Assembly: GCA_903819975.1 (NCBI GenBank)
Contig: CAIJFI010000009.1
Span: forward strand, 1 to 64,000
Reading direction: 5' to 3'
Length of the DNA: 64,000 nucleotides
Source: an uncultured Bacteroidota bacterium
Lineage (GTDB): Bacteria; Bacteroidota; Bacteroidia; Chitinophagales; Chitinophagaceae
The notes under the pieces are model-generated. The model was given only the letters and a program-made list of their open reading frames with translations, ran no database searches and was not told where the DNA came from. Positions 1 through 64,000 of this stretch are shown here, piece by piece (position 1 is the first letter of the stretch; every line of letters begins with the position of its first letter). A program made the translations under genes and the position numbers.

Positions 1-18
1 ATTTTCGCGTCCCAAAAG

Positions 19-89
19 GGTCCTGTGGCCGAGTGGCTAGGCAGAGCTCTGCAAAAGCTTCCACAGCGGTTCGAATCCGCTCGGGACCT
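19..89 (+). tRNA. tRNA-Cys (anticodon GCA)
   Basis: A full cloverleaf folds here. The acceptor stem GGTCCTG pairs with CGGGACC (one G-T pair). The anticodon loop CTGCAAA sits on a 5-bp stem, the T arm is AGCGG/CCGCT around TTCGAAT, and the discriminator is T as in bacterial tRNA-Cys. CCA is not encoded. Any promoter lies at or before the window edge. A terminator hairpin follows directly at 95-126. Confidence 0.95.
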
Positions 90-94
90 CGATA

Positions 95-126
95 TAAAGC
101 CTCTCAACGAAAATTGAGAGGCTTTA
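95..126 (+). terminator. Rho-independent-type hairpin after tRNA-Cys
   Basis: A 13-bp perfect stem (TAAAGCCTCTCAA with its complement) closes a 6-base loop. It is nearly identical to the hairpin after tRNA-Leu at 3854-3887. Only a short T run follows, and its 3' arm is reused as the 5' arm of the next palindrome (121-183), so the two structures exclude each other. Confidence 0.75.
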
Positions 127-392
127 TTCATTTAAGGCAGCGTCACAAGCTTGCTTGTGAAAGCTGGCGAGAATGAATAAAGCACAACAGCAAACAAAGT
201 TTGCTGTTGAAAAGGCTTTGGGTAAACAGAGACGAGAGCGGAAGACAATGCGAAGCATTGGCTATCCGAAAAGGCTTTGGGTAAGACGAGATTACCGTGG
301 CGGATCAACGACGAGCAAAGCGAGGAGTTAATCCAAGTTTGATTTAAGCGGAAGCTAGCGAACGAAGTGAAGCTAGCTATCCAAAAAGGACT
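121..392 (+). repeat. Multi-hairpin intergenic repeat element, copy A
   Basis: This 272-base non-coding stretch is a string of hairpins. (1) 121-132 pairs perfectly with 172-183 (12 bp) around an inner stem 144-150/153-159 with a TT loop. (2) 185-195 pairs with 199-209 (11 bp, AAA loop). (3) CAATGC/GCATTG (246-251/255-260, GAA loop) is framed by CGGA and TCCG. (4) 302-309 pairs with 327-334 (one mismatch) around GAGCAAAGCGAG (313-324). (5) GCTAGC arms (354-359 and 372-377) enclose GAACGAAGTGAA and are framed by GCGGAAG and TATCC. The phrase AAAGGCTTTGGGTAA recurs at two junctions (about 211 and 271). A homologous copy with different but still paired stems lies at 3879-4075. The long minus-strand reading frame here (132-419) is explained by the repeat and is not called as a gene. 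Confidence 0.8.
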
Positions 393-400
393 TATTTTTG
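393..400 (+). promoter_or_regulatory. -7 box (TATTTTTG) four bases before the ATG at 405
   Basis: This is an exact match to the Bacteroidota -7 consensus TAnnTTTG, with only CCCC between it and the start codon. In this phylum transcription starts a few bases after the box, so the mRNA is predicted to be leaderless. The -33 zone falls in the last hairpin of the upstream repeat and has no TTTG. Confidence 0.6.
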
Positions 401-404
401 CCCC

Positions 405-800
405 ATGAAACATTCTCAAACCATCGGAGCATTTCTTTGTTTAGTATTATTCTATTGCACAACACAGCCCTTGGTTATTATAGACAGTCAACATTTAGTA
501 ATCACAGGCTGGAAATCGGTTGGAACTAGTTTTGGCCAACCTGGAAGATTCTTTGCATATATCGGAGGATTATCATTCATACTATTTTTACTACCTTATT
601 TATGGGCAAAGCGTTTTAATGTAGCATTAGGTGCTTTATTAATAGCTTGGGCTTTTAGAAACTTTATGGTTTTATCAGCATGTCAAATGGGGGATTGTCC
701 ACAGAAGCAATGGACCTTATATGCCTGTATTATAATTTCGATAGGTATTTTAATAATGACCTTTTTGCCGAAAATTAATATTTCTAAATCGGAAGCATAA
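405..800 (+). CDS. Small membrane protein of unknown function
   Basis: The product is 131 residues and I do not recognise a family. The sequence shows about four hydrophobic segments: residues 7-25 (could also be an uncleaved signal), about 48-62, 70-90 and 105-122. A short loop holds CQMGDC, two cysteines that could pair in the periplasm. The tail is Lys/Ser-rich. The ATG lies four bases after a perfect -7 box, so the start is well supported. The gene stands alone between a hairpin repeat and a bidirectional terminator shared with rocD. The number and placement of the helices suggest an inner-membrane protein; no enzymatic motif is visible. Confidence 0.75.
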   Translation: MKHSQTIGAFLCLVLFYCTTQPLVIIDSQHLVITGWKSVGTSFGQPGRFFAYIGGLSFILFLLPYLWAKRFNVALGALLIAWAFRNFMVLSACQMGDCPQKQWTLYACIIISIGILIMTFLPKINISKSEA

Positions 801-833
801 AAAAAGCCTCGCAAAAAACTGCGAGGCTTTTTT
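799..833. terminator. Bidirectional terminator between convergent genes
   Basis: AAAAAAGCCTCGCA pairs with TGCGAGGCTTTTTT across a short A-rich loop. The A run on one side and T run on the other let it serve both the 405-800 gene and the convergent rocD. Confidence 0.85.
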
Positions 834-844
834 ATTTATTCTTA

Positions 845-2080
845 TTAAGACAGCTTTTTCAAAGCTGCTCCAATAATCGCAACTGCTTCTTTTATTTGTG
901 CTTCTGTAATAATTAAAGGAGGTGCAAAACGAATTTTATCACCATGCGTTGGCTTTGCTAATAATCCTAAGTCTCTTAAGTGCAAACACAGTTCCCAAGA
1001 AACTTCAGGGTCTTTATGATCAATTACAATTGCATTTAATAATCCACGACCACGTACCAATTTTATTAATGGTGAATTTAATTGTTCTAATTCTTTTCTT
1101 AAAAGTTGACCCATTGCTTCTGCATTCTCTGCCATCTTTTCAGTCTTTAATACTTCTAAGGACTTCATAGCAACAGCACAAGCTAAAGGATTGCCACCAT
1201 AAGTAGAGCCGTGTTCGCCTGGTTTAATTTGCATCATAACAATATTGTCTGCAAGTACTGCAGAGATAGGCAAAGTGCCTCCGCTTAATGCTTTTCCTAA
1301 AATTAAAATATCAGGTCTTACATTTTCATGATCACAAGCTAACATCTTTCCTGTTCTAGCTAATCCTGTTTGAATTTCATCTGCAATAAATAACACATTG
1401 TATTTAGTACATAAATCACGAACACCTTTTAAATAACCATCATCTGGTAAAACAACTCCAGCTTCACCTTGAATAGGTTCTACCATGAATGCTGCAACAT
1501 TAGCATCTTTTAATTCATTTTCTAATGCAGCTAAATCATTGTAAGGCACTAACCCAAACCCTGGCATATAGGGACCAAATCCTTTAAAGCTACTTGGGTC
1601 GGTAGACGATGAAATAGCAGCCAATGTGCGTCCCCAAAAATTTCCTTCGGCAAATATTATTCTAGCTTGATTTTCTGCAATGCCTTTAACATTGTAACCC
1701 CATCTGCGTGCTAATTTTATTGCCGTCTCTCCACCTTCCACACCCGTATTCATTGGCAATACTTTGTCATAGCCAAAATACTTTGTGATATAAGCTTCGT
1801 ATTCTCCTAATAAATTGTTGTGAAATGCACGTGATGTTAAAGTTAATTTAGCAGCTTGTTCTTGTAATGTTTTCACAATTGCAGGATGACAATGGCCTTG
1901 ATTCACTGCAGAATAACCACTTAAAAAATCGAAATATTTTTTTCCGTCTACATCATATAAATAAACGCCTTCTCCTTTTTCTAAAACAACAGGAATAGGG
2001 TGGTAATTATGAGCTCCAAATTGATCTTCTAGTTCCAAATACTTTGCAGCTTTGGCACTAACATCGTGGTTAGTTGACAT
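845..2080 (-). CDS. rocD: Ornithine aminotransferase
   Basis: This is a PLP-dependent class III aminotransferase that converts ornithine and 2-oxoglutarate to glutamate-5-semialdehyde and glutamate, linking arginine/ornithine breakdown to proline and glutamate. At 411 residues it has the usual family length. Visible landmarks are the GVEGGETA segment after residue 112, the [14 protein letters not shown] stretch with Asp234 (contacts the PLP ring nitrogen) and the Schiff-base lysine Lys263 in LGKALSGG. The N-terminal [11 protein letters not shown] segment is typical of OAT rather than acetylornithine aminotransferase. It is cytoplasmic. The gene is monocistronic, converges on 405-800, and has a long AT-rich palindrome 39-72 bases upstream (2119-2152) that could be an operator. 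Confidence 0.95.
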
Positions 2081-2118
2081 CTTATAAAATTTAATGATCT
2101 AAAGAATTGAGTGAGTTG

Positions 2119-2152
2119 ATACTATCTATTATATATCTAATATGGATAGTAT
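2119..2152. promoter_or_regulatory. Long AT-rich inverted repeat upstream of rocD
   Basis: ATACTATC (2119-2126) is perfectly inverted as GATAGTAT (2145-2152), and TATTA/TAATA nest inside. It lies in the 199-base region between divergent rocD and the glycosyltransferase. A second small inverted repeat, GGTAAT/ATTACC, sits at 2172-2186. Both could be operator sites; no regulator is encoded nearby and no clear -7 box was found for rocD. Confidence 0.35.
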
Positions 2153-2279
2153 AATAAACTTAATGCGCGGTGGTAATGCAATTACCCCAAGGGATGATTG
2201 AGTAAATCTAAGTTCAAAATAAGGATATGCACCATGTTCATGCAACTAAGTTAGCTTTTTCTCTTTAAATTACCGCAAT

Positions 2280-3323
2280 TTGGGCTTACATTCGCAAAAA
2301 CAAATTCGTTTGAAACCTTTTGTATCTATAGTTATTCTGAATTATAATGGGGTTAAATACTTGCAAGAGTTTTTGCCATCCGTTTTGGCTACCCAGTATG
2401 AAAATTACGAAGTAGTAGTTGCGGACAATGGATCAACCGATAATTCTATTTCTTTTCTACAAGCCAATTTCCCTTCAGTTAAATTAATTAGTTCAACAAC
2501 AAATGAAGGATTTGCAGGTGGATATAATTGGGCATTGAAAATGATTCAAGCAGATTATTATGTGTTATTAAATTCCGATGTTGCAGTTACACCAAATTGG
2601 ATTAGTCCAATGGTTGATTTATTGGAACAAGATAAAAACAACGCAGCATGTCAGCCTAAGTTATTGTCTTATAAACAACCAACTTTGTTTGAATATGCAG
2701 GTGCAGCTGGTGGATGGATAGATAGTTTTGGATATCCATTTTCAAGAGGAAGGGTGTTTGATGTTTGTGAGCAAGATGAAAAGCAATATGAAGACAATGC
2801 TGCAATTTTTTGGGCATCGGGTGCAGCAATGATGATTAGGTCAAATATATTTCATGATTTAGGTGGATTTGATGCTCAATTCTTTGCGCATCAGGAGGAG
2901 ATAGATTTATGTTGGCGTATTCAATTAGCAGGGTATAAAATATTTTGTTGTCCATCTGCAATTGTATATCATGTTGGTGCAGGGACATTGCCAAGAGGAG
3001 GGCGTAAAGTATTCTTGAATTTTAGAAATAATTTGATAATGCTTTGTAAGAATTTGCCATTGTCTGAACTTTTATGGAAGTTGCCTTTTAGATTGGCTTT
3101 AGATGCTATTTCGGCATGGAAAGGTTTGTTGAGCGGAGATACTTATTTCTTTACTGCCATTGTTAAGGCTCATTTTGCTCTTTTTGGCTTTATCGTAAGC
3201 GGTAAGATTCATCGTTCAAAAAGTCCTAAAAGCCTTATTTCATTGAAAGGCGTCTATGCTGGATCCTTGGTTTTCCAGTACTTTATAAAAAAGAAGCAAT
3301 TTTTTAAGAAAATTGTTAGTTAA
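2280..3323 (+). CDS. Glycosyltransferase family 2 protein
   Basis: A GT-A fold transferase, 347 residues, resembling the rhamnosyltransferase-like GT2 enzymes that elongate surface polysaccharides. It opens with VSIVILNYNG, has the nucleotide-binding DNGSTD (49-54), a DXD-like NSD (98-100) and the acceptor/catalytic-side EEIDLCWR (206-213). The C-terminal third is hydrophobic and amphipathic, suggesting membrane association. The sugar donor and acceptor cannot be read from the sequence. The start is uncertain: the frame has no ATG near its N-terminus and begins at a TTG (2280); another TTG lies at 2310. It stands alone, followed by a separate small gene with its own promoter. Confidence 0.85.
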   Translation: MGLHSQKQIRLKPFVSIVILNYNGVKYLQEFLPSVLATQYENYEVVVADNGSTDNSISFLQANFPSVKLISSTTNEGFAGGYNWALKMIQADYYVLLNSDVAVTPNWISPMVDLLEQDKNNAACQPKLLSYKQPTLFEYAGAAGGWIDSFGYPFSRGRVFDVCEQDEKQYEDNAAIFWASGAAMMIRSNIFHDLGGFDAQFFAHQEEIDLCWRIQLAGYKIFCCPSAIVYHVGAGTLPRGGRKVFLNFRNNLIMLCKNLPLSELLWKLPFRLALDAISAWKGLLSGDTYFFTAIVKAHFALFGFIVSGKIHRSKSPKSLISLKGVYAGSLVFQYFIKKKQFFKKIVS

Positions 3324-3349
3324 CTGAGCCTTTATTAAGAACTAGTTGC

Positions 3350-3357
3350 TATTTTTG
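3350..3357 (+). promoter_or_regulatory. -7 box TATTTTTG for the 3376 gene
   Basis: Exact TAnnTTTG match, 18 bases before the ATG at 3376. No clear TTTG at the expected -33 distance. Confidence 0.5.
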
Positions 3358-3375
3358 CGACCGTAATTCAACTAT

Positions 3376-3579
3376 ATGTCACAAGATTTAAATCAGCCAG
3401 AAGTTTCTAAAGATATCAACTCAAATTGGGTTACATCTTCTAGATTCTTATTCTACGTATCTGTTTTTGCTATATTGTCATTGGTTTTAGGCAACTGCAC
3501 AAAATTATTTAGCAGTGGTTTTAAGAAGCCTACACCAGAAGTGCAAACAAGCTCTCAGTACAAGCCAGAATATAAATAG
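3376..3579 (+). CDS. Small single-pass membrane protein, unknown function
   Basis: The product is 67 residues: a polar N-terminus, one transmembrane helix (about residues 23-41, ending LVLGNC), then a Lys/Pro/Gln-rich tail. Small proteins of this form are common in Chitinophagaceae, but I cannot assign a family. It starts at an ATG 18 bases after a perfect -7 box and ends just before the tRNA-Gly promoter. Its helix and short soluble tail suggest an accessory subunit or membrane anchor; nothing in the neighbourhood names a partner. Confidence 0.65.
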   Translation: MSQDLNQPEVSKDINSNWVTSSRFLFYVSVFAILSLVLGNCTKLFSSGFKKPTPEVQTSSQYKPEYK

Positions 3580-3587
3580 AAAAAAAT

Positions 3588-3618
3588 TTTGTTGGAGTGC
3601 TTTGAATCCTTATTTTTG
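3588..3618 (+). promoter_or_regulatory. Consensus promoter for tRNA-Gly
   Basis: TTTG (3588-3591), 19 bases, then TATTTTTG (3611-3618) match the Bacteroidota sigma-70-type consensus. The start is expected about 20 bases before the tRNA. The downstream tRNA-Leu has no clear promoter and may depend on this one. Confidence 0.75.
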
Positions 3619-3644
3619 CACTCCTAAAAATAGTTCTTGTACAA

Positions 3645-3717
<73 letters not shown>

Positions 3718-3723
3718 CAAAAT

Positions 3724-3750
3724 CCCGAATCTCGGTTCGGGCTTTTTTTT
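3724..3750 (+). terminator. Terminator after tRNA-Gly
   Basis: CCCGAA/TTCGGG with a 6-base loop and eight Ts after the stem. It is short and may be leaky, since tRNA-Leu 16 bases further on lacks its own obvious promoter. Confidence 0.7.
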
Positions 3751-3766
3751 AAGTCTTTAAATAGAC

Positions 3767-3852
3767 GCCCTGGTGGTGGAACTGGTAGACACGCAGGACT
3801 TAAAATCCTGTGGGCCGCAACGCCCGTGCGGGTTCGATTCCCGCCTGGGGCA
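3767..3852 (+). tRNA. tRNA-Leu (anticodon TAA)
   Basis: An 86-base class II tRNA with a long variable arm. The acceptor is GCCCTGG/CTGGGGC (two G-T pairs), the anticodon loop CTTAAAA is on a CAGGA/TCCTG stem, the T arm is GCGGG/CCCGC, and the discriminator is A. It reads UUA codons, which are frequent in this AT-rich genome. Confidence 0.95.
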
Positions 3853-3853
3853 C

Positions 3854-3887
3854 AAAGCCTCTCAACGAAAGTTGAGAGGCTTTTTTT
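3854..3887 (+). terminator. Terminator after tRNA-Leu
   Basis: A 13-bp perfect stem (3854-3866/3871-3883) closes a GAAA tetraloop and ends in seven Ts. It is almost the same hairpin as the one after tRNA-Cys. The T run is complementary to an A run at 3931-3938, which builds a second, competing hairpin. Confidence 0.85.
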
Positions 3888-4075
3888 ATGCAAGACAACG
3901 ACGAAAGCTTGCTTTCGAAAGTTGGCGAGCATAAAAAAAGCACAACACAAATCAAAGATTTGTGTTGAAAAGGCTTTGGGTAAGACCAATCACATGGGAA
4001 GACGTTTTGAGCAAAGCGAAAAACGGCAGTCCCAAGTGAGGATAGTTTGAAAAGGCTTTGGGTAAGACCACTAAA
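3879..4075 (+). repeat. Multi-hairpin intergenic repeat element, copy B
   Basis: Homologue of the element at 121-392. Its outer stem 3879-3891/3929-3941 (13 bp, perfect) encloses 3902-3908/3911-3917 with the same TT loop. Next is an 11-bp perfect stem 3943-3953/3957-3967 with the same AAA loop, then AAAGGCTTTGGGTAAGA, then CGTTTT/AAAACG (4003-4008/4020-4025) around GAGCAAAGCG, framed by GGGA and TCCC, and a second AAAGGCTTTGGGTAAGA at 4051. Stem sequences differ from copy A at many positions, but both strands of each stem changed together. Minus-strand reading frames across it mirror those in copy A only because of the DNA homology. Confidence 0.8.
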
Positions 4076-4085
4076 CAACTATTTG

Positions 4086-4093
4086 TATCTTAG
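4086..4093 (+). promoter_or_regulatory. Probable -7 box (TATCTTAG) four bases before the ATG at 4098
   Basis: Seven of eight positions match TAnnTTTG, and the four-base gap to the ATG is the same as at 405, 23635 and 43092. A TTTG in the repeat (4057-4060) is 25 bases upstream, longer than usual. Confidence 0.5.
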
Positions 4094-4097
4094 CACC

Positions 4098-5108
4098 ATG
4101 TCTCATTTAAAAGAAAGAACCGAAAAGAATTGCCTAAACTGTGGAACCACCGTAATTGGTCGTTATTGTCAGCATTGCGGTCAAGAAAATGTAGTCGTAA
4201 AAGAAAGTATCTGGCATTTGTTAATGCATTTTATTGAGGACTTGACTCACTTTGATGGCAAGCTTTGGAAAACACTAAAGTTGCTTTTATTTAAGCCAGC
4301 AAGTTTAACAAAGCATTATATGGATGGTAAGCGTGCAACTTATTTACATCCAATAAGAATGTATTTATTTGTATCTGCTGTATTCTTCTTGGTGATATTC
4401 ACGGGTGCTCCTAAAAATTTAAGTGAAGCAAGTGCGTTAGATAAGCATAAAGCGGATTCAAGTGCAGTAGTATCAAAGACAGCAAATTTAAAAAGATTGA
4501 AACTTGATTCTATAAATGAAGAAAATAAAGACTTTCATTTTAGAATTGGATCCGATACATTTAATTATAAAACATTAGCTCAATACGAAGCTGCACAAAA
4601 CAAATTACCAGTTTCAAAAAGAGCTAATTGGTTGGAATCAAAGCTGGCAAAGCAACAGATTTACCTTACTCAAAAATACAAAGACGATAAATTAGAAATC
4701 GGCAAAGCACTAGTTGAGCAGTTTAAACATTATTTCTCTAGGATATTGTATATTTCTCTACCTGTTTTTGCATTCTTTTTATGGATGCTATATCGAAGAA
4801 GTAAAGCGCATTATTTTGTTGATCATTTGATATTTAGTATTCATATCTATTGCGCTTTTTTTATCATCTTATTTGTCGTAACAGTTTTAGATGATGTATA
4901 TGAGTGGATTTTTAATAAGTCGTTTACATTATTAGATGTCTCTGTTGCTTTTATACTTTTATTTTATTTGTATAAATCTCTAAGAAATCATTTTAGACAA
5001 TCTAGGAAAAAAACGATTTTAAAATTTATAATACTTAATGTTTTGACAATGGTGTTAATGGGTTTATTAATGTTCATATTCTTCTTACTTTCTCTTTTTA
5101 ATATTTAA
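4098..5108 (+). CDS. DUF3667 family membrane protein
   Basis: A 336-residue protein with an N-terminal zinc ribbon (Cys12-x2-Cys15 and Cys24-x2-Cys27) followed by a HFDGKLWKTLKLLLFKPA segment and RATYLHPIRMYLF, the signature stretch of DUF3667. It has about five transmembrane helices: one after the RMYLF motif and four in the C-terminal 150 residues. The central region is soluble and Lys-rich. The family's function is unknown. An upstream TTG at 4047 lies inside the repeat element; the ATG at 4098 is preferred because it follows a -7 box and begins just before the zinc ribbon. mazG follows after two bases, so the two are co-transcribed. Confidence 0.85.
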   Translation: MSHLKERTEKNCLNCGTTVIGRYCQHCGQENVVVKESIWHLLMHFIEDLTHFDGKLWKTLKLLLFKPASLTKHYMDGKRATYLHPIRMYLFVSAVFFLVIFTGAPKNLSEASALDKHKADSSAVVSKTANLKRLKLDSINEENKDFHFRIGSDTFNYKTLAQYEAAQNKLPVSKRANWLESKLAKQQIYLTQKYKDDKLEIGKALVEQFKHYFSRILYISLPVFAFFLWMLYRRSKAHYFVDHLIFSIHIYCAFFIILFVVTVLDDVYEWIFNKSFTLLDVSVAFILLFYLYKSLRNHFRQSRKKTILKFIILNVLTMVLMGLLMFIFFLLSLFNI

Positions 5109-5110
5109 TA

Positions 5111-5881
5111 ATGAATCAAGAATTAGTTGCGCAACGTTTTTTGGAATTAGTGGAAATTATGGACACACTTCGTGAAAAATGTCCATGGGATAAAAAACAA
5201 ACCATTCATAGTTTAAGAAGTAATACTATTGAGGAATTGTATGAGCTAGTTGATTCTATCGTAGAAGAGGACTGGGATGGCATTAAAGAAGAGCTAGGAG
5301 ATATTATGTTGCATGTATTGTTCTATGCTAAAATAGGAAACGAGCAGGGTAAATTCACTTTGGATGAAGTAATGGAAGGTATTGCTAAAAAGTTAATTCA
5401 TAGACATCCACATATATACGGAGACGTGAAAGTAGAGAACGATGATGATGTAAAAAGAAATTGGGAACAATTAAAATTACAAGAAGGGAAGGGAGATAAA
5501 ACAATTTTAAGTGGCGTTCCTAATAGTTTGCCAGCTATGGTAAAGGCTTTAAGAATTCAAGAGAAGGTAAAACATGTAGGATTTGAGTGGGAGAATAAGG
5601 AGCAGGTTTGGGATAAGGTAGAAGAAGAAATTGGAGAGTTAAAAGTGGAAATTGAAGCCAATGATCAAGCCAAAATGGAGCAGGAGTTTGGAGATGTATT
5701 ATTTAGTATGATTAACTATGCTCGCTTTTTAAATATAGATCCAGAAACGGCTCTTGAAAAGACAAATAAGAAGTTCAAGCATCGATTTGAGCTAATGGAG
5801 AACTATGCCAAGGCGCATGGCTTAGATTTATCTAAAATGAGCTTAATGGAGAAAGAATCCCTCTGGCAGCAAATGAAATAG
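5111..5881 (+). CDS. mazG: Nucleoside triphosphate pyrophosphohydrolase MazG
   Basis: The enzyme hydrolyses (d)NTPs to NMP and pyrophosphate, clearing aberrant nucleotides. At 256 residues it is the full two-domain form seen in E. coli rather than the short single-domain type. The N-terminal half has the CPWDKKQTIHSL segment, the metal-binding EExxE (Glu41, Glu42, Glu45) and EELGD (60-64). The second half repeats the pattern as VEEEIGELKVEIE and EFGDVLFSMINYARF. It is cytoplasmic. It starts two bases after the DUF3667 stop codon, so it depends on that transcript. Confidence 0.95.
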   Translation: MNQELVAQRFLELVEIMDTLREKCPWDKKQTIHSLRSNTIEELYELVDSIVEEDWDGIKEELGDIMLHVLFYAKIGNEQGKFTLDEVMEGIAKKLIHRHPHIYGDVKVENDDDVKRNWEQLKLQEGKGDKTILSGVPNSLPAMVKALRIQEKVKHVGFEWENKEQVWDKVEEEIGELKVEIEANDQAKMEQEFGDVLFSMINYARFLNIDPETALEKTNKKFKHRFELMENYAKAHGLDLSKMSLMEKESLWQQMK

Positions 5882-5996
5882 TCTAAAAGATGCCAATTTC
5901 AACCATATCTAAAAAATAAATTGTAGTCAAGTATATTAAATTGTTAAAATATCTTATCATTGTGTCATATTGACGTAATGAAATTTTAAACATAAC

Positions 5997-8384
5997 ATGC
6001 TTGCTATGAAAACCAGATTCATCAAATTTAATTTGTATGTCGTTTTATTAATGACATACACTGCGCCTCTAATGGCACAACAATCCACTCCTCAATTAGG
6101 AAAAAATTCAATTAGCGAAGTAGTCAAGGCAATGACCTTGGAAGAAAAAGCTAATATTTTAGTAGGACAAGGTATGTATGTGCCAGGTATGGGTATGCCA
6201 GGTGCTCCGCTTATTCCAAATGAAGCACAAAAAAGAGTTACTGGTGCGGCTGGCTCTACTTATGCTATTCCACGTTTAGGAATTCCTGCATTAGTTGTAT
6301 GTGATGGACCTGCAGGTATCCATGCATTTAATGGAGGTAAGAGTAGACTTTATTATGCAACTGCATGGCCCATTGGTACTTTATTAGCCTCTAGTTGGGA
6401 TACTGCATTAGTAAGAAAAGTGGGTGCTGCTTATGGTGCTGAAGCAAAAGAATATGGTATTGATGTAATACTAGGACCAGGTATGAATATTCATCGCAAT
6501 CCATTAGGTGGAAGAAATTTTGAATATTATTCAGAGGATCCAATTATCACTGGACAAATCGCTTCGGCAGTTGTGAATGGAATTCAAAGTAATGGTGTTG
6601 GGGTTTCTGCAAAACATTTTTTTGCAAACAATGGAGAAACCAATCGTAATTCTGTTAATACAATTATAAGTGAAAGAGCTAACCGCGAAATATATTTAAA
6701 AGGGTGGCAAATAATGGTTAAGGAATCTAAACCTTGGACTATTATGAGTTCTTATAATAAAATGAATGGACCTTTTACTTCGGAGAATGGCGAGTTGTTA
6801 ACTACCGTATTGAGAAAAGAATTTGGCTTTAAAGGTTTTGTAATGACAGATTGGTTTGGTGGAAAAGATGCTGTAGAACAACAAAAAGCTGGAAATAATT
6901 TATTGATGCCTGGAAACCCAGGACAAACTAATGAGATTATTGCTGCAGTTAAATCGGGAAAATTAGCTGAATCTGTTTTAGATCAAAATGTAACAGAGAT
7001 GTTAAACATCATTTTACAAACTCCAATTTTTAAAGGATATAAGTATAGCGATAATCCTCCTTTAAAAGAAAATGCACAACTAGCTAGACAAGCAGCTGCA
7101 GAAAGTATGGTATTGTTAAAAAATGAATCTAATTGTTTGCCATTAACATTGGGCACTTCAGTGGCGTTATTTGGTAATAATCAAGTGGATCTTGTTGCAG
7201 GTGGTACAGGAAGTGGTGACGTAAATAAAATGTATGTGGTGCCTTTTGCAGATGGTTTATTCCGAGCGGGGTATAGTTTAAATAGTAGCTTATATCGCAG
7301 TTATTCAAACTACGTTTCAGATGAAAATGCTAAAAAACCTAAGCGTTCGTTCATGGAAGAGATGATGAGTCCTAATATTCCTATTCAAGAAATGGTAATT
7401 GGATTAGATGCTTTAGTTAAAGCGGCAAATGAGTCCTCTGTTGCAATCATTGCAATTGGTCGTAATGCTGGTGAGGGTAATGATAGAAAGGTACAAGGCG
7501 ACTATACATTAACACAAAAAGAATTAGATTTAATAAAGTCTGTTTCAACTGCTTTTCATGCACAAAATAAAAAAGTAATTGTGACATTAAATATTGGCGG
7601 TGTAATTGATGTAATGCAATGGAGAGATCAAGTAGATGCAATTTTATTAGCATGGCAGCCAGGTTTAGAAGGTGGTAATGCTATTGCTGATGTAATATCA
7701 GGCAAAGTAAATCCTTCTGGCAAATTAGCTAGTACTTTCCCAGCCAAGTATGAGGATGATATTACAGCTAAAAATTTCCCTGGTCATGAAATTCCAGGTT
7801 CTGAAAAGCCAGGATTGTTTGGACAAAAAATGGTCGATGCTGAAGTAACTTATGAAGAAGGTGTTTATGTCGGCTATAGATATTACAGTAGTTTTAATAT
7901 TCCTACGGCGTATCCATTTGGATATGGTTTGTCATACACCACATTTAAAACAGATAATGTAAAAATTAGTTCGCCGGTAATGACCGATAAAGTTCAGGTT
8001 TCTGTTACTGTAACAAATACAGGAACTGTTGCAGGTAAAGAAGTTGCTGAATTATATGTGTCTGCACCTAGTGTTAAATTAGATAAACCTGTTGTTGAAT
8101 TAAAAGCATTTGCAAAAACAAAAACTTTACAACCAGGTGAATCACAAGCGTTAATTTTTGTTTTAACACCAGCCGATCTTGCTTCATTTAATACTGCTAC
8201 TAGTACTTGGGTAACTGAGGCAGGTGACTATACTGTGAAGTTTGGAAACGCAGAACAAACAGTGGCTTCAGCTAGCTTTAAAATTACTAAAGAACTTGTT
8301 GGAGAAAAAGTAAATAAAGTATTGGTTCCAAAAGTTGCAATCAATGAGTTAAAGCATGAGGTTGCTAAGAAAGGGAAGAAGTAA
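5997..8384 (+). CDS. Glycoside hydrolase family 3 (beta-glucosidase-type), exported
   Basis: A 795-residue GH3 enzyme. A signal peptide (MKTRFIKF... to about residue 27, ending LMAQ) sends it to the periplasm or outer membrane. Domain 1 carries CDGPAG (Asp103), KHF (Lys206-His207) and the nucleophile Asp285 in VMTDWFG. The second alpha/beta domain follows (AIIAIGRNAGEGNDR), then a C-terminal fibronectin III-like domain with the PFGYGLSYTTF hinge. The likely substrate is a beta-linked glucan or xylan oligosaccharide, but specificity is not readable. ATG 5997 and ATG 6006 are both possible; the second gives a more typical signal peptide. It stands alone and ends at a convergent terminator. Confidence 0.92.
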   Translation: MLAMKTRFIKFNLYVVLLMTYTAPLMAQQSTPQLGKNSISEVVKAMTLEEKANILVGQGMYVPGMGMPGAPLIPNEAQKRVTGAAGSTYAIPRLGIPALVVCDGPAGIHAFNGGKSRLYYATAWPIGTLLASSWDTALVRKVGAAYGAEAKEYGIDVILGPGMNIHRNPLGGRNFEYYSEDPIITGQIASAVVNGIQSNGVGVSAKHFFANNGETNRNSVNTIISERANREIYLKGWQIMVKESKPWTIMSSYNKMNGPFTSENGELLTTVLRKEFGFKGFVMTDWFGGKDAVEQQKAGNNLLMPGNPGQTNEIIAAVKSGKLAESVLDQNVTEMLNIILQTPIFKGYKYSDNPPLKENAQLARQAAAESMVLLKNESNCLPLTLGTSVALFGNNQVDLVAGGTGSGDVNKMYVVPFADGLFRAGYSLNSSLYRSYSNYVSDENAKKPKRSFMEEMMSPNIPIQEMVIGLDALVKAANESSVAIIAIGRNAGEGNDRKVQGDYTLTQKELDLIKSVSTAFHAQNKKVIVTLNIGGVIDVMQWRDQVDAILLAWQPGLEGGNAIADVISGKVNPSGKLASTFPAKYEDDITAKNFPGHEIPGSEKPGLFGQKMVDAEVTYEEGVYVGYRYYSSFNIPTAYPFGYGLSYTTFKTDNVKISSPVMTDKVQVSVTVTNTGTVAGKEVAELYVSAPSVKLDKPVVELKAFAKTKTLQPGESQALIFVLTPADLASFNTATSTWVTEAGDYTVKFGNAEQTVASASFKITKELVGEKVNKVLVPKVAINELKHEVAKKGKK

Positions 8385-8404
8385 ATTAAAATATTCGTTG
8401 AAAT

Positions 8405-8437
8405 AAAAAAGAGCCCACAAATTGTGGGCTCTTTTTT
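8405..8437. terminator. Bidirectional terminator
   Basis: AAAAAAGAGCCCACAA pairs with TTGTGGGCTCTTTTTT almost loop to loop. It separates the convergent GH3 and DegP/Q-type genes and can act in both directions. Confidence 0.88.
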
Positions 8438-8461
8438 ATTAATGATATTTATTAAAATACA

Positions 8462-9982
8462 CTAGTCGTTTAAGTTAATCATGAAGGCATAGTTGCCATA
8501 ATAACCTGGGTAAAAACCAGACAGCTTAATTGTGCCGTTCGATTTTTTAAGCGCTTCATAAAAATCTTCTACATTTTTAACTTCTTCATCGTTTACGCTA
8601 GTTATTATAAAACCTTTTTCAACGCGACTCTTGCTTAATACACCCGAACCTAGTTCTTTTACCATAACTCCGCCATCTATATCGTGTTTTTGAGCAGTTG
8701 CTTTGTCTACTGTTTCTAATTTACCGCCAAGCTTTTCGGCCATTTTACTGCTCTTAGATAAATCGGTAGTTCCTAATTTTGCTTTTAATATAACTTCAAT
8801 TGGAGTGTCCTTGCCATTGCGCTTTACTGTCATTGCAACTTTGTCGCCCGGTTTGAATCTTGAAACTTGCTCTTGTAATTCAGGAGCCGTCTTTATGGTT
8901 GCGCCATTAAATTTAGTAACAACATCTCCTGCTTTAAGGCCTGCAGTTTTTGCAGCACCACCGTCTAAAACATTTGTAATTAAGACGCCTTCGCCAGCTT
9001 TGTATTTTACATTTAACTCAGATTCTAGTTTCTTAATTTGTTCGTCGTTTAATTCTTCAGGAGCCATTGAAACTCCTAAATAAGCTCTTTGAACAGTACC
9101 AAATTTCACAATATCAGTCACTACTTTCTTAACAATATTAACTGGGATAGCATATGAGTATCCTGCATAAGAACCAGTAGGGGACATGATTGCAGAATTA
9201 ATTCCTACTAATTCTCCATTTGTATTTACTAAAGCTCCACCACTATTTCCTTGGTTTACGGCAGCATCGGTTTGTAAGAAGGATTCAACTGGTTTATCAC
9301 TTTGTCTAGAATTAATATCTATACTTCTGTTTTTTGCACTTATAATTCCTGCAGTAATTGTTACGTCTAAGTTTAATGGATATCCAATTGCTAAAACCCA
9401 TTGTCCTAATTTAACATCATCGCTATTTCCGTATACTAAATAGGGCAAACTGCTTTCGTCAATTTTTATAACAGCTAAGTCACTACTAGCATCGGCTCCA
9501 ATTACCTTTGCTTTGTATGTTTTCTTATTTGTTAGGGTAACAGTAATTTCATCGGCTCCATTAACAACATGGTTATTTGTTACAATATATCCGTCGGCAG
9601 TAATTAATACACCACTACCACTTGCTCTTTGTTCAGGTATGATTCTAGGCCCTCCAAAAAAGTCGCCAAAGTTTTCGTCTCCGAATAAATCAAAGAATGG
9701 GTTTCTTTGTCTTGGTTGGTTCCCATTTTCTACTTTCTTAGCATTTGTCTTTGTCTTAATATGAACTACGGCAGGGGATGCGGCAGTAGCAGCGGGTGTA
9801 AAATCTACAGTACTTCCAGGAGCTGCACCATTTATTAAACTTGCATAATTGGCTGGAAGCTTCCCATTGTTTTCAAAGGCATTACTTGATTTAGTCCATC
9901 TAGTAAAGCCCCAAATACTCACAAGTGTTGTACAAGCACTAATACCAATAATGGTCAACACATTCTTAAAATTCAGGTTCAT
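8462..9982 (-). CDS. DegP/DegQ-type periplasmic serine protease with PDZ domains
   Basis: A 506-residue HtrA-family protease that degrades or chaperones misfolded envelope proteins. An N-terminal membrane anchor or signal (residues 8-25) precedes a Ser/Ala-rich linker and an FDLFGDENFGDFFGG segment (LA-loop-like region). The trypsin-like domain has the full triad: His138 (TNNHVV), Asp168 (SSDLAV) and Ser247 (QGNSGGAL). Two PDZ domains follow (about 297-395 and 415-500); the second is degenerate but keeps a carboxylate-binding-like segment. The gene is monocistronic. Its 158-base upstream region holds no clear TAnnTTTG box, so an alternative sigma factor is possible. Confidence 0.92.
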   Translation of the reverse strand: MNLNFKNVLTIIGISACTTLVSIWGFTRWTKSSNAFENNGKLPANYASLINGAAPGSTVDFTPAATAASPAVVHIKTKTNAKKVENGNQPRQRNPFFDLFGDENFGDFFGGPRIIPEQRASGSGVLITADGYIVTNNHVVNGADEITVTLTNKKTYKAKVIGADASSDLAVIKIDESSLPYLVYGNSDDVKLGQWVLAIGYPLNLDVTITAGIISAKNRSIDINSRQSDKPVESFLQTDAAVNQGNSGGALVNTNGELVGINSAIMSPTGSYAGYSYAIPVNIVKKVVTDIVKFGTVQRAYLGVSMAPEELNDEQIKKLESELNVKYKAGEGVLITNVLDGGAAKTAGLKAGDVVTKFNGATIKTAPELQEQVSRFKPGDKVAMTVKRNGKDTPIEVILKAKLGTTDLSKSSKMAEKLGGKLETVDKATAQKHDIDGGVMVKELGSGVLSKSRVEKGFIITSVNDEEVKNVEDFYEALKKSNGTIKLSGFYPGYYGNYAFMINLND

Positions 9983-10140
9983 AGTTTGTTTATTTTGATG
10001 GTTACTGATTTGAAATTTTATTTACAATTTATATACCATTCCGTATGCAAATTAACAAAGCCGAAACTTTGTCACAAAATCATTTACATGCTTTAACAAA
10101 ATATTTACGAAACTGTTCGTTTATGCCAAAATTTCGGGAA

Positions 10141-11139
10141 TTATTTAGCCAAGGTTGACAAAAATGCAAGGGTGTCAACGCCATCGGCATATTGGCTTAA
10201 ACTTGGTTTTTGAAGGCTTCCAAATGGCAATGCATCCTTTCCAACCACGCATTGGATATCAATAGGGTTTAATAATGGTAATTGGCCAGGTTCGTAAAAC
10301 TGATAATGTACCTGCGATATTGCCGCAAATGGTGATGGGTTCTCGCTCATTAAAATGCCATCTGCATCCATGTAAAATTGCCTATTCATCATTAATAGCG
10401 CTAATTGATAATCATAATTGTGTTTGAATTTATGTTCATCGGCTAAATAACTGTATTTCTTCAAAGCAGTTAATAGTGGTATAAAATCATACCCCGTTGG
10501 CACCCATACCTGTGTTACATTTCGGCAACCCATTCCAAAATACAACATCATATCGTCGGCTAATAGATCCAATTCCTCAGTTGTCTCAGTGCCATCTAAA
10601 ATGGCAACAGATGTTTTATTCTTTCTTATAATATTGGGGTATTTGCCAAAATATTGCTCAAAAAATTGACCGGCATTATTACTGCCAGTTGCAATATAGG
10701 CATCGCAGTTTTTTAATTGCTCTTGAACCATGATAAGATCCTTAAAGGCAGGATCAATTTCAATTAGTGAATCTATTACATACTGCATTAATACCGTGTC
10801 CTTGGAGGATAATTTAACTATTGCGGTATGGCCTGCTATTAGGACACTTAATAAATCGTGAAACCCAACCATAGGAATATTCCCAGCCATCACAATGCCT
10901 ACTTTAATACCAGTTGGGGCCTGGGAAATAGAAGGGTATAATTTAGTCCAAGCAACTAATTGAGATTTTTGTAAAAATTGCTCCACAATTTGTTTTGTTG
11001 ACTGCTCAATGAATTGGGGCAAAAACCATGAGTTTTGATTATTTGCCTTCCATTTACTGTCCAAAAATGCCTGATTAGTATCAGCTAAATATTTGTCTCC
11101 AAGGGTAAAAAAAGCGTCTATTCTTGCTTGTATGTTCAT
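10141..11139 (-). CDS. LuxC-type acyl-CoA reductase
   Basis: A 332-residue protein of the acyl-CoA reductase (LuxC) family, related to aldehyde dehydrogenases. It would reduce an acyl-CoA or acyl group to an aldehyde with NAD(P)H. The fold is marked by GIVMAGNIPMVGFHDLL (81-97), a nucleotide-binding-like ATGSNNAG (150-157) and the presumed catalytic Cys205 in FGMGCRNVTQVWVP. It is shorter than Vibrio LuxC (about 480), but this size is usual in Bacteroidota. No luciferase or LuxE partner is nearby. It is divergent from a ferredoxin gene; the pairing recurs in the phylum, although the natural substrate is unknown. Confidence 0.85.
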   Translation of the reverse strand: MNIQARIDAFFTLGDKYLADTNQAFLDSKWKANNQNSWFLPQFIEQSTKQIVEQFLQKSQLVAWTKLYPSISQAPTGIKVGIVMAGNIPMVGFHDLLSVLIAGHTAIVKLSSKDTVLMQYVIDSLIEIDPAFKDLIMVQEQLKNCDAYIATGSNNAGQFFEQYFGKYPNIIRKNKTSVAILDGTETTEELDLLADDMMLYFGMGCRNVTQVWVPTGYDFIPLLTALKKYSYLADEHKFKHNYDYQLALLMMNRQFYMDADGILMSENPSPFAAISQVHYQFYEPGQLPLLNPIDIQCVVGKDALPFGSLQKPSLSQYADGVDTLAFLSTLAK

Positions 11140-11157
11140 GCGGGTGCTTTATATTTG
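11127..11157 (+). promoter_or_regulatory. Promoter of the 4Fe-4S ferredoxin gene
   Basis: CTTG (11127-11130), 19 bases, then TATATTTG (11150-11157). The -7 box is an exact consensus match 38 bases before the ATG. The -33 half overlaps the first codons of the divergent acyl-CoA reductase, so the two genes may affect each other's expression. Confidence 0.65.
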
Positions 11158-11195
11158 TAAGGCAAAAGTACGTCACTAATTATTAAATTATTTTT

Positions 11196-11543
11196 ATGGC
11201 ATTAAAAATCACCGACGAATGTATTAACTGTGGAGCATGCGAACCAGAATGTCCAAATAACGCTATCTATGAAGGTGGTGTTGAGTGGGCTGTCGCAGAT
11301 GGCACAACAGTAAAAGGAAGTTTTAATTTATTAGATGGATCAGCTGTTGATGCGGACGCAAGAATCGCACCAATTGCTTCAGACACCTACTATATTACTC
11401 CCAACAAGTGTACCGAATGTCAAGGTTTCCACGAAGAACCACAATGTGCTGCAGTTTGTCCTGTAGACTGTTGTGTTCACGATGAGTTATACCAAGAAAC
11501 GGTTGACGCATTGCTGGCGAAAAAAGAGAAACTACACTCTTAA
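11196..11543 (+). CDS. Dicluster 4Fe-4S ferredoxin
   Basis: A 115-residue electron carrier. The first cluster motif is [12 protein letters not shown] (Cys9, 12, 15, 19). The second is split by an insertion ([22 protein letters not shown]), the pattern seen in the Azotobacter/Allochromatium-type 2[4Fe-4S] ferredoxins. An Asp/Ala-rich insert of about 45 residues separates the two halves. It is cytoplasmic and could supply low-potential electrons, possibly to the divergent reductase (inference from position only). A terminator follows. Confidence 0.93.
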
Positions 11544-11553
11544 GATCTAAGAT

Positions 11554-11581
11554 AAAAAAAGGGAAGTTTTTCCCTTTTTTT
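11554..11581 (+). terminator. Terminator after the ferredoxin gene
   Basis: A7-GGGAA paired with TTCCC-T7 around a short loop. It separates the ferredoxin from ddl. Confidence 0.75.
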
Positions 11582-11622
11582 ATTTGATATATTTACTACA
11601 CATAAATTGTTAATAGCAGAAG

Positions 11623-12612
11623 ATGAAAAAGAAAGTAGCATTGGTTACAGGGGGATTAAGTTCGGAAGCACAGATAAGTTATAAGAGTGCTAAGACAGTG
11701 ATGAATGCATTGGACAAAAATATTTATGAAGTTTATTTAATAGATATTCATCCAACAGGTTGGTGGTATGAAAATTTAGTTGGAGAGGAAGTGGCAGTTA
11801 ATAAAGCAGATTTTAGTATTGAAGAAGGTGGAGAGAAAATTACATTTGATGTTGCATTGATGTGTATTCATGGTACACCAGGTGAGGATGGAAAATTACA
11901 AGGCTACTTTGATATGATTGGCCTTCCTTATACAAGTTGCGATACAGCAACTTCGGCTTTAACTTTTAATAAAAGATATACGGTTGCAGTGGCTGGTTTT
12001 GGCGGCGTAAATGTTGCCAAGTCATTGCACTTATTTATAGAGACTCCTTTAACTACTAATGAAATATTAGCACAACTACATTTACCGGTTTTTGTAAAAC
12101 CAAATAATGGTGGAAGTAGTTTGGGCATTAGTAAAGTGAATACTTCGGATGAACTTGCGCCAGCATTAGAAAAAGCATTTAAGGAAGATACGCAGGTGTT
12201 AGTAGAAGAGTTTATAAGTGGACGCGAATTTACCATTGGTGTTTTTAAATCCAAAGGAGTATTAACTGTTTTGCCAATTACGGAAATAACAACAGAGAAT
12301 GAGTTTTTTGATTTCGAAGCAAAATACCAAGGAAAGAGTAAGGAAATTACGCCTGCAAATATTTCAGAAAAAATGTTTTCAGATTTAACATCTGCAGCAA
12401 AAAAAGTATATGCAACTTTAAATTGTAGAGGTGTAGTAAGAATTGACTTTATATATGATGAAGCTGCTCAAAAAGCATATATGTTAGAGGTAAATACAGT
12501 GCCTGGTCAAAGTGAGGCAAGTGTAATTCCTCAACAAGTAAAAGCAATGGGATGGAACCTGTCAGATTTTTATGCTACTATTGTTGAAGACGCTATTTCA
12601 AAAACGAATTAA
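11623..12612 (+). CDS. ddl: D-alanine--D-alanine ligase
   Basis: An ATP-grasp ligase that makes D-Ala-D-Ala for peptidoglycan stem peptides in the cytoplasm. The 329-residue length is typical. Landmarks are the N-terminal VALVTGGLSSEAQIS, the CIHGTPGEDGKLQGYFD substrate-loop region, PNNGGSSLGISKV (ATP-binding lid) and the C-terminal MLEVNTVPGQSEASVIP with the metal-binding Glu and Asn. A near-consensus -7 box (TATATTTA, 11588-11595) lies 27 bases before the ATG. It leads a cluster with a PASTA protein and a rhodanese, with gaps of 14 and 15 bases. Confidence 0.96.
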   Translation: MKKKVALVTGGLSSEAQISYKSAKTVMNALDKNIYEVYLIDIHPTGWWYENLVGEEVAVNKADFSIEEGGEKITFDVALMCIHGTPGEDGKLQGYFDMIGLPYTSCDTATSALTFNKRYTVAVAGFGGVNVAKSLHLFIETPLTTNEILAQLHLPVFVKPNNGGSSLGISKVNTSDELAPALEKAFKEDTQVLVEEFISGREFTIGVFKSKGVLTVLPITEITTENEFFDFEAKYQGKSKEITPANISEKMFSDLTSAAKKVYATLNCRGVVRIDFIYDEAAQKAYMLEVNTVPGQSEASVIPQQVKAMGWNLSDFYATIVEDAISKTN

Positions 12613-12626
12613 TACAGTTTAGTTAT

Positions 12627-13451
12627 ATGGAAGCAATTGATAAATTATTAAAAAAGCCTTTGTGGTTCAATATCTTATTTGGTATTGGAGCAATATTGGT
12701 TATAATGATTTTCTTTTTCTTTTCACTAGGGTGGATTACAGGAAATGGCAAAACCGAAAAAGTTCCAAATGTGATTGGACTTGATGCAGCAGCAGCTCAA
12801 AAGAATTTGTCAGCACTTGGATTTGATGTGGTATTGCAAGATTCTATTTATGTAGATACTTTGGCAAGGAATAGTGTTTTAAGACAAACGCCAGATGCGG
12901 ATGAGATAGTGAAAAAAGGCCGAGCTGTTTATTTAACTATAAATAGAGTTTTAGCCCCTCAAGTTGATATGCCCAACTTGATTGGGTTCTCATTAAAAAG
13001 TGCAGAGACCTATTTAAAAGTATTGGGATTAAGAATGGGTTCAATTACAATGGTGCCTGATAGAAATAAGAATGTAATTGTGGATCAGTTGGTAAACGGG
13101 ACTCCAATTGCACCTGGAAGTAAAATATCATCTGGAACCATAGTTAACTTTAGAGTAGGAGATGGTGGCGCTAGTGCTGGATTTGAAGTTCCAGATTTAA
13201 TTGGACTAACAGTAGAAATGGCTAAAGCTAAATTAACGAGCCTTGGTTTATTATTAGGCAATATTAGTTCTAATACTAGTATCCAAGACACTTCTAATTC
13301 ATTTGTAATTGGCCAGGATCCTAATCCATTCCAAATGATATTAGACTCTACGGGAATGCCATTGAAAAATAGTATGGCGCCTGGTGGAACAATTCATTTG
13401 GTGATAGACAAAGTGGCACCTGTTCATACACAAAGAGACTCTATTAAATAA
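12627..13451 (+). CDS. PASTA-domain membrane protein
   Basis: A 274-residue protein with a short cytoplasmic N-terminus, one transmembrane helix (about 13-36) and three extracytoplasmic PASTA domains starting at KVPNVIGL (about 45), DMPNLIGF (about 113) and EVPDLIGL (about 190). PASTA domains bind unlinked peptidoglycan or beta-lactams in kinases and PBPs, but no kinase or transpeptidase domain is present here. Its place directly behind ddl (14-base gap) supports a role in sensing or organising peptidoglycan. The same gene pair is common in Bacteroidota. Confidence 0.9.
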   Translation: MEAIDKLLKKPLWFNILFGIGAILVIMIFFFFSLGWITGNGKTEKVPNVIGLDAAAAQKNLSALGFDVVLQDSIYVDTLARNSVLRQTPDADEIVKKGRAVYLTINRVLAPQVDMPNLIGFSLKSAETYLKVLGLRMGSITMVPDRNKNVIVDQLVNGTPIAPGSKISSGTIVNFRVGDGGASAGFEVPDLIGLTVEMAKAKLTSLGLLLGNISSNTSIQDTSNSFVIGQDPNPFQMILDSTGMPLKNSMAPGGTIHLVIDKVAPVHTQRDSIK

Positions 13452-13466
13452 TACGATATATACATT

Positions 13467-13775
13467 ATGAAAACAATTACAGTTGCAGATTTAAAAGCAA
13501 AATTAGACGCTGGAGAAAAAATTAATTTAGTTGACGTACGTGAGCCGCACGAGCATGCTGCATTTAATATTGGTGGTCAATTATTGCCATTAGGTTTAGT
13601 TCAATCATTACAATTAGATGAAATTGAGCATTTAAAAGATGAGACTGTTTATGTGTATTGCCGAAGCGGTAACCGAAGTGGACAAGCATGTATGATGATG
13701 GAGCCTTATGGATTTAAGGATGTAATTAATGTAACAGGAGGTATGTTGGCGTGGCAGGAGCAATTCCCTGGGTAG
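13467..13775 (+). CDS. Single-domain rhodanese-like protein
   Basis: A 102-residue rhodanese fold. It has the N-terminal NLVDVREPHEHAAFNIGG motif and the active-site loop VYCRSGNRSG with the catalytic cysteine, which would carry a persulfide in sulfur transfer. There is no signal peptide, so it is cytoplasmic. It follows the PASTA gene by 15 bases and is probably the last gene of the ddl transcript. A role with the neighbours is not evident; it may simply be co-transcribed. Confidence 0.92.
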   Translation: MKTITVADLKAKLDAGEKINLVDVREPHEHAAFNIGGQLLPLGLVQSLQLDEIEHLKDETVYVYCRSGNRSGQACMMMEPYGFKDVINVTGGMLAWQEQFPG

Positions 13776-13868
13776 TGCTTAAACTTTTCGTATAATTTGA
13801 GCGTACGCTTTAAACAAATTATATCGTGCATTGGTTTTGTATTATATTTATACTCAATAAATAATAAT

Positions 13869-14897
13869 ATGAAAATAACCAATGCACTTTTTATTGCTTG
13901 TACATTATTCTTAAGCGCTTGTAATTTTAATAACAAGGGTACGAATAATATTTACCATGACACTACAGGCCGAACTGATATTCTGTCTGGAGGTGTTCAA
14001 ATGATTCCTATTCAAACTCCAAAAGGAACTTTTAATGTCTGGACTAAAAGAGTTGGGAATAATCCTAAAACTAAAGTTTTATTATTGCATGGGGGGCCTG
14101 GTGCAACACACGAATATTTTGAGTGTTTTGATTCTTTCTTTCCACAAGAAGGGTTTGAATATTATTATTACGACCAGCTAGGTTCGGCATACTCAGACAA
14201 TCCTAAAGATTCTAGTTTATGGACTATTGACCATTTTGTCGAAGAGGTAGAAACTGTTAGAAAAGCGCTTAAAATGGACTCTTCTAACTTTATTCTATTA
14301 GGTCATTCTTGGGGAGGTATTTTAGCAACTGAATATGCTTTAAAATACCAACATAATTTAAAGGGGTTGGTAATTTCAAATATGGTACCATCAGTTCCTG
14401 AATACAATGCTTATGCTAATAATGTATTAGGTCCAAAATTACCAAAGGATATTCTTGCTACTATTAGATCTTATGAAGCCAAAGGAGATTATACAAATCC
14501 AACTTATTTAAAATTAATTGAGGATAATTATTATCCAGAACATATTTTAAGAATGCCTCCAGCTGTTTGGCCAGATCCAGTTAAAAGAGCGTTTGCTAAA
14601 ATGAATTATCCATTGTATTTGCAAATGCAAGGGCCTTCGGAGTTTGGTATTGTTGGTAATGCAAGTTTGAGAAACTGGGATCGTAAGCCAGATTTACATA
14701 ACATAAAAGTGCCTGTATTAAGTATCGGGGGAGAGTTTGATACGATGGATCCTAAGGCGATGGAAGAATTATCAAAGCTAGTTCAACATGGTCAATATTT
14801 ATATTGTTCGAAGGGCTCTCATATGTCAATGTATGACGATCAGCAAACCTATTTTACAGGGCTAATTAAGTTTATCAAAGGGTTAGATGCTAAATAA
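13869..14897 (+). CDS. Proline iminopeptidase-type alpha/beta hydrolase, lipoprotein
   Basis: A 342-residue peptidase of the S33 type. It begins with a lipoprotein signal (lipobox LSAC, Cys18), so it is anchored in the envelope rather than cytoplasmic like classical Pip. The family marks are HGGPG (74-78, oxyanion hole), the nucleophile Ser147 in GHSWGG, an acid in GGEFDTMD (Asp291 or Asp294) and His318 in KGSHMSMYD. It probably removes N-terminal proline or other residues from periplasmic peptides. A longer frame from TTG 13797 exists, but ATG 13869 gives the clean lipoprotein signal and follows a near-consensus -7 box (TATATTTA). Confidence 0.9.
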   Translation: MKITNALFIACTLFLSACNFNNKGTNNIYHDTTGRTDILSGGVQMIPIQTPKGTFNVWTKRVGNNPKTKVLLLHGGPGATHEYFECFDSFFPQEGFEYYYYDQLGSAYSDNPKDSSLWTIDHFVEEVETVRKALKMDSSNFILLGHSWGGILATEYALKYQHNLKGLVISNMVPSVPEYNAYANNVLGPKLPKDILATIRSYEAKGDYTNPTYLKLIEDNYYPEHILRMPPAVWPDPVKRAFAKMNYPLYLQMQGPSEFGIVGNASLRNWDRKPDLHNIKVPVLSIGGEFDTMDPKAMEELSKLVQHGQYLYCSKGSHMSMYDDQQTYFTGLIKFIKGLDAK

Positions 14898-14918
14898 ATA
14901 GTCTAAGTAAGGATAAAT

Positions 14919-14949
14919 AAAAAAGGAGAACCTGGGTTCTCCTTTTTTT
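14919..14949. terminator. Bidirectional terminator
   Basis: AAAAAAGGAGAACC pairs with GGTTCTCCTTTTTT with a two-base gap. It separates the convergent iminopeptidase and thiamine-regulated TonB receptor genes. Confidence 0.85.
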
Positions 14950-14980
14950 ATGCAGGTTATTAAATACTTTATTAGTTAAA

Positions 14981-17179
14981 TTATTTAAGTTCAATCTTTA
15001 AACTAAGTAAAAAATTTCTACCTGCCATGGGGAAATAATTATTAGAAGTGGTTGTTGCGCCACCCCAAACATAGCTATATGTATAACCATTAGGTTCGTA
15101 TTTGACATCAAGTAAATTCATTGCATAAAATTGAATTAAGGTGCTCCATGATTTTTTGTCAACTAGCTTATATGCAAGGTTTAAGTCGTTTAAGAAATAT
15201 GCTTTCAGTAATCTAGATTCGTTTTGTGTGTTATCAAGATATTGTTTTGATACATATTTACTTGTCCATGTTAAAATTAATTTATCTGTAGGTTTGAATT
15301 GTAAATTATGTGCAGCAGTTAAATTAGGAGATAATGTAATGTCGGTATTGTGATGTTGAATAGCAGCTTGTCCTCCATTGTCATAGTCGTCAAAATATTC
15401 TGTAAAGTCAGCTATTTTATTTTTACTAAATGTAATGTTTCCAGTACTTGAAATTGATTTGCTAATTTTCCATCCCGTTTCTAGTTCAACGCCTAAACGA
15501 TAACTTTTTGGCACATTGGTTCTTGTATAAGATCCTACATCGTTAATCTTTCCAGTTAAAACTAATTGATCCTTATAGTTCATAAAATAAAAGTTGGCAC
15601 CCCAATTAAAGTTGCTTGATTTTTTATTAAAACCGGTCTCCCAGTCATATAGCACTTCTTGCTTAGGTTGCTGAGTAACGCCTGCTTCAAAATCATCTCT
15701 ATTAGGTTCCTTATGTGCAATTGCAATGCTAGTGTAATAGGTTGTATTATTTGCTTTATAAGTTAAACCTGCTTTTGGATTAATGAAATCAAATTTTCTA
15801 TCTACAATTAAATCTGAGTTGGCATCAAAGCCATTCATGGTGTGTTGAACCTGTCTGAACTGAATATCTATAAAACTTGTAAGTTGGGTGCTTAATTGAT
15901 GTTCCCACTTAGCATAGCTATTGTATTCTTTTTTTATTGCATTATTAGAATAGTAAACTTTATTTATCTGGGCAAGACTTGTTATGCTTGGAATGCCATA
16001 AGGAAGGGTTCCAAAATGTTGTCCATCGTATATATTCCAACCACCCCCAATAGTAATAAGGTTATTTCCTTTTTGGTAAGACAAGGATGCAATTTGTCCA
16101 TAAAAATTATTGTCTAACCACCTTCTTCTTATTACATCTGGATTAATACTATTATATAAAGGATTGGAAGGGAATCCATAGTCTGATATATTTATGCCAG
16201 CCTTGTATTCTTCATAATACCCGCGACCCTTTGTTAAGAAGATAGCAGTATTCCATTTTAAATTTGCACTAACTTCTTTATTATAAAATAATTGATAATG
16301 CGTTTGCGTATAATTGTCTGTTTGATTATTGTATGGTGTTCCAGCTTTTTCTGTGCCTGCTGGATTGTATGTTCGGTTAGTTGCTAAACTGTCTTCGGGT
16401 ACACCATACCAAGCCTGGTAGGTTTTTTCTTTTCCTGAAAATATATTTAATCTTAGTGAAGACTTATCACCCCAATAAGTACTACTTACAAAAAAAGATT
16501 TTAAATTACTAGTGGCACGATCAATAAATCCATCACTTGTAATATTACTTACACGACCATCAATAGTAAAATGGTTATTCAATAGTCCCGTGCCAAATTG
16601 CAAACTATTTTTTTGTGTATTAAATGATCCGGTACTACTTTGTAATGTAAGATAGTGGTTAGGGCGGTAGTCGTTGGTTGCTAAATTAATTGTTGCTCCA
16701 AAAGCACCTGCGCCATTAGTAGATGTACCAACGCCTCTTTGAATTTGAATGCTACTTGCATTTGAACTAAAATCGGGAAGGTCTACAAAATAGGTACCCA
16801 TACTTTCAGCATCATTGTAAGGGATTCCATTTAATGTAACATTAATTCGTGTAGCGTCAGTTCCTCTAATTCTTATTCCAGTATATCCCACACCTGTTCC
16901 TGCGTCTGAGTTCGCAACTACTGACGGGGTGTTTTGAATTAAAAAGGGTAGATCCTGTCCTAAATTTACAAGTGCAATGCTAGCTGCGCTAACATTGCTT
17001 TTTGCAAACGGGCTATTTTCACTAACCCTAACGGAACGTACTTCCAATGGGGGAAGGCTACGTACGCTATCCGTATACTTGTTAATACTATCCTTTTTTG
17101 GAAGGAGTTGTATAGGTTGCTGAGCCACCAATGGGGCAAGCAAAAAAAATGAAACAATTGTTCCCAATAACTTAGTCAT
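14981..17179 (-). CDS. TonB-dependent receptor, thiamine-regulated (putative thiamine/precursor transporter)
   Basis: A 732-residue outer-membrane beta-barrel transporter. A signal peptide (MTKLLGTIVSFFLLAPLVAQ) is followed by a plug domain (about 55-165) with the GIRIRGTDATRINVTLNGIPYND stretch typical of TonB plugs, and a 22-strand barrel ending in a C-terminal beta strand (FLLSLKIELK). There is no N-terminal carboxypeptidase-like domain, unlike the receptor at 50258. The mRNA leader carries a TPP riboswitch, which strongly suggests that the substrate is thiamine or a thiamine precursor. Comparable THI-element-controlled outer-membrane receptors are known in Bacteroidota. No inner-membrane PnuT partner is present in the window. 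Confidence 0.92.
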   Translation of the reverse strand: MTKLLGTIVSFFLLAPLVAQQPIQLLPKKDSINKYTDSVRSLPPLEVRSVRVSENSPFAKSNVSAASIALVNLGQDLPFLIQNTPSVVANSDAGTGVGYTGIRIRGTDATRINVTLNGIPYNDAESMGTYFVDLPDFSSNASSIQIQRGVGTSTNGAGAFGATINLATNDYRPNHYLTLQSSTGSFNTQKNSLQFGTGLLNNHFTIDGRVSNITSDGFIDRATSNLKSFFVSSTYWGDKSSLRLNIFSGKEKTYQAWYGVPEDSLATNRTYNPAGTEKAGTPYNNQTDNYTQTHYQLFYNKEVSANLKWNTAIFLTKGRGYYEEYKAGINISDYGFPSNPLYNSINPDVIRRRWLDNNFYGQIASLSYQKGNNLITIGGGWNIYDGQHFGTLPYGIPSITSLAQINKVYYSNNAIKKEYNSYAKWEHQLSTQLTSFIDIQFRQVQHTMNGFDANSDLIVDRKFDFINPKAGLTYKANNTTYYTSIAIAHKEPNRDDFEAGVTQQPKQEVLYDWETGFNKKSSNFNWGANFYFMNYKDQLVLTGKINDVGSYTRTNVPKSYRLGVELETGWKISKSISSTGNITFSKNKIADFTEYFDDYDNGGQAAIQHHNTDITLSPNLTAAHNLQFKPTDKLILTWTSKYVSKQYLDNTQNESRLLKAYFLNDLNLAYKLVDKKSWSTLIQFYAMNLLDVKYEPNGYTYSYVWGGATTTSNNYFPMAGRNFLLSLKIELK

Positions 17180-17245
17180 GACTAATGTTTAAAAGTTAAA
17201 AATGGGAACAGGAATAATAAGCTATGAGAAGTGCACGAAAAGTGC

Positions 17246-17323
17246 GGTACCTTCCCTTCGCAGGAATTACCCTGTTCAGGTTCAACGGGTTTTATCTCAG
17301 CTTTTTACAGCACCCCGAGGACA
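17246..17323 (-). ncRNA. TPP (THI-element) riboswitch
   Basis: Read on the minus strand, the leader contains CGGGGTGC, the GCTGAGA core, ACCCGTTGAACCTGA, then CAGGGTAATTCCTGCG and AGGGAA, the conserved blocks of the thiamine pyrophosphate aptamer in order. P1 is formed by GTCCT and AGGTAC with one mismatch. A small hairpin (GCAC-TTTTC-GTGC) lies between the aptamer and the ATG and may be the expression platform. It sits 67 bases upstream of the TonB receptor start. Confidence 0.95.
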
Positions 17324-17407
17324 GGGCAAAAGTAATATGGATATTTCAATTGACCAATTGTAACTTTAGCAAAGGCCTTACGTTATAGGATATATAAACA
17401 AATTACT

Positions 17408-18190
17408 ATGAAAAAAATACTATTTGCCAGTCTTGTTATAATTGGTTTGGCGGCAAACGCTCAAAAATCAGGGTTGATCCATGATGATCATGCACAGGTT
17501 AGAAAGGTGAGTAGTTTCACCTCAATTAAAGTGTCAAGTGCCATTGATTTATATTTAACTCAGTCTAGTAGTTGCCAGGTTGCAGTAAGTGCAAGCAATG
17601 AGGAATTGAGAGATAAGATTATTACAGTAGTTGATGGGGGCACGCTTATTATTAAAATGGAAAATACGAATGGTTGGTTTAGCTGGAAAAATTGGGGTGA
17701 TTCAAAGGCAAAGGCTTATGTAAGTGTAAAGGATTTAGATGCAATAACTGCTTCGGGTGCAACCAACATTCATTTAGTATCAAAGATAGAGACGCCTAAA
17801 ATAAAAGTAAAATTGTCAGGAGCAAGCGACATGAGAGGGGATATTCAGGCAGGCGCAATGTTTGTGGAGGTTTCAGGAGCATCAGATTATAAAGGTCAAT
17901 TGGAAGCGAAATCATTGGCTGTGGAAGCATCCGGAGCGAGTAATTTAGAATTATCAGGAAATGTTGACGATTTGTCGGTAGTGGTTTCAGGTGCTAGTGA
18001 CGCAAAATTATACAATTTAACTGCCAAGGGTGCAATAGTACATGCTTCAGGCGCGAGTACTGCAAATGTGAATGTGAGTCAATTGCTTAAGGCTGAGGCA
18101 TCGGGTGCTAGCAGTATTAATTATAAGGGAGAAGCAAGCGTTAAGGAAATTAGTAATTCAGGGTCTTCAAGCATAAAACATAGAAACTAA
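17408..18190 (+). CDS. DUF2807 (GIN domain) exported protein
   Basis: A 260-residue protein with a signal peptide (MKKILFASLVIIGLAANAQ) and a DUF2807/GIN domain predicted as a right-handed beta-helix. The turn motif SGAS or a close variant recurs about eight times at roughly 20-residue spacing (ASGAT, LSGAS, VSGAS, ASGAS and so on), one per coil, ending in NSGSS. These proteins are abundant in Bacteroidota and act in the periplasm or at the surface, but no biochemical function is established. It is monocistronic, facing away from the riboswitch-controlled receptor. Confidence 0.88.
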   Translation: MKKILFASLVIIGLAANAQKSGLIHDDHAQVRKVSSFTSIKVSSAIDLYLTQSSSCQVAVSASNEELRDKIITVVDGGTLIIKMENTNGWFSWKNWGDSKAKAYVSVKDLDAITASGATNIHLVSKIETPKIKVKLSGASDMRGDIQAGAMFVEVSGASDYKGQLEAKSLAVEASGASNLELSGNVDDLSVVVSGASDAKLYNLTAKGAIVHASGASTANVNVSQLLKAEASGASSINYKGEASVKEISNSGSSSIKHRN

Positions 18191-18211
18191 TTAATAAAGG
18201 AAGGTCATTAA

Positions 18212-18243
18212 TTTGGTAGAACAGTTGCATTAGCCTACCTTTG
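18212..18243 (+). promoter_or_regulatory. Consensus promoter for initiator tRNA
   Basis: TTTG (18212-18215), 20 bases, TACCTTTG (18236-18243). Both elements match the phylum consensus exactly, with the start expected about 8 bases before the mature tRNA. Confidence 0.8.
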
Positions 18244-18255
18244 CCCTCCAAACAT

Positions 18256-18327
<72 letters not shown>

Positions 18328-18334
18328 CATTTAA

Positions 18335-18371
18335 TCCCGCTCCCGATTCCTATCGAGAGCGGATTTTTTTT
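18335..18371 (+). terminator. Terminator after tRNA-fMet
   Basis: CCGCTC pairs with GAGCGG across an imperfect inner CGA/TCG stem and is followed by eight Ts. A -7 box for era (TAACTTTG, 18376-18383) starts a few bases after the T run. Confidence 0.75.
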
Positions 18372-18400
18372 GTAGTAACTTTGTGTAATAATAAAAAGGA

Positions 18401-19276
18401 ATGAAAGTAGGGTTTGTAAATATATTTGGGAAGCCAAACGCAGGTAAAAGCACTTTACTGAACGCCATTATGGGCGAGAAGATGGCTATTGTCTCTTCCA
18501 AAGTACAAACCACCAGGCATAGAATCAAGGCTTTTTTGAACAAGCCGGATGAGTACCAGATTATATTCTCTGACACTCCAGGTATCATTGACCCAAAGTA
18601 TAAGCTACACGAAAAAATGATGGGGGCTGTAAAAAGCGCCTTAGAGGACGCCGATATTGCTTTATTGATGGTTGATGTAAGAGACGATTTTGAGGAAATA
18701 GACGCCATGTTTACAGCACTTAAGCTTAAAGTGCCTTGTATTGTAGTGATGAATAAATCGGATTTAGCAGTGGGCGGTCGTGTAAAAGAGGCAAATGCAT
18801 ACTTTAGTACGAAGCCATATTGTAATAAAATTATTTCCATTAGTGCATTGAATATCAGCGATATAGATAGGTTATTGAAAGTTATTCTTGAATTAATACC
18901 AGAAGGTGGTCATCCTTTCTTTGATCAAGAGGATTTAAGTGATATGCCTACTAAGTTCTTTGTAAGTGAGATTATAAGGGAGAAGATATACCAACTGTTT
19001 GGGGAGGAGATACCTTATCATACAGCAGTATTAGTAAACTCTTTTAAAGAGCAGCCTTTATTGGTTAAGATACAGGCAGATATTATTGTGAATAGAGAGA
19101 CCCAAAAATCAATCATTATTGGTCAAGGGGGTAAGATGATTAAAGAAATTGGCACTTTGGCAAGAAAGGATATTGAGGAGTTTATTGGTTCTAAGGTTTA
19201 TCTAGAACTCTTTGTTAAGGTGAAACCTAAGTGGAGAGACAATGATACAAAATTGAAAGAATTTGGATATCAATAG
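18401..19276 (+). CDS. era: GTPase Era
   Basis: A 291-residue GTPase that binds the 3' end of 16S rRNA and assists 30S subunit maturation. The GTPase domain shows G1 GKPNAGKS (10-17), G3 DTPG (58-61) and G4 NKSD (118-121). The C-terminal KH domain carries IIGQGGKMIKEIG, the GXXG RNA-binding loop. It starts at an ATG 17 bases after TAACTTTG. The next gene, der, is another ribosome-assembly GTPase, giving a functional pair with a 78-base gap. Confidence 0.97.
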   Translation: MKVGFVNIFGKPNAGKSTLLNAIMGEKMAIVSSKVQTTRHRIKAFLNKPDEYQIIFSDTPGIIDPKYKLHEKMMGAVKSALEDADIALLMVDVRDDFEEIDAMFTALKLKVPCIVVMNKSDLAVGGRVKEANAYFSTKPYCNKIISISALNISDIDRLLKVILELIPEGGHPFFDQEDLSDMPTKFFVSEIIREKIYQLFGEEIPYHTAVLVNSFKEQPLLVKIQADIIVNRETQKSIIIGQGGKMIKEIGTLARKDIEEFIGSKVYLELFVKVKPKWRDNDTKLKEFGYQ

Positions 19277-19354
19277 TTGCTTTAATTAATACTTACTAAA
19301 GTATTGATAAACAATTATTTGTTATAGTTTATTTGAATATTAAATTGAATTATT

Positions 19355-20707
19355 ATGAGTTATACAGTTGCGATAGTAGGAAGGCCCAATGTGGGCAAGA
19401 GCACTTTGTTTAACCGTTTTTTAGAAGAGCGTAAAGCGATTGTGGATGACATTAGCGGTGTTACAAGAGACCGTCAATATGGTGAAACAGAATGGGCTGG
19501 CAAGCACTTTAATGTGATTGACACAGGTGGATTTGTTCCAGATTCCAAAGACATGTTTGAGACGGAAATCCGTAAGCAGGTAAGAATTGCCATAGAGGAA
19601 GCTAATGCATTGATTTTTATGGTAGATGCTGCTGTAGGGTTGACCGACTTAGATTCAGCAATGGCCGATTTACTTAGAAGAACGACTAAGCCAGTTTATG
19701 TATGTGTGAATAAGGTAGACAATTCTACAAGGGCCTTAGAGGGCACTGAATTTTACGGCATGGGCTTTGAACATAACTATTTTGTTAGTGCTATATCTGG
19801 TAGTGGCACAGGTGAGTTATTGGATGCTGTTACGAATGACATGAAGGAAGAGCCAAATCGTAAGGCAATTGCCGAAGCGGCTGAGTTGCCAGATGGCGAA
19901 GAGCCAGAAGAAGCACCAGCTGTACCAAAAATTGCAATTATTGGCCAGCCGAATGTTGGTAAGTCAAGTTTGTTGAATGCAATGATTGGTCAAGACAGAA
20001 CAATTGTAAGTGATATTGCAGGTACCACACGCGATACCATTCATACTCATTACAATATGTTCCAAAAAGAATTCATTTTAATTGATACTGCGGGTATCCG
20101 TCGTAAGAATAAAGAGAAGGATGATTTGGAGTTTTACTCAGTAATTCGTGCCATTAAAGCAATGGATGAAGCAGATGTTTGTTTAATGGTCATTGATGCT
20201 GTTAAAGGAGTAACTGCCCAAGATTTGAGTATTTTTAGTCTAGCTGCTAAAAAGGGTAAGGGTGTTGTAGTATTGGTTAACAAATGGGACTTAATTACTA
20301 AGGAAACCAATACAGCGCGTGACTATGAAAAAGTATTAAGAGACAAACTGGCACCTTTTACAGATGTGCCTATCTTATTTATATCTGCGGTTGAAAAAAC
20401 AAGAATATTCAAAGCGATTGAAATAGCTTTAGATGTATTTGACAATAAACACCGTAAAATTGCAACTTCTAAGTTAAACGAAGTAATGCTTAAGGCAATT
20501 GGTAACTATCAGGCTCCAGTAGTAAGAGGCCATGTTATCAAGATCAAATTTGTACAACAATTGCCTACAAGAGTACCAAGTTTTGCCTTCTTTACTAATT
20601 TCCCAGATGATATTAAGACTCCATACCGCAATTACTTGGAAAACCAGGTAAGGGCTAACTTTAAGTTTACAGGGGTTCCAGTACGTATCTATTTCAGGAA
20701 AAAGTAG
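19355..20707 (+). CDS. der: GTPase Der (EngA), double G domain
   Basis: A 450-residue essential GTPase for 50S subunit assembly. It has two tandem G domains: the first with GRPNVGKST (about residue 9), DTGG and NKVD; the second with GQPNVGKSS (about 197), DTAG and NKWD. An acidic linker (ELPDGEEPEEAPAVP) joins them, and a KH-like C-terminal domain follows (about 365 to the end). The layout is standard. The 78 bases upstream contain a small inverted repeat (TACTT/AAGTA) but no clear consensus promoter. Confidence 0.97.
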   Translation: MSYTVAIVGRPNVGKSTLFNRFLEERKAIVDDISGVTRDRQYGETEWAGKHFNVIDTGGFVPDSKDMFETEIRKQVRIAIEEANALIFMVDAAVGLTDLDSAMADLLRRTTKPVYVCVNKVDNSTRALEGTEFYGMGFEHNYFVSAISGSGTGELLDAVTNDMKEEPNRKAIAEAAELPDGEEPEEAPAVPKIAIIGQPNVGKSSLLNAMIGQDRTIVSDIAGTTRDTIHTHYNMFQKEFILIDTAGIRRKNKEKDDLEFYSVIRAIKAMDEADVCLMVIDAVKGVTAQDLSIFSLAAKKGKGVVVLVNKWDLITKETNTARDYEKVLRDKLAPFTDVPILFISAVEKTRIFKAIEIALDVFDNKHRKIATSKLNEVMLKAIGNYQAPVVRGHVIKIKFVQQLPTRVPSFAFFTNFPDDIKTPYRNYLENQVRANFKFTGVPVRIYFRKK

Positions 20708-20752
20708 ATTTTCGTCGAAAATCAGGTAAAATTTAAAAAAATATTGTTAAAA

Positions 20753-20784
20753 TTTGGAGTTTCTGAAGGTAAACTTTATCTTCG
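20753..20784 (+). promoter_or_regulatory. Promoter for the 57-residue lipoprotein
   Basis: TTTG (20753-20756), 20 bases, TATCTTCG (20777-20784; one mismatch to TAnnTTTG). The leader is about 36 bases. Confidence 0.65.
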
Positions 20785-20823
20785 CTCACGTATTTTTAAT
20801 ACCAAACTTAAAAAACCTTGAAA

Positions 20824-20997
20824 ATGAAAAAAGTATTCGCAATTTTCGCTATCGCTGCATTAGCTGCTTGTGGTGGTGCTTCAACTGAAGTTAAAGCTGA
20901 TTCAGCTGCAAAAACAACTGATTCTGCTGCTGTAAAATCTGATTCTACAGTTAAAGCTGATTCTACTGTTAAAGTTGATTCTGCTGCTAAAAAGTAA
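20824..20997 (+). CDS. Small repetitive lipoprotein (57 residues)
   Basis: The gene encodes 57 residues beginning MKKVFAIFAIAALAACGG: a lipoprotein signal with the lipidated cysteine at position 16, leaving a mature peptide of about 42 residues. That peptide is almost only Lys, Ala, Asp, Ser, Thr and Val in a repeat of the form (V/T)KxDS(A/T)(A/V)K, with five or six Asp-Ser steps. It has its own promoter and a strong terminator, which argues that it is real and perhaps abundant. It could be a small envelope or spacer lipoprotein like Lpp in style, though without sequence homology; function is unknown. Confidence 0.8.
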   Translation: MKKVFAIFAIAALAACGGASTEVKADSAAKTTDSAAVKSDSTVKADSTVKVDSAAKK

Positions 20998-21026
20998 TTA
21001 GAAGTATAAAACTTCTTGCAAGAAGG

Positions 21027-21054
21027 TCCCTCCGACAACGGAGGGATTTTTTTT
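21027..21054 (+). terminator. Strong terminator after the small lipoprotein
   Basis: TCCCTCCG/CGGAGGGA, an 8-bp perfect stem with ACAA loop and eight Ts. Confidence 0.92.
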
Positions 21055-21200
21055 GTCCAAAAATCAGCTAAATCTATTTATTTCAATGGGTTTGGCATTA
21101 ATATTGCCTAATGAATGATACCCTCAATATTTTTAATTGAGTGGCATGGCTGTGCCATTTTGACCTTATCATAAATAGATCTAAAGTGAATAAATTTTTA

Positions 21201-23585
21201 ATGAAATCAGAAGAGGAAAACGAGTTTATACCATTGTTCTCATTTAATGAGCAAGACGTGGAAAATGAGCCAGAATTAGAGATGGAAAATACGATTCCTA
21301 TTTTACCATTGCGCAATACCGTTTTATTCCCTGGCGTAGTTATTCCAATTACGGTAGGTAGGGATAAAAGTATTCAAGCGGTAAAAGCTGCATATAATAA
21401 AGATAAATATATTGGAGTTTTGGCTCAGAAGGATGGAAATGTAGAGGATCCAACTCCGGCTGATTTATGTCAAATTGGAACTGTTGCAAAAATCATGAAA
21501 ATGATTAAGATGCAGGATGGCGGGACAACCATCATTATTCAGGGTAAGAAGCGTTTTGAATTATTGGAGATGAAAGAAGAAGATCCATACTTTAAGGCGG
21601 AGGTGAAAGTATTGGTTGAAGATAAGGTTGGTCCTGAGGATCAAAATTTCCAAGCGCATCTTTCTACTATAAAAGATTTAGCAACTCAAATAATTAATCT
21701 GTCTCCAAACTTTCCATCAGAGGCGGCTTTGATTTTAAAGAATATTGAAAGCCCTTTATTCCTAATAAATTTCGTGAGCTCTAATTTAAATGTTGAGCTT
21801 CCGGAAAAGCAGGGCTTATTGGCCGAGCATAATGTGACCTTAAGGGCCGAAAAATTAATTCAATTCTTACAACAGGAGTTACAATTTGTGGAGTTAAAAA
21901 ACAAAGTAACAACAAAGACAAGAACTGAAATAGACAAGCAACAAAGGGACTACTTTTTACAACAACAGCTTAAAAGCATCAAGGACGAATTAGGAGGAGA
22001 TCCTAATGAGCGTGAAGTAGCAGAAATGAAAAAGAAAGCTGATGGCAAAAAATGGCCAGAAGCTGCTAAAAAATTATTTCAAACTGGCTTAGAGAAATTA
22101 GAAAGGATGCATCCAAGCACACCCGATTATTCGGTAGTGTATAATCACTTGGATTTGCTTTTAGATTTGCCATGGGATGAGTTTACTGATGATAATTATG
22201 ATTTAAAAAATGCCAAGAAGGTTTTGGATGCTGATCATTATGGAATGGGTAAAATCAAAAATCGTATCCTTGAATATTTAGCAGTGCTTAAATTAAAAGG
22301 GGATATGAAGAGCCCAATATTATGTTTCCTTGGCCCTCCAGGTATTGGTAAAACTTCATTAGGTAAATCAATTGCACATGCCATTGGTCGTAAATATGTG
22401 CGCGTGAGTTTAGGTGGATTACATGACGAGAGTGAAATTCGCGGACATCGTAAAACTTATATAGGTGCTATGCCGGGTAGAATCATTCAAAGTTTAAGAA
22501 AAGTAAAAACATCAAATCCGGTAATGATATTGGATGAGATTGACAAAATAGGAAGTGATCATAGAGGGGATCCTTCAAGTGCTTTATTAGAAGTATTGGA
22601 TCCTGAACAAAACCATAGTTTCTATGATAATTATTTAGAATCAGAGTATGATTTAAGTAAAACACTTTTCATAGCGACTGCGAATGATATTAGCCATATA
22701 CAACCTGCATTAAGAGATCGTTTGGAAATTATTGACTTAAGTGGGTATGCGGTGGAAGAAAAAGTTGAAATCGCAAAACGACATTTATTACCCAAGCAAA
22801 AAGAAGCACATGGATTGGATAAAGTAAATTTCAAAGTGCAAGACAATGTGCTTGAGAAAGTTATTGAAGATTATACAAGAGAGAGTGGCGTAAGAGAATT
22901 AGATCGTCAATTGGCTTCTATTATGCGTTACCAAGCAAAAGAATTAGCGTATAAGCATAAGGTTAAACCAACGGTGAGTAAGGCCGACTTACATAAAATA
23001 TTAGGTCAAGCAAGATATAGCAATGAAATATATAAAACAGTAAACATGCCAGGTGTTGCAGTAGGCTTAGCTTGGACTTATGTTGGTGGAGATATTTTAT
23101 TTATAGAAGTTTTATTAGCGGATGGTAAGGGTGAAATGAAGTTGACTGGTAATTTAGGTAATGTAATGAAAGAGAGTGCAACAACGGCACTTACTTATTT
23201 ACAAGCCAATGCTAAGAAAATTGGTGTGGATCCTGCTTTATTTAATACAAAATCAATTCATGTACATGTGCCTGAAGGTGCTGTTCCAAAAGATGGTCCA
23301 AGTGCGGGCATTACCATGCTTACTGCTTTAACATCTGCTTTTACAGGACGCAAGGTGAAACCTTATTTAGCAATGACTGGCGAAATTACTTTGCGTGGAC
23401 AAGTATTGCCAGTAGGAGGTATTAAGGAGAAAATATTAGCAGCAAAGCGTTCGGGTATGAAAGAAATTATTCTTTGTTGGCAGAATGAGAAAGACGTAAA
23501 TGAGATAGATCAAAACTTTATCAAAGGCGTTCAGTTTTATTATGTAAAAACAATGCAGCAGGTTTTAGACTTAGCCTTAGTTTAA
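21201..23585 (+). CDS. lon: Lon protease (endopeptidase La)
   Basis: A 794-residue ATP-dependent AAA+ protease that degrades misfolded and regulatory proteins in the cytoplasm. The order is: N-terminal LON substrate domain (about 33-230), coiled linker, AAA+ module with Walker A GPPGIGKT (378-385) and Walker B MILDEID, and a C-terminal Ser-Lys protease domain with Ser701 (PKDGPSAG) and Lys742 (GGIKEK). A longer frame begins at 21141, but the ATG at 21201 gives the normal acidic N-terminus. The leader holds two small inverted repeats (CTCAAT/ATTGAG and TGGCA/TGCCA, 21123-21157) of unknown role. Confidence 0.96.
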   Translation: MKSEEENEFIPLFSFNEQDVENEPELEMENTIPILPLRNTVLFPGVVIPITVGRDKSIQAVKAAYNKDKYIGVLAQKDGNVEDPTPADLCQIGTVAKIMKMIKMQDGGTTIIIQGKKRFELLEMKEEDPYFKAEVKVLVEDKVGPEDQNFQAHLSTIKDLATQIINLSPNFPSEAALILKNIESPLFLINFVSSNLNVELPEKQGLLAEHNVTLRAEKLIQFLQQELQFVELKNKVTTKTRTEIDKQQRDYFLQQQLKSIKDELGGDPNEREVAEMKKKADGKKWPEAAKKLFQTGLEKLERMHPSTPDYSVVYNHLDLLLDLPWDEFTDDNYDLKNAKKVLDADHYGMGKIKNRILEYLAVLKLKGDMKSPILCFLGPPGIGKTSLGKSIAHAIGRKYVRVSLGGLHDESEIRGHRKTYIGAMPGRIIQSLRKVKTSNPVMILDEIDKIGSDHRGDPSSALLEVLDPEQNHSFYDNYLESEYDLSKTLFIATANDISHIQPALRDRLEIIDLSGYAVEEKVEIAKRHLLPKQKEAHGLDKVNFKVQDNVLEKVIEDYTRESGVRELDRQLASIMRYQAKELAYKHKVKPTVSKADLHKILGQARYSNEIYKTVNMPGVAVGLAWTYVGGDILFIEVLLADGKGEMKLTGNLGNVMKESATTALTYLQANAKKIGVDPALFNTKSIHVHVPEGAVPKDGPSAGITMLTALTSAFTGRKVKPYLAMTGEITLRGQVLPVGGIKEKILAAKRSGMKEIILCWQNEKDVNEIDQNFIKGVQFYYVKTMQQVLDLALV

Positions 23586-23599
23586 TAAACTGGGATTAG

Positions 23600-23630
23600 T
23601 TGATTATTCTGACTCTAAACCCTAGCTTTG
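23600..23630 (+). promoter_or_regulatory. Promoter with -7 box four bases before porQ
   Basis: TTG (23600-23602), 20 bases, TAGCTTTG (23623-23630), then TTAT and the ATG at 23635. The start of transcription should coincide with the start codon, predicting a leaderless mRNA. Confidence 0.6.
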
Positions 23631-23634
23631 TTAT

Positions 23635-24687
23635 ATGCTAAAACGTATTCATTTATTATATGAGCTATGTTTTAATAGGTTATTATTTAGATACCTAATT
23701 GCATTCGCGTTTGTATTTAATAATAATTCCATTCTAGCACAAACTACTGCGGGTAATGCTGTCTACAATTTTATAGAGCTTCCTTATAGTGCAAAAATCA
23801 CTTCTTTAGGAGGTATAAATATTAGTTCCATAGGTTCAGACCTTGGACAGGCAATGTATAATCCATCTTTATTAAGTCCTGAAATGGAAAATCAAATTCA
23901 TTTAGGAATTAAACCATTCTTTGCAGGAATTCAACAGTATGATTTCAATGGTGTTAAATATTTGGACAAGCATAATATTACTTGGTCCTATGGAATACAT
24001 TTCATGGATTATGGCAATATTAAAATGACAGATTATACTGGCAATGAAATTGGTACCATGCATCCAAATGATTACCTGATTCAATTGTCGGCTGCAACAA
24101 ACTATATTGAACAGTTTAGAATTGGGGGCACACTTAAATACATCAACTCCAATTACGGCCTATATAAATCAAGCGGTGTAGCTTTGGATATTGCATTAAA
24201 ATACCAATCTCCAAATAAATTATCACAATCAAGTTTATTAGTAAGAAATATTGGCACACAACTGGGAAATACCAGTAATAGACAAGAGCTTCCTTTTAAC
24301 CTAATCCTTGGATGGACTAAGAAATTAGCGTTTGCGCCAGTTCAATTTTCAGTTACCGCCGATAGATTATCTGTTTGGAATAATTTGTATTACGATCCGG
24401 AATATGCAATGGTACAAGGGGATACCCCTCCAAGTAGTTTACAAAATGTTTTTAATCATTTAACGCTTGCGTCTGAAATTTTTATTGGCGATCAATTCAA
24501 TTTAAACTTAGGGTATAATTTTATTAGACGCTATGATTTAAATGTTCAAAATCAGGCAAATGGGTTAAATGGATTTAGTACTGGTATAGGTATTAAACTT
24601 GAACGTATTAATATAGATTATGGTACTTCGTATTTTCAAAGAAATATGTACCATCATTTTTCTATTACGTATCAATTAAAAAAATAA
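23635..24687 (+). CDS. porQ: Type IX secretion system protein PorQ
   Basis: A 350-residue outer-membrane beta-barrel of the PorQ family, which works with PorU/PorV/PorZ in the attachment complex that processes and anchors type IX secretion cargo. A long signal region (to about residue 35, ending SILAQ) is followed by the family opening NAVYNFIELPYSAKITSLGG and YNPSLLSPEM. The remainder alternates beta strands and ends in a terminal strand (HFSITYQLKK). Its ATG lies directly behind a promoter box. The T9SS lipoprotein gene porW lies 2.5 kb away on the other strand. Confidence 0.88.
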   Translation: MLKRIHLLYELCFNRLLFRYLIAFAFVFNNNSILAQTTAGNAVYNFIELPYSAKITSLGGINISSIGSDLGQAMYNPSLLSPEMENQIHLGIKPFFAGIQQYDFNGVKYLDKHNITWSYGIHFMDYGNIKMTDYTGNEIGTMHPNDYLIQLSAATNYIEQFRIGGTLKYINSNYGLYKSSGVALDIALKYQSPNKLSQSSLLVRNIGTQLGNTSNRQELPFNLILGWTKKLAFAPVQFSVTADRLSVWNNLYYDPEYAMVQGDTPPSSLQNVFNHLTLASEIFIGDQFNLNLGYNFIRRYDLNVQNQANGLNGFSTGIGIKLERINIDYGTSYFQRNMYHHFSITYQLKK

Positions 24688-24710
24688 TCCCTTCTTTTGA
24701 AAGGGATTAT
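24684..24710. terminator. Hairpin between convergent porQ and PBP genes
   Basis: ATAATCCCTT (24684-24693) pairs perfectly with AAGGGATTAT (24701-24710). It overlaps the porQ stop codon. There is no long T run, so termination strength is uncertain. Confidence 0.55.
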
Positions 24711-24738
24711 ACGTAGTAAAAATTATTTTAAGTATTAA

Positions 24739-27150
24739 TTAATTCTTTTTAGGGGGAAATAAAGCTTTAGGTTTTTGAGCTTCATTATTAGCCTTCGTTT
24801 CATTTTTTAATGGTGCCTTGCCATTTGGGACTTTGTTATTGGGAGCCATTGGTTTAGCAGGAGGGGCTGCTTCATTGCTTAATTTATAATCTGATTCAGC
24901 ACCAACATCTTCTGTTTTTTCAATTGCATTTATTGACTTGTCAATTGCAACTGTATCTTTTGATATAAAATTTACATTAAAATCAGTTAACAAATTGGAG
25001 GGTCGTTCAAAATTCGCATTTTGATCTAGGTTACATGCAGGATCATTTGTGACTTTCTCCATAAAGTATGCCCAAATTGGTAATGATGCATGTGCACCTT
25101 GTCCAAAATAATTATCTGTGAATCTTAGATATCTATCATCACAACCTACCCAAGCACCTGCTAGGATTTGTGGTGTGTATCCCATAAACCACAAATCACT
25201 ATTGTCGTTTGTAGTACCCGTTTTTCCTGCAATAGACTGCGCTTTAACATCATAAGAATACATAGACTGCCCAGTACCACGGCTTATCACACCTTGCATC
25301 ATACTTACAACAGAATAGGCAGTGACTTCGTCAATTATTTTTCTTCTTTGCGGTGAAAAACTCTCTAATACATTCCCGTTTTTATCTTCAATTCTGTTAA
25401 TAAAAAATGGTTGTGCATTATAACCTGCTCCTGGGAACATGGTATATGCTTGTACCATTTCAAATAATGAAATTTCACATGATCCTAATGCTATAGCAGG
25501 ATAAGGTTGAATGTCGGCTTGAACATTACATTTTTTTAAGTAAGCAACCAATTCCTTAGCTGCTTCGTTTCCTTTACCATTAATCTGCTTCATAATATAA
25601 GCCGATGCACAGTTTCTAGATTCTGCCAAGGCTTGTGCCATTGGCATTGAAGCACCTGTGCATGTTTTACTAGTATTTGGCACCATTCCATATCCGTCAA
25701 ACATTTGCTGTTGGTCCTGAACAATGGTATTAGGGGTAAATCCTGCTTTCTCAATCGCTAAAGAATAGAGTAGTGGCTTCATAGTACTACCTACCTGACG
25801 TCTGGTATTTATGTTTACGTGATCGTATTTGAATGTTCTAAAATCAACGCCGCCTACCCAAGCTTTTACTTCGCCGGTAAATGGATCTACTGCCAAGAAA
25901 CCTGTTTGTAATATTTGCTTATGGTATTTTAACGAGTCAATTGGAGTCATTGTGGTGTCAATGAATCTATTTTTGTTCCATGCAAAAATGCGCATAGGGA
26001 CAGCTTGGTTAAAAGTACTTCTAACAATTTCATCACTTAGATCTTCTTTCTTTAAATTCCTCCAACGATCGGTTTGTTTTATAGAGGCCTCTAACTGCGT
26101 ATTAAATTCTTTCCAAACTTCACCAGATTTAATTTTAGGTTGCTGGCTAAATTCTTTTTGTAAGTATGCCATATGTTTGGCAACTGCTTCTTCAGCATAC
26201 AATTGCATACGAGGATTAATGGTAGTATATATCTTTAAACCATCCTTGTATAAATTGTAATTATCCCCATTACTTTTTTTATGGTCCTTGCACCATTTTT
26301 TCATAAACTCACCAAGGTTCATTCTAAAGTAGGGGCCTAAACCATTGTTCTCGTCTAATTTTTTATAATTAGTTACTAAGGGCAAAGCCTTAAGTTGTTC
26401 TGCTTGATCTTTGGTAATATATTGCTGTCCAGCCATTCTATTTAAAACCAAATTTCTTCTTTCAAGTGCTAATTTTGGGTTTCTGTTAGGGTTGTATTTC
26501 CCTGGTCCGTTTATCATGCCTACTAACAAAGCAGCTTCTTCTATTGTTAGGCGATCAGGCTCTTTTTGAAAGAAGCTTCTAGATGCATTGCTAACTCCAA
26601 ATAAATTTTCACTAAAGGGAACCGTATTTAAATACAGTGTAATAATTTCCTGCTTAGTGAAATTGCGTTCAAGCTTGATGGCAATTATACTCTCTTTTAT
26701 TTTTTGTATTACGCGCAATAGTTTATTCTTTGTTCCCCAGTTGTCGGTAAATAAGTTCTTTGCAGTTTGCATAGTGATTGTAGAAGCACCACCTTGGCTT
26801 CCAAGAAAAGCAACTGCCCTTATTAAACCTTCGCCATCTACGCCATAATGGTCATAGAATCGCTTGTCCTCGGTCGCAACCAAAGCTTGAATTAGATAGG
26901 GGCTAATGTCTCTGTATTTTACGCTGATACGATCCTCTAAATAGTATTTACCCATTGGAGTTCCATCCTGTGCATACACTTGGCTTGCCAATGATGCTGT
27001 AGGGTTTTCAATGTCATTTAAGTCAGGCATGTCGCCAATCCAACCCCAGTTAAGCATGAGTAGGAAAAGCATGAACACTCCCATAGAAATAAAGTAATAT
27101 TTCCAGAAAATGCGTACCCAGTTTTTAGGTTTTTTAACTTCTTGATTCAC
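24739..27150 (-). CDS. Bifunctional penicillin-binding protein (PBP1A type)
   Basis: An 803-residue class A PBP. A cytoplasmic stub and transmembrane helix (15-35) precede the GT51 transglycosylase domain (catalytic Glu94 in TEDKRFYDH; GGASTITMQTAKNLF) and the transpeptidase domain with SxxK (Ser455, Lys458), SRN (511-513) and KTGT (643-646). The C-terminus is a Lys/Pro/Asn-rich disordered tail. It polymerises and crosslinks peptidoglycan. The first codon is GTG (27150), with no ATG nearby. It lies 39 bases downstream of porW and is probably co-transcribed with it. Confidence 0.94.
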   Translation of the reverse strand: MNQEVKKPKNWVRIFWKYYFISMGVFMLFLLMLNWGWIGDMPDLNDIENPTASLASQVYAQDGTPMGKYYLEDRISVKYRDISPYLIQALVATEDKRFYDHYGVDGEGLIRAVAFLGSQGGASTITMQTAKNLFTDNWGTKNKLLRVIQKIKESIIAIKLERNFTKQEIITLYLNTVPFSENLFGVSNASRSFFQKEPDRLTIEEAALLVGMINGPGKYNPNRNPKLALERRNLVLNRMAGQQYITKDQAEQLKALPLVTNYKKLDENNGLGPYFRMNLGEFMKKWCKDHKKSNGDNYNLYKDGLKIYTTINPRMQLYAEEAVAKHMAYLQKEFSQQPKIKSGEVWKEFNTQLEASIKQTDRWRNLKKEDLSDEIVRSTFNQAVPMRIFAWNKNRFIDTTMTPIDSLKYHKQILQTGFLAVDPFTGEVKAWVGGVDFRTFKYDHVNINTRRQVGSTMKPLLYSLAIEKAGFTPNTIVQDQQQMFDGYGMVPNTSKTCTGASMPMAQALAESRNCASAYIMKQINGKGNEAAKELVAYLKKCNVQADIQPYPAIALGSCEISLFEMVQAYTMFPGAGYNAQPFFINRIEDKNGNVLESFSPQRRKIIDEVTAYSVVSMMQGVISRGTGQSMYSYDVKAQSIAGKTGTTNDNSDLWFMGYTPQILAGAWVGCDDRYLRFTDNYFGQGAHASLPIWAYFMEKVTNDPACNLDQNANFERPSNLLTDFNVNFISKDTVAIDKSINAIEKTEDVGAESDYKLSNEAAPPAKPMAPNNKVPNGKAPLKNETKANNEAQKPKALFPPKKN

Positions 27151-27189
27151 TGTTTCCTATTTGTTTTTTATAATTATATATAATTAATA

Positions 27190-29691
27190 TTATTTGGTCT
27201 TCCCCTTAGTAATTTCTGCTATTTGACTCTTTGCTTTCTCTTTAATTACATCGCTTTTATTAGTTGAAATAATAGCGTCTAATATTTTTAATGCTGCACT
27301 GTCCTTACCTTGTTGCGCATACATTTTAACTCTTAAAAATTGAAATGGTGTGTTCCATTTTGATTTTTGAAAATCTGTACTTATTGTTTCAGCTAGTTTT
27401 TCAAATTGATCCCAATTTTCTGTTTGAATTAAGGAGTATGCTTCTTTATATGTATTTTCAATTGCCTTTGTTTTGTTTTTGGCATTTTCAACGTCTTGTT
27501 TCTTGTGTAAATAAATGCCATCCGGGAATTTACTCATAACAATGTTGATTAGACTATCCGAAGTTCTTTTATTACCATCATGTAAATATTGACTCGCTAA
27601 ATCTAATAGAGCACGTTCTGAAACAGTTGGATCTATGTTTCTCTCAATAATCTTATTATAAATTACACTCGCTTTATTAAAATCGTTTAATTGTAATAGA
27701 AATGTTTGAGCCGTTTTTAAGGCAGCCTTATTCCAATTAGTTAGAGACAATTTGTATTCGTTTGAATTTTGCAATAAGGCGATTGAACTCGAGTCAACTT
27801 TTGCATCTCCATTTTTACTAGCAATTGTATCCTTAGTCAAAACGCCCAAGCTACTAATGTTTGAAACGTTTACTAAATTAGTACTCGTTTTTCTACGCCA
27901 CATGTCAACATTTGGGCGTTCTCCCCATTTTTGAATAAAGCTTTGCTTTCCTTGAGTTATTGTATTTAAATTTTCGAAATAAAATGTAGCAACATTGGAT
28001 GTTGTATTGTAATTAGAAGTGAATAAAATATTGGACGGTTCATTCTTTGAAGCAGGGCCGCTATTTTTTTCCTTAAATAAATTAGCAAGCACTTTGTTGG
28101 CCTCTTTTATGCGTGCATTCCATTTTGTAGCATAATCTTTTTGTATGGCAGAAGGTAAATTATAAATAAATTGTAAACTATCTTCCTTTTGATAATTAGT
28201 AATTTCTTGATCGATAGTACTTGTCCATTTTTTTCGGAGCATTATTTGCTCATATTGTGGATTCGTTTTTAATACATTTGTTAAGCTATCGTATGCTATT
28301 TTAGCAATACCAAATTTGTTATTGTTGTAATTGATATCCCCTAATAATTCAAATGCCTGTTGCTTTTGGTGCATATTTGAATTATTATTCTTAATAGCAA
28401 CAATTAACCATTCATTAGCTTTATCGAAAGCTTTATTTTGAATCGCTAACATAGCCATTTCAAAGTATATTATATCCTTGTAAGGCTTATACTTTTCTCT
28501 TTTTGCAATGTGTTCTAATTCCTCTGCTAATAAATGCCAAGGTCTATTTAAATTTTTGGCTTCAATACGAACCATGTTTATTTTGGAGTAGACTCCAATA
28601 ATTGGGTTGGGGGAGAACTCGTTAGCCTTATTAAACCATTTATAAGCCTTGTCGGTATTATTTGCTTTTTGCCATAACTGACCAAGCAAATAGTACCACC
28701 TGCTTTTTGCATTATCATCTTGCGCATTTGGTATAGCTTCTTCTAAATATTTTGCTGAAAGTTCATAGGAATCAGATAAGTAATACCCGTATGCAAATTG
28801 TTCATTTAAAAAAGGTAGTAGTCTTTTTGGAAATAAAGCATCTGCTTTTAGTAATTGCAACAAACTAATACCTTCGTTTATTTGATTAGATTCCAAGTAA
28901 TTTCTGGCCTGCCATACCATACTTTCATTTCGCACATCCCCATGCTCTAAAAAACTATTAGTTTCTTTGTTTGCTATGCTAAATCGACCATTTGTATTTC
29001 TTAAACTACTTCCAATAGGCAAGTCAACGCCGTCTTCCTTGTCTCCAAAAGTGTAGTTAATAAATTGAAGAATACTTGCAGCAGTGTCAAAATTTCTATG
29101 AAATAAGTAGCTTTTTCCTAATAGTAAATAAGCATCGCCAACCCAGTTGCTTCTTAAGTCATGTAACACAATATTCGCATTACAACGGTATACAATGGAA
29201 TCGATACTGCTTTTTGATGTTGCTGCTAAATCATAATCGTAAAAACTTAGAAGTGTACTATAATCTTCCTGATATTGATCTCTTGCCTTTTGTATAATTT
29301 CCTTTAACTCTTCTTCGGCATTAAATAGATAGTTGAATTGAGATACTGTATTTTGATAAACCCTTCGTCCAATCGTATATTTTGTGTTTAATAATCTTTC
29401 ATAAGGGAGTTGCCTTTCTTCCTCCTTAGGTTTAAAATTATTAACCGTATTGTTTATTTTATTTTTTGAACTATCTACTGCTTTAGTAATCGTATTTACA
29501 ATTTTGCCTTTTATTTTATTTTGAGAAGAATCTAGAACATTATTAATTTTTTTAACCAATTTAGATTGGTTAAAATTGAAAATAGATTTACTTGTGTCCT
29601 GGGCAATTGTATGCAATGGTGCAATAGCAATTAAAGCTATTACACAAGACCAAACTTTACAATATTTTAGAAGCTTTTTACTTATGGACAT
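27190..29691 (-). CDS. Type IX secretion/gliding protein PorW (SprE)-like TPR protein
   Basis: An 833-residue exported protein. After a signal peptide (to about residue 31, ending HTIAQ) comes a Lys/Asn-rich linker with a repeated DSSKNKI-type phrase, then the segment RRVYQNTVSQFNYLFNAEEELKEII, which matches the opening of PorW/SprE proteins, and many tetratricopeptide-like helices (about 180-480 and 690-830). PorW links the outer-membrane translocon to the inner-membrane motor in type IX secretion. Unlike many homologues, no lipobox cysteine is visible at the signal cleavage site. The assignment rests on overall layout and the N-terminal block, supported by nearby porQ. Confidence 0.75.
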   Translation of the reverse strand: MSISKKLLKYCKVWSCVIALIAIAPLHTIAQDTSKSIFNFNQSKLVKKINNVLDSSQNKIKGKIVNTITKAVDSSKNKINNTVNNFKPKEEERQLPYERLLNTKYTIGRRVYQNTVSQFNYLFNAEEELKEIIQKARDQYQEDYSTLLSFYDYDLAATSKSSIDSIVYRCNANIVLHDLRSNWVGDAYLLLGKSYLFHRNFDTAASILQFINYTFGDKEDGVDLPIGSSLRNTNGRFSIANKETNSFLEHGDVRNESMVWQARNYLESNQINEGISLLQLLKADALFPKRLLPFLNEQFAYGYYLSDSYELSAKYLEEAIPNAQDDNAKSRWYYLLGQLWQKANNTDKAYKWFNKANEFSPNPIIGVYSKINMVRIEAKNLNRPWHLLAEELEHIAKREKYKPYKDIIYFEMAMLAIQNKAFDKANEWLIVAIKNNNSNMHQKQQAFELLGDINYNNNKFGIAKIAYDSLTNVLKTNPQYEQIMLRKKWTSTIDQEITNYQKEDSLQFIYNLPSAIQKDYATKWNARIKEANKVLANLFKEKNSGPASKNEPSNILFTSNYNTTSNVATFYFENLNTITQGKQSFIQKWGERPNVDMWRRKTSTNLVNVSNISSLGVLTKDTIASKNGDAKVDSSSIALLQNSNEYKLSLTNWNKAALKTAQTFLLQLNDFNKASVIYNKIIERNIDPTVSERALLDLASQYLHDGNKRTSDSLINIVMSKFPDGIYLHKKQDVENAKNKTKAIENTYKEAYSLIQTENWDQFEKLAETISTDFQKSKWNTPFQFLRVKMYAQQGKDSAALKILDAIISTNKSDVIKEKAKSQIAEITKGKTK

Positions 29692-29735
29692 AAAAGGGTT
29701 AAAAACTCCTTAAAAGTACAATTTATCCGCTTTAT

Positions 29736-29768
29736 TTTGTCAAAAATTGCATTCCCATCGTATCTTTA
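29736..29768 (+). promoter_or_regulatory. Promoter for the 29785 gene cluster
   Basis: TTTG (29736-29739), 21 bases, TATCTTTA (29761-29768; one mismatch), 16 bases before the ATG. Confidence 0.6.
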
Positions 29769-29784
29769 ACATGTATTTATCCCA

Positions 29785-30180
29785 ATGGCAAATTTAGACA
29801 TCAATAATACCTTTAAAAGGACAAGTAACAACTATCGTTTAGTGGTTACTAACGACGACACTTATGACGAAGTAATCGCTTTTAGGTTGTCTAGAAAATC
29901 GGTGTATATATGGGTGAGTGTTAGCTTTATTCTATTAGTTGGGTTAACAATTGGTTTAATTGCATTTACCCCACTTAAATATTATATACCTGGATATGGT
30001 TCAAAGGAGAGCAGGTCTACTTTGCAATTACTTAAAATACGAACCGATTCTTTAGAGCAAACAATACATTACAAGGAACAATACTTGGAAGGCCTAAAAA
30101 AAGTATTGTCGGAAGGCAATCCTCAACAATTGGATACTTTGCCTTTACAATTACCAGAGAGCAAACAATCTACTGATTAA
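29785..30180 (+). CDS. Membrane protein resembling the N-terminal region of M23 peptidases, without the peptidase domain
   Basis: A 131-residue protein: a cytoplasmic N-terminus with YRLVVTNDDTYDEVIAFRLSRKSVYIWVS, one transmembrane helix (about 44-62), the segment FTPLKYYIPGYGS, then a coiled-coil-like helix and a polar tail. The first 80 residues are the arrangement seen in front of Bacteroidota M23 (LytM-type) metallopeptidases, but the protein stops where that domain would begin. It could be a membrane partner or regulator of such a hydrolase (inference). It leads a plus-strand cluster with the ATP-synthase accessory genes. Confidence 0.75.
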   Translation: MANLDINNTFKRTSNNYRLVVTNDDTYDEVIAFRLSRKSVYIWVSVSFILLVGLTIGLIAFTPLKYYIPGYGSKESRSTLQLLKIRTDSLEQTIHYKEQYLEGLKKVLSEGNPQQLDTLPLQLPESKQSTD

Positions 30181-30190
30181 ATCAAGTCCA

Positions 30191-30424
30191 TTGAAAGATA
30201 ATTTAAATGAAAAGAAGGGGTTTGCCTTGTCAAAGTTTGCAGGCTTGGCTTCTCAATGGGCAGTTGCGTTAGCGGCTTTATTGTTTTTAGGAAAATACTT
30301 AGATCAAAAACATTGGGTGCCTATAAAAATGCCATTATTCATTTGGCTTTTACCATTTGCTTTTATTGTGATTTCTTTATTAGATATTATAAAAGAGACA
30401 AATAACAAATCCAAGACAAAATAA
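30191..30424 (+). CDS. AtpZ/AtpI-family ATP synthase accessory protein
   Basis: A 77-residue, two-helix membrane protein (about 20-36 and 48-64) with LGKYLDQKHW between the helices, matching the AtpZ/AtpI family that assists assembly of the F0 ring or magnesium uptake. It begins with TTG; no in-frame ATG exists. It is 10 bases downstream of the previous gene. The main atp genes are not in the window, so this pair of accessory genes has either been separated from them or lies apart. Confidence 0.8.
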   Translation: MKDNLNEKKGFALSKFAGLASQWAVALAALLFLGKYLDQKHWVPIKMPLFIWLLPFAFIVISLLDIIKETNNKSKTK

Positions 30425-30444
30425 TTTATATCAATTAATAGTTT

Positions 30445-30816
30445 ATGAAATTCAAACAATTATTACCCATCTTATTTATTTTCGTTTTAGCAAATGCTAT
30501 TTCGCTAACGGCTAATTCTTTTTACCCTGAATACATTGTTAAGTTTGAATTTGTAATGGCTGTAAACTTAATGTTGTTTATGATGTCCATTTTTAATTTT
30601 AATAGAATTAGAAAAATTGATTTTAATAATCCACGTTCAGTTGTGAATTCAGTAATGATAGGTACATTATTAAAGATGGTTATTTTTGCAGGCGCAGCTT
30701 TGGCATATGCAACTCAAAAGAAGGCGCCAATTGGGATGCCTACCTTATTATCAAGTATGGGATTATACTTAATTTATACTTGGTTGGAAATTAGATGGAC
30801 ACAAACAAAGAAATAG
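30445..30816 (+). CDS. Four-helix membrane protein next to atpZ (AtpI-like position)
   Basis: A 123-residue protein with four predicted transmembrane helices (about 5-22, 33-49, 68-86, 98-114). Its length and position directly behind atpZ are those of the AtpI-like protein that precedes atpB in Bacteroidota ATP-synthase operons. No sequence motif proves this. In this window it is followed by a SprT-like gene rather than atpB. Confidence 0.65.
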   Translation: MKFKQLLPILFIFVLANAISLTANSFYPEYIVKFEFVMAVNLMLFMMSIFNFNRIRKIDFNNPRSVVNSVMIGTLLKMVIFAGAALAYATQKKAPIGMPTLLSSMGLYLIYTWLEIRWTQTKK

Positions 30817-30835
30817 TAATTCAAGTATATAGTTA

Positions 30836-31471
30836 ATGGCAAAAGTTGAACATCCACTAGGCGCACTTAGGGCATATTTGCCCGATGGAGCTTTTGAACC
30901 AGTTGTTCATTTAATTAATTTATATAAAGTTCATTTAACAGTTACTAAAGCCCGTAAGTCGGTGCTTGGAGACTATCGTCATGCTTTTCAAGGAGCGAAT
31001 CATAAAATTACAGTGAATGGAAATTTAAATAAGTATGAATTTCTTATAACCTTACTACACGAGTTAGCACATTTATTATGCTTTGAACAATTTAAAAATA
31101 GGGTAGAAGCGCATGGGAAAGAGTGGAAAAATATTTACAGTAATTTATTAGTTGAGTTTATTCAATTGGAACTATTTCCTGCAGATATCCATAAAGCATT
31201 AAAAAAAACTTTACTTAATCCAGCTGCCACAGCAAATGGAGAAACCGCGCTATTATTGGTTTTGCGTAAATATGATGCTGTGAAAAAAGAAGGTCATTCC
31301 TTTGTTGCACATATACCAGAAGGTACATTATTTGAATCTTTAAAAGGGCGCATATTTAGACGCGGTAAAAAGCGTCGCATTCGTATTGAATGTGTGGAGG
31401 TGGCTACGGGGCAGGTATATTCTTTTAGTGCACTAACTGAAGTGAAAGTGATATTGAAAGAGAATATTTAA
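30836..31471 (+). CDS. SprT-like zinc metalloprotease-domain protein
   Basis: A 211-residue SprT-like (zincin) protein. The zinc motif is HELAHL followed by the downstream His in EAHGKEWK. The C-terminal part is basic (RRGKKRRIRIE), suggesting nucleic-acid or protein binding. Eukaryotic SPRTN cleaves DNA-protein crosslinks; the bacterial role is not established. It is cytoplasmic. It follows the previous gene by 19 bases and is followed by two near-identical terminators. Confidence 0.88.
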   Translation: MAKVEHPLGALRAYLPDGAFEPVVHLINLYKVHLTVTKARKSVLGDYRHAFQGANHKITVNGNLNKYEFLITLLHELAHLLCFEQFKNRVEAHGKEWKNIYSNLLVEFIQLELFPADIHKALKKTLLNPAATANGETALLLVLRKYDAVKKEGHSFVAHIPEGTLFESLKGRIFRRGKKRRIRIECVEVATGQVYSFSALTEVKVILKENI

Positions 31472-31483
31472 TAATAAAAAAAT

Positions 31484-31674
31484 AATGAAACCAAATAAAA
31501 AGGCCTAGATAATTCTAGGCCTTTTTAAAATCATAAGAGAATTTTTCAAAGCCATTATTTTTTCAAAAATGGCGTATGAAAACAAACAAAAAGGCCTAGA
31601 TAATTCTAGGCCTTTTTGAAAATCTTAAGAGGGTTTTAAATTGTATTTTATATTTTTTAAAATACAATTTAAAA
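31484..31674. repeat. Duplicated terminator unit and 17-bp hairpin between sprT-like gene and sucC
   Basis: A unit of about 91 bases is present twice: the hairpin AAAAAGGCCTAGA/TCTAGGCCTTTTT appears at 31497-31526 and 31588-31617, with similar flanks (ATGAAAMCAAA before, AAAATCWTAAGAG after). Between them lies an imperfect GCCATT/AATGGC hairpin. Finally 31634-31650 pairs perfectly with 31658-31674 (17 bp, all but two pairs A-T), ending at the sucC stop codon. Both hairpin copies are symmetric and can stop transcription from either side. Confidence 0.85.
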
Positions 31675-32886
31675 CTACGCTACAGCTTGCTTCACTAAGT
31701 CAGCAGCTTCGCTTAATAAGATTGCAGATTGAACTTTCAATCCACTCTCGTCAATTAATTTTTTAGCTTCCACAGCATTAGTTCCTTGTAAACGAACAAT
31801 GATAGGGATATTGATATTGCCTAATTTATTGAAAGCTTCAATTACACCAGCAGCAACACGATCACAACGAACGATACCGCCAAAGATGTTGATTAAAATA
31901 GCTTTTACATTAGGGTCTTTCATGATAATTCTAAATCCAGCCTCAACAGTTTGTGCATTTGCAGAACCTCCTACGTCTAAGAAGTTAGCTGGCTCACCAC
32001 CACTTAACTTAATCATATCCATAGTAGCCATTGCTAATCCTGCACCGTTTACCATACAACCTACGTTACCGTCTAATTTCACAAAGTTTAAGTTAAACTC
32101 TCCAGCTTCTACTTCGGTTGGATCTTCTTCAGTAACATCGCGCATTGCTAATAAATCTGGATGGCGCATTAAAGCGTTATCATCAATATTCATTTTACAA
32201 TCCACCGCGATGATTTTATCATCAGATGTTTTGAATAGAGGATTAATCTCTAACATGCCGCAGTCTAATCCAACGTAAGCATTGTATAAATTAGTTACGA
32301 ATTTTACGCAGTTTTTTAATGACTCTCCACTTAATCCTAAGTTGAAAGCAATTTTTCTTGCTTGGAATCCTTGTAAGCCACCACCTGGGTGAACCCACTC
32401 TTTAAATATTTTTTCAGGAGTATCATGTGCAACGTCCTCAATGTTCATACCACCTTCGGTGCTGTACATGATTACGTTCATTCCTTTTGTACGATCTAAT
32501 AGGATAGAAAGGTATAATTCTTTAGTTGGTTGAGGACCATCATAATAAACGTCCTGTGCAACTAAGATTTGATTTACTACTTTACCAGCTGGGCCAGTTT
32601 GAATAGTAACTAATGTGCCACCTAAAATATTTTTTGCAAATTTCTCAATGTCCTCTGCCGATTTACCTACAGCAACACCACGTTGGTCAGTACCAACAAT
32701 AGTTCCTTTACCACGTCCACCAGCATGAATTTGTGCTTTAACAACAGCAAATTTATTGTTGGTTTCAGTTGCAATTTTTTGGTAAGCCGCAACAGCGTCT
32801 TCCACGTTTTTTACTGCGACCCCTTCTTGAACTGGGACATTATACTTTTTTAGAAGCTCTTTTGCTTGATATTCGTGCAGATTCAT
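31675..32886 (-). CDS. sucC: Succinyl-CoA synthetase beta subunit (ADP-forming)
   Basis: A 403-residue ATP-grasp subunit of the TCA-cycle enzyme that interconverts succinyl-CoA and succinate with ATP formation. It opens with MNLHEYQAKELLKKYNVPV; AQIHAGGRGKG marks the nucleotide site, and CKMNIDDNAL and NIFGGIVRCDRVA the C-terminal ligase domain. The alpha subunit gene (sucD) is not adjacent, and the gene is monocistronic. A near-consensus -7 box (TATCTTCG, 32910-32903 on the minus strand) lies 16 bases before the ATG. Confidence 0.97.
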   Translation of the reverse strand: MNLHEYQAKELLKKYNVPVQEGVAVKNVEDAVAAYQKIATETNNKFAVVKAQIHAGGRGKGTIVGTDQRGVAVGKSAEDIEKFAKNILGGTLVTIQTGPAGKVVNQILVAQDVYYDGPQPTKELYLSILLDRTKGMNVIMYSTEGGMNIEDVAHDTPEKIFKEWVHPGGGLQGFQARKIAFNLGLSGESLKNCVKFVTNLYNAYVGLDCGMLEINPLFKTSDDKIIAVDCKMNIDDNALMRHPDLLAMRDVTEEDPTEVEAGEFNLNFVKLDGNVGCMVNGAGLAMATMDMIKLSGGEPANFLDVGGSANAQTVEAGFRIIMKDPNVKAILINIFGGIVRCDRVAAGVIEAFNKLGNINIPIIVRLQGTNAVEAKKLIDESGLKVQSAILLSEAADLVKQAVA

Positions 32887-32902
32887 TCTGATGAAATTTT
32901 GG

Positions 32903-32910
32903 CGAAGATA
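32903..32910 (-). promoter_or_regulatory. Probable -7 box of sucC
   Basis: TATCTTCG on the minus strand, one mismatch to TAnnTTTG, 16 bases upstream of the sucC ATG. No TTTG at the standard spacing. Confidence 0.45.
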
Positions 32911-32968
32911 CTAGATAAACTGCACAAAATCAGCCTTAAATTGACCAAAATCTCCGGGAAAATATTAT

Positions 32969-32999
32969 TTTGTTGTTTAAACATTGATTTATATATTTG
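32969..32999 (+). promoter_or_regulatory. Consensus promoter for the YceI-family gene
   Basis: TTTG (32969-32972), 19 bases, TATATTTG (32992-32999): an exact consensus with optimal spacing. It predicts a leader of about 50 bases and strong expression. Confidence 0.8.
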
Positions 33000-33055
33000 T
33001 GGTCTATCCTTTTAGTAGGATATTTATCTAAATTTCAAACAAAAAACAACTCAAT

Positions 33056-33628
33056 ATGAAAAAAATCATGTTATCTGCATTGGTGCTAGCATCAGTGGCT
33101 TTATTCTCTTTCGCTCCAAAAACTGCAACAAAAGACGTAACTACTTTTACTGTTGATGCTTCTAAAAGTAAAGTAGATTTCACTGGTTCTAAAACAAGTG
33201 ATTTCCATACAGGGTATTTTCCAGTTAAATCTGGTTCAGTAAAAGTGGACGGTGGTAAATTAGTAGGTGGTAGCTTCGTAATTAATGTTGCTGGTTTAAA
33301 AGTAACTGATGCTGCTGGTGAAAAATTACAAGGACATTTGTCTTCAGGTGATTTTTTAGATATTGCTAAGTTTGGTGAAGCAACTTTTACAATTACAGGT
33401 GTTAATTATACTAAAGGAGACAGAGCAACAGTAACAGGTGATTTATCTTTACATGGTGTTAAAGCTCCAATTACTTTTACAGCTTATATTAGAAGTACAG
33501 ATGCTACAAAAGGTTTCTTTGCTGAAGCTTTTTTCCCATTAGATAGAACTGTATTTGGTGTAAACTATGGTGTTGGTATGGTAGATACTGATGTTCAATT
33601 AGCTATCCACTTGTACGCAAGTAAATAG
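33056..33628 (+). CDS. YceI-family periplasmic protein
   Basis: A 190-residue exported lipocalin-like protein. A signal peptide (MKKIMLSALVLASVALFSFA) is followed by the YceI domain: TFTVDASKSKVDFTGSK at the start, SGDFLDIAKFGEATFTIT in the middle and the closing VQLAIHLYA strand. The family binds isoprenoid or other amphiphilic ligands in the periplasm; the ligand here is unknown. It has an optimal promoter and a strong terminator, and its codons look biased toward common ones, so it is probably abundant. Confidence 0.93.
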   Translation: MKKIMLSALVLASVALFSFAPKTATKDVTTFTVDASKSKVDFTGSKTSDFHTGYFPVKSGSVKVDGGKLVGGSFVINVAGLKVTDAAGEKLQGHLSSGDFLDIAKFGEATFTITGVNYTKGDRATVTGDLSLHGVKAPITFTAYIRSTDATKGFFAEAFFPLDRTVFGVNYGVGMVDTDVQLAIHLYASK

Positions 33629-33650
33629 TAATTGAGGAAGAATATTCCTT

Positions 33651-34034
33651 TTCAAAAATACGAATTGCCAATTGGCAAAAAATAACCCCTAATTTTTAGT
33701 TAGGGGTTATTTTTTTTAATGAGTATTGTTTGAATTTCTTTGTCAGACGAAGTCTGATTATATATATCACTTAAGTTCTTTTTCAAAAAATTAGGACTAC
33801 CGCTAGGTAGATAATAATCCCTAAATTTTTATTAGGGATTATTATTTTTAGTTCGAATTTTTTGAATTCTTCATCAGACTTAGTCTGATTATAATATTAA
33901 TCATTTAAGATCTTTTTCAAAAAATTAGGACTACCGCTAGGTAAATAATAATCCCTAAATTTTTATTAGGGATTATTATTTTTAGTTCGAATTTTTTGAA
34001 TTCTTCATCAGACTTAGTCTGATTATAATATTAT
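33651..34034. repeat. Three tandem copies of a three-hairpin unit
   Basis: The 402-base gap between yceI and dinB holds no gene. It consists of units starting at 33651, 33782 and 33916 (131, 134 and a partial 119 bases). Each begins TTCAAAAA and carries in order: hairpin a (TTGCCAATTGGCAA in copy 1; CTACC-GCTA-GGTAG or a near-copy in 2 and 3), hairpin b (12-bp stem AATAAYCCCTAA with a 7-base loop) and hairpin c (CAGAC-GAA-GTCTG in copy 1, CAGAC-TTA-GTCTG in 2 and 3), then ATTAT. Copies 2 and 3 are nearly identical; copy 1 has diverged, but all its stems remain paired. The last copy runs into the dinB stop codon. Confidence 0.9.
33681..33718 (+). terminator. Terminator of the YceI-family gene (hairpin b of repeat copy 1)
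   Basis: AATAACCCCTAA/TTAGGGGTTATT, 12-bp perfect stem with a 7-base loop and a T run. Equivalent hairpins recur at about 33813-33843 and 33947-33977, so read-through would meet two more. Confidence 0.85.
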
Positions 34035-34543
34035 ATCTCGTAACGCTCTTTCAAAATATGAAGATGGTGCAATGCATGACCAAATATGATAAAACCTAGT
34101 GCATTTACTGAAATAGGGAAGCCACTTGCAGTTCCTAATGATTTGTTTTGTTCTTCGGTAAATGAACCAAAAAGTAAGTTAGTGGATTGTCTTACAACGC
34201 GCCATTCAACAAGCATGTCCTTCCAGTTTCTATTAGCCGCTGTTGCATTTTTCGCATACTCATTTTCATCAAAACCTAAAAGTGCTGCAGGTTCTTTTCT
34301 AGATAAAGCTAGGGCACGATAGGCGAAAATTCTTTCAGTATCAATTACATGTTGAAACATTTGCTTAATTGTCCATTTGTCTGGACCATATGCGTAGTTG
34401 ATTTTTTCTAAAGGGATAGCAGCCCAAAATTCAATTATCCTTTCGTTGTATTGCTGTACAAGGATTGAGTAGTCTTTCCCACTTGTATAGTTAATATAAG
34501 TTTGATGTGGTTTTCCGTATTCTGTCGCGCTAGGTCTTGGCAT
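34031..34543 (-). CDS. DinB-family protein
   Basis: A 170-residue four-helix-bundle protein of the DinB/YfiT superfamily, usually metal-dependent hydrolases or thiol transferases. The putative metal ligands are His in FQHVIDTERIFAYRAL and the two His of FGHALHHLHIL near the C-terminus, in the usual positions. The substrate is unknown. It is the last gene of a five-gene minus-strand operon, 17 bases after the subtilase gene, and its stop codon overlaps the tandem repeat. Confidence 0.88.
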   Translation of the reverse strand: MPRPSATEYGKPHQTYINYTSGKDYSILVQQYNERIIEFWAAIPLEKINYAYGPDKWTIKQMFQHVIDTERIFAYRALALSRKEPAALLGFDENEYAKNATAANRNWKDMLVEWRVVRQSTNLLFGSFTEEQNKSLGTASGFPISVNALGFIIFGHALHHLHILKERYEI

Positions 34544-34560
34544 TTTGATTTTTTAAATTA

Positions 34561-36234
34561 TTAATTAGATGAGGATGTTTTTGTTTTTGACTTAGATCCA
34601 TGAATGGCAATATAATTACTTGCTGCTTGTATCGCATTAGCTGCATTTACAATACCAGCTGCGGATGCAATTTCTTTTAATTGTTTTGATTCGTCTTTTT
34701 GAGGAACTGAAAAACTAATATTATCGTCCGATGGTTTCCAAACACTTTGAATAAGCATCTTTTTTACTTCTATCGCAGTAAGAGAAGGAAAGTAAGATCG
34801 AATCATTGCTGCTATATGACTCACGATGGGTGCTGCCATGCTAGTGCCTTGTAAATAACCATGATTTGTTTCGCCAGGGAAAGTTGAATATATTTTATTG
34901 CCTGGTGAAAGTACATCAACAATCTTAGGGCCAAAATTACTAAAGTCAGTTAATAATGTTCCATTTATAAATTGGTCACTACTTGCTGCAACAGTTAACA
35001 CATTCTTTGCAGTGTCTTTTAAGGTATTTGAATAAGGATTTGGATAAACCGCTTTATTGTCTAAATCATAATATTCATTTCCTGCTGAATGTATAATCAA
35101 AACATCTTTACTTGCAGCATATCTAATTGCGTTATCGACCCATGCTTGTTCGGGTGAAAAAGATTTACCAAAACTCATGTTGATAATTTTGGCGCCATTA
35201 TCTACTGCATATTTAATTCCTAATGCTATATCCTTATCATATTCGTCTCCATCTGGTACCACACGTACACTCATAATTTTAATTGCAGGGTAAAGCGTAT
35301 TCACATTCCAGCTACTATCCGGAATACTTGCAACTAATCCAGCTACATGTGTGCCGTGCTTAGGACTTGGCCCTGTAATATCGTTATTGCCATAATACTT
35401 GTCAGCAATGTTTTCGTAATCGTCTTTGATTATTTCATTTCTAATAGGAGCGGGTGCTGTAGTTTTTGCGTTAGCCAATTTCTCTTTCCCTTCGATATAT
35501 TCTTTTAAATCACTTAATACTTCGGCGTATCCTGTTTCTTTGTCCACACCTAATATTTGAATAGTTCTTAAGTAAGCCATTTTAGTTTCTAAAGTTACTC
35601 TGCCTACAGGCTGAAATGGTTCCAAAGTAATTACGCTAAAATTGGAGTCCTTGATTTCTTTTAAAAGCACATTTCCCATTTTCTGAATGGCGTTGGTTGC
35701 CATTTTTATATATTGTAAACTTGCTGCGTCTTGTTCAGAGAATTCTATTTCGGTGGCAGCTTGTTTCCATATTTGGTATTTGCTTTTTTGTGCTGCACTT
35801 GTTAGTTGATTTTCGTCTGTGATGTTTTCAAAAACAGATTTGTATTTATGATAGATTCTTGATTTTTCATCCGCTGCCTTGTTAATATTACGTCCATCTT
35901 TCCCGCCTAAAAAATTCCAGCCATGTACATCGTCAACATAACCATTATGGTCATCGTCCATTCCATTGTTTGGAATCTCTTTTAGATTTGTCCAAAGTTT
36001 TGTTTTTAATTCTAATTGGCTGGTGTCAACCCCGCCATCCATTACGGCTACTATAATAGGGGTGGGCTTAATATGGAGGGTTGCTAATTTTTCATAAGCT
36101 TGACGTAAACTAATGCCATGTATAGTGTCCTTGGCATAGTCCTTCCAGTGCCAGTTTTTACTAGCAACATTGGTTTGTGCAATTGCAAATAATTGAATGC
36201 ATAAAACACATCCAACTAAAACCCATTTTTTCAT
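34561..36234 (-). CDS. Subtilisin-like serine protease (S8) with a large insertion between Asp and His
   Basis: A 557-residue exported protease. The ATG at 36234 gives a clean signal peptide (MKKWVLVGCVLCIQLFAIAQ); an upstream ATG at 36249 overlaps the previous gene. The triad is Asp66 (VMDGGVD), His293 (KHGTHVAG) and Ser465 (GTSMAAP), with the oxyanion Asn386 (SAGNE). About 225 residues separate Asp and His, against about 30-40 in subtilisin; the insert is helical and Lys/Glu-rich. No type IX sorting domain is seen; the C-terminus is Ser/Lys-rich. It lies four bases after the dehydrogenase gene. Confidence 0.9.
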   Translation of the reverse strand: MKKWVLVGCVLCIQLFAIAQTNVASKNWHWKDYAKDTIHGISLRQAYEKLATLHIKPTPIIVAVMDGGVDTSQLELKTKLWTNLKEIPNNGMDDDHNGYVDDVHGWNFLGGKDGRNINKAADEKSRIYHKYKSVFENITDENQLTSAAQKSKYQIWKQAATEIEFSEQDAASLQYIKMATNAIQKMGNVLLKEIKDSNFSVITLEPFQPVGRVTLETKMAYLRTIQILGVDKETGYAEVLSDLKEYIEGKEKLANAKTTAPAPIRNEIIKDDYENIADKYYGNNDITGPSPKHGTHVAGLVASIPDSSWNVNTLYPAIKIMSVRVVPDGDEYDKDIALGIKYAVDNGAKIINMSFGKSFSPEQAWVDNAIRYAASKDVLIIHSAGNEYYDLDNKAVYPNPYSNTLKDTAKNVLTVAASSDQFINGTLLTDFSNFGPKIVDVLSPGNKIYSTFPGETNHGYLQGTSMAAPIVSHIAAMIRSYFPSLTAIEVKKMLIQSVWKPSDDNISFSVPQKDESKQLKEIASAAGIVNAANAIQAASNYIAIHGSKSKTKTSSSN

Positions 36235-36238
36235 ACTA

Positions 36239-37762
36239 TTATAAATCAAATTTTATGCCTTGTGCTAATGGTAAAGTTTTACTCCAATTAATGGTATTGG
36301 TTTGACGTCTCATATATGCTTTCCATGCATCACTTCCACTTTCTCTTCCTCCACCAGTTTCTTTTTCGCCACCAAATGCACCTCCAATTTCTGCACCACT
36401 AGTTCCAATGTTCACATTGGCAATGCCACAATCACTTCCTTGTGCGGATAAGAATAATTCAGACTCTCTCATATTTAAAGTCATGATTGCAGAAGATAAA
36501 CCTTGAGGTACATTGTTTTGTATAGCAATGGCTTCTTCGATAGTTGAATACTTCATTACATATAAAATTGGAGCGAAAGTTTCATGTTGAACAATCTTAT
36601 AATGGGGAAGTGCTTCTGCGATACATGGTTTAACATAGCATCCGCTTTCAAAACCAGCACCTTCTAAAACTCCACCTTCAACTAAAAATTTACCGCCTTC
36701 TTTTTTACAATCTTCAATACTTTGTAAATATAATTTTACCGCATCCTTGTCAATCAATGGGCCCATATGATTTTTTGAATCTAGTGGGTCACCGATTACT
36801 ATTTGTTGATAAGCTTTAGTCAATTTCGCAACAAAACTATCATATACTTTTTCGTGAATTATTAATCGTCTTGTACTTGTACATCTTTGTCCTGCTGTGC
36901 CAACTGCTCCAAACACAGCACCAATTAAAGACATATCTAAGTCGGCATTTTCAGAAATAATAATTGCGTTATTGCCTCCTAATTCTAAAATTGTTTTACC
37001 TAATCTTCCAGCAACTGCTTTGTTTAATTCTTTTCCCATTCTAGTGGAACCTGTTGCAGATACCAAAGGAATTCTTGTGTCGTTGCTAATCCATTCTCCA
37101 ACATTTCTTCCTCCTTGGACTAAATTATTTACACCTTCTGGAACATTATTTGCAGCAAATACTTTTGAAACAATATTTTGAACAGCGTTGCCACATAAAG
37201 GAGTTTTTTCACTAGGTTTCCAAATAGTTACATTTCCGCAGACCCATGCCAATGCAGCGTTCCAGCTCCATACTGCTACTGGAAAATTAAAAGCAGAAAT
37301 AATGCCAACTATACCCATTGGATGCCATTGCTCATACATTCGATGTGAAGGTCTTTCGCTATGCATTGTTAAACCATAAAGTTGTCTGGATAATCCTACA
37401 GCAAAGTCACATATATCAATCATTTCCTGAACCTCGCCTAAACCTTCTTGTAAACTTTTGCCCATTTCATAACTAACCAACTGTCCAAGTGCATGTTTTT
37501 CTGCTCTTAAAGCATCTCCTAATTGTCTAACAATTTCTCCTCTTTTTGGAGCAGGCCAATTCCTCCATTCTAAAAATGCAGCTTGTGCGGTAGTAATTAC
37601 TTGTTCATATGCTTTATGGTCAGTAGTACTTACACCACCAATCATTTGATTGTCCACTGGTGAGAAACTTAAAATTAATTCGCCTTTACTTTCAACAATT
37701 GCAGTTCCTGTTGAAGTTCCTTCGTTTTCCTTTTGCAACTTCAATTTGTGTAAAAATTCCAT
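36239..37762 (-). CDS. Aldehyde dehydrogenase, ALDH7 (aminoadipate-semialdehyde) type
   Basis: A 507-residue NAD-dependent aldehyde dehydrogenase resembling ALDH7A1/antiquitin and bacterial AmaB, which oxidise alpha-aminoadipate semialdehyde (piperideine-6-carboxylate) in lysine breakdown. The catalytic Cys294 lies in GQRCTSTRR and Glu260 in LELGGNN; SAFNFPVAVWSWNAALA and SATGSTRMGK mark the NAD site. The C-terminal FGGEKETGGGRESGSDAWKAY is typical of ALDH7. It is cytoplasmic. It begins two bases after rfaE2, in an operon whose other members have no obvious link to lysine. Confidence 0.92.
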   Translation of the reverse strand: MEFLHKLKLQKENEGTSTGTAIVESKGELILSFSPVDNQMIGGVSTTDHKAYEQVITTAQAAFLEWRNWPAPKRGEIVRQLGDALRAEKHALGQLVSYEMGKSLQEGLGEVQEMIDICDFAVGLSRQLYGLTMHSERPSHRMYEQWHPMGIVGIISAFNFPVAVWSWNAALAWVCGNVTIWKPSEKTPLCGNAVQNIVSKVFAANNVPEGVNNLVQGGRNVGEWISNDTRIPLVSATGSTRMGKELNKAVAGRLGKTILELGGNNAIIISENADLDMSLIGAVFGAVGTAGQRCTSTRRLIIHEKVYDSFVAKLTKAYQQIVIGDPLDSKNHMGPLIDKDAVKLYLQSIEDCKKEGGKFLVEGGVLEGAGFESGCYVKPCIAEALPHYKIVQHETFAPILYVMKYSTIEEAIAIQNNVPQGLSSAIMTLNMRESELFLSAQGSDCGIANVNIGTSGAEIGGAFGGEKETGGGRESGSDAWKAYMRRQTNTINWSKTLPLAQGIKFDL

Positions 37763-37764
37763 AA

Positions 37765-38253
37765 TTATTTTTTTATTTTTTCAATAATATTTGTGGTAGA
37801 GAACCCCTCTACAATCGGATTGATAATTACTTTTCCTCCGTTGGCTATAACTTCCTTCGCGCCAACAATTTTATCAATAGTATAGTCACCTCCTTTTACT
37901 AATATATCGGGTAAAAGGGTAGTGATTAATTCATATGGTGTGTCCTCTTCAAATACCACAACTGCGTCTACCAATACTAAGTTGGCAATAATCAATGCAC
38001 GGCTTTCAGTATTATTTATTGGTCGTTCGGGCCCTTTTAATCTTTTGATACTTGCATCACTATTTAATCCTACAATTAAATAATCTGCTTCTTTTGCTGC
38101 TTGTGCAATTGAGAACAAATGACCTGGATGTAAAATATCAAAACAACCATTGGTAAATGCAACCGTCTTACCAGTTATTTTCCAAGCACTCATCATTGCT
38201 TTTGCTTGATCAATGGTCATGATTTTCTTTTCAATACCTTCTACAAATCGCAT
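37765..38253 (-). CDS. rfaE2: Heptose 1-phosphate adenylyltransferase
   Basis: A 162-residue nucleotidyltransferase equivalent to the C-terminal domain of HldE. It converts heptose 1-phosphate and ATP to ADP-heptose for the LPS core. It shows GCFDILHPGH (HxGH nucleotide motif), the PERPINNTESRA loop and LVKGGDYTIDKIVG. The kinase domain is encoded elsewhere, as in many Bacteroidota. Translation may begin at the ATG 11 codons further in (MTIDQAKAMM). It starts one base after the flippase-like gene ends, so coupling is likely. Confidence 0.92.
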   Translation of the reverse strand: MRFVEGIEKKIMTIDQAKAMMSAWKITGKTVAFTNGCFDILHPGHLFSIAQAAKEADYLIVGLNSDASIKRLKGPERPINNTESRALIIANLVLVDAVVVFEEDTPYELITTLLPDILVKGGDYTIDKIVGAKEVIANGGKVIINPIVEGFSTTNIIEKIKK

Positions 38254-38254
38254 A

Positions 38255-39235
38255 CTACTTATCTTGTTTGTTAATAATTGGAAGCAAAATAAGGCTTAAG
38301 CCACCAAGTACAATAATGATTAAAAATTGTGCAAACCATTGTACTGTTCCATTAGCAAGTCCTAATGTATATTCAATACCATTTAACTCTAAAACCTTGG
38401 CCATTAAATAGGCATAAGCACCAATACCGCCTGGTGTTAATATCATTCCAATACTTGCGTAGGCTAAACAACTAATAGCAGTAGCAAATGAGCTTCCTGT
38501 TCCTTCAGTTCCATATAAACCAATAAAAGTAGCAGACAAATACATAAACCAAATGCCAAATGAGTAAAGGAAAAATAAGTTGTGCTTTTTAAGCTTAGTT
38601 GCGCTCATTACACCTTCCCAAATACCCTTAATAATAAGCTTAATGCTAGAGATGGTTTTTTGTAATTTCTTTTTAAAGATGAAAAATCCTAAAAACAAAA
38701 CAATAATGAAGCCTATGGAAATATATAGGAAGTAATGTGTATTAGGACTAGCAGGATCATGAGCTGCTTGGGCTTGCAACTGGTGCCATCCAGATTGTAT
38801 CACATTAAATTGTAGTGTTAAAGCAAGGATAAAAATAATCCCTAAACTTAATACATCAAATGCGCGTTCGGCAACGATGGTTCCAACTATCTTTTCGGCC
38901 GGAACTTTTTCATATTTTGAAAGAAGGGTACATTTTAAAACCTCACCTAAACGGGGAACCGCTAAGTTGGCTAGGTATCCAATAAGAACAGCTAAAAATG
39001 TATTAATAATAGACGGCTTATATCCTAAAGGCTCCATGATGAGTCTCCATCTTAATGCACGTAAAAAATGAGAAAACCCTAACATTAAAAACACAGGTAA
39101 GACAATCCAGTACTTAGTAGTTTTAAGTGCTGTAGTAAATTTGGCCCATTCCTGAGGTGGTATTTGGTGTAAACTCCACCAAATTAGCAAAATGCCAATC
39201 AGGAAAAAGAAGGCAATCTTAAGGAATTTACCCAT
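38255..39235 (-). CDS. Lysylphosphatidylglycerol synthase TM-region (UPF0104/YbhN-like) membrane protein
   Basis: A 326-residue inner-membrane protein with about eight transmembrane helices and the family marks SHFLRALRWRLIMEPLGY, AVPRLGEVLKCTLLSKYEKVPAEKIVGTIVAERAFDVLSL and LTPGGIGAYAYLMAKVL. The family corresponds to the flippase half of MprF without the synthase domain and is thought to move lipids or lipid-linked molecules. It is the first gene of the minus-strand operon and is divergent from the GlgA-like gene. Confidence 0.9.
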   Translation of the reverse strand: MGKFLKIAFFFLIGILLIWWSLHQIPPQEWAKFTTALKTTKYWIVLPVFLMLGFSHFLRALRWRLIMEPLGYKPSIINTFLAVLIGYLANLAVPRLGEVLKCTLLSKYEKVPAEKIVGTIVAERAFDVLSLGIIFILALTLQFNVIQSGWHQLQAQAAHDPASPNTHYFLYISIGFIIVLFLGFFIFKKKLQKTISSIKLIIKGIWEGVMSATKLKKHNLFFLYSFGIWFMYLSATFIGLYGTEGTGSSFATAISCLAYASIGMILTPGGIGAYAYLMAKVLELNGIEYTLGLANGTVQWFAQFLIIIVLGGLSLILLPIINKQDK

Positions 39236-39349
39236 TATCGTTAGTTTTTATAATGTGTTGCAATTTACGACCTATTGTACTATAAAACTTGGATTTCTGG
39301 CCTATTTATTGCCCTTTTTTAGGGGTTTCTTAAAGTGCGGACAATTTCG

Positions 39350-39357
39350 TACCTTCG
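39350..39357 (+). promoter_or_regulatory. Probable -7 box (TACCTTCG) of the GlgA-like gene
   Basis: One mismatch to TAnnTTTG, 36 bases before the ATG at 39394. No TTTG at -33 distance. Confidence 0.45.
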
Positions 39358-39393
39358 CAGACTCAAAGATGGTTCTGAGTTAAACCCAATAGA

Positions 39394-40212
39394 ATGTCTG
39401 AAAAAAAACGAATATTATACATCGCAACCGAAATGTCTCCTTATTTAGAGTTGACAGAGTTTGCTGAGGTAATTAATAAGTTGGCAATTAAAAGCAACGA
39501 TAGTGGCTTAGAAGTTCGTTGTATTATGCCAAGATTTGGTGTGATAAATGAAAGAAGACATCGTTTACACGAGGTTGTTCGTTTATCTGGCATCAATGTT
39601 CAGGTAGATAGTGACGATTATCCTTTGCAAATTAAAGTAGCTTCTTTGCCAAATGCAAGACTACAGGTTTACTTTTTAGAGAATGAAGATTTTTTCAAAC
39701 GCAAGCAAATTTTTCATGATGAAAATGAAACTTGGTTTGATGATAACGCATTAAGAACAGTTTTCTTTTGCAGAGGTGCATTAGAAACTGTTAAGAAATT
39801 TGGATGGCCTCCCGATATTATTCATTGTAGTGGTTGGATGACTGGCTTAATACCAGCTTACATCAAAACTGCATTTAAGAAAGAACCTGTTTTTTCTAAT
39901 TCAAAAGTAGTATTCACTATTGGGGCTAATACTTTCGAAGAAAAATTTAATAAAGACTTATTATCTAAGGCGCTTATTAATGCAAATATTAAGGATAAGG
40001 ATTTAGAACCATTTAAGGATTTAAATAATACCGCCTTGTTTAGAGGTGGTGCTACTTATGCAGATGCTATTACCTTTGGCTCTGATATAATTGATAAAAA
40101 ATTGGTATCTGAATTTTCTGCTGTAAAAGGCAAAAAAGTAGTACCATTTAATGGATGGGATTCGGATTTAACAGAGTATTTAGATTTATACAACGAACTT
40201 GCAGGCAAGTAA
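39394..40212 (+). CDS. Glycogen/starch synthase catalytic-domain protein (N-terminal half only)
   Basis: A 272-residue protein matching the N-terminal GT5 domain of glycogen/starch synthase (RILYIATEMSPYLELTEFAEVINKLA; PDIIHCSGWMTGLIPAYIKT). The C-terminal GT-B domain with the nucleotide-sugar site is absent, and the usual KxGGL is replaced by ELTEFAEV. The gene ends cleanly, and this short form is widespread in Bacteroidota, so it is not a recent truncation. It is unlikely to be an active ADP-glucose transferase. It precedes a DUF4270 gene by 14 bases, a conserved pairing in the phylum. Confidence 0.85.
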   Translation: MSEKKRILYIATEMSPYLELTEFAEVINKLAIKSNDSGLEVRCIMPRFGVINERRHRLHEVVRLSGINVQVDSDDYPLQIKVASLPNARLQVYFLENEDFFKRKQIFHDENETWFDDNALRTVFFCRGALETVKKFGWPPDIIHCSGWMTGLIPAYIKTAFKKEPVFSNSKVVFTIGANTFEEKFNKDLLSKALINANIKDKDLEPFKDLNNTALFRGGATYADAITFGSDIIDKKLVSEFSAVKGKKVVPFNGWDSDLTEYLDLYNELAGK

Positions 40213-40226
40213 AGACAAAATAATTC

Positions 40227-41708
40227 ATGGCATCAAATAACATAGTGAAAAACATTGCAGTAATTCTATTTATCGGATTTATATTTTCTGCATGTACTAG
40301 AATTGGGACTACCGAAATGGGACTTGGGCTTTTGCCTTCAATGGACTCCTTTAGTACAAAAGATACCATTTTAGATGTTGAAACTGAAACGGTAGACCGT
40401 CCAGACTCATTAAGAATATACGGATCTGATGATCATGTTGTAGGTACTTTAACCAATGATCCAATATTTGGAACTACTACTGCAAGCATGTATTTTCAAT
40501 TGAAACCAACTTATTTCCCTTTTTATATAAGAGGGACAAAGGATAGTGTAATTGTTGATTCTGCAGTGTTGATATTGTCTTATAAAGGATTTTATGGTGA
40601 TTCTACTAAGCCTGTTACTTTAAATGTAAGAAGGATTAGTACAACAACACCTTTAACTGCCGATTCGACTGTTGCTAGTAACTATCCTGAATTTTATAAT
40701 ATCCAAACAGACGCTTCTTTAGCAAATACTTTTACTTTAGATTTTGCACATGCCCGTGATTCTGTTATTAATAGATTTGAGGCTGCAAATAATCAAATTA
40801 GAATTCCTTTAAATAAATCCGTTGCTGATTTGTTTATCAAAGGATTTGATTCTACTACTGCATACAAAACTGATACTACACTTCGTCAATATTTCCCAGG
40901 GTTTGCTTTAACTGCAAATGCATCAAGTAATAATAATGTATTGGTTAGAATTAATTTACTAGATACAAATACCAAGTTGGCATTGTATTATAAAACCAAT
41001 TCAACTACTTCTACATTAGCAGGTGCAAGAGACACCGTAGTTGACTACTTTAAATTTACAGTTTACGATAATGGTGATGCGAATTTCATTAAACGTAATC
41101 GCGCTGGATCCGAAGCTGCAAGACATTTTGGTATTGCAAAAGATTCATTAGTTTATGTGCAAACAAGTCCTGGTACTATAGTTAAAATTAAAGTCCCAGG
41201 CCTGAAGAATTTTGCAAATAAAATTATTCATAGAGCTGAGTTAATCGCTGAGCAGGTGCCAACTACAAACCCAAATGCATTTGAAGCTTTATGGACACCA
41301 CCTAGTTATTTATTCTTAGGGGCATATGATAGTGCAAGCAACATGATAAGAAATGTTCCCAACGATTATCAGGGCACTGTTAATGCGGCACAGTTTGCTA
41401 GATTTGGAGGAAAGGTTGTTTACAAATCAATACAAGGTTTTGATAATGTAGCTACTTACAATTTTGATATTAGTAGATATATGCAGGGTGTAATTTCAAG
41501 AAAAGACTCTGCATTTGATTTAAGAATAATGGCTCCAGTAAACGACTCAATTAAATATGTACCACCATATCCATATAACCTATCGGGAGGAGTTGACTAT
41601 TTAAGTAGTTACTCTGCAAATGCCCCAGCAATAGGTCGTGTAAGACTTGGAGGGGGTAGCCACTCTAAGTTTAAAATGAGACTTCATGTTTATTATTCTA
41701 ACTTATAA
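40227..41708 (+). CDS. DUF4270 lipoprotein
   Basis: A 493-residue exported protein with a lipoprotein signal (FIGFIFSAC, cysteine at about residue 22) and the family opening MGLGLLPSMDSF. The mature part is beta-rich, with repeated V-D-S/T patterns and Asn-Pro turns, as expected of a surface or periplasmic beta protein. DUF4270 is restricted mainly to Bacteroidota and has no assigned function. It shares a transcript with the GlgA-like gene, which suggests a linked but unknown role. Confidence 0.88.
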   Translation: MASNNIVKNIAVILFIGFIFSACTRIGTTEMGLGLLPSMDSFSTKDTILDVETETVDRPDSLRIYGSDDHVVGTLTNDPIFGTTTASMYFQLKPTYFPFYIRGTKDSVIVDSAVLILSYKGFYGDSTKPVTLNVRRISTTTPLTADSTVASNYPEFYNIQTDASLANTFTLDFAHARDSVINRFEAANNQIRIPLNKSVADLFIKGFDSTTAYKTDTTLRQYFPGFALTANASSNNNVLVRINLLDTNTKLALYYKTNSTTSTLAGARDTVVDYFKFTVYDNGDANFIKRNRAGSEAARHFGIAKDSLVYVQTSPGTIVKIKVPGLKNFANKIIHRAELIAEQVPTTNPNAFEALWTPPSYLFLGAYDSASNMIRNVPNDYQGTVNAAQFARFGGKVVYKSIQGFDNVATYNFDISRYMQGVISRKDSAFDLRIMAPVNDSIKYVPPYPYNLSGGVDYLSSYSANAPAIGRVRLGGGSHSKFKMRLHVYYSNL

Positions 41709-41725
41709 TCATTAAGAATATTTAA

Positions 41726-41733
41726 TATATTTG
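41726..41733 (+). promoter_or_regulatory. -7 box TATATTTG of metK
   Basis: Exact TAnnTTTG match 31 bases before the ATG. The position expected for TTTG reads TTAT. Confidence 0.55.
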
Positions 41734-41764
41734 CACTTTACAACAAACATCTAAATAAAAGAAT

Positions 41765-43018
41765 ATGCCTTATTTATTTACTTCTGAGAGTGTTTCTGAA
41801 GGACATCCAGACAAAGTAGCGGATCAGATTTCTGACGCATTAATCGACAACTTTTTAGCATTCGATCCACAATCAAAAGTGGCATGTGAAACTTTAGTTA
41901 CTACAGGTCAAGTTATTTTGGCTGGTGAGGTAAAATCTAAAGCATATTTAGACGTTCAAACTATTGCACGTGATGTAATCAAGAAAATTGGTTACACGAA
42001 GAGTGAGTATATGTTTGAAGCGGATAGCTGTGGTGTATTAAGTGCTATCCATGAACAATCTGCTGATATCAACCAAGGTGTTGACAGAAAGAAGAAAGAA
42101 GAGCAAGGTGCTGGTGACCAAGGGATGATGTTTGGTTACGCAACAAATGAAACTGATGATTATATGCCATTGGCTTTAGACTTAGCGCACAAGATCTTAA
42201 TTGAGCTTGCTGCATTAAGAAGAGAAAATAAGGCAATTAAATATTTACGTCCTGATGCAAAATCTCAGGTTACATTAGAGTACAACGACAAAAACGAACC
42301 AGTAAGAATTGATGCGATTGTTGTTTCAACTCAACATGATGATTTTGATAAAGAAGGAAAGATGTTAGCTAAAATCAACAAGGATATTGTTGAGATATTA
42401 ATTCCAAGAGTAAAGGCTAAATACAAGAAATACGCTAAGTTATTTAACAAGGATATTAAGTATCATATTAACCCAACAGGTAAGTTTGTAATTGGTGGAC
42501 CTCATGGTGACACTGGTTTAACTGGCCGTAAAATTATCGTAGATACTTACGGTGGTAAAGGTGCACACGGTGGTGGTGCTTTCTCTGGTAAAGATCCAAG
42601 TAAAGTAGACCGTTCTGCAGCATATGCAACACGTCATATTGCTAAGAACTTAGTAGCTGCAGGTGTAGCAAGCGAAGTATTAGTTCAAGTTTCATACGCA
42701 ATTGGTGTTGCTAAACCAACTTCAATTAACGTAAACACTTACGGTACAGCAAAAGTAAAATTAACGGATGGTCAAATTGGTAAATTAGTGGAAAGCATTT
42801 TTGATATGCGTCCTTACTTTATTGAGCAAAGATTAAAGTTAAGAACTCCAATGTATAGTGAAACTGCTGCTTATGGTCATATGGGTCGTAAGAATGAAAC
42901 AGTTACTAAAACTTTCACTACTCCCGACGGTAAATCTAAAACTATGAAAGTAGAATTGTTTACTTGGGAGAAATTAGATTATGTAGCGAAAGTGAAAAAG
43001 GCTTTCGGTTTAAAATAA
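41765..43018 (+). CDS. metK: S-adenosylmethionine synthase
   Basis: A 417-residue enzyme making S-adenosylmethionine from methionine and ATP. Signatures are [20 protein letters not shown] (catalytic His and metal ligand), [12 protein letters not shown] and [19 protein letters not shown] (phosphate-binding loop). It is cytoplasmic and normally tetrameric. It has its own -7 box and a strong terminator. No SAM riboswitch is visible in the 56-base leader. Confidence 0.97.
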
Positions 43019-43033
43019 TAGACAAATTTTTAT

Positions 43034-43068
43034 AAAAGCCCGTTCCGATTTTTCAGAACGGGCTTTTT
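43034..43068 (+). terminator. Terminator of metK
   Basis: AAAAGCCCGTTC pairs with GAACGGGCTTTTT across a 10-base loop. It occupies the -33 zone of the rlmB promoter, whose -7 box starts 12 bases later. Confidence 0.88.
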
Positions 43069-43079
43069 GTTTAAATACC

Positions 43080-43087
43080 TAACTTTG
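43080..43087 (+). promoter_or_regulatory. -7 box TAACTTTG four bases before the rlmB ATG
   Basis: Exact TAnnTTTG match with ACTT between it and the ATG at 43092. This is the same four-base geometry as at 405, 4098 and 23635 and predicts a leaderless mRNA. The -33 region is the metK terminator stem. Confidence 0.6.
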
Positions 43088-43091
43088 ACTT

Positions 43092-43940
43092 ATGCAGGAG
43101 AGAAATAATAGACCAGAACGTTCTGAGCGATCAGATAGACCTGAAAGAAAATATTCGGGACCAAGACGATTCAGTCCAAGACCTAGCTTTACTACAGAAA
43201 GAAAATTCATTATTGGTCGTCAGCCATTAATTGAATCATTGGAGTCTGGAGCTAATATTGAAAAGATATTGATTCAAAAGAACGCACAAGGAGAAGGCTT
43301 AAATGAGATTAAACAATTTGCGCGCGAAAAAACAATTCCAATACAATTAGTACCAATTGAAAAATTAAATGGAATGACAAAAGCAAATCACCAAGGGGTA
43401 CTTGCTTTCATTTCAAATGTTAAATATTTAGATTTACAGGAAGTTGTAGATTTTGTAGTAGCAAAAGGGGAAACTCCCTTGTTTGTGATGTTGGATGGTG
43501 TTACAGACGTTCGAAATATAGGAGCTATAAGTAGAAGCATTCATTGTTGTGGAGCACAAGCGTTAATTATTCCAGACAAAGGTGTGGGTGCTTTAAATGA
43601 AGAGGCTTTTAAAAGTAGTGCTGGTGCATTAGAGCATATACATGTTGTGCGTGTAAGTAGTTTATTAAAAGCAGTTGATGATTTACACTTAAATGGTATA
43701 CAAGTTTTTACAAGTGAAATGCGTGCCGATAAAAATGTTCATGAGTTAGATTTTAATGTGCCAAGCTGTATTATAATGGGTGATGAAGGAAGAGGGGTGC
43801 AGCCTTATTTGGCAAAAGCCGCTGATTATTTTTTCAAAATTCCAATGGCCACTAATTTTGATTCATTTAATGTGTCAGTAGCAGCAGGTATAGTATTGTA
43901 TGAAGCGATGAAGCAAAGGCTATTCCCAGCAACAAAATAA
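43092..43940 (+). CDS. rlmB: 23S rRNA (guanosine-2'-O-)-methyltransferase RlmB-type
   Basis: A 282-residue SpoU-family (SPOUT) methyltransferase. A disordered basic N-terminal extension (about 35 residues rich in Arg, Ser and Pro) precedes the substrate-binding domain (FIIGRQPLIESLESG) and the knotted catalytic domain with DGVTDVRNIGAISRS, IMGDEGRGV and IPMATNFDSFNVSVAAGIVLYEA. It should 2'-O-methylate a guanosine in 23S rRNA (G2251 in E. coli) or a closely related site. The GSCFA gene follows after 7 bases. Confidence 0.93.
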   Translation: MQERNNRPERSERSDRPERKYSGPRRFSPRPSFTTERKFIIGRQPLIESLESGANIEKILIQKNAQGEGLNEIKQFAREKTIPIQLVPIEKLNGMTKANHQGVLAFISNVKYLDLQEVVDFVVAKGETPLFVMLDGVTDVRNIGAISRSIHCCGAQALIIPDKGVGALNEEAFKSSAGALEHIHVVRVSSLLKAVDDLHLNGIQVFTSEMRADKNVHELDFNVPSCIIMGDEGRGVQPYLAKAADYFFKIPMATNFDSFNVSVAAGIVLYEAMKQRLFPATK

Positions 43941-43947
43941 TTATGCC

Positions 43948-44976
43948 ATGAGTGCTGTAAAATTCAAACTTAGTTTATCGGCAAAGCCATCAGGAACAAC
44001 TGTTTCATATCAGGATAAAGTGATGCTAATTGGTTCGTGTTTTACAGAAAATATGGGCGCTAAATTAAAACACCATCTTTTTGAAATCAAAGAGAACCCA
44101 CATGGTATTTTATTTAATCCAGTAAGTGTGCAAAATGCTATCATGGATTATATTTCCAATAAACAATACGCGGTTTCGGATTTGTTTTTATTAAATGATG
44201 TTTGGAATAGTTGGCATCATCATAGTCGTTTTTCGGGAATAACAAAGCAGGAAGCAATTGATAAAATAAATAATTCAATTAGTGAAGCGCATATTTTTTT
44301 AAAGTCTGCAAAACATTTGGTTATTACTTTAGGTTCCGCATGGTTATATACTTTAAACGAAAATGCGCCATCTAAAAATGGTTTTGTTGTTGCTAACAAT
44401 CATAAAGCGCCATCGGCTTGGTTTACTAAAAAATTAATGAAGCCTCTGGAACTTCAATCCAATCTTCATGAGTTGGTACAAGCATTAAGAGTATATAATC
44501 CCCATCTACATATAGTTTTTACCATTAGTCCAGTAAGACATTTAAGAGAAGGATTAATAGAAAACAATAGGAGTAAGGCAGTTTTAATTCAAGCAGTTCA
44601 TGATTTAATTGCAAGTCAAGAATCAACTTCTGAAAATAATGGGGTAGCCTATTTCCCCGCTTATGAATACGTCATTGACGACTTAAGAGATTACCGATTT
44701 TATGCCGAGGATTTAGTGCATCCTAATTATTCGGCAACTAATTATGTTTGGGAGAAATTTATAGAAACCTATATGAGTGTGGAGACGCAATCTATAATGA
44801 AACAAGTTGCTGAATTGCAATTATCTATTAGTCATAAACCCTTCTTTTCGGGTTCAAGCGATCACCAAAAATTTATTAGATCTTGTATAGAGAAAACGGA
44901 GCAGTTGTCTGCCCAGTTCCCATATCTTCCTTTACAAAAGCACCTTCAATTTTTTAAGGACCAAGTTGGCAAATAA
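43948..44976 (+). CDS. GSCFA-domain protein
   Basis: A 342-residue SGNH-like hydrolase-family protein. It is named for the conserved GSCFTENMG block (here at about residue 28), which contains the likely nucleophile. The middle region has LVITLGSAWLY and FTISPVRHLREG, and AEDLVHPNYSA supplies the Asp/His of the SGNH fold. The substrate is unknown; relatives act on acyl or acetyl esters of polysaccharides. No signal peptide is visible. It lies 7 bases after rlmB and 30 bases before the penicillin-acylase gene. Confidence 0.9.
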   Translation: MSAVKFKLSLSAKPSGTTVSYQDKVMLIGSCFTENMGAKLKHHLFEIKENPHGILFNPVSVQNAIMDYISNKQYAVSDLFLLNDVWNSWHHHSRFSGITKQEAIDKINNSISEAHIFLKSAKHLVITLGSAWLYTLNENAPSKNGFVVANNHKAPSAWFTKKLMKPLELQSNLHELVQALRVYNPHLHIVFTISPVRHLREGLIENNRSKAVLIQAVHDLIASQESTSENNGVAYFPAYEYVIDDLRDYRFYAEDLVHPNYSATNYVWEKFIETYMSVETQSIMKQVAELQLSISHKPFFSGSSDHQKFIRSCIEKTEQLSAQFPYLPLQKHLQFFKDQVGK

Positions 44977-45006
44977 TTACTTAATTTAGTCATCTAAATT
45001 ATTTGT

Positions 45007-47487
45007 ATGCGATTATTGCCATTGATTGCTTCAGCTGTAGTTACAGTTGGACTCGTTGCCGTGCTAAATACACAATTACCAATTGGAGCAACTAAATCTC
45101 CAAAACTGGGTTATTTTTTATCTCCACAACATGGATTTTGGAAGAATGCCGAAAAAGTGAATACTAACTTTGATGCTTCGATTGTTGCGAGTGAATTAAA
45201 AGGTAATGTAGATGTGTATATGGATGATAGATTAGTTCCACACATTTATGCAGACCATGACGAGGATGCATATTTTGTACAGGGCTATTTGCACGCAAAA
45301 TTCAGGCTATGGCAAATGGATTTTCAGACACGTGTTGCGTCTGGACGATTAAGTGAAATTGCGGGTGCAGATAAACTTTCTATTGATCGTTTTTTTAGAA
45401 GATTAGGAATGGTTTATGGTGCTGAGCAAACCGAAAAATATATCAATGAGAACAATCCTGTAATGAAAGCAACCGTGGATGCTTATACTGCTGGAGTTAA
45501 TGCCTATTTAAAACAATTGTCGCCCGAGGATTTGCCATTTGAGTATAAGTTAATGAACTATACTCCGGAAGAATGGACGCCGAAAAAAACCTATTTGTTT
45601 TTAATGTTTATGTCCTATGATCTAACAGGTCGTTCTGCAAGTGCCGACTTGCAATTAACAAATACAAGGGATTATTTAGGGTATGATTTATTCGATAAAT
45701 TATATACCAATCAACAAGATTCATTGGATCCAATTATACCAAAAGGGACTGCTTTTGCTAAGCCTTCCATTGTGCCTACTAAACCAGTTGGATCAGACAT
45801 TGCTTATTTGAAAAAACAAGATCCGAATTTAGCAGCAAGCAAAATTTCGGCTAGTCCTGAAGCCCCAGATAAAAATAATGGAAGTAATAACTGGGCAGTT
45901 TCAGGGTCCAAAACAAAATCTGGTAGACCCATTTTATGTAGTGATCCACACTTAGGATTAAACCTGCCATCTCTTTGGTATGAGGTTCAAATTACTACAC
46001 CAACGCATAGCACTTATGGAGCAAGTTTTCCTGGTTCTCCAGCTGTCATTATTGGCTTTAATGATAGCCTTGCATGGGGTGTTACCAATGCAGGAAGAGA
46101 TGTACTTGACTATTATGAATTAAAGTTTAAAGACAGTACTCAAAAAGAATATTGGTTTAATGGTGGTTGGCAAGCTACCACAAATCGCCAGGAAATAATT
46201 AAGGTTAAAGACAGTGCTGATGTTGTTGAAAATATTGCAATGACACATTGGGGACCAGCCATGTTTGATGCGCATTATCAAAACCCTCAATCAAAAGGTC
46301 GCAATTTAGCAGTTAAATGGACTGGACATAATGCTTCATCTGGTGTTGAAACTTTTTATAAATTAAACAGAGCTAAAAACTTTGATGATTATTTAAGTGC
46401 TATTTCATTATGGAAATGTCCAGGACAGAATTTTGTATTTGCAAGTAAGTCTGGGGATGTTGCTATTAAACAACAAGGAAGTTTTGTTGCAAGATGGGAT
46501 CATCAAGGAGATTTTATTATGCCAGGAGAAGATAGCAGTTATGATTGGCAGGGCATTATTCCAAATGATGAAAATCCAATGATAAAAAATCCTGCAAGAG
46601 GGTTTGTTAGTAGTGCAAATCAAAAATCGGTTGACCCAAGTTATCCTTATTATTTAGGTACAGCCGGTTCGTTTCCTTTATATAGAGGCATAAGTGTAAA
46701 TAAGCGCTTAATTACCATGAATCAAATCACTGCCGAAGATATGCAGCATTTGCAAACAGACAACTACAATGTATTTGCCGAAGTTGCTCGTCCTGCTTTA
46801 ATGAAGTTTATTGATCCTACTAAGCTTAGTCCGGATGCACAAAGAATGGTAGGCGAAATGACTAAATGGAATTTGTATAATAACGGAAATGAAAAAGGGA
46901 TTACTGTGTTTAAGTTAATATGGGATAGTGTAGAGAATGCTGTTTGGGGAGATGAACTAGCAGGGTCACCAATTCCATTGACTAAACCAGAATCATTTGT
47001 ATTATTAGACCAAATGAATAAGGATACTAATTTTTCTGTAGCTGATGATATTCGAACTAAAGGGAAGGTTGAAACTTTAAAAGAGCAAATAAATTTGGGT
47101 GTTGAGAATGCAACAAAGCAATTATTGGCTTTAGAAAAAGAAGGAAGGATAGAGTGGTCTGCATTTAAAGCAACTAGAGTATCTCATCTTACCAAAATTC
47201 CCGCATTGAGTAGACTAAACCTACCTATTGGAGGTGGTGTAAATATTATTAATGCCACAAGTGAAGCGCATGGTCCAAGTTGGAGAATGGTAGTGCACTT
47301 AACGGACGAAATTGAAGCCTATGGTTTATACCCTGGTGGTCAAAGTGGAAACCCGGGAAGTATATATTACGATACTTTTGTTGATTATTGGGCTGCAGGA
47401 AAATATTACCGTTTACTTTTCTTGAAAAAAGAAAAGCTAATTGCTAATGAAAGAACCAAATGGCATATTCAATTTAAAACAGCTTAG
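45007..47487 (+). CDS. Penicillin acylase-family (Ntn hydrolase) protein
   Basis: An 826-residue S45-family protein made as a precursor. An N-terminal signal or anchor (residues 5-22) precedes the alpha segment, with the typical YFVQGYLHAKFRLWQMDFQTRVASGRLSE. Cleavage is expected at Gly292-Ser293 in NNGSNNWAVSGSKT, leaving Ser293 as nucleophile at the beta-chain N-terminus. The beta chain shows GVTNAGRDVLDYYEL. Relatives hydrolyse acyl amides, including N-acyl homoserine lactones and penicillins; the substrate here is not determined. It is probably periplasmic. Confidence 0.92.
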   Translation: MRLLPLIASAVVTVGLVAVLNTQLPIGATKSPKLGYFLSPQHGFWKNAEKVNTNFDASIVASELKGNVDVYMDDRLVPHIYADHDEDAYFVQGYLHAKFRLWQMDFQTRVASGRLSEIAGADKLSIDRFFRRLGMVYGAEQTEKYINENNPVMKATVDAYTAGVNAYLKQLSPEDLPFEYKLMNYTPEEWTPKKTYLFLMFMSYDLTGRSASADLQLTNTRDYLGYDLFDKLYTNQQDSLDPIIPKGTAFAKPSIVPTKPVGSDIAYLKKQDPNLAASKISASPEAPDKNNGSNNWAVSGSKTKSGRPILCSDPHLGLNLPSLWYEVQITTPTHSTYGASFPGSPAVIIGFNDSLAWGVTNAGRDVLDYYELKFKDSTQKEYWFNGGWQATTNRQEIIKVKDSADVVENIAMTHWGPAMFDAHYQNPQSKGRNLAVKWTGHNASSGVETFYKLNRAKNFDDYLSAISLWKCPGQNFVFASKSGDVAIKQQGSFVARWDHQGDFIMPGEDSSYDWQGIIPNDENPMIKNPARGFVSSANQKSVDPSYPYYLGTAGSFPLYRGISVNKRLITMNQITAEDMQHLQTDNYNVFAEVARPALMKFIDPTKLSPDAQRMVGEMTKWNLYNNGNEKGITVFKLIWDSVENAVWGDELAGSPIPLTKPESFVLLDQMNKDTNFSVADDIRTKGKVETLKEQINLGVENATKQLLALEKEGRIEWSAFKATRVSHLTKIPALSRLNLPIGGGVNIINATSEAHGPSWRMVVHLTDEIEAYGLYPGGQSGNPGSIYYDTFVDYWAAGKYYRLLFLKKEKLIANERTKWHIQFKTA

Positions 47488-47524
47488 TGTAAAACGCTAA
47501 TTATAACTTATTAAACATATTAAC

Positions 47525-47872
47525 ATGAAATTTATAGTATCCATTTTATTATCTGCCTTATTTGCTTATGCTGTAGGTATTTACGGCAATTTGCCTTGGT
47601 GGAGTTTTGTAATTACCAATTTGATTATTTCAGTTGCATTAAACCAAACCCCAGGAAAATCTTTTCTTTCAGGTGCATTAGGAGTTGGCGTATTGTGGCT
47701 GGGGTTGGCTTTAGTAATTGATGCTCAAAATCAGCATATCCTTTCTGTGAAAGTCGCGACATTGTTGCCTTTAAAAGGCTCATATACTGTATTGATTACA
47801 ATCACTACTTTAGTTGGATTTTTGTTAGGAGGCTTGTCGGCATTGACCGGGTCGTTTGTTCGAAAGTCCTAG
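47525..47872 (+). CDS. Small multi-pass membrane protein, unknown function
   Basis: A 115-residue hydrophobic protein with four predicted helices (about 3-20, 26-42, 48-66, 86-106), rich in Gly and Leu. No family is recognised. It follows the penicillin-acylase gene by 37 bases and is followed by a terminator, so it may share that transcript. The order of helices and the Gly-rich LSGALGVGVLWLGLAL stretch suggest a compact inner-membrane bundle. Confidence 0.7.
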   Translation: MKFIVSILLSALFAYAVGIYGNLPWWSFVITNLIISVALNQTPGKSFLSGALGVGVLWLGLALVIDAQNQHILSVKVATLLPLKGSYTVLITITTLVGFLLGGLSALTGSFVRKS

Positions 47873-47893
47873 TGTAACAGTACTTAATTTTAG

Positions 47894-47921
47894 GAAAGAG
47901 CTGACAAATGTCAGCTCTTTC
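47894..47921 (+). terminator. Terminator after the 47525 gene
   Basis: GAAAGAGCTGACA pairs perfectly with TGTCAGCTCTTTC (13 bp) across two bases. A modest T-rich stretch follows. Confidence 0.75.
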
Positions 47922-47939
47922 TGTTTATAGTTATTTGTT

Positions 47940-47947
47940 TATATTTG
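47940..47947 (+). promoter_or_regulatory. -7 box TATATTTG of trhO
   Basis: Exact TAnnTTTG match 44 bases before the trhO ATG. A six-codon frame (ATG 47950 to TAA 47970) begins two bases after the box and lies wholly in the leader. Confidence 0.55.
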
Positions 47948-47991
47948 CAATGAATTTGCTTAATCTGTAATTGAGCTTAAATTTATTTTAT

Positions 47992-49041
47992 ATGTCAGTA
48001 TTACACAATAGAGTCTCCAACCTTGAGTTGAAGCAAAAGTTGTATGAGGAAACTTTCCCAAGAACAACAATTAGTTTTTACCAGTATTTTAATATTCAAG
48101 ATCCGCAAGTTTTTAGGGATGAAATGTATCGCGCTTTCAATGCTATGAAAGTATTTGGCAGAATATACATTGCAACGGAAGGAATCAATGCACAAATAAG
48201 TGTGCCTACTCATAACCTTGAAGTTTTTAGAAATTTTTTATATTCTTTTAAGCCATTAAAAGGATTGCGTTTAAACATTGCCGTTAATGACGATGGAAAA
48301 AGTTTTTGGGTATTAAGAATTAAGGTGCGTGAAAAAATTGTTGCGGACGGAATTAGTGATCCTAATTTTAGTATGGAGAATAAAGGCAAGTATGTAAATG
48401 CGCAGGAGATGAATAATTTATTAGAATCAGAAGATACTATTGTAATTGACATGCGCAATCATTATGAATACGAAGTGGGGCATTTTGAGAAAGCAATTGA
48501 AATACCATCAGATACTTTTAGAGAACAGTTGCCAATGGCTGCTGATATGATGAAGGATAATAAAGACAAGAATATTATCATGTATTGCACCGGTGGTATT
48601 CGTTGTGAAAAAGCAAGTGCTTATATGTTACACCAAGGCTTTAAAAATGTATTTCATTTAGAAGGGGGCATTATTAATTATGCAAACAAAATAAAAGAAG
48701 CTGGGATTGAAAGTAAGTTTAAGGGAAAGAATTTTGTTTTTGACGAAAGACTAGGAGAGAAGATAACTGAGGATGTAATTGCAAAGTGTCATCAGTGCGG
48801 TAAGCCTGCAGATACCCACACCAATTGCAAGAACGATGCTTGTCATTTGCTATTTATTCAATGTGAAGATTGTGCGAAGGAATTTGACGGTTGCTGCACG
48901 ACAGAGTGTAAGGATATTTATCATTTGCCATTAGAAGAGCAAGAGGCGTTAAGAGCAGGCAAGAAAAATGGCATGCAAGTATTTAACAAAAGCAAACAAA
49001 GATTAAGGCCTAGACTTGGAGTTGATATTGAAGTGAAATAA
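47992..49041 (+). CDS. trhO: Rhodanese-type tRNA uridine hydroxylase TrhO
   Basis: A 349-residue protein of the YceA/UPF0176 family that introduces the oxygen of 5-hydroxyuridine at tRNA wobble position 34 by an oxygen-dependent route. An N-terminal acylphosphatase-like domain ([12 protein letters not shown]) precedes the rhodanese domain with [16 protein letters not shown] and the catalytic Cys in [13 protein letters not shown]. The C-terminus has a Cys-rich zinc-like region ([14 protein letters not shown] and [16 protein letters not shown]). A TTG at 47971 would give a longer frame; ATG 47992 is the natural start. Confidence 0.94.
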
Positions 49042-49048
49042 TAATGAG

Positions 49049-49226
49049 AAATCTTAAGAACTTTTTCATTCTTCTCAGCTCGCCATTACGCTAATAAATT
49101 AAAAATATATCTAAAATTGTGAACTCGCTTCGCTCAGACATGCACAATTTTTTAACGATCCATTTTTAATTTTTCTTTACGCTATGGCTCAAAGTTCAGA
49201 AGTGAAAATTTATTAAGATTTTCCCC
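49049..49226 (-). repeat. Large imperfect palindrome related to the hairpin repeat family (copy C)
   Basis: The region between convergent trhO and purC folds on itself. AATCTTAA near 49050 faces TTAAGATT at the far end, ATTAAAAAT (49098-49106) pairs with ATTTTTAAT (49162-49170), and AAAATTGTG (49113-49121) pairs with CACAATTTT (49143-49151). Read on the minus strand, the loop contains GAGCGAAGCGAG (49135-49124), nearly the GAGCAAAGCGAG loop of copies A and B, and the next segment contains GGCGAG then AATGAA as in copy A. No coding sequence is present. Confidence 0.65.
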
Positions 49227-49232
49227 TTCTAA

Positions 49233-50159
49233 TTATGCTAGCTTTTTCAAAGCATTGCAAATCAAATCATAAGTTGCATCATCTGTCATTGGCTCTGGTT
49301 TAAATGGTGCGCCAATTACTTTCTCATAAAGTTCAATATATCTTTTAGAAATAGTATCAATCCACTCATCGCTCATGGCAGGAACGGTTTGACCTTCTTT
49401 ACCCATAAAATTATTTTCAATCAACCATTCGCGTACAAATTCTTTACTTAGTTGTTTTTGTTTTCCTTTCTTTATTTGTCTTTCTTCAAATCCTTCTGCA
49501 TAAAAATATCTAGATGAATCAGGCGTATGAATTTCATCCATCAAATAGATTGTATCTCCAATTTTCCCAAATTCATATTTTGTGTCTACTAAAATCAAAC
49601 CTTGTTTCGCTGCAATTTCTTTTCCTCTTTCAAATAAAGCCAAGGCGTATTTTTCTAATACAGCCCAGTCTTTTGCACTTGCCAATCCTTGCTTTATAAT
49701 TTCATCTTTAGAAATATCTTCATCATGACCTTCACTTGCCTTTGTAGAAGGGGTAATAATAGGGGTTGGGAAAAAGTCATTTTCAACCATGCCCTCAGGT
49801 AAAGTGACACCGCAAAGTTGTCGGCCTCCTGCGTTATAAGTTCTCCAAGCGTGCCCCACTAAATTGCCTCTTACCACCATTTCAATTTTAAAAGGGGTAC
49901 ATTTTTTCCCAATAGCTGCATTTGGAGCAGGAGTATCCAGCAGCCAATTTGGACAGATATCAGTTGTTTTTTGAAGCATATAAGCAGCAATCTGATTAAG
50001 TACTTGGCCTTTAAAAGGTATTGGGCGAGGTAATATCACATCAAAAGCTGAGATTCTATCACTTGCAATCATTACAAGTAGTTCATTATCAATGTAATAT
50101 ACATCTCTAACCTTACCGTGGTACTCGTTTATTTGGTGTGGAAATGGCTTGGAATTCAT
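49233..50159 (-). CDS. purC: Phosphoribosylaminoimidazole-succinocarboxamide synthase
   Basis: A 308-residue SAICAR synthetase, the ATP-dependent step joining CAIR and aspartate in purine synthesis. It is the longer (yeast-like) form compared with the roughly 240-residue E. coli enzyme. Landmarks are [37 protein letters not shown] (nucleotide site), [23 protein letters not shown] and LVDTKYEFG. It is cytoplasmic and monocistronic, convergent with trhO across the palindromic repeat. Confidence 0.97.
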
Positions 50160-50257
50160 GCCTCTAAATTAAAAATTAAAGTGTAATTATTGATAATTTT
50201 TTTAAATGCTAATATTTTGTTATTTTGTATTACAATTCAATTTAAAAACAATTAATT

Positions 50258-53164
50258 ATGAAACGATTTTTAAGCCATATGGGCTTATTTTGCCTTGCCA
50301 CAATGATGGTTTTCTCGGCAAATGCCCAAAGTGCTAGTACTATTACAGGTACTGTTAAAAATTCAATTTCCTCAGAATCTGTTACTGCGGTTTCTGTAAC
50401 CGTTAAAGGAGGAAATGCTGGAACTTTTACAGATGATAAAGGTAATTTTAAGCTTTACATTAATCAAAAATTACCATTGACATTAATTTTCTCTTCTGTT
50501 GGATTTGAAAATAAAGAAGTGGTTGTGAACGCTGGCGATACTAAAGTTGCCGTGTCTTTAAAGCCAGGTTATGTATTAGGATCTGATGTAGTTGTTTCTG
50601 CATCAAGAGTAGCTGAAAGAATCTTAGAGTCTCCAGTATCTATCGAAAGAGTTAGTGCTGCTCAAATTAGATCAACTCCAGCTGCAAGTTACTATGATAT
50701 CCTTGCAAACTTAAAAGGTGTGGACGTTGTAGCTGCAAGTTTAACATTCAAAAGCATTAGTACAAGAGGTTTTAACGGTAGTGGTAACACTCGTTTAAAT
50801 CAATTGATTGATGGAATGGATAACCAAGCTCCAGGTTTAAACTTCTCTGTTGGTACTATGGTAGGTTTGACAGAGTTAGATGTAGATAACATGGAATTAT
50901 TGCCAGGTGCATCTTCTGCATTATACGGTTCAGGTGGTATGAATGGTACTGTTTTAATTAACAGCAAGAATCCATTTAAATACCAAGGTTTAAGTTTTCA
51001 AATTAAACAAGGTGTAAACCATGTAGATAACTACGAGCGTCCTCAAGCTGCTTATAAAGATTACACAGTTAGATGGGCAAGTAAAATAGGAGATCGCTGG
51101 GCTTACAAAATGAGTGCTCAATATACTGAAGCTCAAGACTGGTTAGCGCACGATGCAACTAACTATTCAAGAAACACAGGTACTGCAAATGGTCAAACTA
51201 TTACAGGTTACAGATCTAATGATATGAACTATGATGGTGTAAACGTTTATGGTGATGAAACTACTTCTGCACTAAGTACTATATTTAGTTCGGTTAAAGC
51301 TGGTGTAGTTGGTGCTTTAACAGCTGCTTATGGTGGTAATGCAACTGCAGGTAATGCTGCTTATGCTTCTATATATGGTGCTGCTCAAGCAGGTCCTTAT
51401 TCTGGAAGTTTAGCTAACTATACTGCATTCTTAAGAGGTGCTAATGCTGCATTAGTTCCTTATGCAAACTATTTATATGGAGATGCTAAGGGTATGTTTA
51501 CTGGTGTTAATGTGAGCCGTACTGGTTATAACGAAGCTGATATCCTTGACCCAGTTGCTAAAAACTTAAAAGTATCTGGATCATTGCACTATAAAATCAA
51601 TGATAAAACAGAAGCTTCTTTTAGTGCTTATACAGGTTCTGGTAACACTGTATATACAGGAAGTGATAGATATTCTTTGAACGCTTTAAATATGAGTCAA
51701 TTCAAATTTGAAGTAAAATCTAAAAACTGGTACGCTCGTGCTTACCAAACTTTAGAAGATGCGGGTAATTCATACAACGCAACTATTACAACTCGTTTAT
51801 TCAACGAAGCTTGGAAATCTAGTAACACTTGGTATCCTACATTTACTGCTGCTTATGTAGCTTATAAAGATGCTGGTATGAGTAGCGTAGATGCTGGTAA
51901 CGCTGCTAGAAATGTAGCTGATGCTGGAAGACCAACTGGACATGTAGGTTCTACAGAATTATTTAAATCAATTGCGAATATTCCAATTTCTCAAGGTGGT
52001 GGTAAATTCTTAGATAAATCTTCTTTAAACGTATTAGAAGGTCAATATAACTTAACTGATTTATTAGGTCTTGGTCAATATGACGCTGACTTATTAATTG
52101 GCGGAAGTTTAAAGAACTATAATTTAAATTCTCAAGGAACATTATTTGCGGATACAACAGCAAGAATTAATATTAATGAAAGTGGTTCTTATGCACAGTT
52201 ATCTAAAAAATTCTTTGGTGACATCTTAAAAGTATCTTTATCTGGTCGTTATGACAAGAATGATAACTTCGCAGGTCGTTTTACACCAAGAGCTTCTGCT
52301 GTTGTGAAAATTGCTGAAGACAATAACTTACGTGTTTCTTACCAACAAGCTTACCGTTTCCCTACAACTCAAAACCAATGGATTAACTTGTTAGTGGGTG
52401 GTGGTACTCGTTTAATGGGTGGTTTACCACAATTAAGAGATTACTATCATTTTAACACTAACCCAGCTTATTCATTAGCTAGTGTGTTAGCTGGTGCTCC
52501 AGTTCAACAACAATTTGGTGAGTTTAAGCCTGAGTCTATGAGTTCATTTGAAGTTGGATATAAAACTTTAATCAATAAAAAATTATTGATTGACTTTTAC
52601 GCATACACAGGTAAGTATACAAACTTCTTAAGTGGTGTAACTGTATTACAATCTCGTAATGCTGCAAATCCTCAATTATCTGATTTATTAAGTGCAAGCA
52701 CTCGTATTGCATACAGTATCTCAACAAATGCTCCTGGTGATGTATCTACAAGTGGATGGGGAATTTCTGCTGATTATTTGTTACCAAATAATTTCAGTTT
52801 CTCTACAAGTGTATATACAGACGAAATTGGAAATTTACCTAGTGGTTTTATTTCTTATTTCAACACTCCATTGTTCAGAGCAAACTTTGCTTTAAACAAC
52901 AGTGGTTTCTTGTTAAAAAACAGATTAGGTTTTGGTGCTAACTTACACTACCAAGATGACTTCACTTACGAAGGAACTTTTGCTGTAGGTAAAGTAAACT
53001 CATTCAGTACTATTGATGCGGTAATCACTTACAAAGTGCCTTCTATCAAGTCAATGATTAAAGTGGGTGGAACTAATATCTTAAATAAATATTACCAAAC
53101 TGCATATGGTAGTCCATCAATCGGTGGATTGTATTATGTAAGTTTTGCATATAACATTTTATAG
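50258..53164 (+). CDS. TonB-dependent receptor with N-terminal carboxypeptidase-like domain
   Basis: A 968-residue outer-membrane transporter. A signal peptide (to about residue 24, FSANAQ) is followed by a beta-sandwich carboxypeptidase-regulatory-like domain (TITGTVKNSISSESVTAVSVTVKGG, 28-105), a plug (VVVSASRVAERILESPVSIERVSAAQI; ISTRGFNGSGNTRLNQLIDGMDNQAPG) and a large barrel ending FAYNIL. An Ala/Gly/Tyr-rich insertion (about 345-400) likely forms a surface loop. No SusD partner follows, so it is not a Sus-type system. Codon choice looks optimised (many GGT, AAC, CGT), suggesting high expression. The substrate is unknown. Confidence 0.92.
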   Translation: MKRFLSHMGLFCLATMMVFSANAQSASTITGTVKNSISSESVTAVSVTVKGGNAGTFTDDKGNFKLYINQKLPLTLIFSSVGFENKEVVVNAGDTKVAVSLKPGYVLGSDVVVSASRVAERILESPVSIERVSAAQIRSTPAASYYDILANLKGVDVVAASLTFKSISTRGFNGSGNTRLNQLIDGMDNQAPGLNFSVGTMVGLTELDVDNMELLPGASSALYGSGGMNGTVLINSKNPFKYQGLSFQIKQGVNHVDNYERPQAAYKDYTVRWASKIGDRWAYKMSAQYTEAQDWLAHDATNYSRNTGTANGQTITGYRSNDMNYDGVNVYGDETTSALSTIFSSVKAGVVGALTAAYGGNATAGNAAYASIYGAAQAGPYSGSLANYTAFLRGANAALVPYANYLYGDAKGMFTGVNVSRTGYNEADILDPVAKNLKVSGSLHYKINDKTEASFSAYTGSGNTVYTGSDRYSLNALNMSQFKFEVKSKNWYARAYQTLEDAGNSYNATITTRLFNEAWKSSNTWYPTFTAAYVAYKDAGMSSVDAGNAARNVADAGRPTGHVGSTELFKSIANIPISQGGGKFLDKSSLNVLEGQYNLTDLLGLGQYDADLLIGGSLKNYNLNSQGTLFADTTARININESGSYAQLSKKFFGDILKVSLSGRYDKNDNFAGRFTPRASAVVKIAEDNNLRVSYQQAYRFPTTQNQWINLLVGGGTRLMGGLPQLRDYYHFNTNPAYSLASVLAGAPVQQQFGEFKPESMSSFEVGYKTLINKKLLIDFYAYTGKYTNFLSGVTVLQSRNAANPQLSDLLSASTRIAYSISTNAPGDVSTSGWGISADYLLPNNFSFSTSVYTDEIGNLPSGFISYFNTPLFRANFALNNSGFLLKNRLGFGANLHYQDDFTYEGTFAVGKVNSFSTIDAVITYKVPSIKSMIKVGGTNILNKYYQTAYGSPSIGGLYYVSFAYNIL

Positions 53165-53198
53165 AATTTTAAAGGTTTTAAGGTGGGTTAGCCTTAAG

Positions 53199-53235
53199 AA
53201 TCCCTCTTCGACTAGTTCGAGGGGGGATTTTTTTT
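53199..53235 (+). terminator. Terminator of the large TonB receptor gene
   Basis: AATCCCTCTTCGA pairs with TTCGAGGGGGGATT (with G-T pairs) around CTAG and is followed by eight Ts. A weaker TTAAGG/CCTTAA hairpin precedes it. Confidence 0.85.
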
Positions 53236-53268
53236 ACCTAAATCCATCGTTTTTCCTGTATAAAACTC

Positions 53269-53276
53269 TATTTTTG
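53269..53276 (+). promoter_or_regulatory. -7 box TATTTTTG of pdhB
   Basis: Exact TAnnTTTG match, 23 bases before the ATG at 53300. Confidence 0.55.
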
Positions 53277-53299
53277 CTACTCAAAATAAATTATAATCG

Positions 53300-54286
53300 A
53301 TGCGATCAATAGCTTTTAGAGAAGCCCTGCGTGAGGCAATGTCTGAGGAAATGAGAAGAGATGATAGAGTACTATTAATGGGAGAGGAAGTTGCTGAATA
53401 CAATGGTGCATACAAGGTAAGTCAGGGTATGTTGGCCGAATTTGGTCCAAAGCGTATTATTGATACTCCAATTTCTGAATTAGGATTTACAGCTGTTGCT
53501 GTAGGTGCTGCACAAAATGGATTAAGACCCATTGTTGAATTTATGACATGGAACTTTGCAGTATTGCCATTAGATCAGATATTAAACACCGCTAGTAAAA
53601 TGTTAGCGATGAGTGGTGGTCAAGTAGGTTGTCCAATTGTAATGAGAGGACCTAACGGAAGTGCAGGTCAATTGGGTGCGCAACACTCTACTGCATTTGA
53701 AAGCTATTTAGCAAATATACCTGGTATCAAAGTGGTATCTCCGTCTAATGGATATGATGCAAAAGGATTATTAAAGCAAGCTATTCGTTACGAGGAAGAT
53801 CCAATTATGTTTTTAGAGAGTGAAGTAATGTATGGAGATAAGAGTGATGTTCCAGAGGAAGAATATTATATCCCATTAGGATTAGCAGATGTAAAAAAAG
53901 CAGGTACCGATGTAACAATCGTTTCTTATAATAAAATGATGAAAGTTGCTCTAGGAGCGGCTGCTGAATTAGAGAAAGAAGGAATTAGTGCGGAAGTAAT
54001 TGATTTAAGAACCATTCGTCCATTAGATTGGTTGACAGTTTTGACAAGTGTTAAAAAAACAAACAGATTAGTAATAGTGGAAGAGCAATGGCCATTCGCT
54101 TCTGTATCTTCTGAATTATCTTACCGTATTCAAAAAGAAGGGTTTGACTATTTAGACGCGCCAATTCGTCGTATTACTAGTGCTGACGCTCCAATGCACT
54201 ATGCGCCTAACTTAACTGCATTAGCAATACCAGATGTAGCTAGAACTGTTAGTTTGGTTAAGGAAGTATTGCATCAGTACAAATAG
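53300..54286 (+). CDS. pdhB: Pyruvate dehydrogenase E1 component beta subunit
   Basis: A 328-residue transketolase-like beta subunit of the E1 heterotetramer that decarboxylates pyruvate with thiamine diphosphate. It shows MRSIAFREALREAMSEEMRRDDRVLLMGEEVAEYNGAYKVSQG, the RIIDTPISELGFTAVAVGAA segment and the QLGAQHSTAFESYLANIPGIKVVSPS loop, plus the C-terminal EEQWPFASV domain. The sequence favours pyruvate over branched-chain substrates, but the distinction is not certain. The alpha subunit is not adjacent. Its cofactor links it to the thiamine-regulated receptor at 14981 only in a general way. Confidence 0.94.
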   Translation: MRSIAFREALREAMSEEMRRDDRVLLMGEEVAEYNGAYKVSQGMLAEFGPKRIIDTPISELGFTAVAVGAAQNGLRPIVEFMTWNFAVLPLDQILNTASKMLAMSGGQVGCPIVMRGPNGSAGQLGAQHSTAFESYLANIPGIKVVSPSNGYDAKGLLKQAIRYEEDPIMFLESEVMYGDKSDVPEEEYYIPLGLADVKKAGTDVTIVSYNKMMKVALGAAAELEKEGISAEVIDLRTIRPLDWLTVLTSVKKTNRLVIVEEQWPFASVSSELSYRIQKEGFDYLDAPIRRITSADAPMHYAPNLTALAIPDVARTVSLVKEVLHQYK

Positions 54287-54357
54287 TAATTATTTGATGC
54301 GGTAATCCTCAAATAAGGCCATTTAAATACTATTTGAGTAATTAACAATCTTTTTTA

Positions 54358-54385
54358 TAAATATCCCTCACAAAGGGATATTTTT
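54358..54385 (+). terminator. Terminator of pdhB overlapping the lepB -7 box
   Basis: ATATCCCT (54361-54368) pairs with AGGGATAT (54374-54381), followed by a short T run. The 3' arm and T run are also the TATTTTTG (54379-54386) of the next promoter. An inverted repeat CTCAAATA/TATTTGAG (54308-54338) lies upstream. Confidence 0.7.
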
Positions 54386-54409
54386 GTTATATCTAAACAA
54401 TTGAAATTT

Positions 54410-55921
54410 ATGGGTATTATTTTATTGATTCTATTTTGGTTAGGATGGCATATCGGAATTTACGCAATGTTAAAGAAGGCTGGAGTTGATAGCACAAAAG
54501 CAATCATTCCAATTTATAATACATGGGAAGTGGTAAAACTTTGTGGCATTTCCAAATTCTGGTTTTGGATTCAGTTAATTCCTATTTTAGGTCAGTTTGT
54601 TACCTTATGGATTTCGATCATTTTTGTAATGCATTTTAAAAGAGTTGGATTATTACATCATACCTTAACTGTATTTGTTCCATTTATTTATCTTCCATAT
54701 TTAGGATTTTCTTCAAACGAAAAATGGCATGGTCAGGAAGCATTAGCGCATTACCATAAGTCTGCATCAAGAGAATGGATAGATGCTGCTGTTTTTGCTG
54801 TAGTTGCTGCGACATTAATTAGAACGTTTTTATTTGAAGCTTATGTTATCCCAACTGAAAGTATGGAGAAGACTTTATTAGTAAACGATTTTTTATTCGT
54901 TGATAAAGTAACATTTGGCGCAAGGATTCCTCAGACACCTATTTCATTTCCTTTTGTTCACAATACATTGCCAGGTTCATTAACAACACCTTCATATGTA
55001 AAGTGGATTCAATTGGATTATAGTCGTTTACCAAAGTTAAGAGATGTAAACAGAAACGATGTTGTGGTATTTAATTTTCCAGCAGGAGATACTATTATTA
55101 ACCTGCCAGATTTTGGAAGTAAAAATCCATATTACGATGTTTTAAGATGGCCTGAATTTAATGGGGATAGAGAAAAATTAATGGCTCAATATCCTATACT
55201 TGTACATCCAACCGATAAGACCGATAACTATATTAAAAGATGTGTTGGCTTACCTGGGGACTTAATACAAGTTAAGAATAGTCATTTATGGGTAAATGGT
55301 GCACCAGCTTATGTTGCAGATAATGCTCAAACCGAATATTTAGTAGTTACAAATGGCAAACCAATTCCAGAAGATTATATCCAAGATAGTTTAGGAATTA
55401 ATATTGCCGAAGCAACAATGGATTTTCAACCAGTGGATGGTCGCCCAAATACATTTAAAATTAACATGACTGCAGGTGCTGCCAATAATTTAAAGCAACT
55501 TCCATTTATAACTTCAGTAGAAGCATACGAAGAAAACACAGTTGGATATACTTTTCCAAATGACGTCGTTCACTTTCCTTGGACCATTGATAATTTTGGT
55601 GCAATCCGTATTCCTAAAAAAGGGGATGATATTGTTTTAGTGGATAGTACAATTGAATTATATCGTCGATTAATTTGCACTTACGAGCACAATACTTTAG
55701 ATAAAAAGAATGGTCAATATATTTTAAATGGAACTCCTGCAACACATTATACAGTAAAACAAAATTATTACTGGATGATGGGGGATAATCGTCATCGTAG
55801 TCAGGATAGTCGTTTTTGGGGCTATGTTCCAGAAACACATATTGTTGGCCGAGCTGCATTAATTTGGTTTAGTTATAGTAAGTCAGTGAGATGGAATAGA
55901 TTGTTTAACCTTATTAAGTAA
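54410..55921 (+). CDS. lepB: Signal peptidase I
   Basis: A 503-residue type I signal peptidase, larger than E. coli LepB (324). An N-terminal block of about three hydrophobic helices (1-115; DUF5684-like, with VDSTKAIIPIYNTWEVVK) precedes the usual membrane anchor and catalytic domain. The nucleophile Ser is in VIPTESMEKTL, the general-base Lys in DNYIKRCVGLPGD, and the C-terminal box is MMGDNRHRSQDSRFWG. A roughly 100-residue insert separates boxes D and E. It cleaves signal peptides at the outer face of the inner membrane. ATG 54410 is preferred over TTG 54401. Confidence 0.93.
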   Translation: MGIILLILFWLGWHIGIYAMLKKAGVDSTKAIIPIYNTWEVVKLCGISKFWFWIQLIPILGQFVTLWISIIFVMHFKRVGLLHHTLTVFVPFIYLPYLGFSSNEKWHGQEALAHYHKSASREWIDAAVFAVVAATLIRTFLFEAYVIPTESMEKTLLVNDFLFVDKVTFGARIPQTPISFPFVHNTLPGSLTTPSYVKWIQLDYSRLPKLRDVNRNDVVVFNFPAGDTIINLPDFGSKNPYYDVLRWPEFNGDREKLMAQYPILVHPTDKTDNYIKRCVGLPGDLIQVKNSHLWVNGAPAYVADNAQTEYLVVTNGKPIPEDYIQDSLGINIAEATMDFQPVDGRPNTFKINMTAGAANNLKQLPFITSVEAYEENTVGYTFPNDVVHFPWTIDNFGAIRIPKKGDDIVLVDSTIELYRRLICTYEHNTLDKKNGQYILNGTPATHYTVKQNYYWMMGDNRHRSQDSRFWGYVPETHIVGRAALIWFSYSKSVRWNRLFNLIK

Positions 55922-55925
55922 GTAT

Positions 55926-56408
55926 ATGCATCAGAAATTTGAATTTGAGTATGAGATTTTAGAGGATAATGGAGGCTTGAGTAATGATGACCAAGAATTA
56001 CTTGAGGCTGCAAAAAAAGCTACTAAAACAGCTTATGCGCCATATTCTAATTTTCATGTAGGAGCTGCTGCAAGATTGTCCAATGGACAAATTGTAATAG
56101 GGTCCAATCAAGAGAGTACAAGTTTTCCAGTTGGTATATGTGCCGAACGCACTTTGTTAAATAGCGTAGGAAGCCAATTTCCGGAGCTTTCTATTACTGC
56201 AATGGCAATTTCATATCAACCCTTAAATAAAGGCTCTATTGAGCCTATTTCGCCTTGCGGCATGTGCAGACAGTCTTTATTGGATTATGAGAACAGATAT
56301 GGAGCACATATTAAAATTATATTGTCTGGAATGTCAGGGAAAGTAATGGTAATTCCTACGGCCGCAAATTTATTACCCTTCGGATTTGATGGTTCTATCT
56401 TAAAATAA
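55926..56408 (+). CDS. cdd: Cytidine deaminase
   Basis: A 160-residue zinc-dependent deaminase converting cytidine and deoxycytidine to uridine forms. The catalytic motif is CAERTLL (Cys and Glu) with the zinc ligands in PCGMCRQ; the substrate region is YAPYSNFHVGAAARL. It is cytoplasmic and homotetrameric in the family. It begins four bases after lepB ends, so they are co-transcribed although functionally unrelated. Confidence 0.95.
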   Translation: MHQKFEFEYEILEDNGGLSNDDQELLEAAKKATKTAYAPYSNFHVGAAARLSNGQIVIGSNQESTSFPVGICAERTLLNSVGSQFPELSITAMAISYQPLNKGSIEPISPCGMCRQSLLDYENRYGAHIKIILSGMSGKVMVIPTAANLLPFGFDGSILK

Positions 56409-56433
56409 GTGCAAAATCTTAAAGCGTAATTTT

Positions 56434-56937
56434 CTAGAATAAGGTCTGAACACCTAGGGCTAATCTAAATTCATGTTGTAATAACCAACGCTTACGAGCT
56501 TTGCCCCAAGCATATCCTACTAAAGACTGGTCGGTTCCTATAATTCTATGGCAAGGAACAATTATTGCTATTTTGTTTTTTCCATTGGCTGAAGCAGCGG
56601 CTCTGATAACTTTAGGGTCACCTAATTTTTTTGCTAAATCAGCATAACTTAATGTTTTTCCAAAAGGGATTTCATATAACTCTTTCCATACCCTTTGTTG
56701 AAAGTCGGTGCCTGACTGATTGATTGGGACAGTGAATTCACGTCTTGTGCCAGCAAAATATTCCATTAGTTCATCAACGCATTGGTGAATTACTAGAGGC
56801 AACTCATCATCAGCAAAATAATCCGAATTTTCAGTACTAGGATCTGTAAAAATCAATTCAGTAATGCAACCGTCTTCTGCAGTCATACTGATTTGTCCAA
56901 TTGGGCTATGATAAATATGCGATACAATAGTTTCCAT
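56434..56937 (-). CDS. ogt: Methylated-DNA--[protein]-cysteine S-methyltransferase
   Basis: A 167-residue suicide repair protein that removes O6-alkyl groups from guanine. The acceptor cysteine lies in IVPCHRIIG, with the DNA-binding helix-turn-helix around RAAASANGKNKIAI. The N-terminal domain is short, and no AdaA regulatory domain is present. It is one base downstream of the SirB1-like gene and convergent with cdd across 25 bases with no hairpin terminator. Confidence 0.95.
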   Translation of the reverse strand: METIVSHIYHSPIGQISMTAEDGCITELIFTDPSTENSDYFADDELPLVIHQCVDELMEYFAGTRREFTVPINQSGTDFQQRVWKELYEIPFGKTLSYADLAKKLGDPKVIRAAASANGKNKIAIIVPCHRIIGTDQSLVGYAWGKARKRWLLQHEFRLALGVQTLF

Positions 56938-56938
56938 A

Positions 56939-57811
56939 TTATGCTTCCAAAAGGTTAGCTAATTCAATAAGATCGTTTTGCTTGTATTGTAATATAGGGC
57001 TAGTAAAACATTTAGCTAATTCTAATAAATGTTTTTTTATAATGCGCACATTGGACAATGCTTTATAGTAAACATTTTTTGGCTCAATATTGGATCTGGT
57101 AAAATACTGGTCCATATCTTTTTGAGAGAAAGGGTGCCCAGTTGTGCCTTCTACATAAAATTGTATAAATTCTTGTGGATGCGGATGATTCTCTGCAGGG
57201 TCCCAGTCTGGGGTATAAAATGCAACAATACACTGCTTGGGAATATTTATAAAAGATGCCTGTATTTCTAATTGATTACAAAGCTCAGCATACAAAATGG
57301 TATTTGCGAAAGCATTTCCTTTTTTAAACTGCAGTGGAGCTGAAATTAAAAATTCTTCAGGTTTTTCATAATTCACTTCTACGCCCTTAATTTGGTAGTA
57401 GTTAAATAATATATTCCTTAACACATTTGCTTGTTCCAATGGTGTCAAATAGTTATTTAATTCAAGCCAAATATTTCGTCTAATTTTTTCCATCTGATGG
57501 CGAAGTGTGTCTGTTGCTAATTCAGGAAATTGAAATTTAGTAACTAACAATGCGCCTTCAAATAAAGATGGATTTGGGCTTGACTTCCATTTTATAAAAG
57601 CCTCCTTTAAATCTTGTAACCTTAGTTTGTAAATCATCATTTCAATGCGCTCAAGAGTTGGCTCATCTAAGGTATTCTCCCATAAATTTTCAAGGTCAGG
57701 AATAATAGGAGTCCCATAATTCAATAATCTATCTGAGATGGTATTAAATACCTCTTCGTCAGGATCGTCAATTAGTTTAAAAAGCGCTTTTATCTCTTTT
57801 TCTTGCTCCAT
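56939..57811 (-). CDS. SirB1/transglutaminase-like-fold protein
   Basis: A 290-residue protein similar to the SirB1 (Transglut_core2) family. HEAT-like helices at the start (about 1-95) precede the core region with LTPLEQANVLRNILFNYYQIKGVEVNY and KKGNAFANTILYAELCNQLEIQASFINIPKQCIVAFYTPD. The catalytic Cys-His-Asp triad of true transglutaminases is not evident. Function is unknown. It precedes ogt in a two-gene minus-strand unit. Confidence 0.8.
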   Translation of the reverse strand: MEQEKEIKALFKLIDDPDEEVFNTISDRLLNYGTPIIPDLENLWENTLDEPTLERIEMMIYKLRLQDLKEAFIKWKSSPNPSLFEGALLVTKFQFPELATDTLRHQMEKIRRNIWLELNNYLTPLEQANVLRNILFNYYQIKGVEVNYEKPEEFLISAPLQFKKGNAFANTILYAELCNQLEIQASFINIPKQCIVAFYTPDWDPAENHPHPQEFIQFYVEGTTGHPFSQKDMDQYFTRSNIEPKNVYYKALSNVRIIKKHLLELAKCFTSPILQYKQNDLIELANLLEA

Positions 57812-57986
57812 GAAAAGTTAAAATGGGTGTTTATTTATTCAAATCAACGCATTTTTTTTCATATACATATGCTTTAGTTATCCCATTAGTGTGGATATAT
57901 TAGGTAGTTATAAACATAATAAATAGAAATTATATTCGTTCACTTCAATTTCTTGAGTTTTAACAGCTTAAATATGCTTAAATGGC

Positions 57987-57994
57987 TATCTTTG
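57987..57994 (+). promoter_or_regulatory. -7 box TATCTTTG that fixes the desaturase start
   Basis: Exact TAnnTTTG match. It lies just downstream of an in-frame ATG at 57982, so transcription would begin after that codon; translation should start at ATG 58012. Confidence 0.6.
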
Positions 57995-58011
57995 TTTCTC
58001 ATAAGAATACC

Positions 58012-59103
58012 ATGCAAAACGAAACAGTTGCTACACCAAAATTCCCTGTAACTACAAAATCTTTACACGCGGAATTAAAACGAAGAGTAAACGAATATTT
58101 GGAACAACAACATATAAAAGGAACTGGTAATTACAAACTTTTTTCAAAAGCAGTGATTTTAGTTTCCTTGTTTGTACTTACTTATATTCATTTAGTGTTT
58201 TTTACACCACCCACAATCATCGCACTTATTGAGTGTGGATTTTTTGGATGTTTAATTGCTTCAATTGGATTTAATATTATGCACGACGGCAGTCACGGAA
58301 GTTTTAGTAAGTATGCATGGTTAAACAAGCTAGCTTCTTCTTCAATTAGTGTACTAGGTGCAAGCAGATTTATGTGGGGCATGAAACATGTTACAATTCA
58401 CCATACTTACACTAATATTGACGGGGTAGATGATGATATTGAAGTAGGTGTATTAATGAGAATGGCTCCAACACAAAAGCATTATTTATTACATCGTTTT
58501 CAACATGTTTATTTCTGGATTTTATACATGCTTTTATATGTGTTTTGGATTTTCTTTGCAGACTACAAAAAATATTTCTCAAAAAAAATAGGTTCAATTA
58601 CAATCAAAAGCATGACCGTTGCCGAGCACATTGAATTTTGGGCTGTTAAATTATACCATGCAATTGTGTTTGTAGTATTGCCTATTTATATGCTAGGATG
58701 GGTTAGTTGGTTAGTAGGATTTATTGTTACTACATTTGTAGCCGGATTTGTATTAAGTATTGTGTTCCAATTAGCACATACTGTAGAAGACACATCTTTC
58801 CCTATAGCCATTCAGCCAGAGAATAGAATGCCTGACGAATTTGCTGCACACCAAATTCTAACTACAGCAAATTTTGCAACTAAAAGCAAGTTGGTAAGTT
58901 GGTTAGTAGGAGGGTTAAACTTTCAAATTGAACACCATTTGTTCCCTAAAATTTCACACGTTCATTATCCTGAAATTTCTAAAATTGTCAAACAAGCATG
59001 TGCCGATTTTAAATTAAAATATATCGAGTATCCAACTGTAGCAAGTGCAATAAAAGCACACGTTCATTACTTAAAGTCAATGAGTAAGCCTTCAGTAGCC
59101 TAA
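58012..59103 (+). CDS. Fatty acid desaturase (membrane di-iron, front-end type)
   Basis: A 363-residue integral membrane desaturase. The three histidine boxes are HDGSH (91-95), HHTYTN with an upstream His (126-135) and QIEHHLFP near residue 305, the last with Gln as in Delta-5/6 front-end and linoleoyl-CoA type enzymes. Four transmembrane helices flank the boxes. No fused cytochrome b5 domain is present, so an external electron donor is needed. It would add a double bond to membrane fatty acids. The start was set at ATG 58012 from the promoter position. Confidence 0.92.
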   Translation: MQNETVATPKFPVTTKSLHAELKRRVNEYLEQQHIKGTGNYKLFSKAVILVSLFVLTYIHLVFFTPPTIIALIECGFFGCLIASIGFNIMHDGSHGSFSKYAWLNKLASSSISVLGASRFMWGMKHVTIHHTYTNIDGVDDDIEVGVLMRMAPTQKHYLLHRFQHVYFWILYMLLYVFWIFFADYKKYFSKKIGSITIKSMTVAEHIEFWAVKLYHAIVFVVLPIYMLGWVSWLVGFIVTTFVAGFVLSIVFQLAHTVEDTSFPIAIQPENRMPDEFAAHQILTTANFATKSKLVSWLVGGLNFQIEHHLFPKISHVHYPEISKIVKQACADFKLKYIEYPTVASAIKAHVHYLKSMSKPSVA

Positions 59104-59121
59104 TTGGTTGGTAATTATAAC

Positions 59122-59158
59122 AAAAAGGGATGCAACTAAATGGTTGCATCCCTTTTTT
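59122..59158. terminator. Bidirectional terminator
   Basis: AAAAAGGGATGCAAC pairs with GTTGCATCCCTTTTTT around a 6-base loop, between the convergent desaturase and topA genes. Confidence 0.9.
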
Positions 59159-59178
59159 ATTTGAGTAATACGACTTGG

Positions 59179-61536
59179 TTAAGAAGCCTTCTTTTTACGT
59201 GCTGTTTTGCGTGGAGGATTCTTTTTCAATTCTTCTATAATCTCCTTTACTTCTTCGATAGTTAAGGTTTCTACTTTTTCTTGTTGCTCTTTATTCAACT
59301 TGAAATTGCGTAATCCTTGTTTGATATATGGACCATAAGGGCCTCTTAATAATTGAATCTTCTCTTTTTCAAACACTTTAATTGTACGCTCGTCTTTTGC
59401 CTTGCGTTTTTCTGCAATCATAGGAGTCAATTCCTCCAATGTTACTGTGTAAGGATCCATTTCCTTGTTAAGGGAGTAAAACTTCTTGTCATGTGCCGCA
59501 TAAGGGCCAAAGCGACCTATATTAACACTTACTTCTGCATCTTCAAATAGTCCCAAGGTTCTTGGCAGTTTAAAAAGTTCCATAGCTTCTTCAAAACTAA
59601 TGGTCTCAATACTTTGAGAAGGCTTCAATTTTGCGAACTTTGGTTTTTCTTCCTCGTCCTGGTGCCCAATTTGAACCATTGGTCCATAACGTCCCATACG
59701 TGCAATTAGTTTTTTGCCACTTACTGGATCAAATCCTAATTCTCTTTCACCTTTGGCTCTTTCGGCATTTTCTAATGTGAATTCGATGGTTTCATGGAAA
59801 GGGTTGTAAAACTCTTCCAACATTTTGCTCCATTTTAATTTTCCTAAAGCAATTTCATCAAACTCGCCTTCAATTTTAGCAGTAAATCCAAAGTCCATTA
59901 CTTTTGGAAAATTCAATTTCAAAAAGTCGGTAACTACTAAACCTAAATCGGTAGGAGATAATTTGTTTTTCTCAGCTCCAGTAATTTCGGAAGCCTCTTC
60001 GGTTTTAATTTCATCCTTGTTATTAAGCGATAAAATTTGATATATTCTTTTTACACCTTCTTTCTCTTTTTTCTCTACATAATTACGTTTCATAATTGTA
60101 GTGATAGTAGGGGCGTAGGTAGAAGGTCGGCCAATACCCAATTCTTCTAATTTTTTAACTAAACTTGCTTCGGTATACCTAGAAGCTGCACGGCTAAAGC
60201 GTTCTAGACCAGTCATGCTAACAAAGTCTAATACCTGTCCTTTTGCTAAAGGAGGTAATATAGCTTCTGCATTTTCGTCTGCTTCCTCATCTATTTCATC
60301 GTCGTCCTTACTTTCTAAATATACTTTTAAGAAACCATCAAAATTCATCACCTCGCCACTTGCAGTTAAGGTTTCTTTGTTGGTAGAAATTTCAATTTTT
60401 GCAGTCGTTTTTTCAAACTGTGCATCGCTCATTTGAGAGGCAATGGTACGCTTCCAAATTAATTCATATAAACGATTTGTGTCGGCATCATCCACCTTAG
60501 ATTCATTCATGTATGAAGGTCTAATAGCTTCGTGTGCTTCTTGTGCACTTTCGTTTTTATTTTTAAATTTACGCGGTTGATAATATTTATCACCGAAGCT
60601 TGAATTGATCTCAGATTTAATGGCATCAATTGCAGTTTCGCTTAAACTAATGCTATCCGTTCTCATGTAAGTGATTTTACCACTTTCATATAATTTTTGT
60701 GCAAGTAACATTGTTTTACTTACGCTATAGCCTAGTTTTCTAGAAGCTTCTTGTTGTAATGTAGATGTTGTGAAAGGTGCTGATGGCGTACGTTTCCCGT
60801 CTTTAACAGTCACATCCTTAACAGTGTAAGTAGCTCCTTTACATTCGTTTAAAAACTTTTCAGCAGCACCTGCAGTTGTTAATTTCTGAGGGCCATCTGC
60901 TTTGAATTTTACTTTCTTTTTATTTATATCTAATGCTGTAAATAAAGCAGATACTTTAAATACGCTCTCTGGAATAAATTGGTTAATCTCTCTTTCTCTT
61001 TCTGCAATTAATCTTACGGCAACACTTTGCACACGTCCAGCACTAAGGCTTCTTTGCATACCAATTTTACGCCATAATACTGGGCTTAATTCAAAACCTA
61101 CAATTCTATCTAATATTCTTCTTGCTTGTTGTGCGTCCACTAAATCCATATTAATTAAACGTGGATTTTCAACTGCTTTTTTGATAGCAGGAGCAGTGAT
61201 TTCATGGAAAACAATTCGCTTTGTTTTCTTAGGATCCAAACCAAGTACTTCCGCCAAGTGCCAACTAATGCTTTCTCCTTCACGGTCCTCATCCGATGCA
61301 AGCCAAACTTCCTTAGCCTTCTTAGTCATGGATTTTAATTCTTTCACCACTTTTTCCTTTTCGCTAGGCACCATATATCTTGGGGCAAACTTGTTTTTCA
61401 AGTCAATACCCATATCATTTTTCTCTAAATCACGTATGTGACCATAGCAACTCCTCACTTCAAACTCCTCGCCCAAAATTTTCTCAATGGTCTTTGCCTT
61501 TGCAGGCGACTCAACGATTAGTAAGTTCTTTGACAT
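59179..61536 (-). CDS. topA: DNA topoisomerase I
   Basis: A 785-residue type IA topoisomerase that relaxes negative supercoils. The order is Toprim domain (LLIVESPAKAKTIEKIL; ASDEDREGE metal site), the central gate with the active-site Tyr in GKITYMRTDS, and C-terminal repeats (FGPYAAHDKKFYSL; GPYGPYIKQG) without zinc-finger cysteines. It ends in a basic tail (KKNPPRKTARKKKAS) that likely aids DNA binding. The frame can begin at TTG 61545, but ATG 61536 (MSKNLLIVESP) matches the family. Confidence 0.96.
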   Translation of the reverse strand: MSKNLLIVESPAKAKTIEKILGEEFEVRSCYGHIRDLEKNDMGIDLKNKFAPRYMVPSEKEKVVKELKSMTKKAKEVWLASDEDREGESISWHLAEVLGLDPKKTKRIVFHEITAPAIKKAVENPRLINMDLVDAQQARRILDRIVGFELSPVLWRKIGMQRSLSAGRVQSVAVRLIAEREREINQFIPESVFKVSALFTALDINKKKVKFKADGPQKLTTAGAAEKFLNECKGATYTVKDVTVKDGKRTPSAPFTTSTLQQEASRKLGYSVSKTMLLAQKLYESGKITYMRTDSISLSETAIDAIKSEINSSFGDKYYQPRKFKNKNESAQEAHEAIRPSYMNESKVDDADTNRLYELIWKRTIASQMSDAQFEKTTAKIEISTNKETLTASGEVMNFDGFLKVYLESKDDDEIDEEADENAEAILPPLAKGQVLDFVSMTGLERFSRAASRYTEASLVKKLEELGIGRPSTYAPTITTIMKRNYVEKKEKEGVKRIYQILSLNNKDEIKTEEASEITGAEKNKLSPTDLGLVVTDFLKLNFPKVMDFGFTAKIEGEFDEIALGKLKWSKMLEEFYNPFHETIEFTLENAERAKGERELGFDPVSGKKLIARMGRYGPMVQIGHQDEEEKPKFAKLKPSQSIETISFEEAMELFKLPRTLGLFEDAEVSVNIGRFGPYAAHDKKFYSLNKEMDPYTVTLEELTPMIAEKRKAKDERTIKVFEKEKIQLLRGPYGPYIKQGLRNFKLNKEQQEKVETLTIEEVKEIIEELKKNPPRKTARKKKAS

Positions 61537-61680
61537 AGTAGTCAACCGCTCCTTCGGGTTTTTTATATATTGAAAATCAGCTAATTATGATAAATATAAT
61601 CATAGGTATTTAAACCCACGGTAGTATTTCTCGTGATGCAATATTAGAGTATTCAACTAAAAAATAAAAATGATCTGTGC

Positions 61681-62550
61681 TTAGGCGCTTAAAAATGCTA
61701 CTATTTTGTCAATAATATCAGGTGTTTTATACACTTTATTATGACCTAATCCATTGGTAATCAAGAATTTAATATTTTCTGGCGCATTATTTTTAAAATT
61801 TACCAAATCTTGGTAAGGGCAAACTCGGTCACCTTGGTCGTGAACCCAAAGAATTTCTCCCTTGTATTTTTCAATAGCACGATCGGCTTCAAAATAGCTA
61901 ACTGGAAGGTTAGTTTGTTTACCTAATTCATTTAAAAAGCCTTCTCTAACTGCTTCTGAGAAGTGCATCATGTTAAAATAACTTTCAAATGTAGTCGTGG
62001 TTTTGGTAGCTGGTGCTATTAAAACAAACTTGTGCTCTTTGGGGTTGCTAATGGTTTCGGCAATCATTGCCAGGGTAATACCACCAAGGGAATGACCCAT
62101 AAAGTGGTCAATAGGGCCGCATACTCTTATTATATGTTCAATCGCGTCCTTGTAAACTATTACATTAATGTATTTGCCTTCACTTTGACCATGTGCTGGG
62201 GCATCAAAGCCAATCACTCTAAATCCTTGCTTTAGTAATGGTTGAACATATTGATCAAACTTGTAAAAATAACTAGCATATCCATGACATATTAAAACCG
62301 TCTTGCCATTGGGTTTTGTAGCCTGCCATTCATATCCTTTGATTGTAATATCCCCACTTACTTTGATTTGAATTTTCTTTGCTTGGTGAAAAATTGCAGG
62401 CGCTTTTGTCTTTTTATATTTAGGGTAAGGGGTACAGAATAAGTTAAAAGCCAATTTTCCAGCTATGGCAGGGGAAAGTGTACCAATAGTGCGAAATTTA
62501 GTTCTTAAATATCGTAGGTACATTCTTTCTGAAAAGCCTTGCTTGGACAT
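61681..62550 (-). CDS. Alpha/beta hydrolase
   Basis: A 289-residue alpha/beta-fold hydrolase with CHGYASYFYKFDQYV (oxyanion region), GFDAPAHGQSEG, the nucleophile elbow GHSLGG, an acid in WVHDQGDRVCP and the C-terminal His in NGLGHNKVY. The substrate is unknown; esterase or lysophospholipase-like activity is plausible. The frame extends 29 codons further upstream, but a perfect -7 box at 62575-62568 lies inside that extension, so ATG 62550 is the start. It is monocistronic and divergent from the ferredoxin gene. Confidence 0.88.
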   Translation of the reverse strand: MSKQGFSERMYLRYLRTKFRTIGTLSPAIAGKLAFNLFCTPYPKYKKTKAPAIFHQAKKIQIKVSGDITIKGYEWQATKPNGKTVLICHGYASYFYKFDQYVQPLLKQGFRVIGFDAPAHGQSEGKYINVIVYKDAIEHIIRVCGPIDHFMGHSLGGITLAMIAETISNPKEHKFVLIAPATKTTTTFESYFNMMHFSEAVREGFLNELGKQTNLPVSYFEADRAIEKYKGEILWVHDQGDRVCPYQDLVNFKNNAPENIKFLITNGLGHNKVYKTPDIIDKIVAFLSA

Positions 62551-62567
62551 ATGCTTGAATTTGACTA

Positions 62568-62575
62568 CAAAGATA
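62568..62575 (-). promoter_or_regulatory. -7 box TATCTTTG of the alpha/beta hydrolase
   Basis: Exact TAnnTTTG match on the minus strand, 17 bases before ATG 62550. Confidence 0.6.
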
Positions 62576-62624
62576 GGCTTGCCTAGTTGTAGCTTTTCAT
62601 TTTTTTCGTATTTCAACAACAAAA

Positions 62625-62641
62625 AGCCTTGAATCAAGGCT
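62625..62641. promoter_or_regulatory. Palindrome overlapping the ferredoxin -33 element
   Basis: AGCCTTG-AAT-CAAGGCT, a 7-bp perfect inverted repeat in the divergent intergenic region. It covers the TTG of the ferredoxin promoter and could be an operator. Confidence 0.45.
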
Positions 62642-62658
62642 GTTTAAAGCTATTTTTG
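62629..62658 (+). promoter_or_regulatory. Promoter of the 2Fe-2S ferredoxin-iscX unit
   Basis: TTG (62629-62631), 19 bases, TATTTTTG (62651-62658), 22 bases before the ATG at 62681. Confidence 0.65.
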
Positions 62659-62680
62659 CAAAAACACATTCGCTATAATT

Positions 62681-63016
62681 ATGTATGCACTTAAAATTAA
62701 TTTTGAACAGAAAGGCTTAGAGCCTGTGGTATTGGAAAATGTAAAAGCAGGGGAGAGTTTATTAGAAGTAATCTTAGATGCGGGAATTGATTTGCATCAT
62801 AACTGCGGAGCCGTTTGTGCTTGTAGTACTTGCCATTTATACGTTAAACAAGGGATGGAATTTTTAGAAGAATTATCGGATAAGGAGGAAGACTTTATTG
62901 ACCGTGCAGTGAGTCCACGCATTGAATCAAGATTAGGATGCCAATGTGTGATTCAGGAAGGTACAGGAGTAATAGAAGTCACTTTACCAGACCAGACACA
63001 ATTTTTAGGAGAGTAA
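62681..63016 (+). CDS. fdx: 2Fe-2S ferredoxin (adrenodoxin/Fdx type)
   Basis: A 111-residue ferredoxin with the ISC-type cluster motif Cys42-x5-Cys48-x2-Cys51 and a distant Cys87 (CGAVCACSTC and LGCQC). Extra cysteines lie at 46 and 89. Ferredoxins of this class feed electrons to iron-sulfur cluster assembly. iscX follows after 16 bases, the same order as at the end of proteobacterial isc operons. The scaffold and desulfurase genes are not in the window. Confidence 0.92.
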   Translation: MYALKINFEQKGLEPVVLENVKAGESLLEVILDAGIDLHHNCGAVCACSTCHLYVKQGMEFLEELSDKEEDFIDRAVSPRIESRLGCQCVIQEGTGVIEVTLPDQTQFLGE

Positions 63017-63032
63017 TTAAAATAATAATATT

Positions 63033-63272
63033 ATGACGCAGTTTGAACCACCCATTAATTGGAATGACCACGAGGATATCGCACAAAAATTATATGAAAA
63101 ATTCGGAGATGAATTTACTGAATCTAAAATTTACAGAGTTCGTTTTACCGATTTATTAGAATGGGTATTAACCCTGCCACATTTTGAAGGCAAGAAGGAA
63201 GAATCAAGTGAGGGGCATTTGGAAATGATTCAAAGTGCATGGGTATACGAGTGGCGCGATAATCAAAAATAG
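63033..63272 (+). CDS. iscX: Iron-sulfur assembly protein IscX
   Basis: A 79-residue acidic protein of the IscX/YfhJ family. It shows INWNDHEDIAQKLYEKFGD, VRFTDLLEWVLTL and the closing ESAW-like IQSAWVYEW, the positions that contact IscS and iron in E. coli. It modulates cysteine desulfurase in cluster assembly. It is co-transcribed with fdx. Confidence 0.92.
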   Translation: MTQFEPPINWNDHEDIAQKLYEKFGDEFTESKIYRVRFTDLLEWVLTLPHFEGKKEESSEGHLEMIQSAWVYEWRDNQK

Positions 63273-63301
63273 GCTTACATTTAAACTATAAAACATTCAC
63301 C

Positions 63302-63817
63302 TTGTTAGCGAGCCTTAAAAAAATAACCTGTTTCATTTTTGACGTTGATGGCGTATTAACCAATGGCGAAGTATTGGTAATGCCTAATGGGGTATTGGTT
63401 CGTAAGATGAATATTAAAGATGGATATGCTTTACAGTTGGCTATTAAAAAAGGCTATCATGTTTGGGTAATATCTGGAGGGAATTCAAATGAGGTTGAGG
63501 ATCGCTTACACAACTTAGGTGTGAAAGAAGTGCATATGCGCGTAAAAGATAAGCGTGCCTTGGTTAATGAGTTAGCTTCATTACACAAAGTTCCATTGGA
63601 TCAAATATTATTTATGGGCGATGACATGCCAGACTATGAAGCAATGCAAATTGTTGGCGTATCTGCTTGTCCAAAAGATGCTTGTGTGGATATTAAATCT
63701 ATTGCAACTTATATTTCAATAACCGAAGGTGGTCGTGGGTGTGCAAGAGAAGTAATTGAAAAAGTACTTAAATTAAATGATCAGTGGGATGTTGAGGATC
63801 ATATCAGAGCTCAATAA
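63302..63817 (+). CDS. kdsC: KDO 8-phosphate phosphatase (HAD family)
   Basis: A 171-residue HAD phosphatase releasing phosphate from KDO 8-phosphate in LPS inner-core synthesis. It has the nucleophile pair Asp14/Asp16 in FDVDGVLTNGEV, motif II in VISGG, the conserved Lys in KDKRALV and FMGDDMPDYEAM. It lacks a cap domain, as tetrameric KdsC does. It begins at a TTG (63302), with no suitable ATG, 29 bases after iscX. Confidence 0.9.
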   Translation: MLASLKKITCFIFDVDGVLTNGEVLVMPNGVLVRKMNIKDGYALQLAIKKGYHVWVISGGNSNEVEDRLHNLGVKEVHMRVKDKRALVNELASLHKVPLDQILFMGDDMPDYEAMQIVGVSACPKDACVDIKSIATYISITEGGRGCAREVIEKVLKLNDQWDVEDHIRAQ

Positions 63818-63842
63818 TTAATCCCTTAAATAATTAAATTAA

Positions 63843-64000
63843 TTGAAGACCTTTATTCATTTTCTGAGACTAATAAGATGGCCTAATTTATTATTTATAT
63901 TATTAGCAGAAACCTTATTTCATTTTTGCATTTATAAGCCATTGTATCCAAATGCAGGTTTAGAAGTTGATACAAATTTCTATTTAATTTTACTTACTTA
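63843..64000 (+). CDS. UbiA-family prenyltransferase, N-terminal fragment (cut by window end)
   Basis: An open frame from TTG 63843 runs to the window edge and reads MKTFIHFLRLIRWPNLLFIL, then LAETLFHFCIYKPLYPNAG. The LRLIRWPNLL start followed by a hydrophobic helix is characteristic of UbiA-type prenyltransferases (geranylgeranylglycerol-phosphate transferase-like in this phylum). The substrate-binding DxxxD motifs lie beyond the window. It is 25 bases after kdsC and likely co-transcribed. Confidence 0.65.
   Translation, partial: MKTFIHFLRLIRWPNLLFILLAETLFHFCIYKPLYPNAGLEVDTNFYLILLT

What the first reader, a model, noticed from the sequence alone, without database searches (positions are those of the whole stretch)
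121..392. Hairpin-array element behind tRNA-Cys with conserved loops and variable stems
Five consecutive hairpins fill an otherwise gene-free region. The loops and spacers (TT, AAA, GAA, GAGCAAAGCGAG, AAAGGCTTTGGGTAA, GCGGAAG...TATCC) recur within the element or in the copy at 3879-4075. The stems are perfect or nearly so but differ in sequence. That points to selection for the fold, in RNA or in single-stranded DNA, rather than for the bases. It does not match a transposon end, CRISPR or classic REP that I recognise.
Basis: partly seen in the sequence, partly recalled or inferred. Interest (0 to 1): 0.8.

Follow-up and report, generated by a model that had tools for sequence, protein, structure and literature searches.

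The report
Folded insertion behind bacterial tRNA genes
Behind many tRNA genes of one order of mostly freshwater bacteria sits a small gene-free insert whose sequence drifts while its folded shape is kept, and which pairs with the end of the very tRNA it follows; no catalogued RNA family or mobile element searched here matches it, so it may be a new kind of tRNA-linked element.

Summary
The array at 121-392 is part of a ~250-bp element that begins directly behind tRNA-Cys (about 95), with a sister copy behind tRNA-Leu (3853-4065). A covariance model finds copies in 32 of 37 species of this Sediminibacterium-like genus, up to 18 per genome, and in scattered genomes across the order, nearly always behind tRNA genes. 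Over 104 distinct copies 97.3% of pairs are kept and 33 of 44 pairs show two-sided changes. G·U outnumbers A·C pairs 160:11, so the tRNA-sense strand is the one that folds. The AAAGCCT strand right behind the tRNA has two conserved, mutually exclusive partners: an intrinsic terminator and a four-way junction. The sequence after GGGTAA is complementary to the acceptor end of the tRNA upstream. Several copies end in a displaced tRNA 3' end, some with the native terminator, as after site-specific integration; the Met site of this genome is empty. Y1 transposase, reverse transcriptase and IS110 genes are missing from most copy-rich species, and most checked ones have no tyrosine recombinase beyond two, apparently XerC/XerD. 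Best reading: a new family of non-coding elements inserted at tRNA 3' ends and kept as a folded RNA-sense trailer. How it moves and what the fold does are inferred.

The parts
19..90 (+). tRNA-Cys (gca), host gene of copy A; its acceptor stem GGTCCTG/CGGGACC differs from that of species without the element (GGTCGGG/CTCGACC)
   Evidence: ARAGORN; ortholog comparison
88..91 (+). P0 5' strand CTCG (last bases of tRNA-Cys plus trailer), complementary to CGAG at 233-236 and 287-290
   Evidence: sequence; the class-level permutation test of P0 left the tRNA-Cys class out, so for this copy the pairing is by inspection, with CGGG (G-U) variants in relatives
95..102 (+). P1 5' strand (T)AAAGCCT; alternative partner of 121-127 (terminator P2x) and of 213-220 (P1)
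   Evidence: (I2); both partners conserved in 115 of 124 copies
94..127 (+). P2x: P2 hairpin extended by the P1 5' strand, an intrinsic terminator of tRNA-Cys
   Evidence: 94-107/114-127, 100% complementary; terminator form in 121 of 124 copies
121..183 (+). P3 long hairpin with two conserved internal loops and apex AAGC-TT-GCTT
185..209 (+). P4 hairpin, loop AAA
213..225 (+). P1 3' strand AGGCTTTG plus GGGTAA, the most conserved sequence of the family
226..268 (+). 3' module: P0 3' strand (CGAG 233-236) and T-arm-like hairpin CGGAAG..CTATCCG
   Evidence: compare tRNA-Cys T-stem GCGG/CCGC
269..334 (+). second 3' module: AAAAGGCTTTGGGTAA, CGAG 287-290, hairpin GGATCA..TAATCC (the form seen across the order)
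349..382 (+). third 3' hairpin CGGAAG..CTATCC
3767..3853 (+). tRNA-Leu (taa), host gene of copy B
3853..3983 (+). copy B core: P1 3853-3860/3971-3978, P2 3861-3876, P3 3879-3941, P4 3943-3967, GGGTAA to 3983
3984..4065 (+). copy B 3' module: GACC (pairs with the tRNA-Leu acceptor end), hairpin about 3991-4038, second AAAAGGCTTTGGGTAA 4050-4065

Best explanation
This is a family of small (about 200-260 bp), non-coding elements that became inserted at the 3' ends of tRNA genes and now persist as folded trailers of those tRNAs. SHOWN: the element begins immediately behind the tRNA (mostly right behind the discriminator base), carries an intrinsic terminator for that tRNA, and continues into a four-way junction (P1-P4) that shares a strand with the terminator; the fold belongs to the tRNA-sense strand; paired bases are maintained by compensatory change in long-resident orthologous copies; the bases after GGGTAA are complementary to the acceptor 3' strand of the tRNA upstream (statistical support across tRNA classes); several copies are followed by a displaced tRNA 3' end. 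INFERRED: integration happened by site-specific recombination between the tRNA T-loop and its 3' end, with an enzyme acting in trans, most likely a tyrosine recombinase; read-through transcripts refold from the terminator into the four-way junction, and this RNA-level fold (termination, trailer processing, or a released ~138-nt RNA) is what selection keeps.
For: Copies in 32 of 37 genus members and 23 of 199 sampled genomes of the order, nearly all behind tRNAs. Covariation: 97.3% of cells paired against 76.4% shuffled, score 0.526 against 0.143. Strand: G-U plus U-G 160 against A-C plus C-A 11; sense fold more stable in 122/122. Two exclusive partners of AAAGCCT conserved in 115/124 and a U-rich terminator tail in nearly all; in L300 all three strands changed together (AAACCC/GGGTTT/GGGTTTG). 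P0: 2.47 of 4 Watson-Crick pairs against 1.66 (sd 0.18) when tRNA classes are permuted, 0/5000. Insertion: tRNA 3'-end repeats of at least 13/16 in 10 copies (nine at +26 to +43, one at +113) against 0.65 expected; native terminators kept to the right (L325, L333); empty tRNA-Met site in this genome (L311) against an occupied one with the same upstream neighbours in G009; tRNA-Cys occupied and empty orthologs. Persistence at the locus: copies are more alike by tRNA than by genome (0.749 against 0.719), yet stay 96% paired at tRNA-Cys.
Against: No transcript data. Because the terminator is strong, the P3/P4 part may rarely be transcribed. Most old copies lack a recognisable displaced tRNA end. 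No dedicated recombinase was identified. ssDNA of the same strand would give the same G-U bias. The covariance model was trained on sense-strand copies, which leans pair counts towards the model; the alignment-free P4 count was noisy and showed a much weaker asymmetry (G-T 62 against A-C 50).
Confidence: 0.5

Rival explanations
1. A DNA-level mobile element: the fold is needed in single-stranded DNA of one strand as a recombination or transposition substrate (as attC hairpins or IS200/IS605 ends are), with the acceptor- and T-stem-complementary stretches acting as guides to the target tRNA end; mobilised in trans.
For: Displaced tRNA 3' ends at a nearly constant position; target-matched complementarity; GNA-type triloops and 2-nt apical loops typical of DNA mini-hairpins (sequence, own knowledge); tandem 3' modules.
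Against: No Y1 transposase or RT gene in most copy-rich species and IS110 in few; most checked copy-rich species have only two tyrosine recombinases; integrases almost never lie near copies; resident copies keep the fold for long times at one locus.
Confidence: 0.3
2. Leftover ends of ordinary tRNA-targeting genomic islands (attL/attR scars) in which the insides were lost; the hairpins are only terminators.
For: Islands with tRNA-Met 3' halves and cargo lie between copies in G009; truncated tRNA contexts; an integrase next to a copy in L084.
Against: The compact, ordered P1-P4 + GGGTAA + hairpin layout recurs in over 100 copies on more than ten tRNA types and across families; random scars would not covary.
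Confidence: 0.12
3. No selection: palindromes kept perfect by template-switch correction during replication.
For: Stems change faster than loops.
Against: Correction has no reason to spare G-U over A-C (160 against 11), nor to keep long-range P1 and two exclusive partners.
Confidence: 0.05

Closest known systems
tRNA-targeting integrative elements / genomic islands (Islander; PMC4383910)
   Same: Sits at the tRNA 3' end, supplies its own tRNA 3' end, leaves a displaced tRNA 3' fragment, crossover between T-loop and acceptor
   Different: About 250 bp, no genes, no integrase, conserved fold; Islander's filters (integrase required, at least 2 kb) would reject it
REP/REPIN elements with RAYT transposases (PMC3733652, PMC6006769)
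   Same: Short palindromic repeats in many copies; 3' hairpins with tandem G-A and GNA loops look REP-like
   Different: No RAYT/Y1 gene in this genome or in copy-rich relatives; tied to tRNA ends; multi-helix fold with compensatory stems
Tycheposons (freshwater case in PMC10872708)
   Same: Cargo islands at tRNA genes of streamlined aquatic bacteria, tRNA-Met included
   Different: Those are 4-200 kb with a tyrosine recombinase; this is a non-coding structured unit
Candidate structured RNA motifs (e.g. PMC2864571 and Rfam)
   Same: Covarying structured RNA-like element in intergenic regions
   Different: No Rfam family matches; repeated behind many different tRNAs and paired with them
Integron attC sites and IS200/IS605 ends
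   Same: Works-like comparison: strand-specific folds and pairing-based recognition
   Different: No such enzyme linked to it; four-way junction with a terminator; integron features were not tested in detail

Membership tests
REP/RAYT | RAYT (Y1 transposase) encoded in the genome | tested here: not met
   PF01797: none in own genome; only in species with 0-1 copies
REP/RAYT | 20-40 bp palindrome headed by GTAG or CGTC | not tested
   Only the ~140-nt multi-helix unit was analysed; tetranucleotide heads were not searched
Group II intron / retron / other RT element | Reverse transcriptase in cis or trans | tested here: not met
   PF00078: none in own genome; in 4 of 37 genus members only (G010, G017, G043, G052), of which G017 and G052 do carry copies
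IS110 bridge RNA | DEDD IS110 transposase | tested here: not met
   PF01548: none in own genome; matches only in G011, G047 and G051
tRNA-targeting integrative element | Displaced tRNA 3' fragment at the far end | tested here: met
   10 copies with at least 13/16 against 0.65 expected; L325, L333 with native terminator; most old copies lack it
tRNA-targeting integrative element | Integrase gene in the element or nearby | tested here: not met
   Among ~1.57 Mb of loci only five ORFs resemble integrases, few of them by a copy
Rfam families | Match to a curated covariance model | tested here: not met
   4227 models: only tRNAs above gathering score
CRISPR | Identical repeats separated by unique spacers | tested here: not met
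   Loops conserved and stems variable, no repeat-spacer order
Intrinsic terminator | Stable hairpin followed by a U-rich tract | tested here: met
   P2x in 121/124 copies, at least 5 T of 8 in 121/124; explains only part of the element
Integron attC | R/L boxes and an integron integrase | not tested
   No specific IntI or attC model was run

The most novel reading that the evidence does not exclude
A new class of non-coding integrative element that homes to tRNA 3' ends using stretches complementary to the acceptor end and T-stem of its target, and that lives on as a bistable (terminator / four-way junction) RNA trailer of the tRNA.
Probability: 0.35. Interest if true: 0.92.

Novelty: categorically new. 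Interest (0 to 1): 0.8.

Why it matters
It would be a mobile or formerly mobile element made only of fold, matched to the individual tRNA it sits behind, spread over an order and up to 18 copies per small genome, yet in no RNA or mobile-element catalogue searched here. It opens concrete questions: which enzyme moves it, whether tRNA trailers can carry selected structured RNAs, and how an element becomes tailored to more than ten different tRNAs.

Tried and rejected
REP/RAYT, RT elements (58), IS110 bridge RNA (67) and Rfam were rejected. Phage origin: exact-motif hits in IMG/VR score 11.8-27.3 bits against mostly over 80 for real genus copies, best E 6e-5, read as chance; blastn finds nothing in phages and one short weak match in plasmids. 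Proximity of an XerC-like gene (C9:97217) to a copy was taken as a shared conserved neighbourhood, not a link (not tested further). P0 scored as best run in any register was not significant (155/1000); it is significant only in the fixed register, chosen after inspection. Gene conversion as the main keeper of the fold is disfavoured, copies being more alike by tRNA than by genome. The idea of a cassette system was dropped: truncated tRNA contexts fit ordinary islands displacing tRNA ends. Literature searches found no description of it; that library is partial.

Full report
What is there. The window starts with tRNA-Cys (19-90). Behind it, from about 95, comes a folded unit: P1 5' strand (T)AAAGCCT, hairpin P2, long hairpin P3 (121-183), hairpin P4 (185-209), P1 3' strand AGGCTTTG and the motif GGGTAA (to 225), followed by 3' modules made of a short stretch complementary to the tRNA end and a T-arm-like hairpin (three hairpins, to 382). 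A second copy follows tRNA-Leu (3853-4065). Both fold far better than shuffles (z -8.6 and -9.3).

How widespread. The exact 13-mer AGGCTTTGGGTAA occurs 8 times in this genome. In 41 genomes it is found in most genus members, with no clear excess over the reversed-pattern control outside the genus. A covariance model of 30 copies finds 8 full copies here, copies in 32 of 37 genus members (up to 18), and matches in 23 of 199 genomes sampled over the order at E <= 1e-4. A scan of GTDB contigs gives 109 stretches; the listed titles are nearly all MAGs, largely Bacteroidota or Chitinophagaceae, plus one weak Chryseobacterium match. The phage and viral collections gave no convincing copy, and plasmids only one short weak match.

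Where it sits. Of 152 model-aligned rows, 87 begin at the end of an ARAGORN tRNA; the rest include truncated tRNA ends, contig ends, a repeated non-tRNA context ending in GGCTA, and antisense matches to the palindromic stems. Hosts include Cys, Leu, Arg, Glu, Met and Lys, and elsewhere in the order Pro, Ser and Gln. Of 28 further loci inspected from the order-wide search, 23 have a tRNA directly upstream by ARAGORN, two more show a tRNA 3' end or a tandem copy, and three could not be resolved (two are truncated loci where my view was not centred).

Selection for a fold of one strand. On 104 distinct copies 97.3% of cells pair (76.4% shuffled, at most 50.4% when slid) and 33 of 44 pairs have two-sided changes. 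G-U and U-G cells number 160, A-C and C-A 11; the sense strand folds better than its complement in 122 of 122, by 10 kcal/mol on average. A cruder, alignment-free count of P4 was noisy and showed only 62 against 50. At the orthologous tRNA-Cys locus of 13 species 96% of cells pair, 29 of 44 pairs have Watson-Crick double changes, and paired columns are less alike than unpaired ones. Copies resemble each other more by tRNA end than by genome, so the fold is kept in resident copies and not chiefly by copying between loci.

Two exclusive partners. The AAAGCCT strand pairs either with the start of P3, giving an intrinsic terminator (121 of 124 copies), or with the P1 3' strand (116); both in 115. 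In the tRNA-Leu(caa) copy all three strands changed together. This suggests a bistable trailer; that it switches in the cell is inference.

Matching to its tRNA. In a fixed register the bases after GGGTAA pair with the acceptor 3' strand of the tRNA upstream more than when tRNA classes are permuted (2.47 of 4 Watson-Crick pairs against 1.66, sd 0.18, 0/5000 over 15 flank classes). The register was chosen after inspection, the tRNA-Cys class was left out, and an unrestricted score was not significant. Elsewhere in the order P1 is often an inverted copy of the tRNA trailer (by eye).

It is an insertion. Ten copies have a tRNA 3'-end repeat (13-16 of 16) downstream, nine at +26 to +43 and one at +113, against 0.65 expected. 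In L325 and L333 the native terminator still follows. This genome's tRNA-Met is empty, while the same tRNA in G009 is occupied and followed by an island with copper and nitrous-oxide genes (gene functions from my reading of the ORFs). At tRNA-Cys, species without the element have another acceptor stem and a plain terminator.

What moves it. Not RAYT, RT or IS110 enzymes by current gene content of this genome and most copy-rich relatives. Of the ten genus relatives searched, nine have 1-3 tyrosine recombinases, mostly two, which I take to be XerC and XerD; this genome has nine matches. Integrase-like ORFs near copies are rare. A trans-acting or lost tyrosine recombinase crossing over between T-loop and 3' end is my best guess, because only that integrase class is known to target tRNA genes (PMC4383910).

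Verdict. The structure, strand, host specificity and insertion are shown to the degree stated; mobility mechanism and function are open. I file it as categorically new because the families tested each fail a defining feature, with the caveat that integron features and REP head motifs were not tested, and that it could turn out to be a non-autonomous form of tRNA islands.

Noticed in passing
L219, L224, L237 (tRNA-Cys orthologs in G007, G015, G009): P3 carries a large apical expansion of further hairpins (GCCACGAAGTGGC, GAGCTTGCTTC, GAGCGAAGCGA), so the fold tolerates inserted structured domains.
   Followed up: no
G009:C21:102357-102701 (L039), L016, L043, L047: Tandem 3' modules spaced 68-82 bp; several start at the P4 loop (GAA) and end at the TCCC of the hairpin, as if that piece is a duplicating unit.
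   Followed up: partly
L354 (G000:C13:36000-52000), L358 (G015:C53): Toxin-antitoxin-like genes (RhuM-like, DUF4160/DUF2442, XRE, Fic; names from my reading of the ORFs) between copies that follow a conserved non-tRNA flank ending GGCTA, in a variable region beside syntenic genes.
   Followed up: partly
G009:C21 islands (L038, L039) and L141: Islands without an evident integrase behind tRNA-Met carry copper and nitrous-oxide reductase genes; a conserved ~45-nt prefix precedes each tRNA-Met 3' half.
   Followed up: partly
L044:2050-2118: A minimal copy with only P1 and P4, P2 and P3 missing.
   Followed up: no
L158:1516-1650: Weak match in Chryseobacterium takakiae, another order; may be chance (20.5 bits).
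   Followed up: no
window:796-925: Several Rfam leader families match weakly, below gathering score, at a plain terminator hairpin (about 800-835); read as chance.
   Followed up: no
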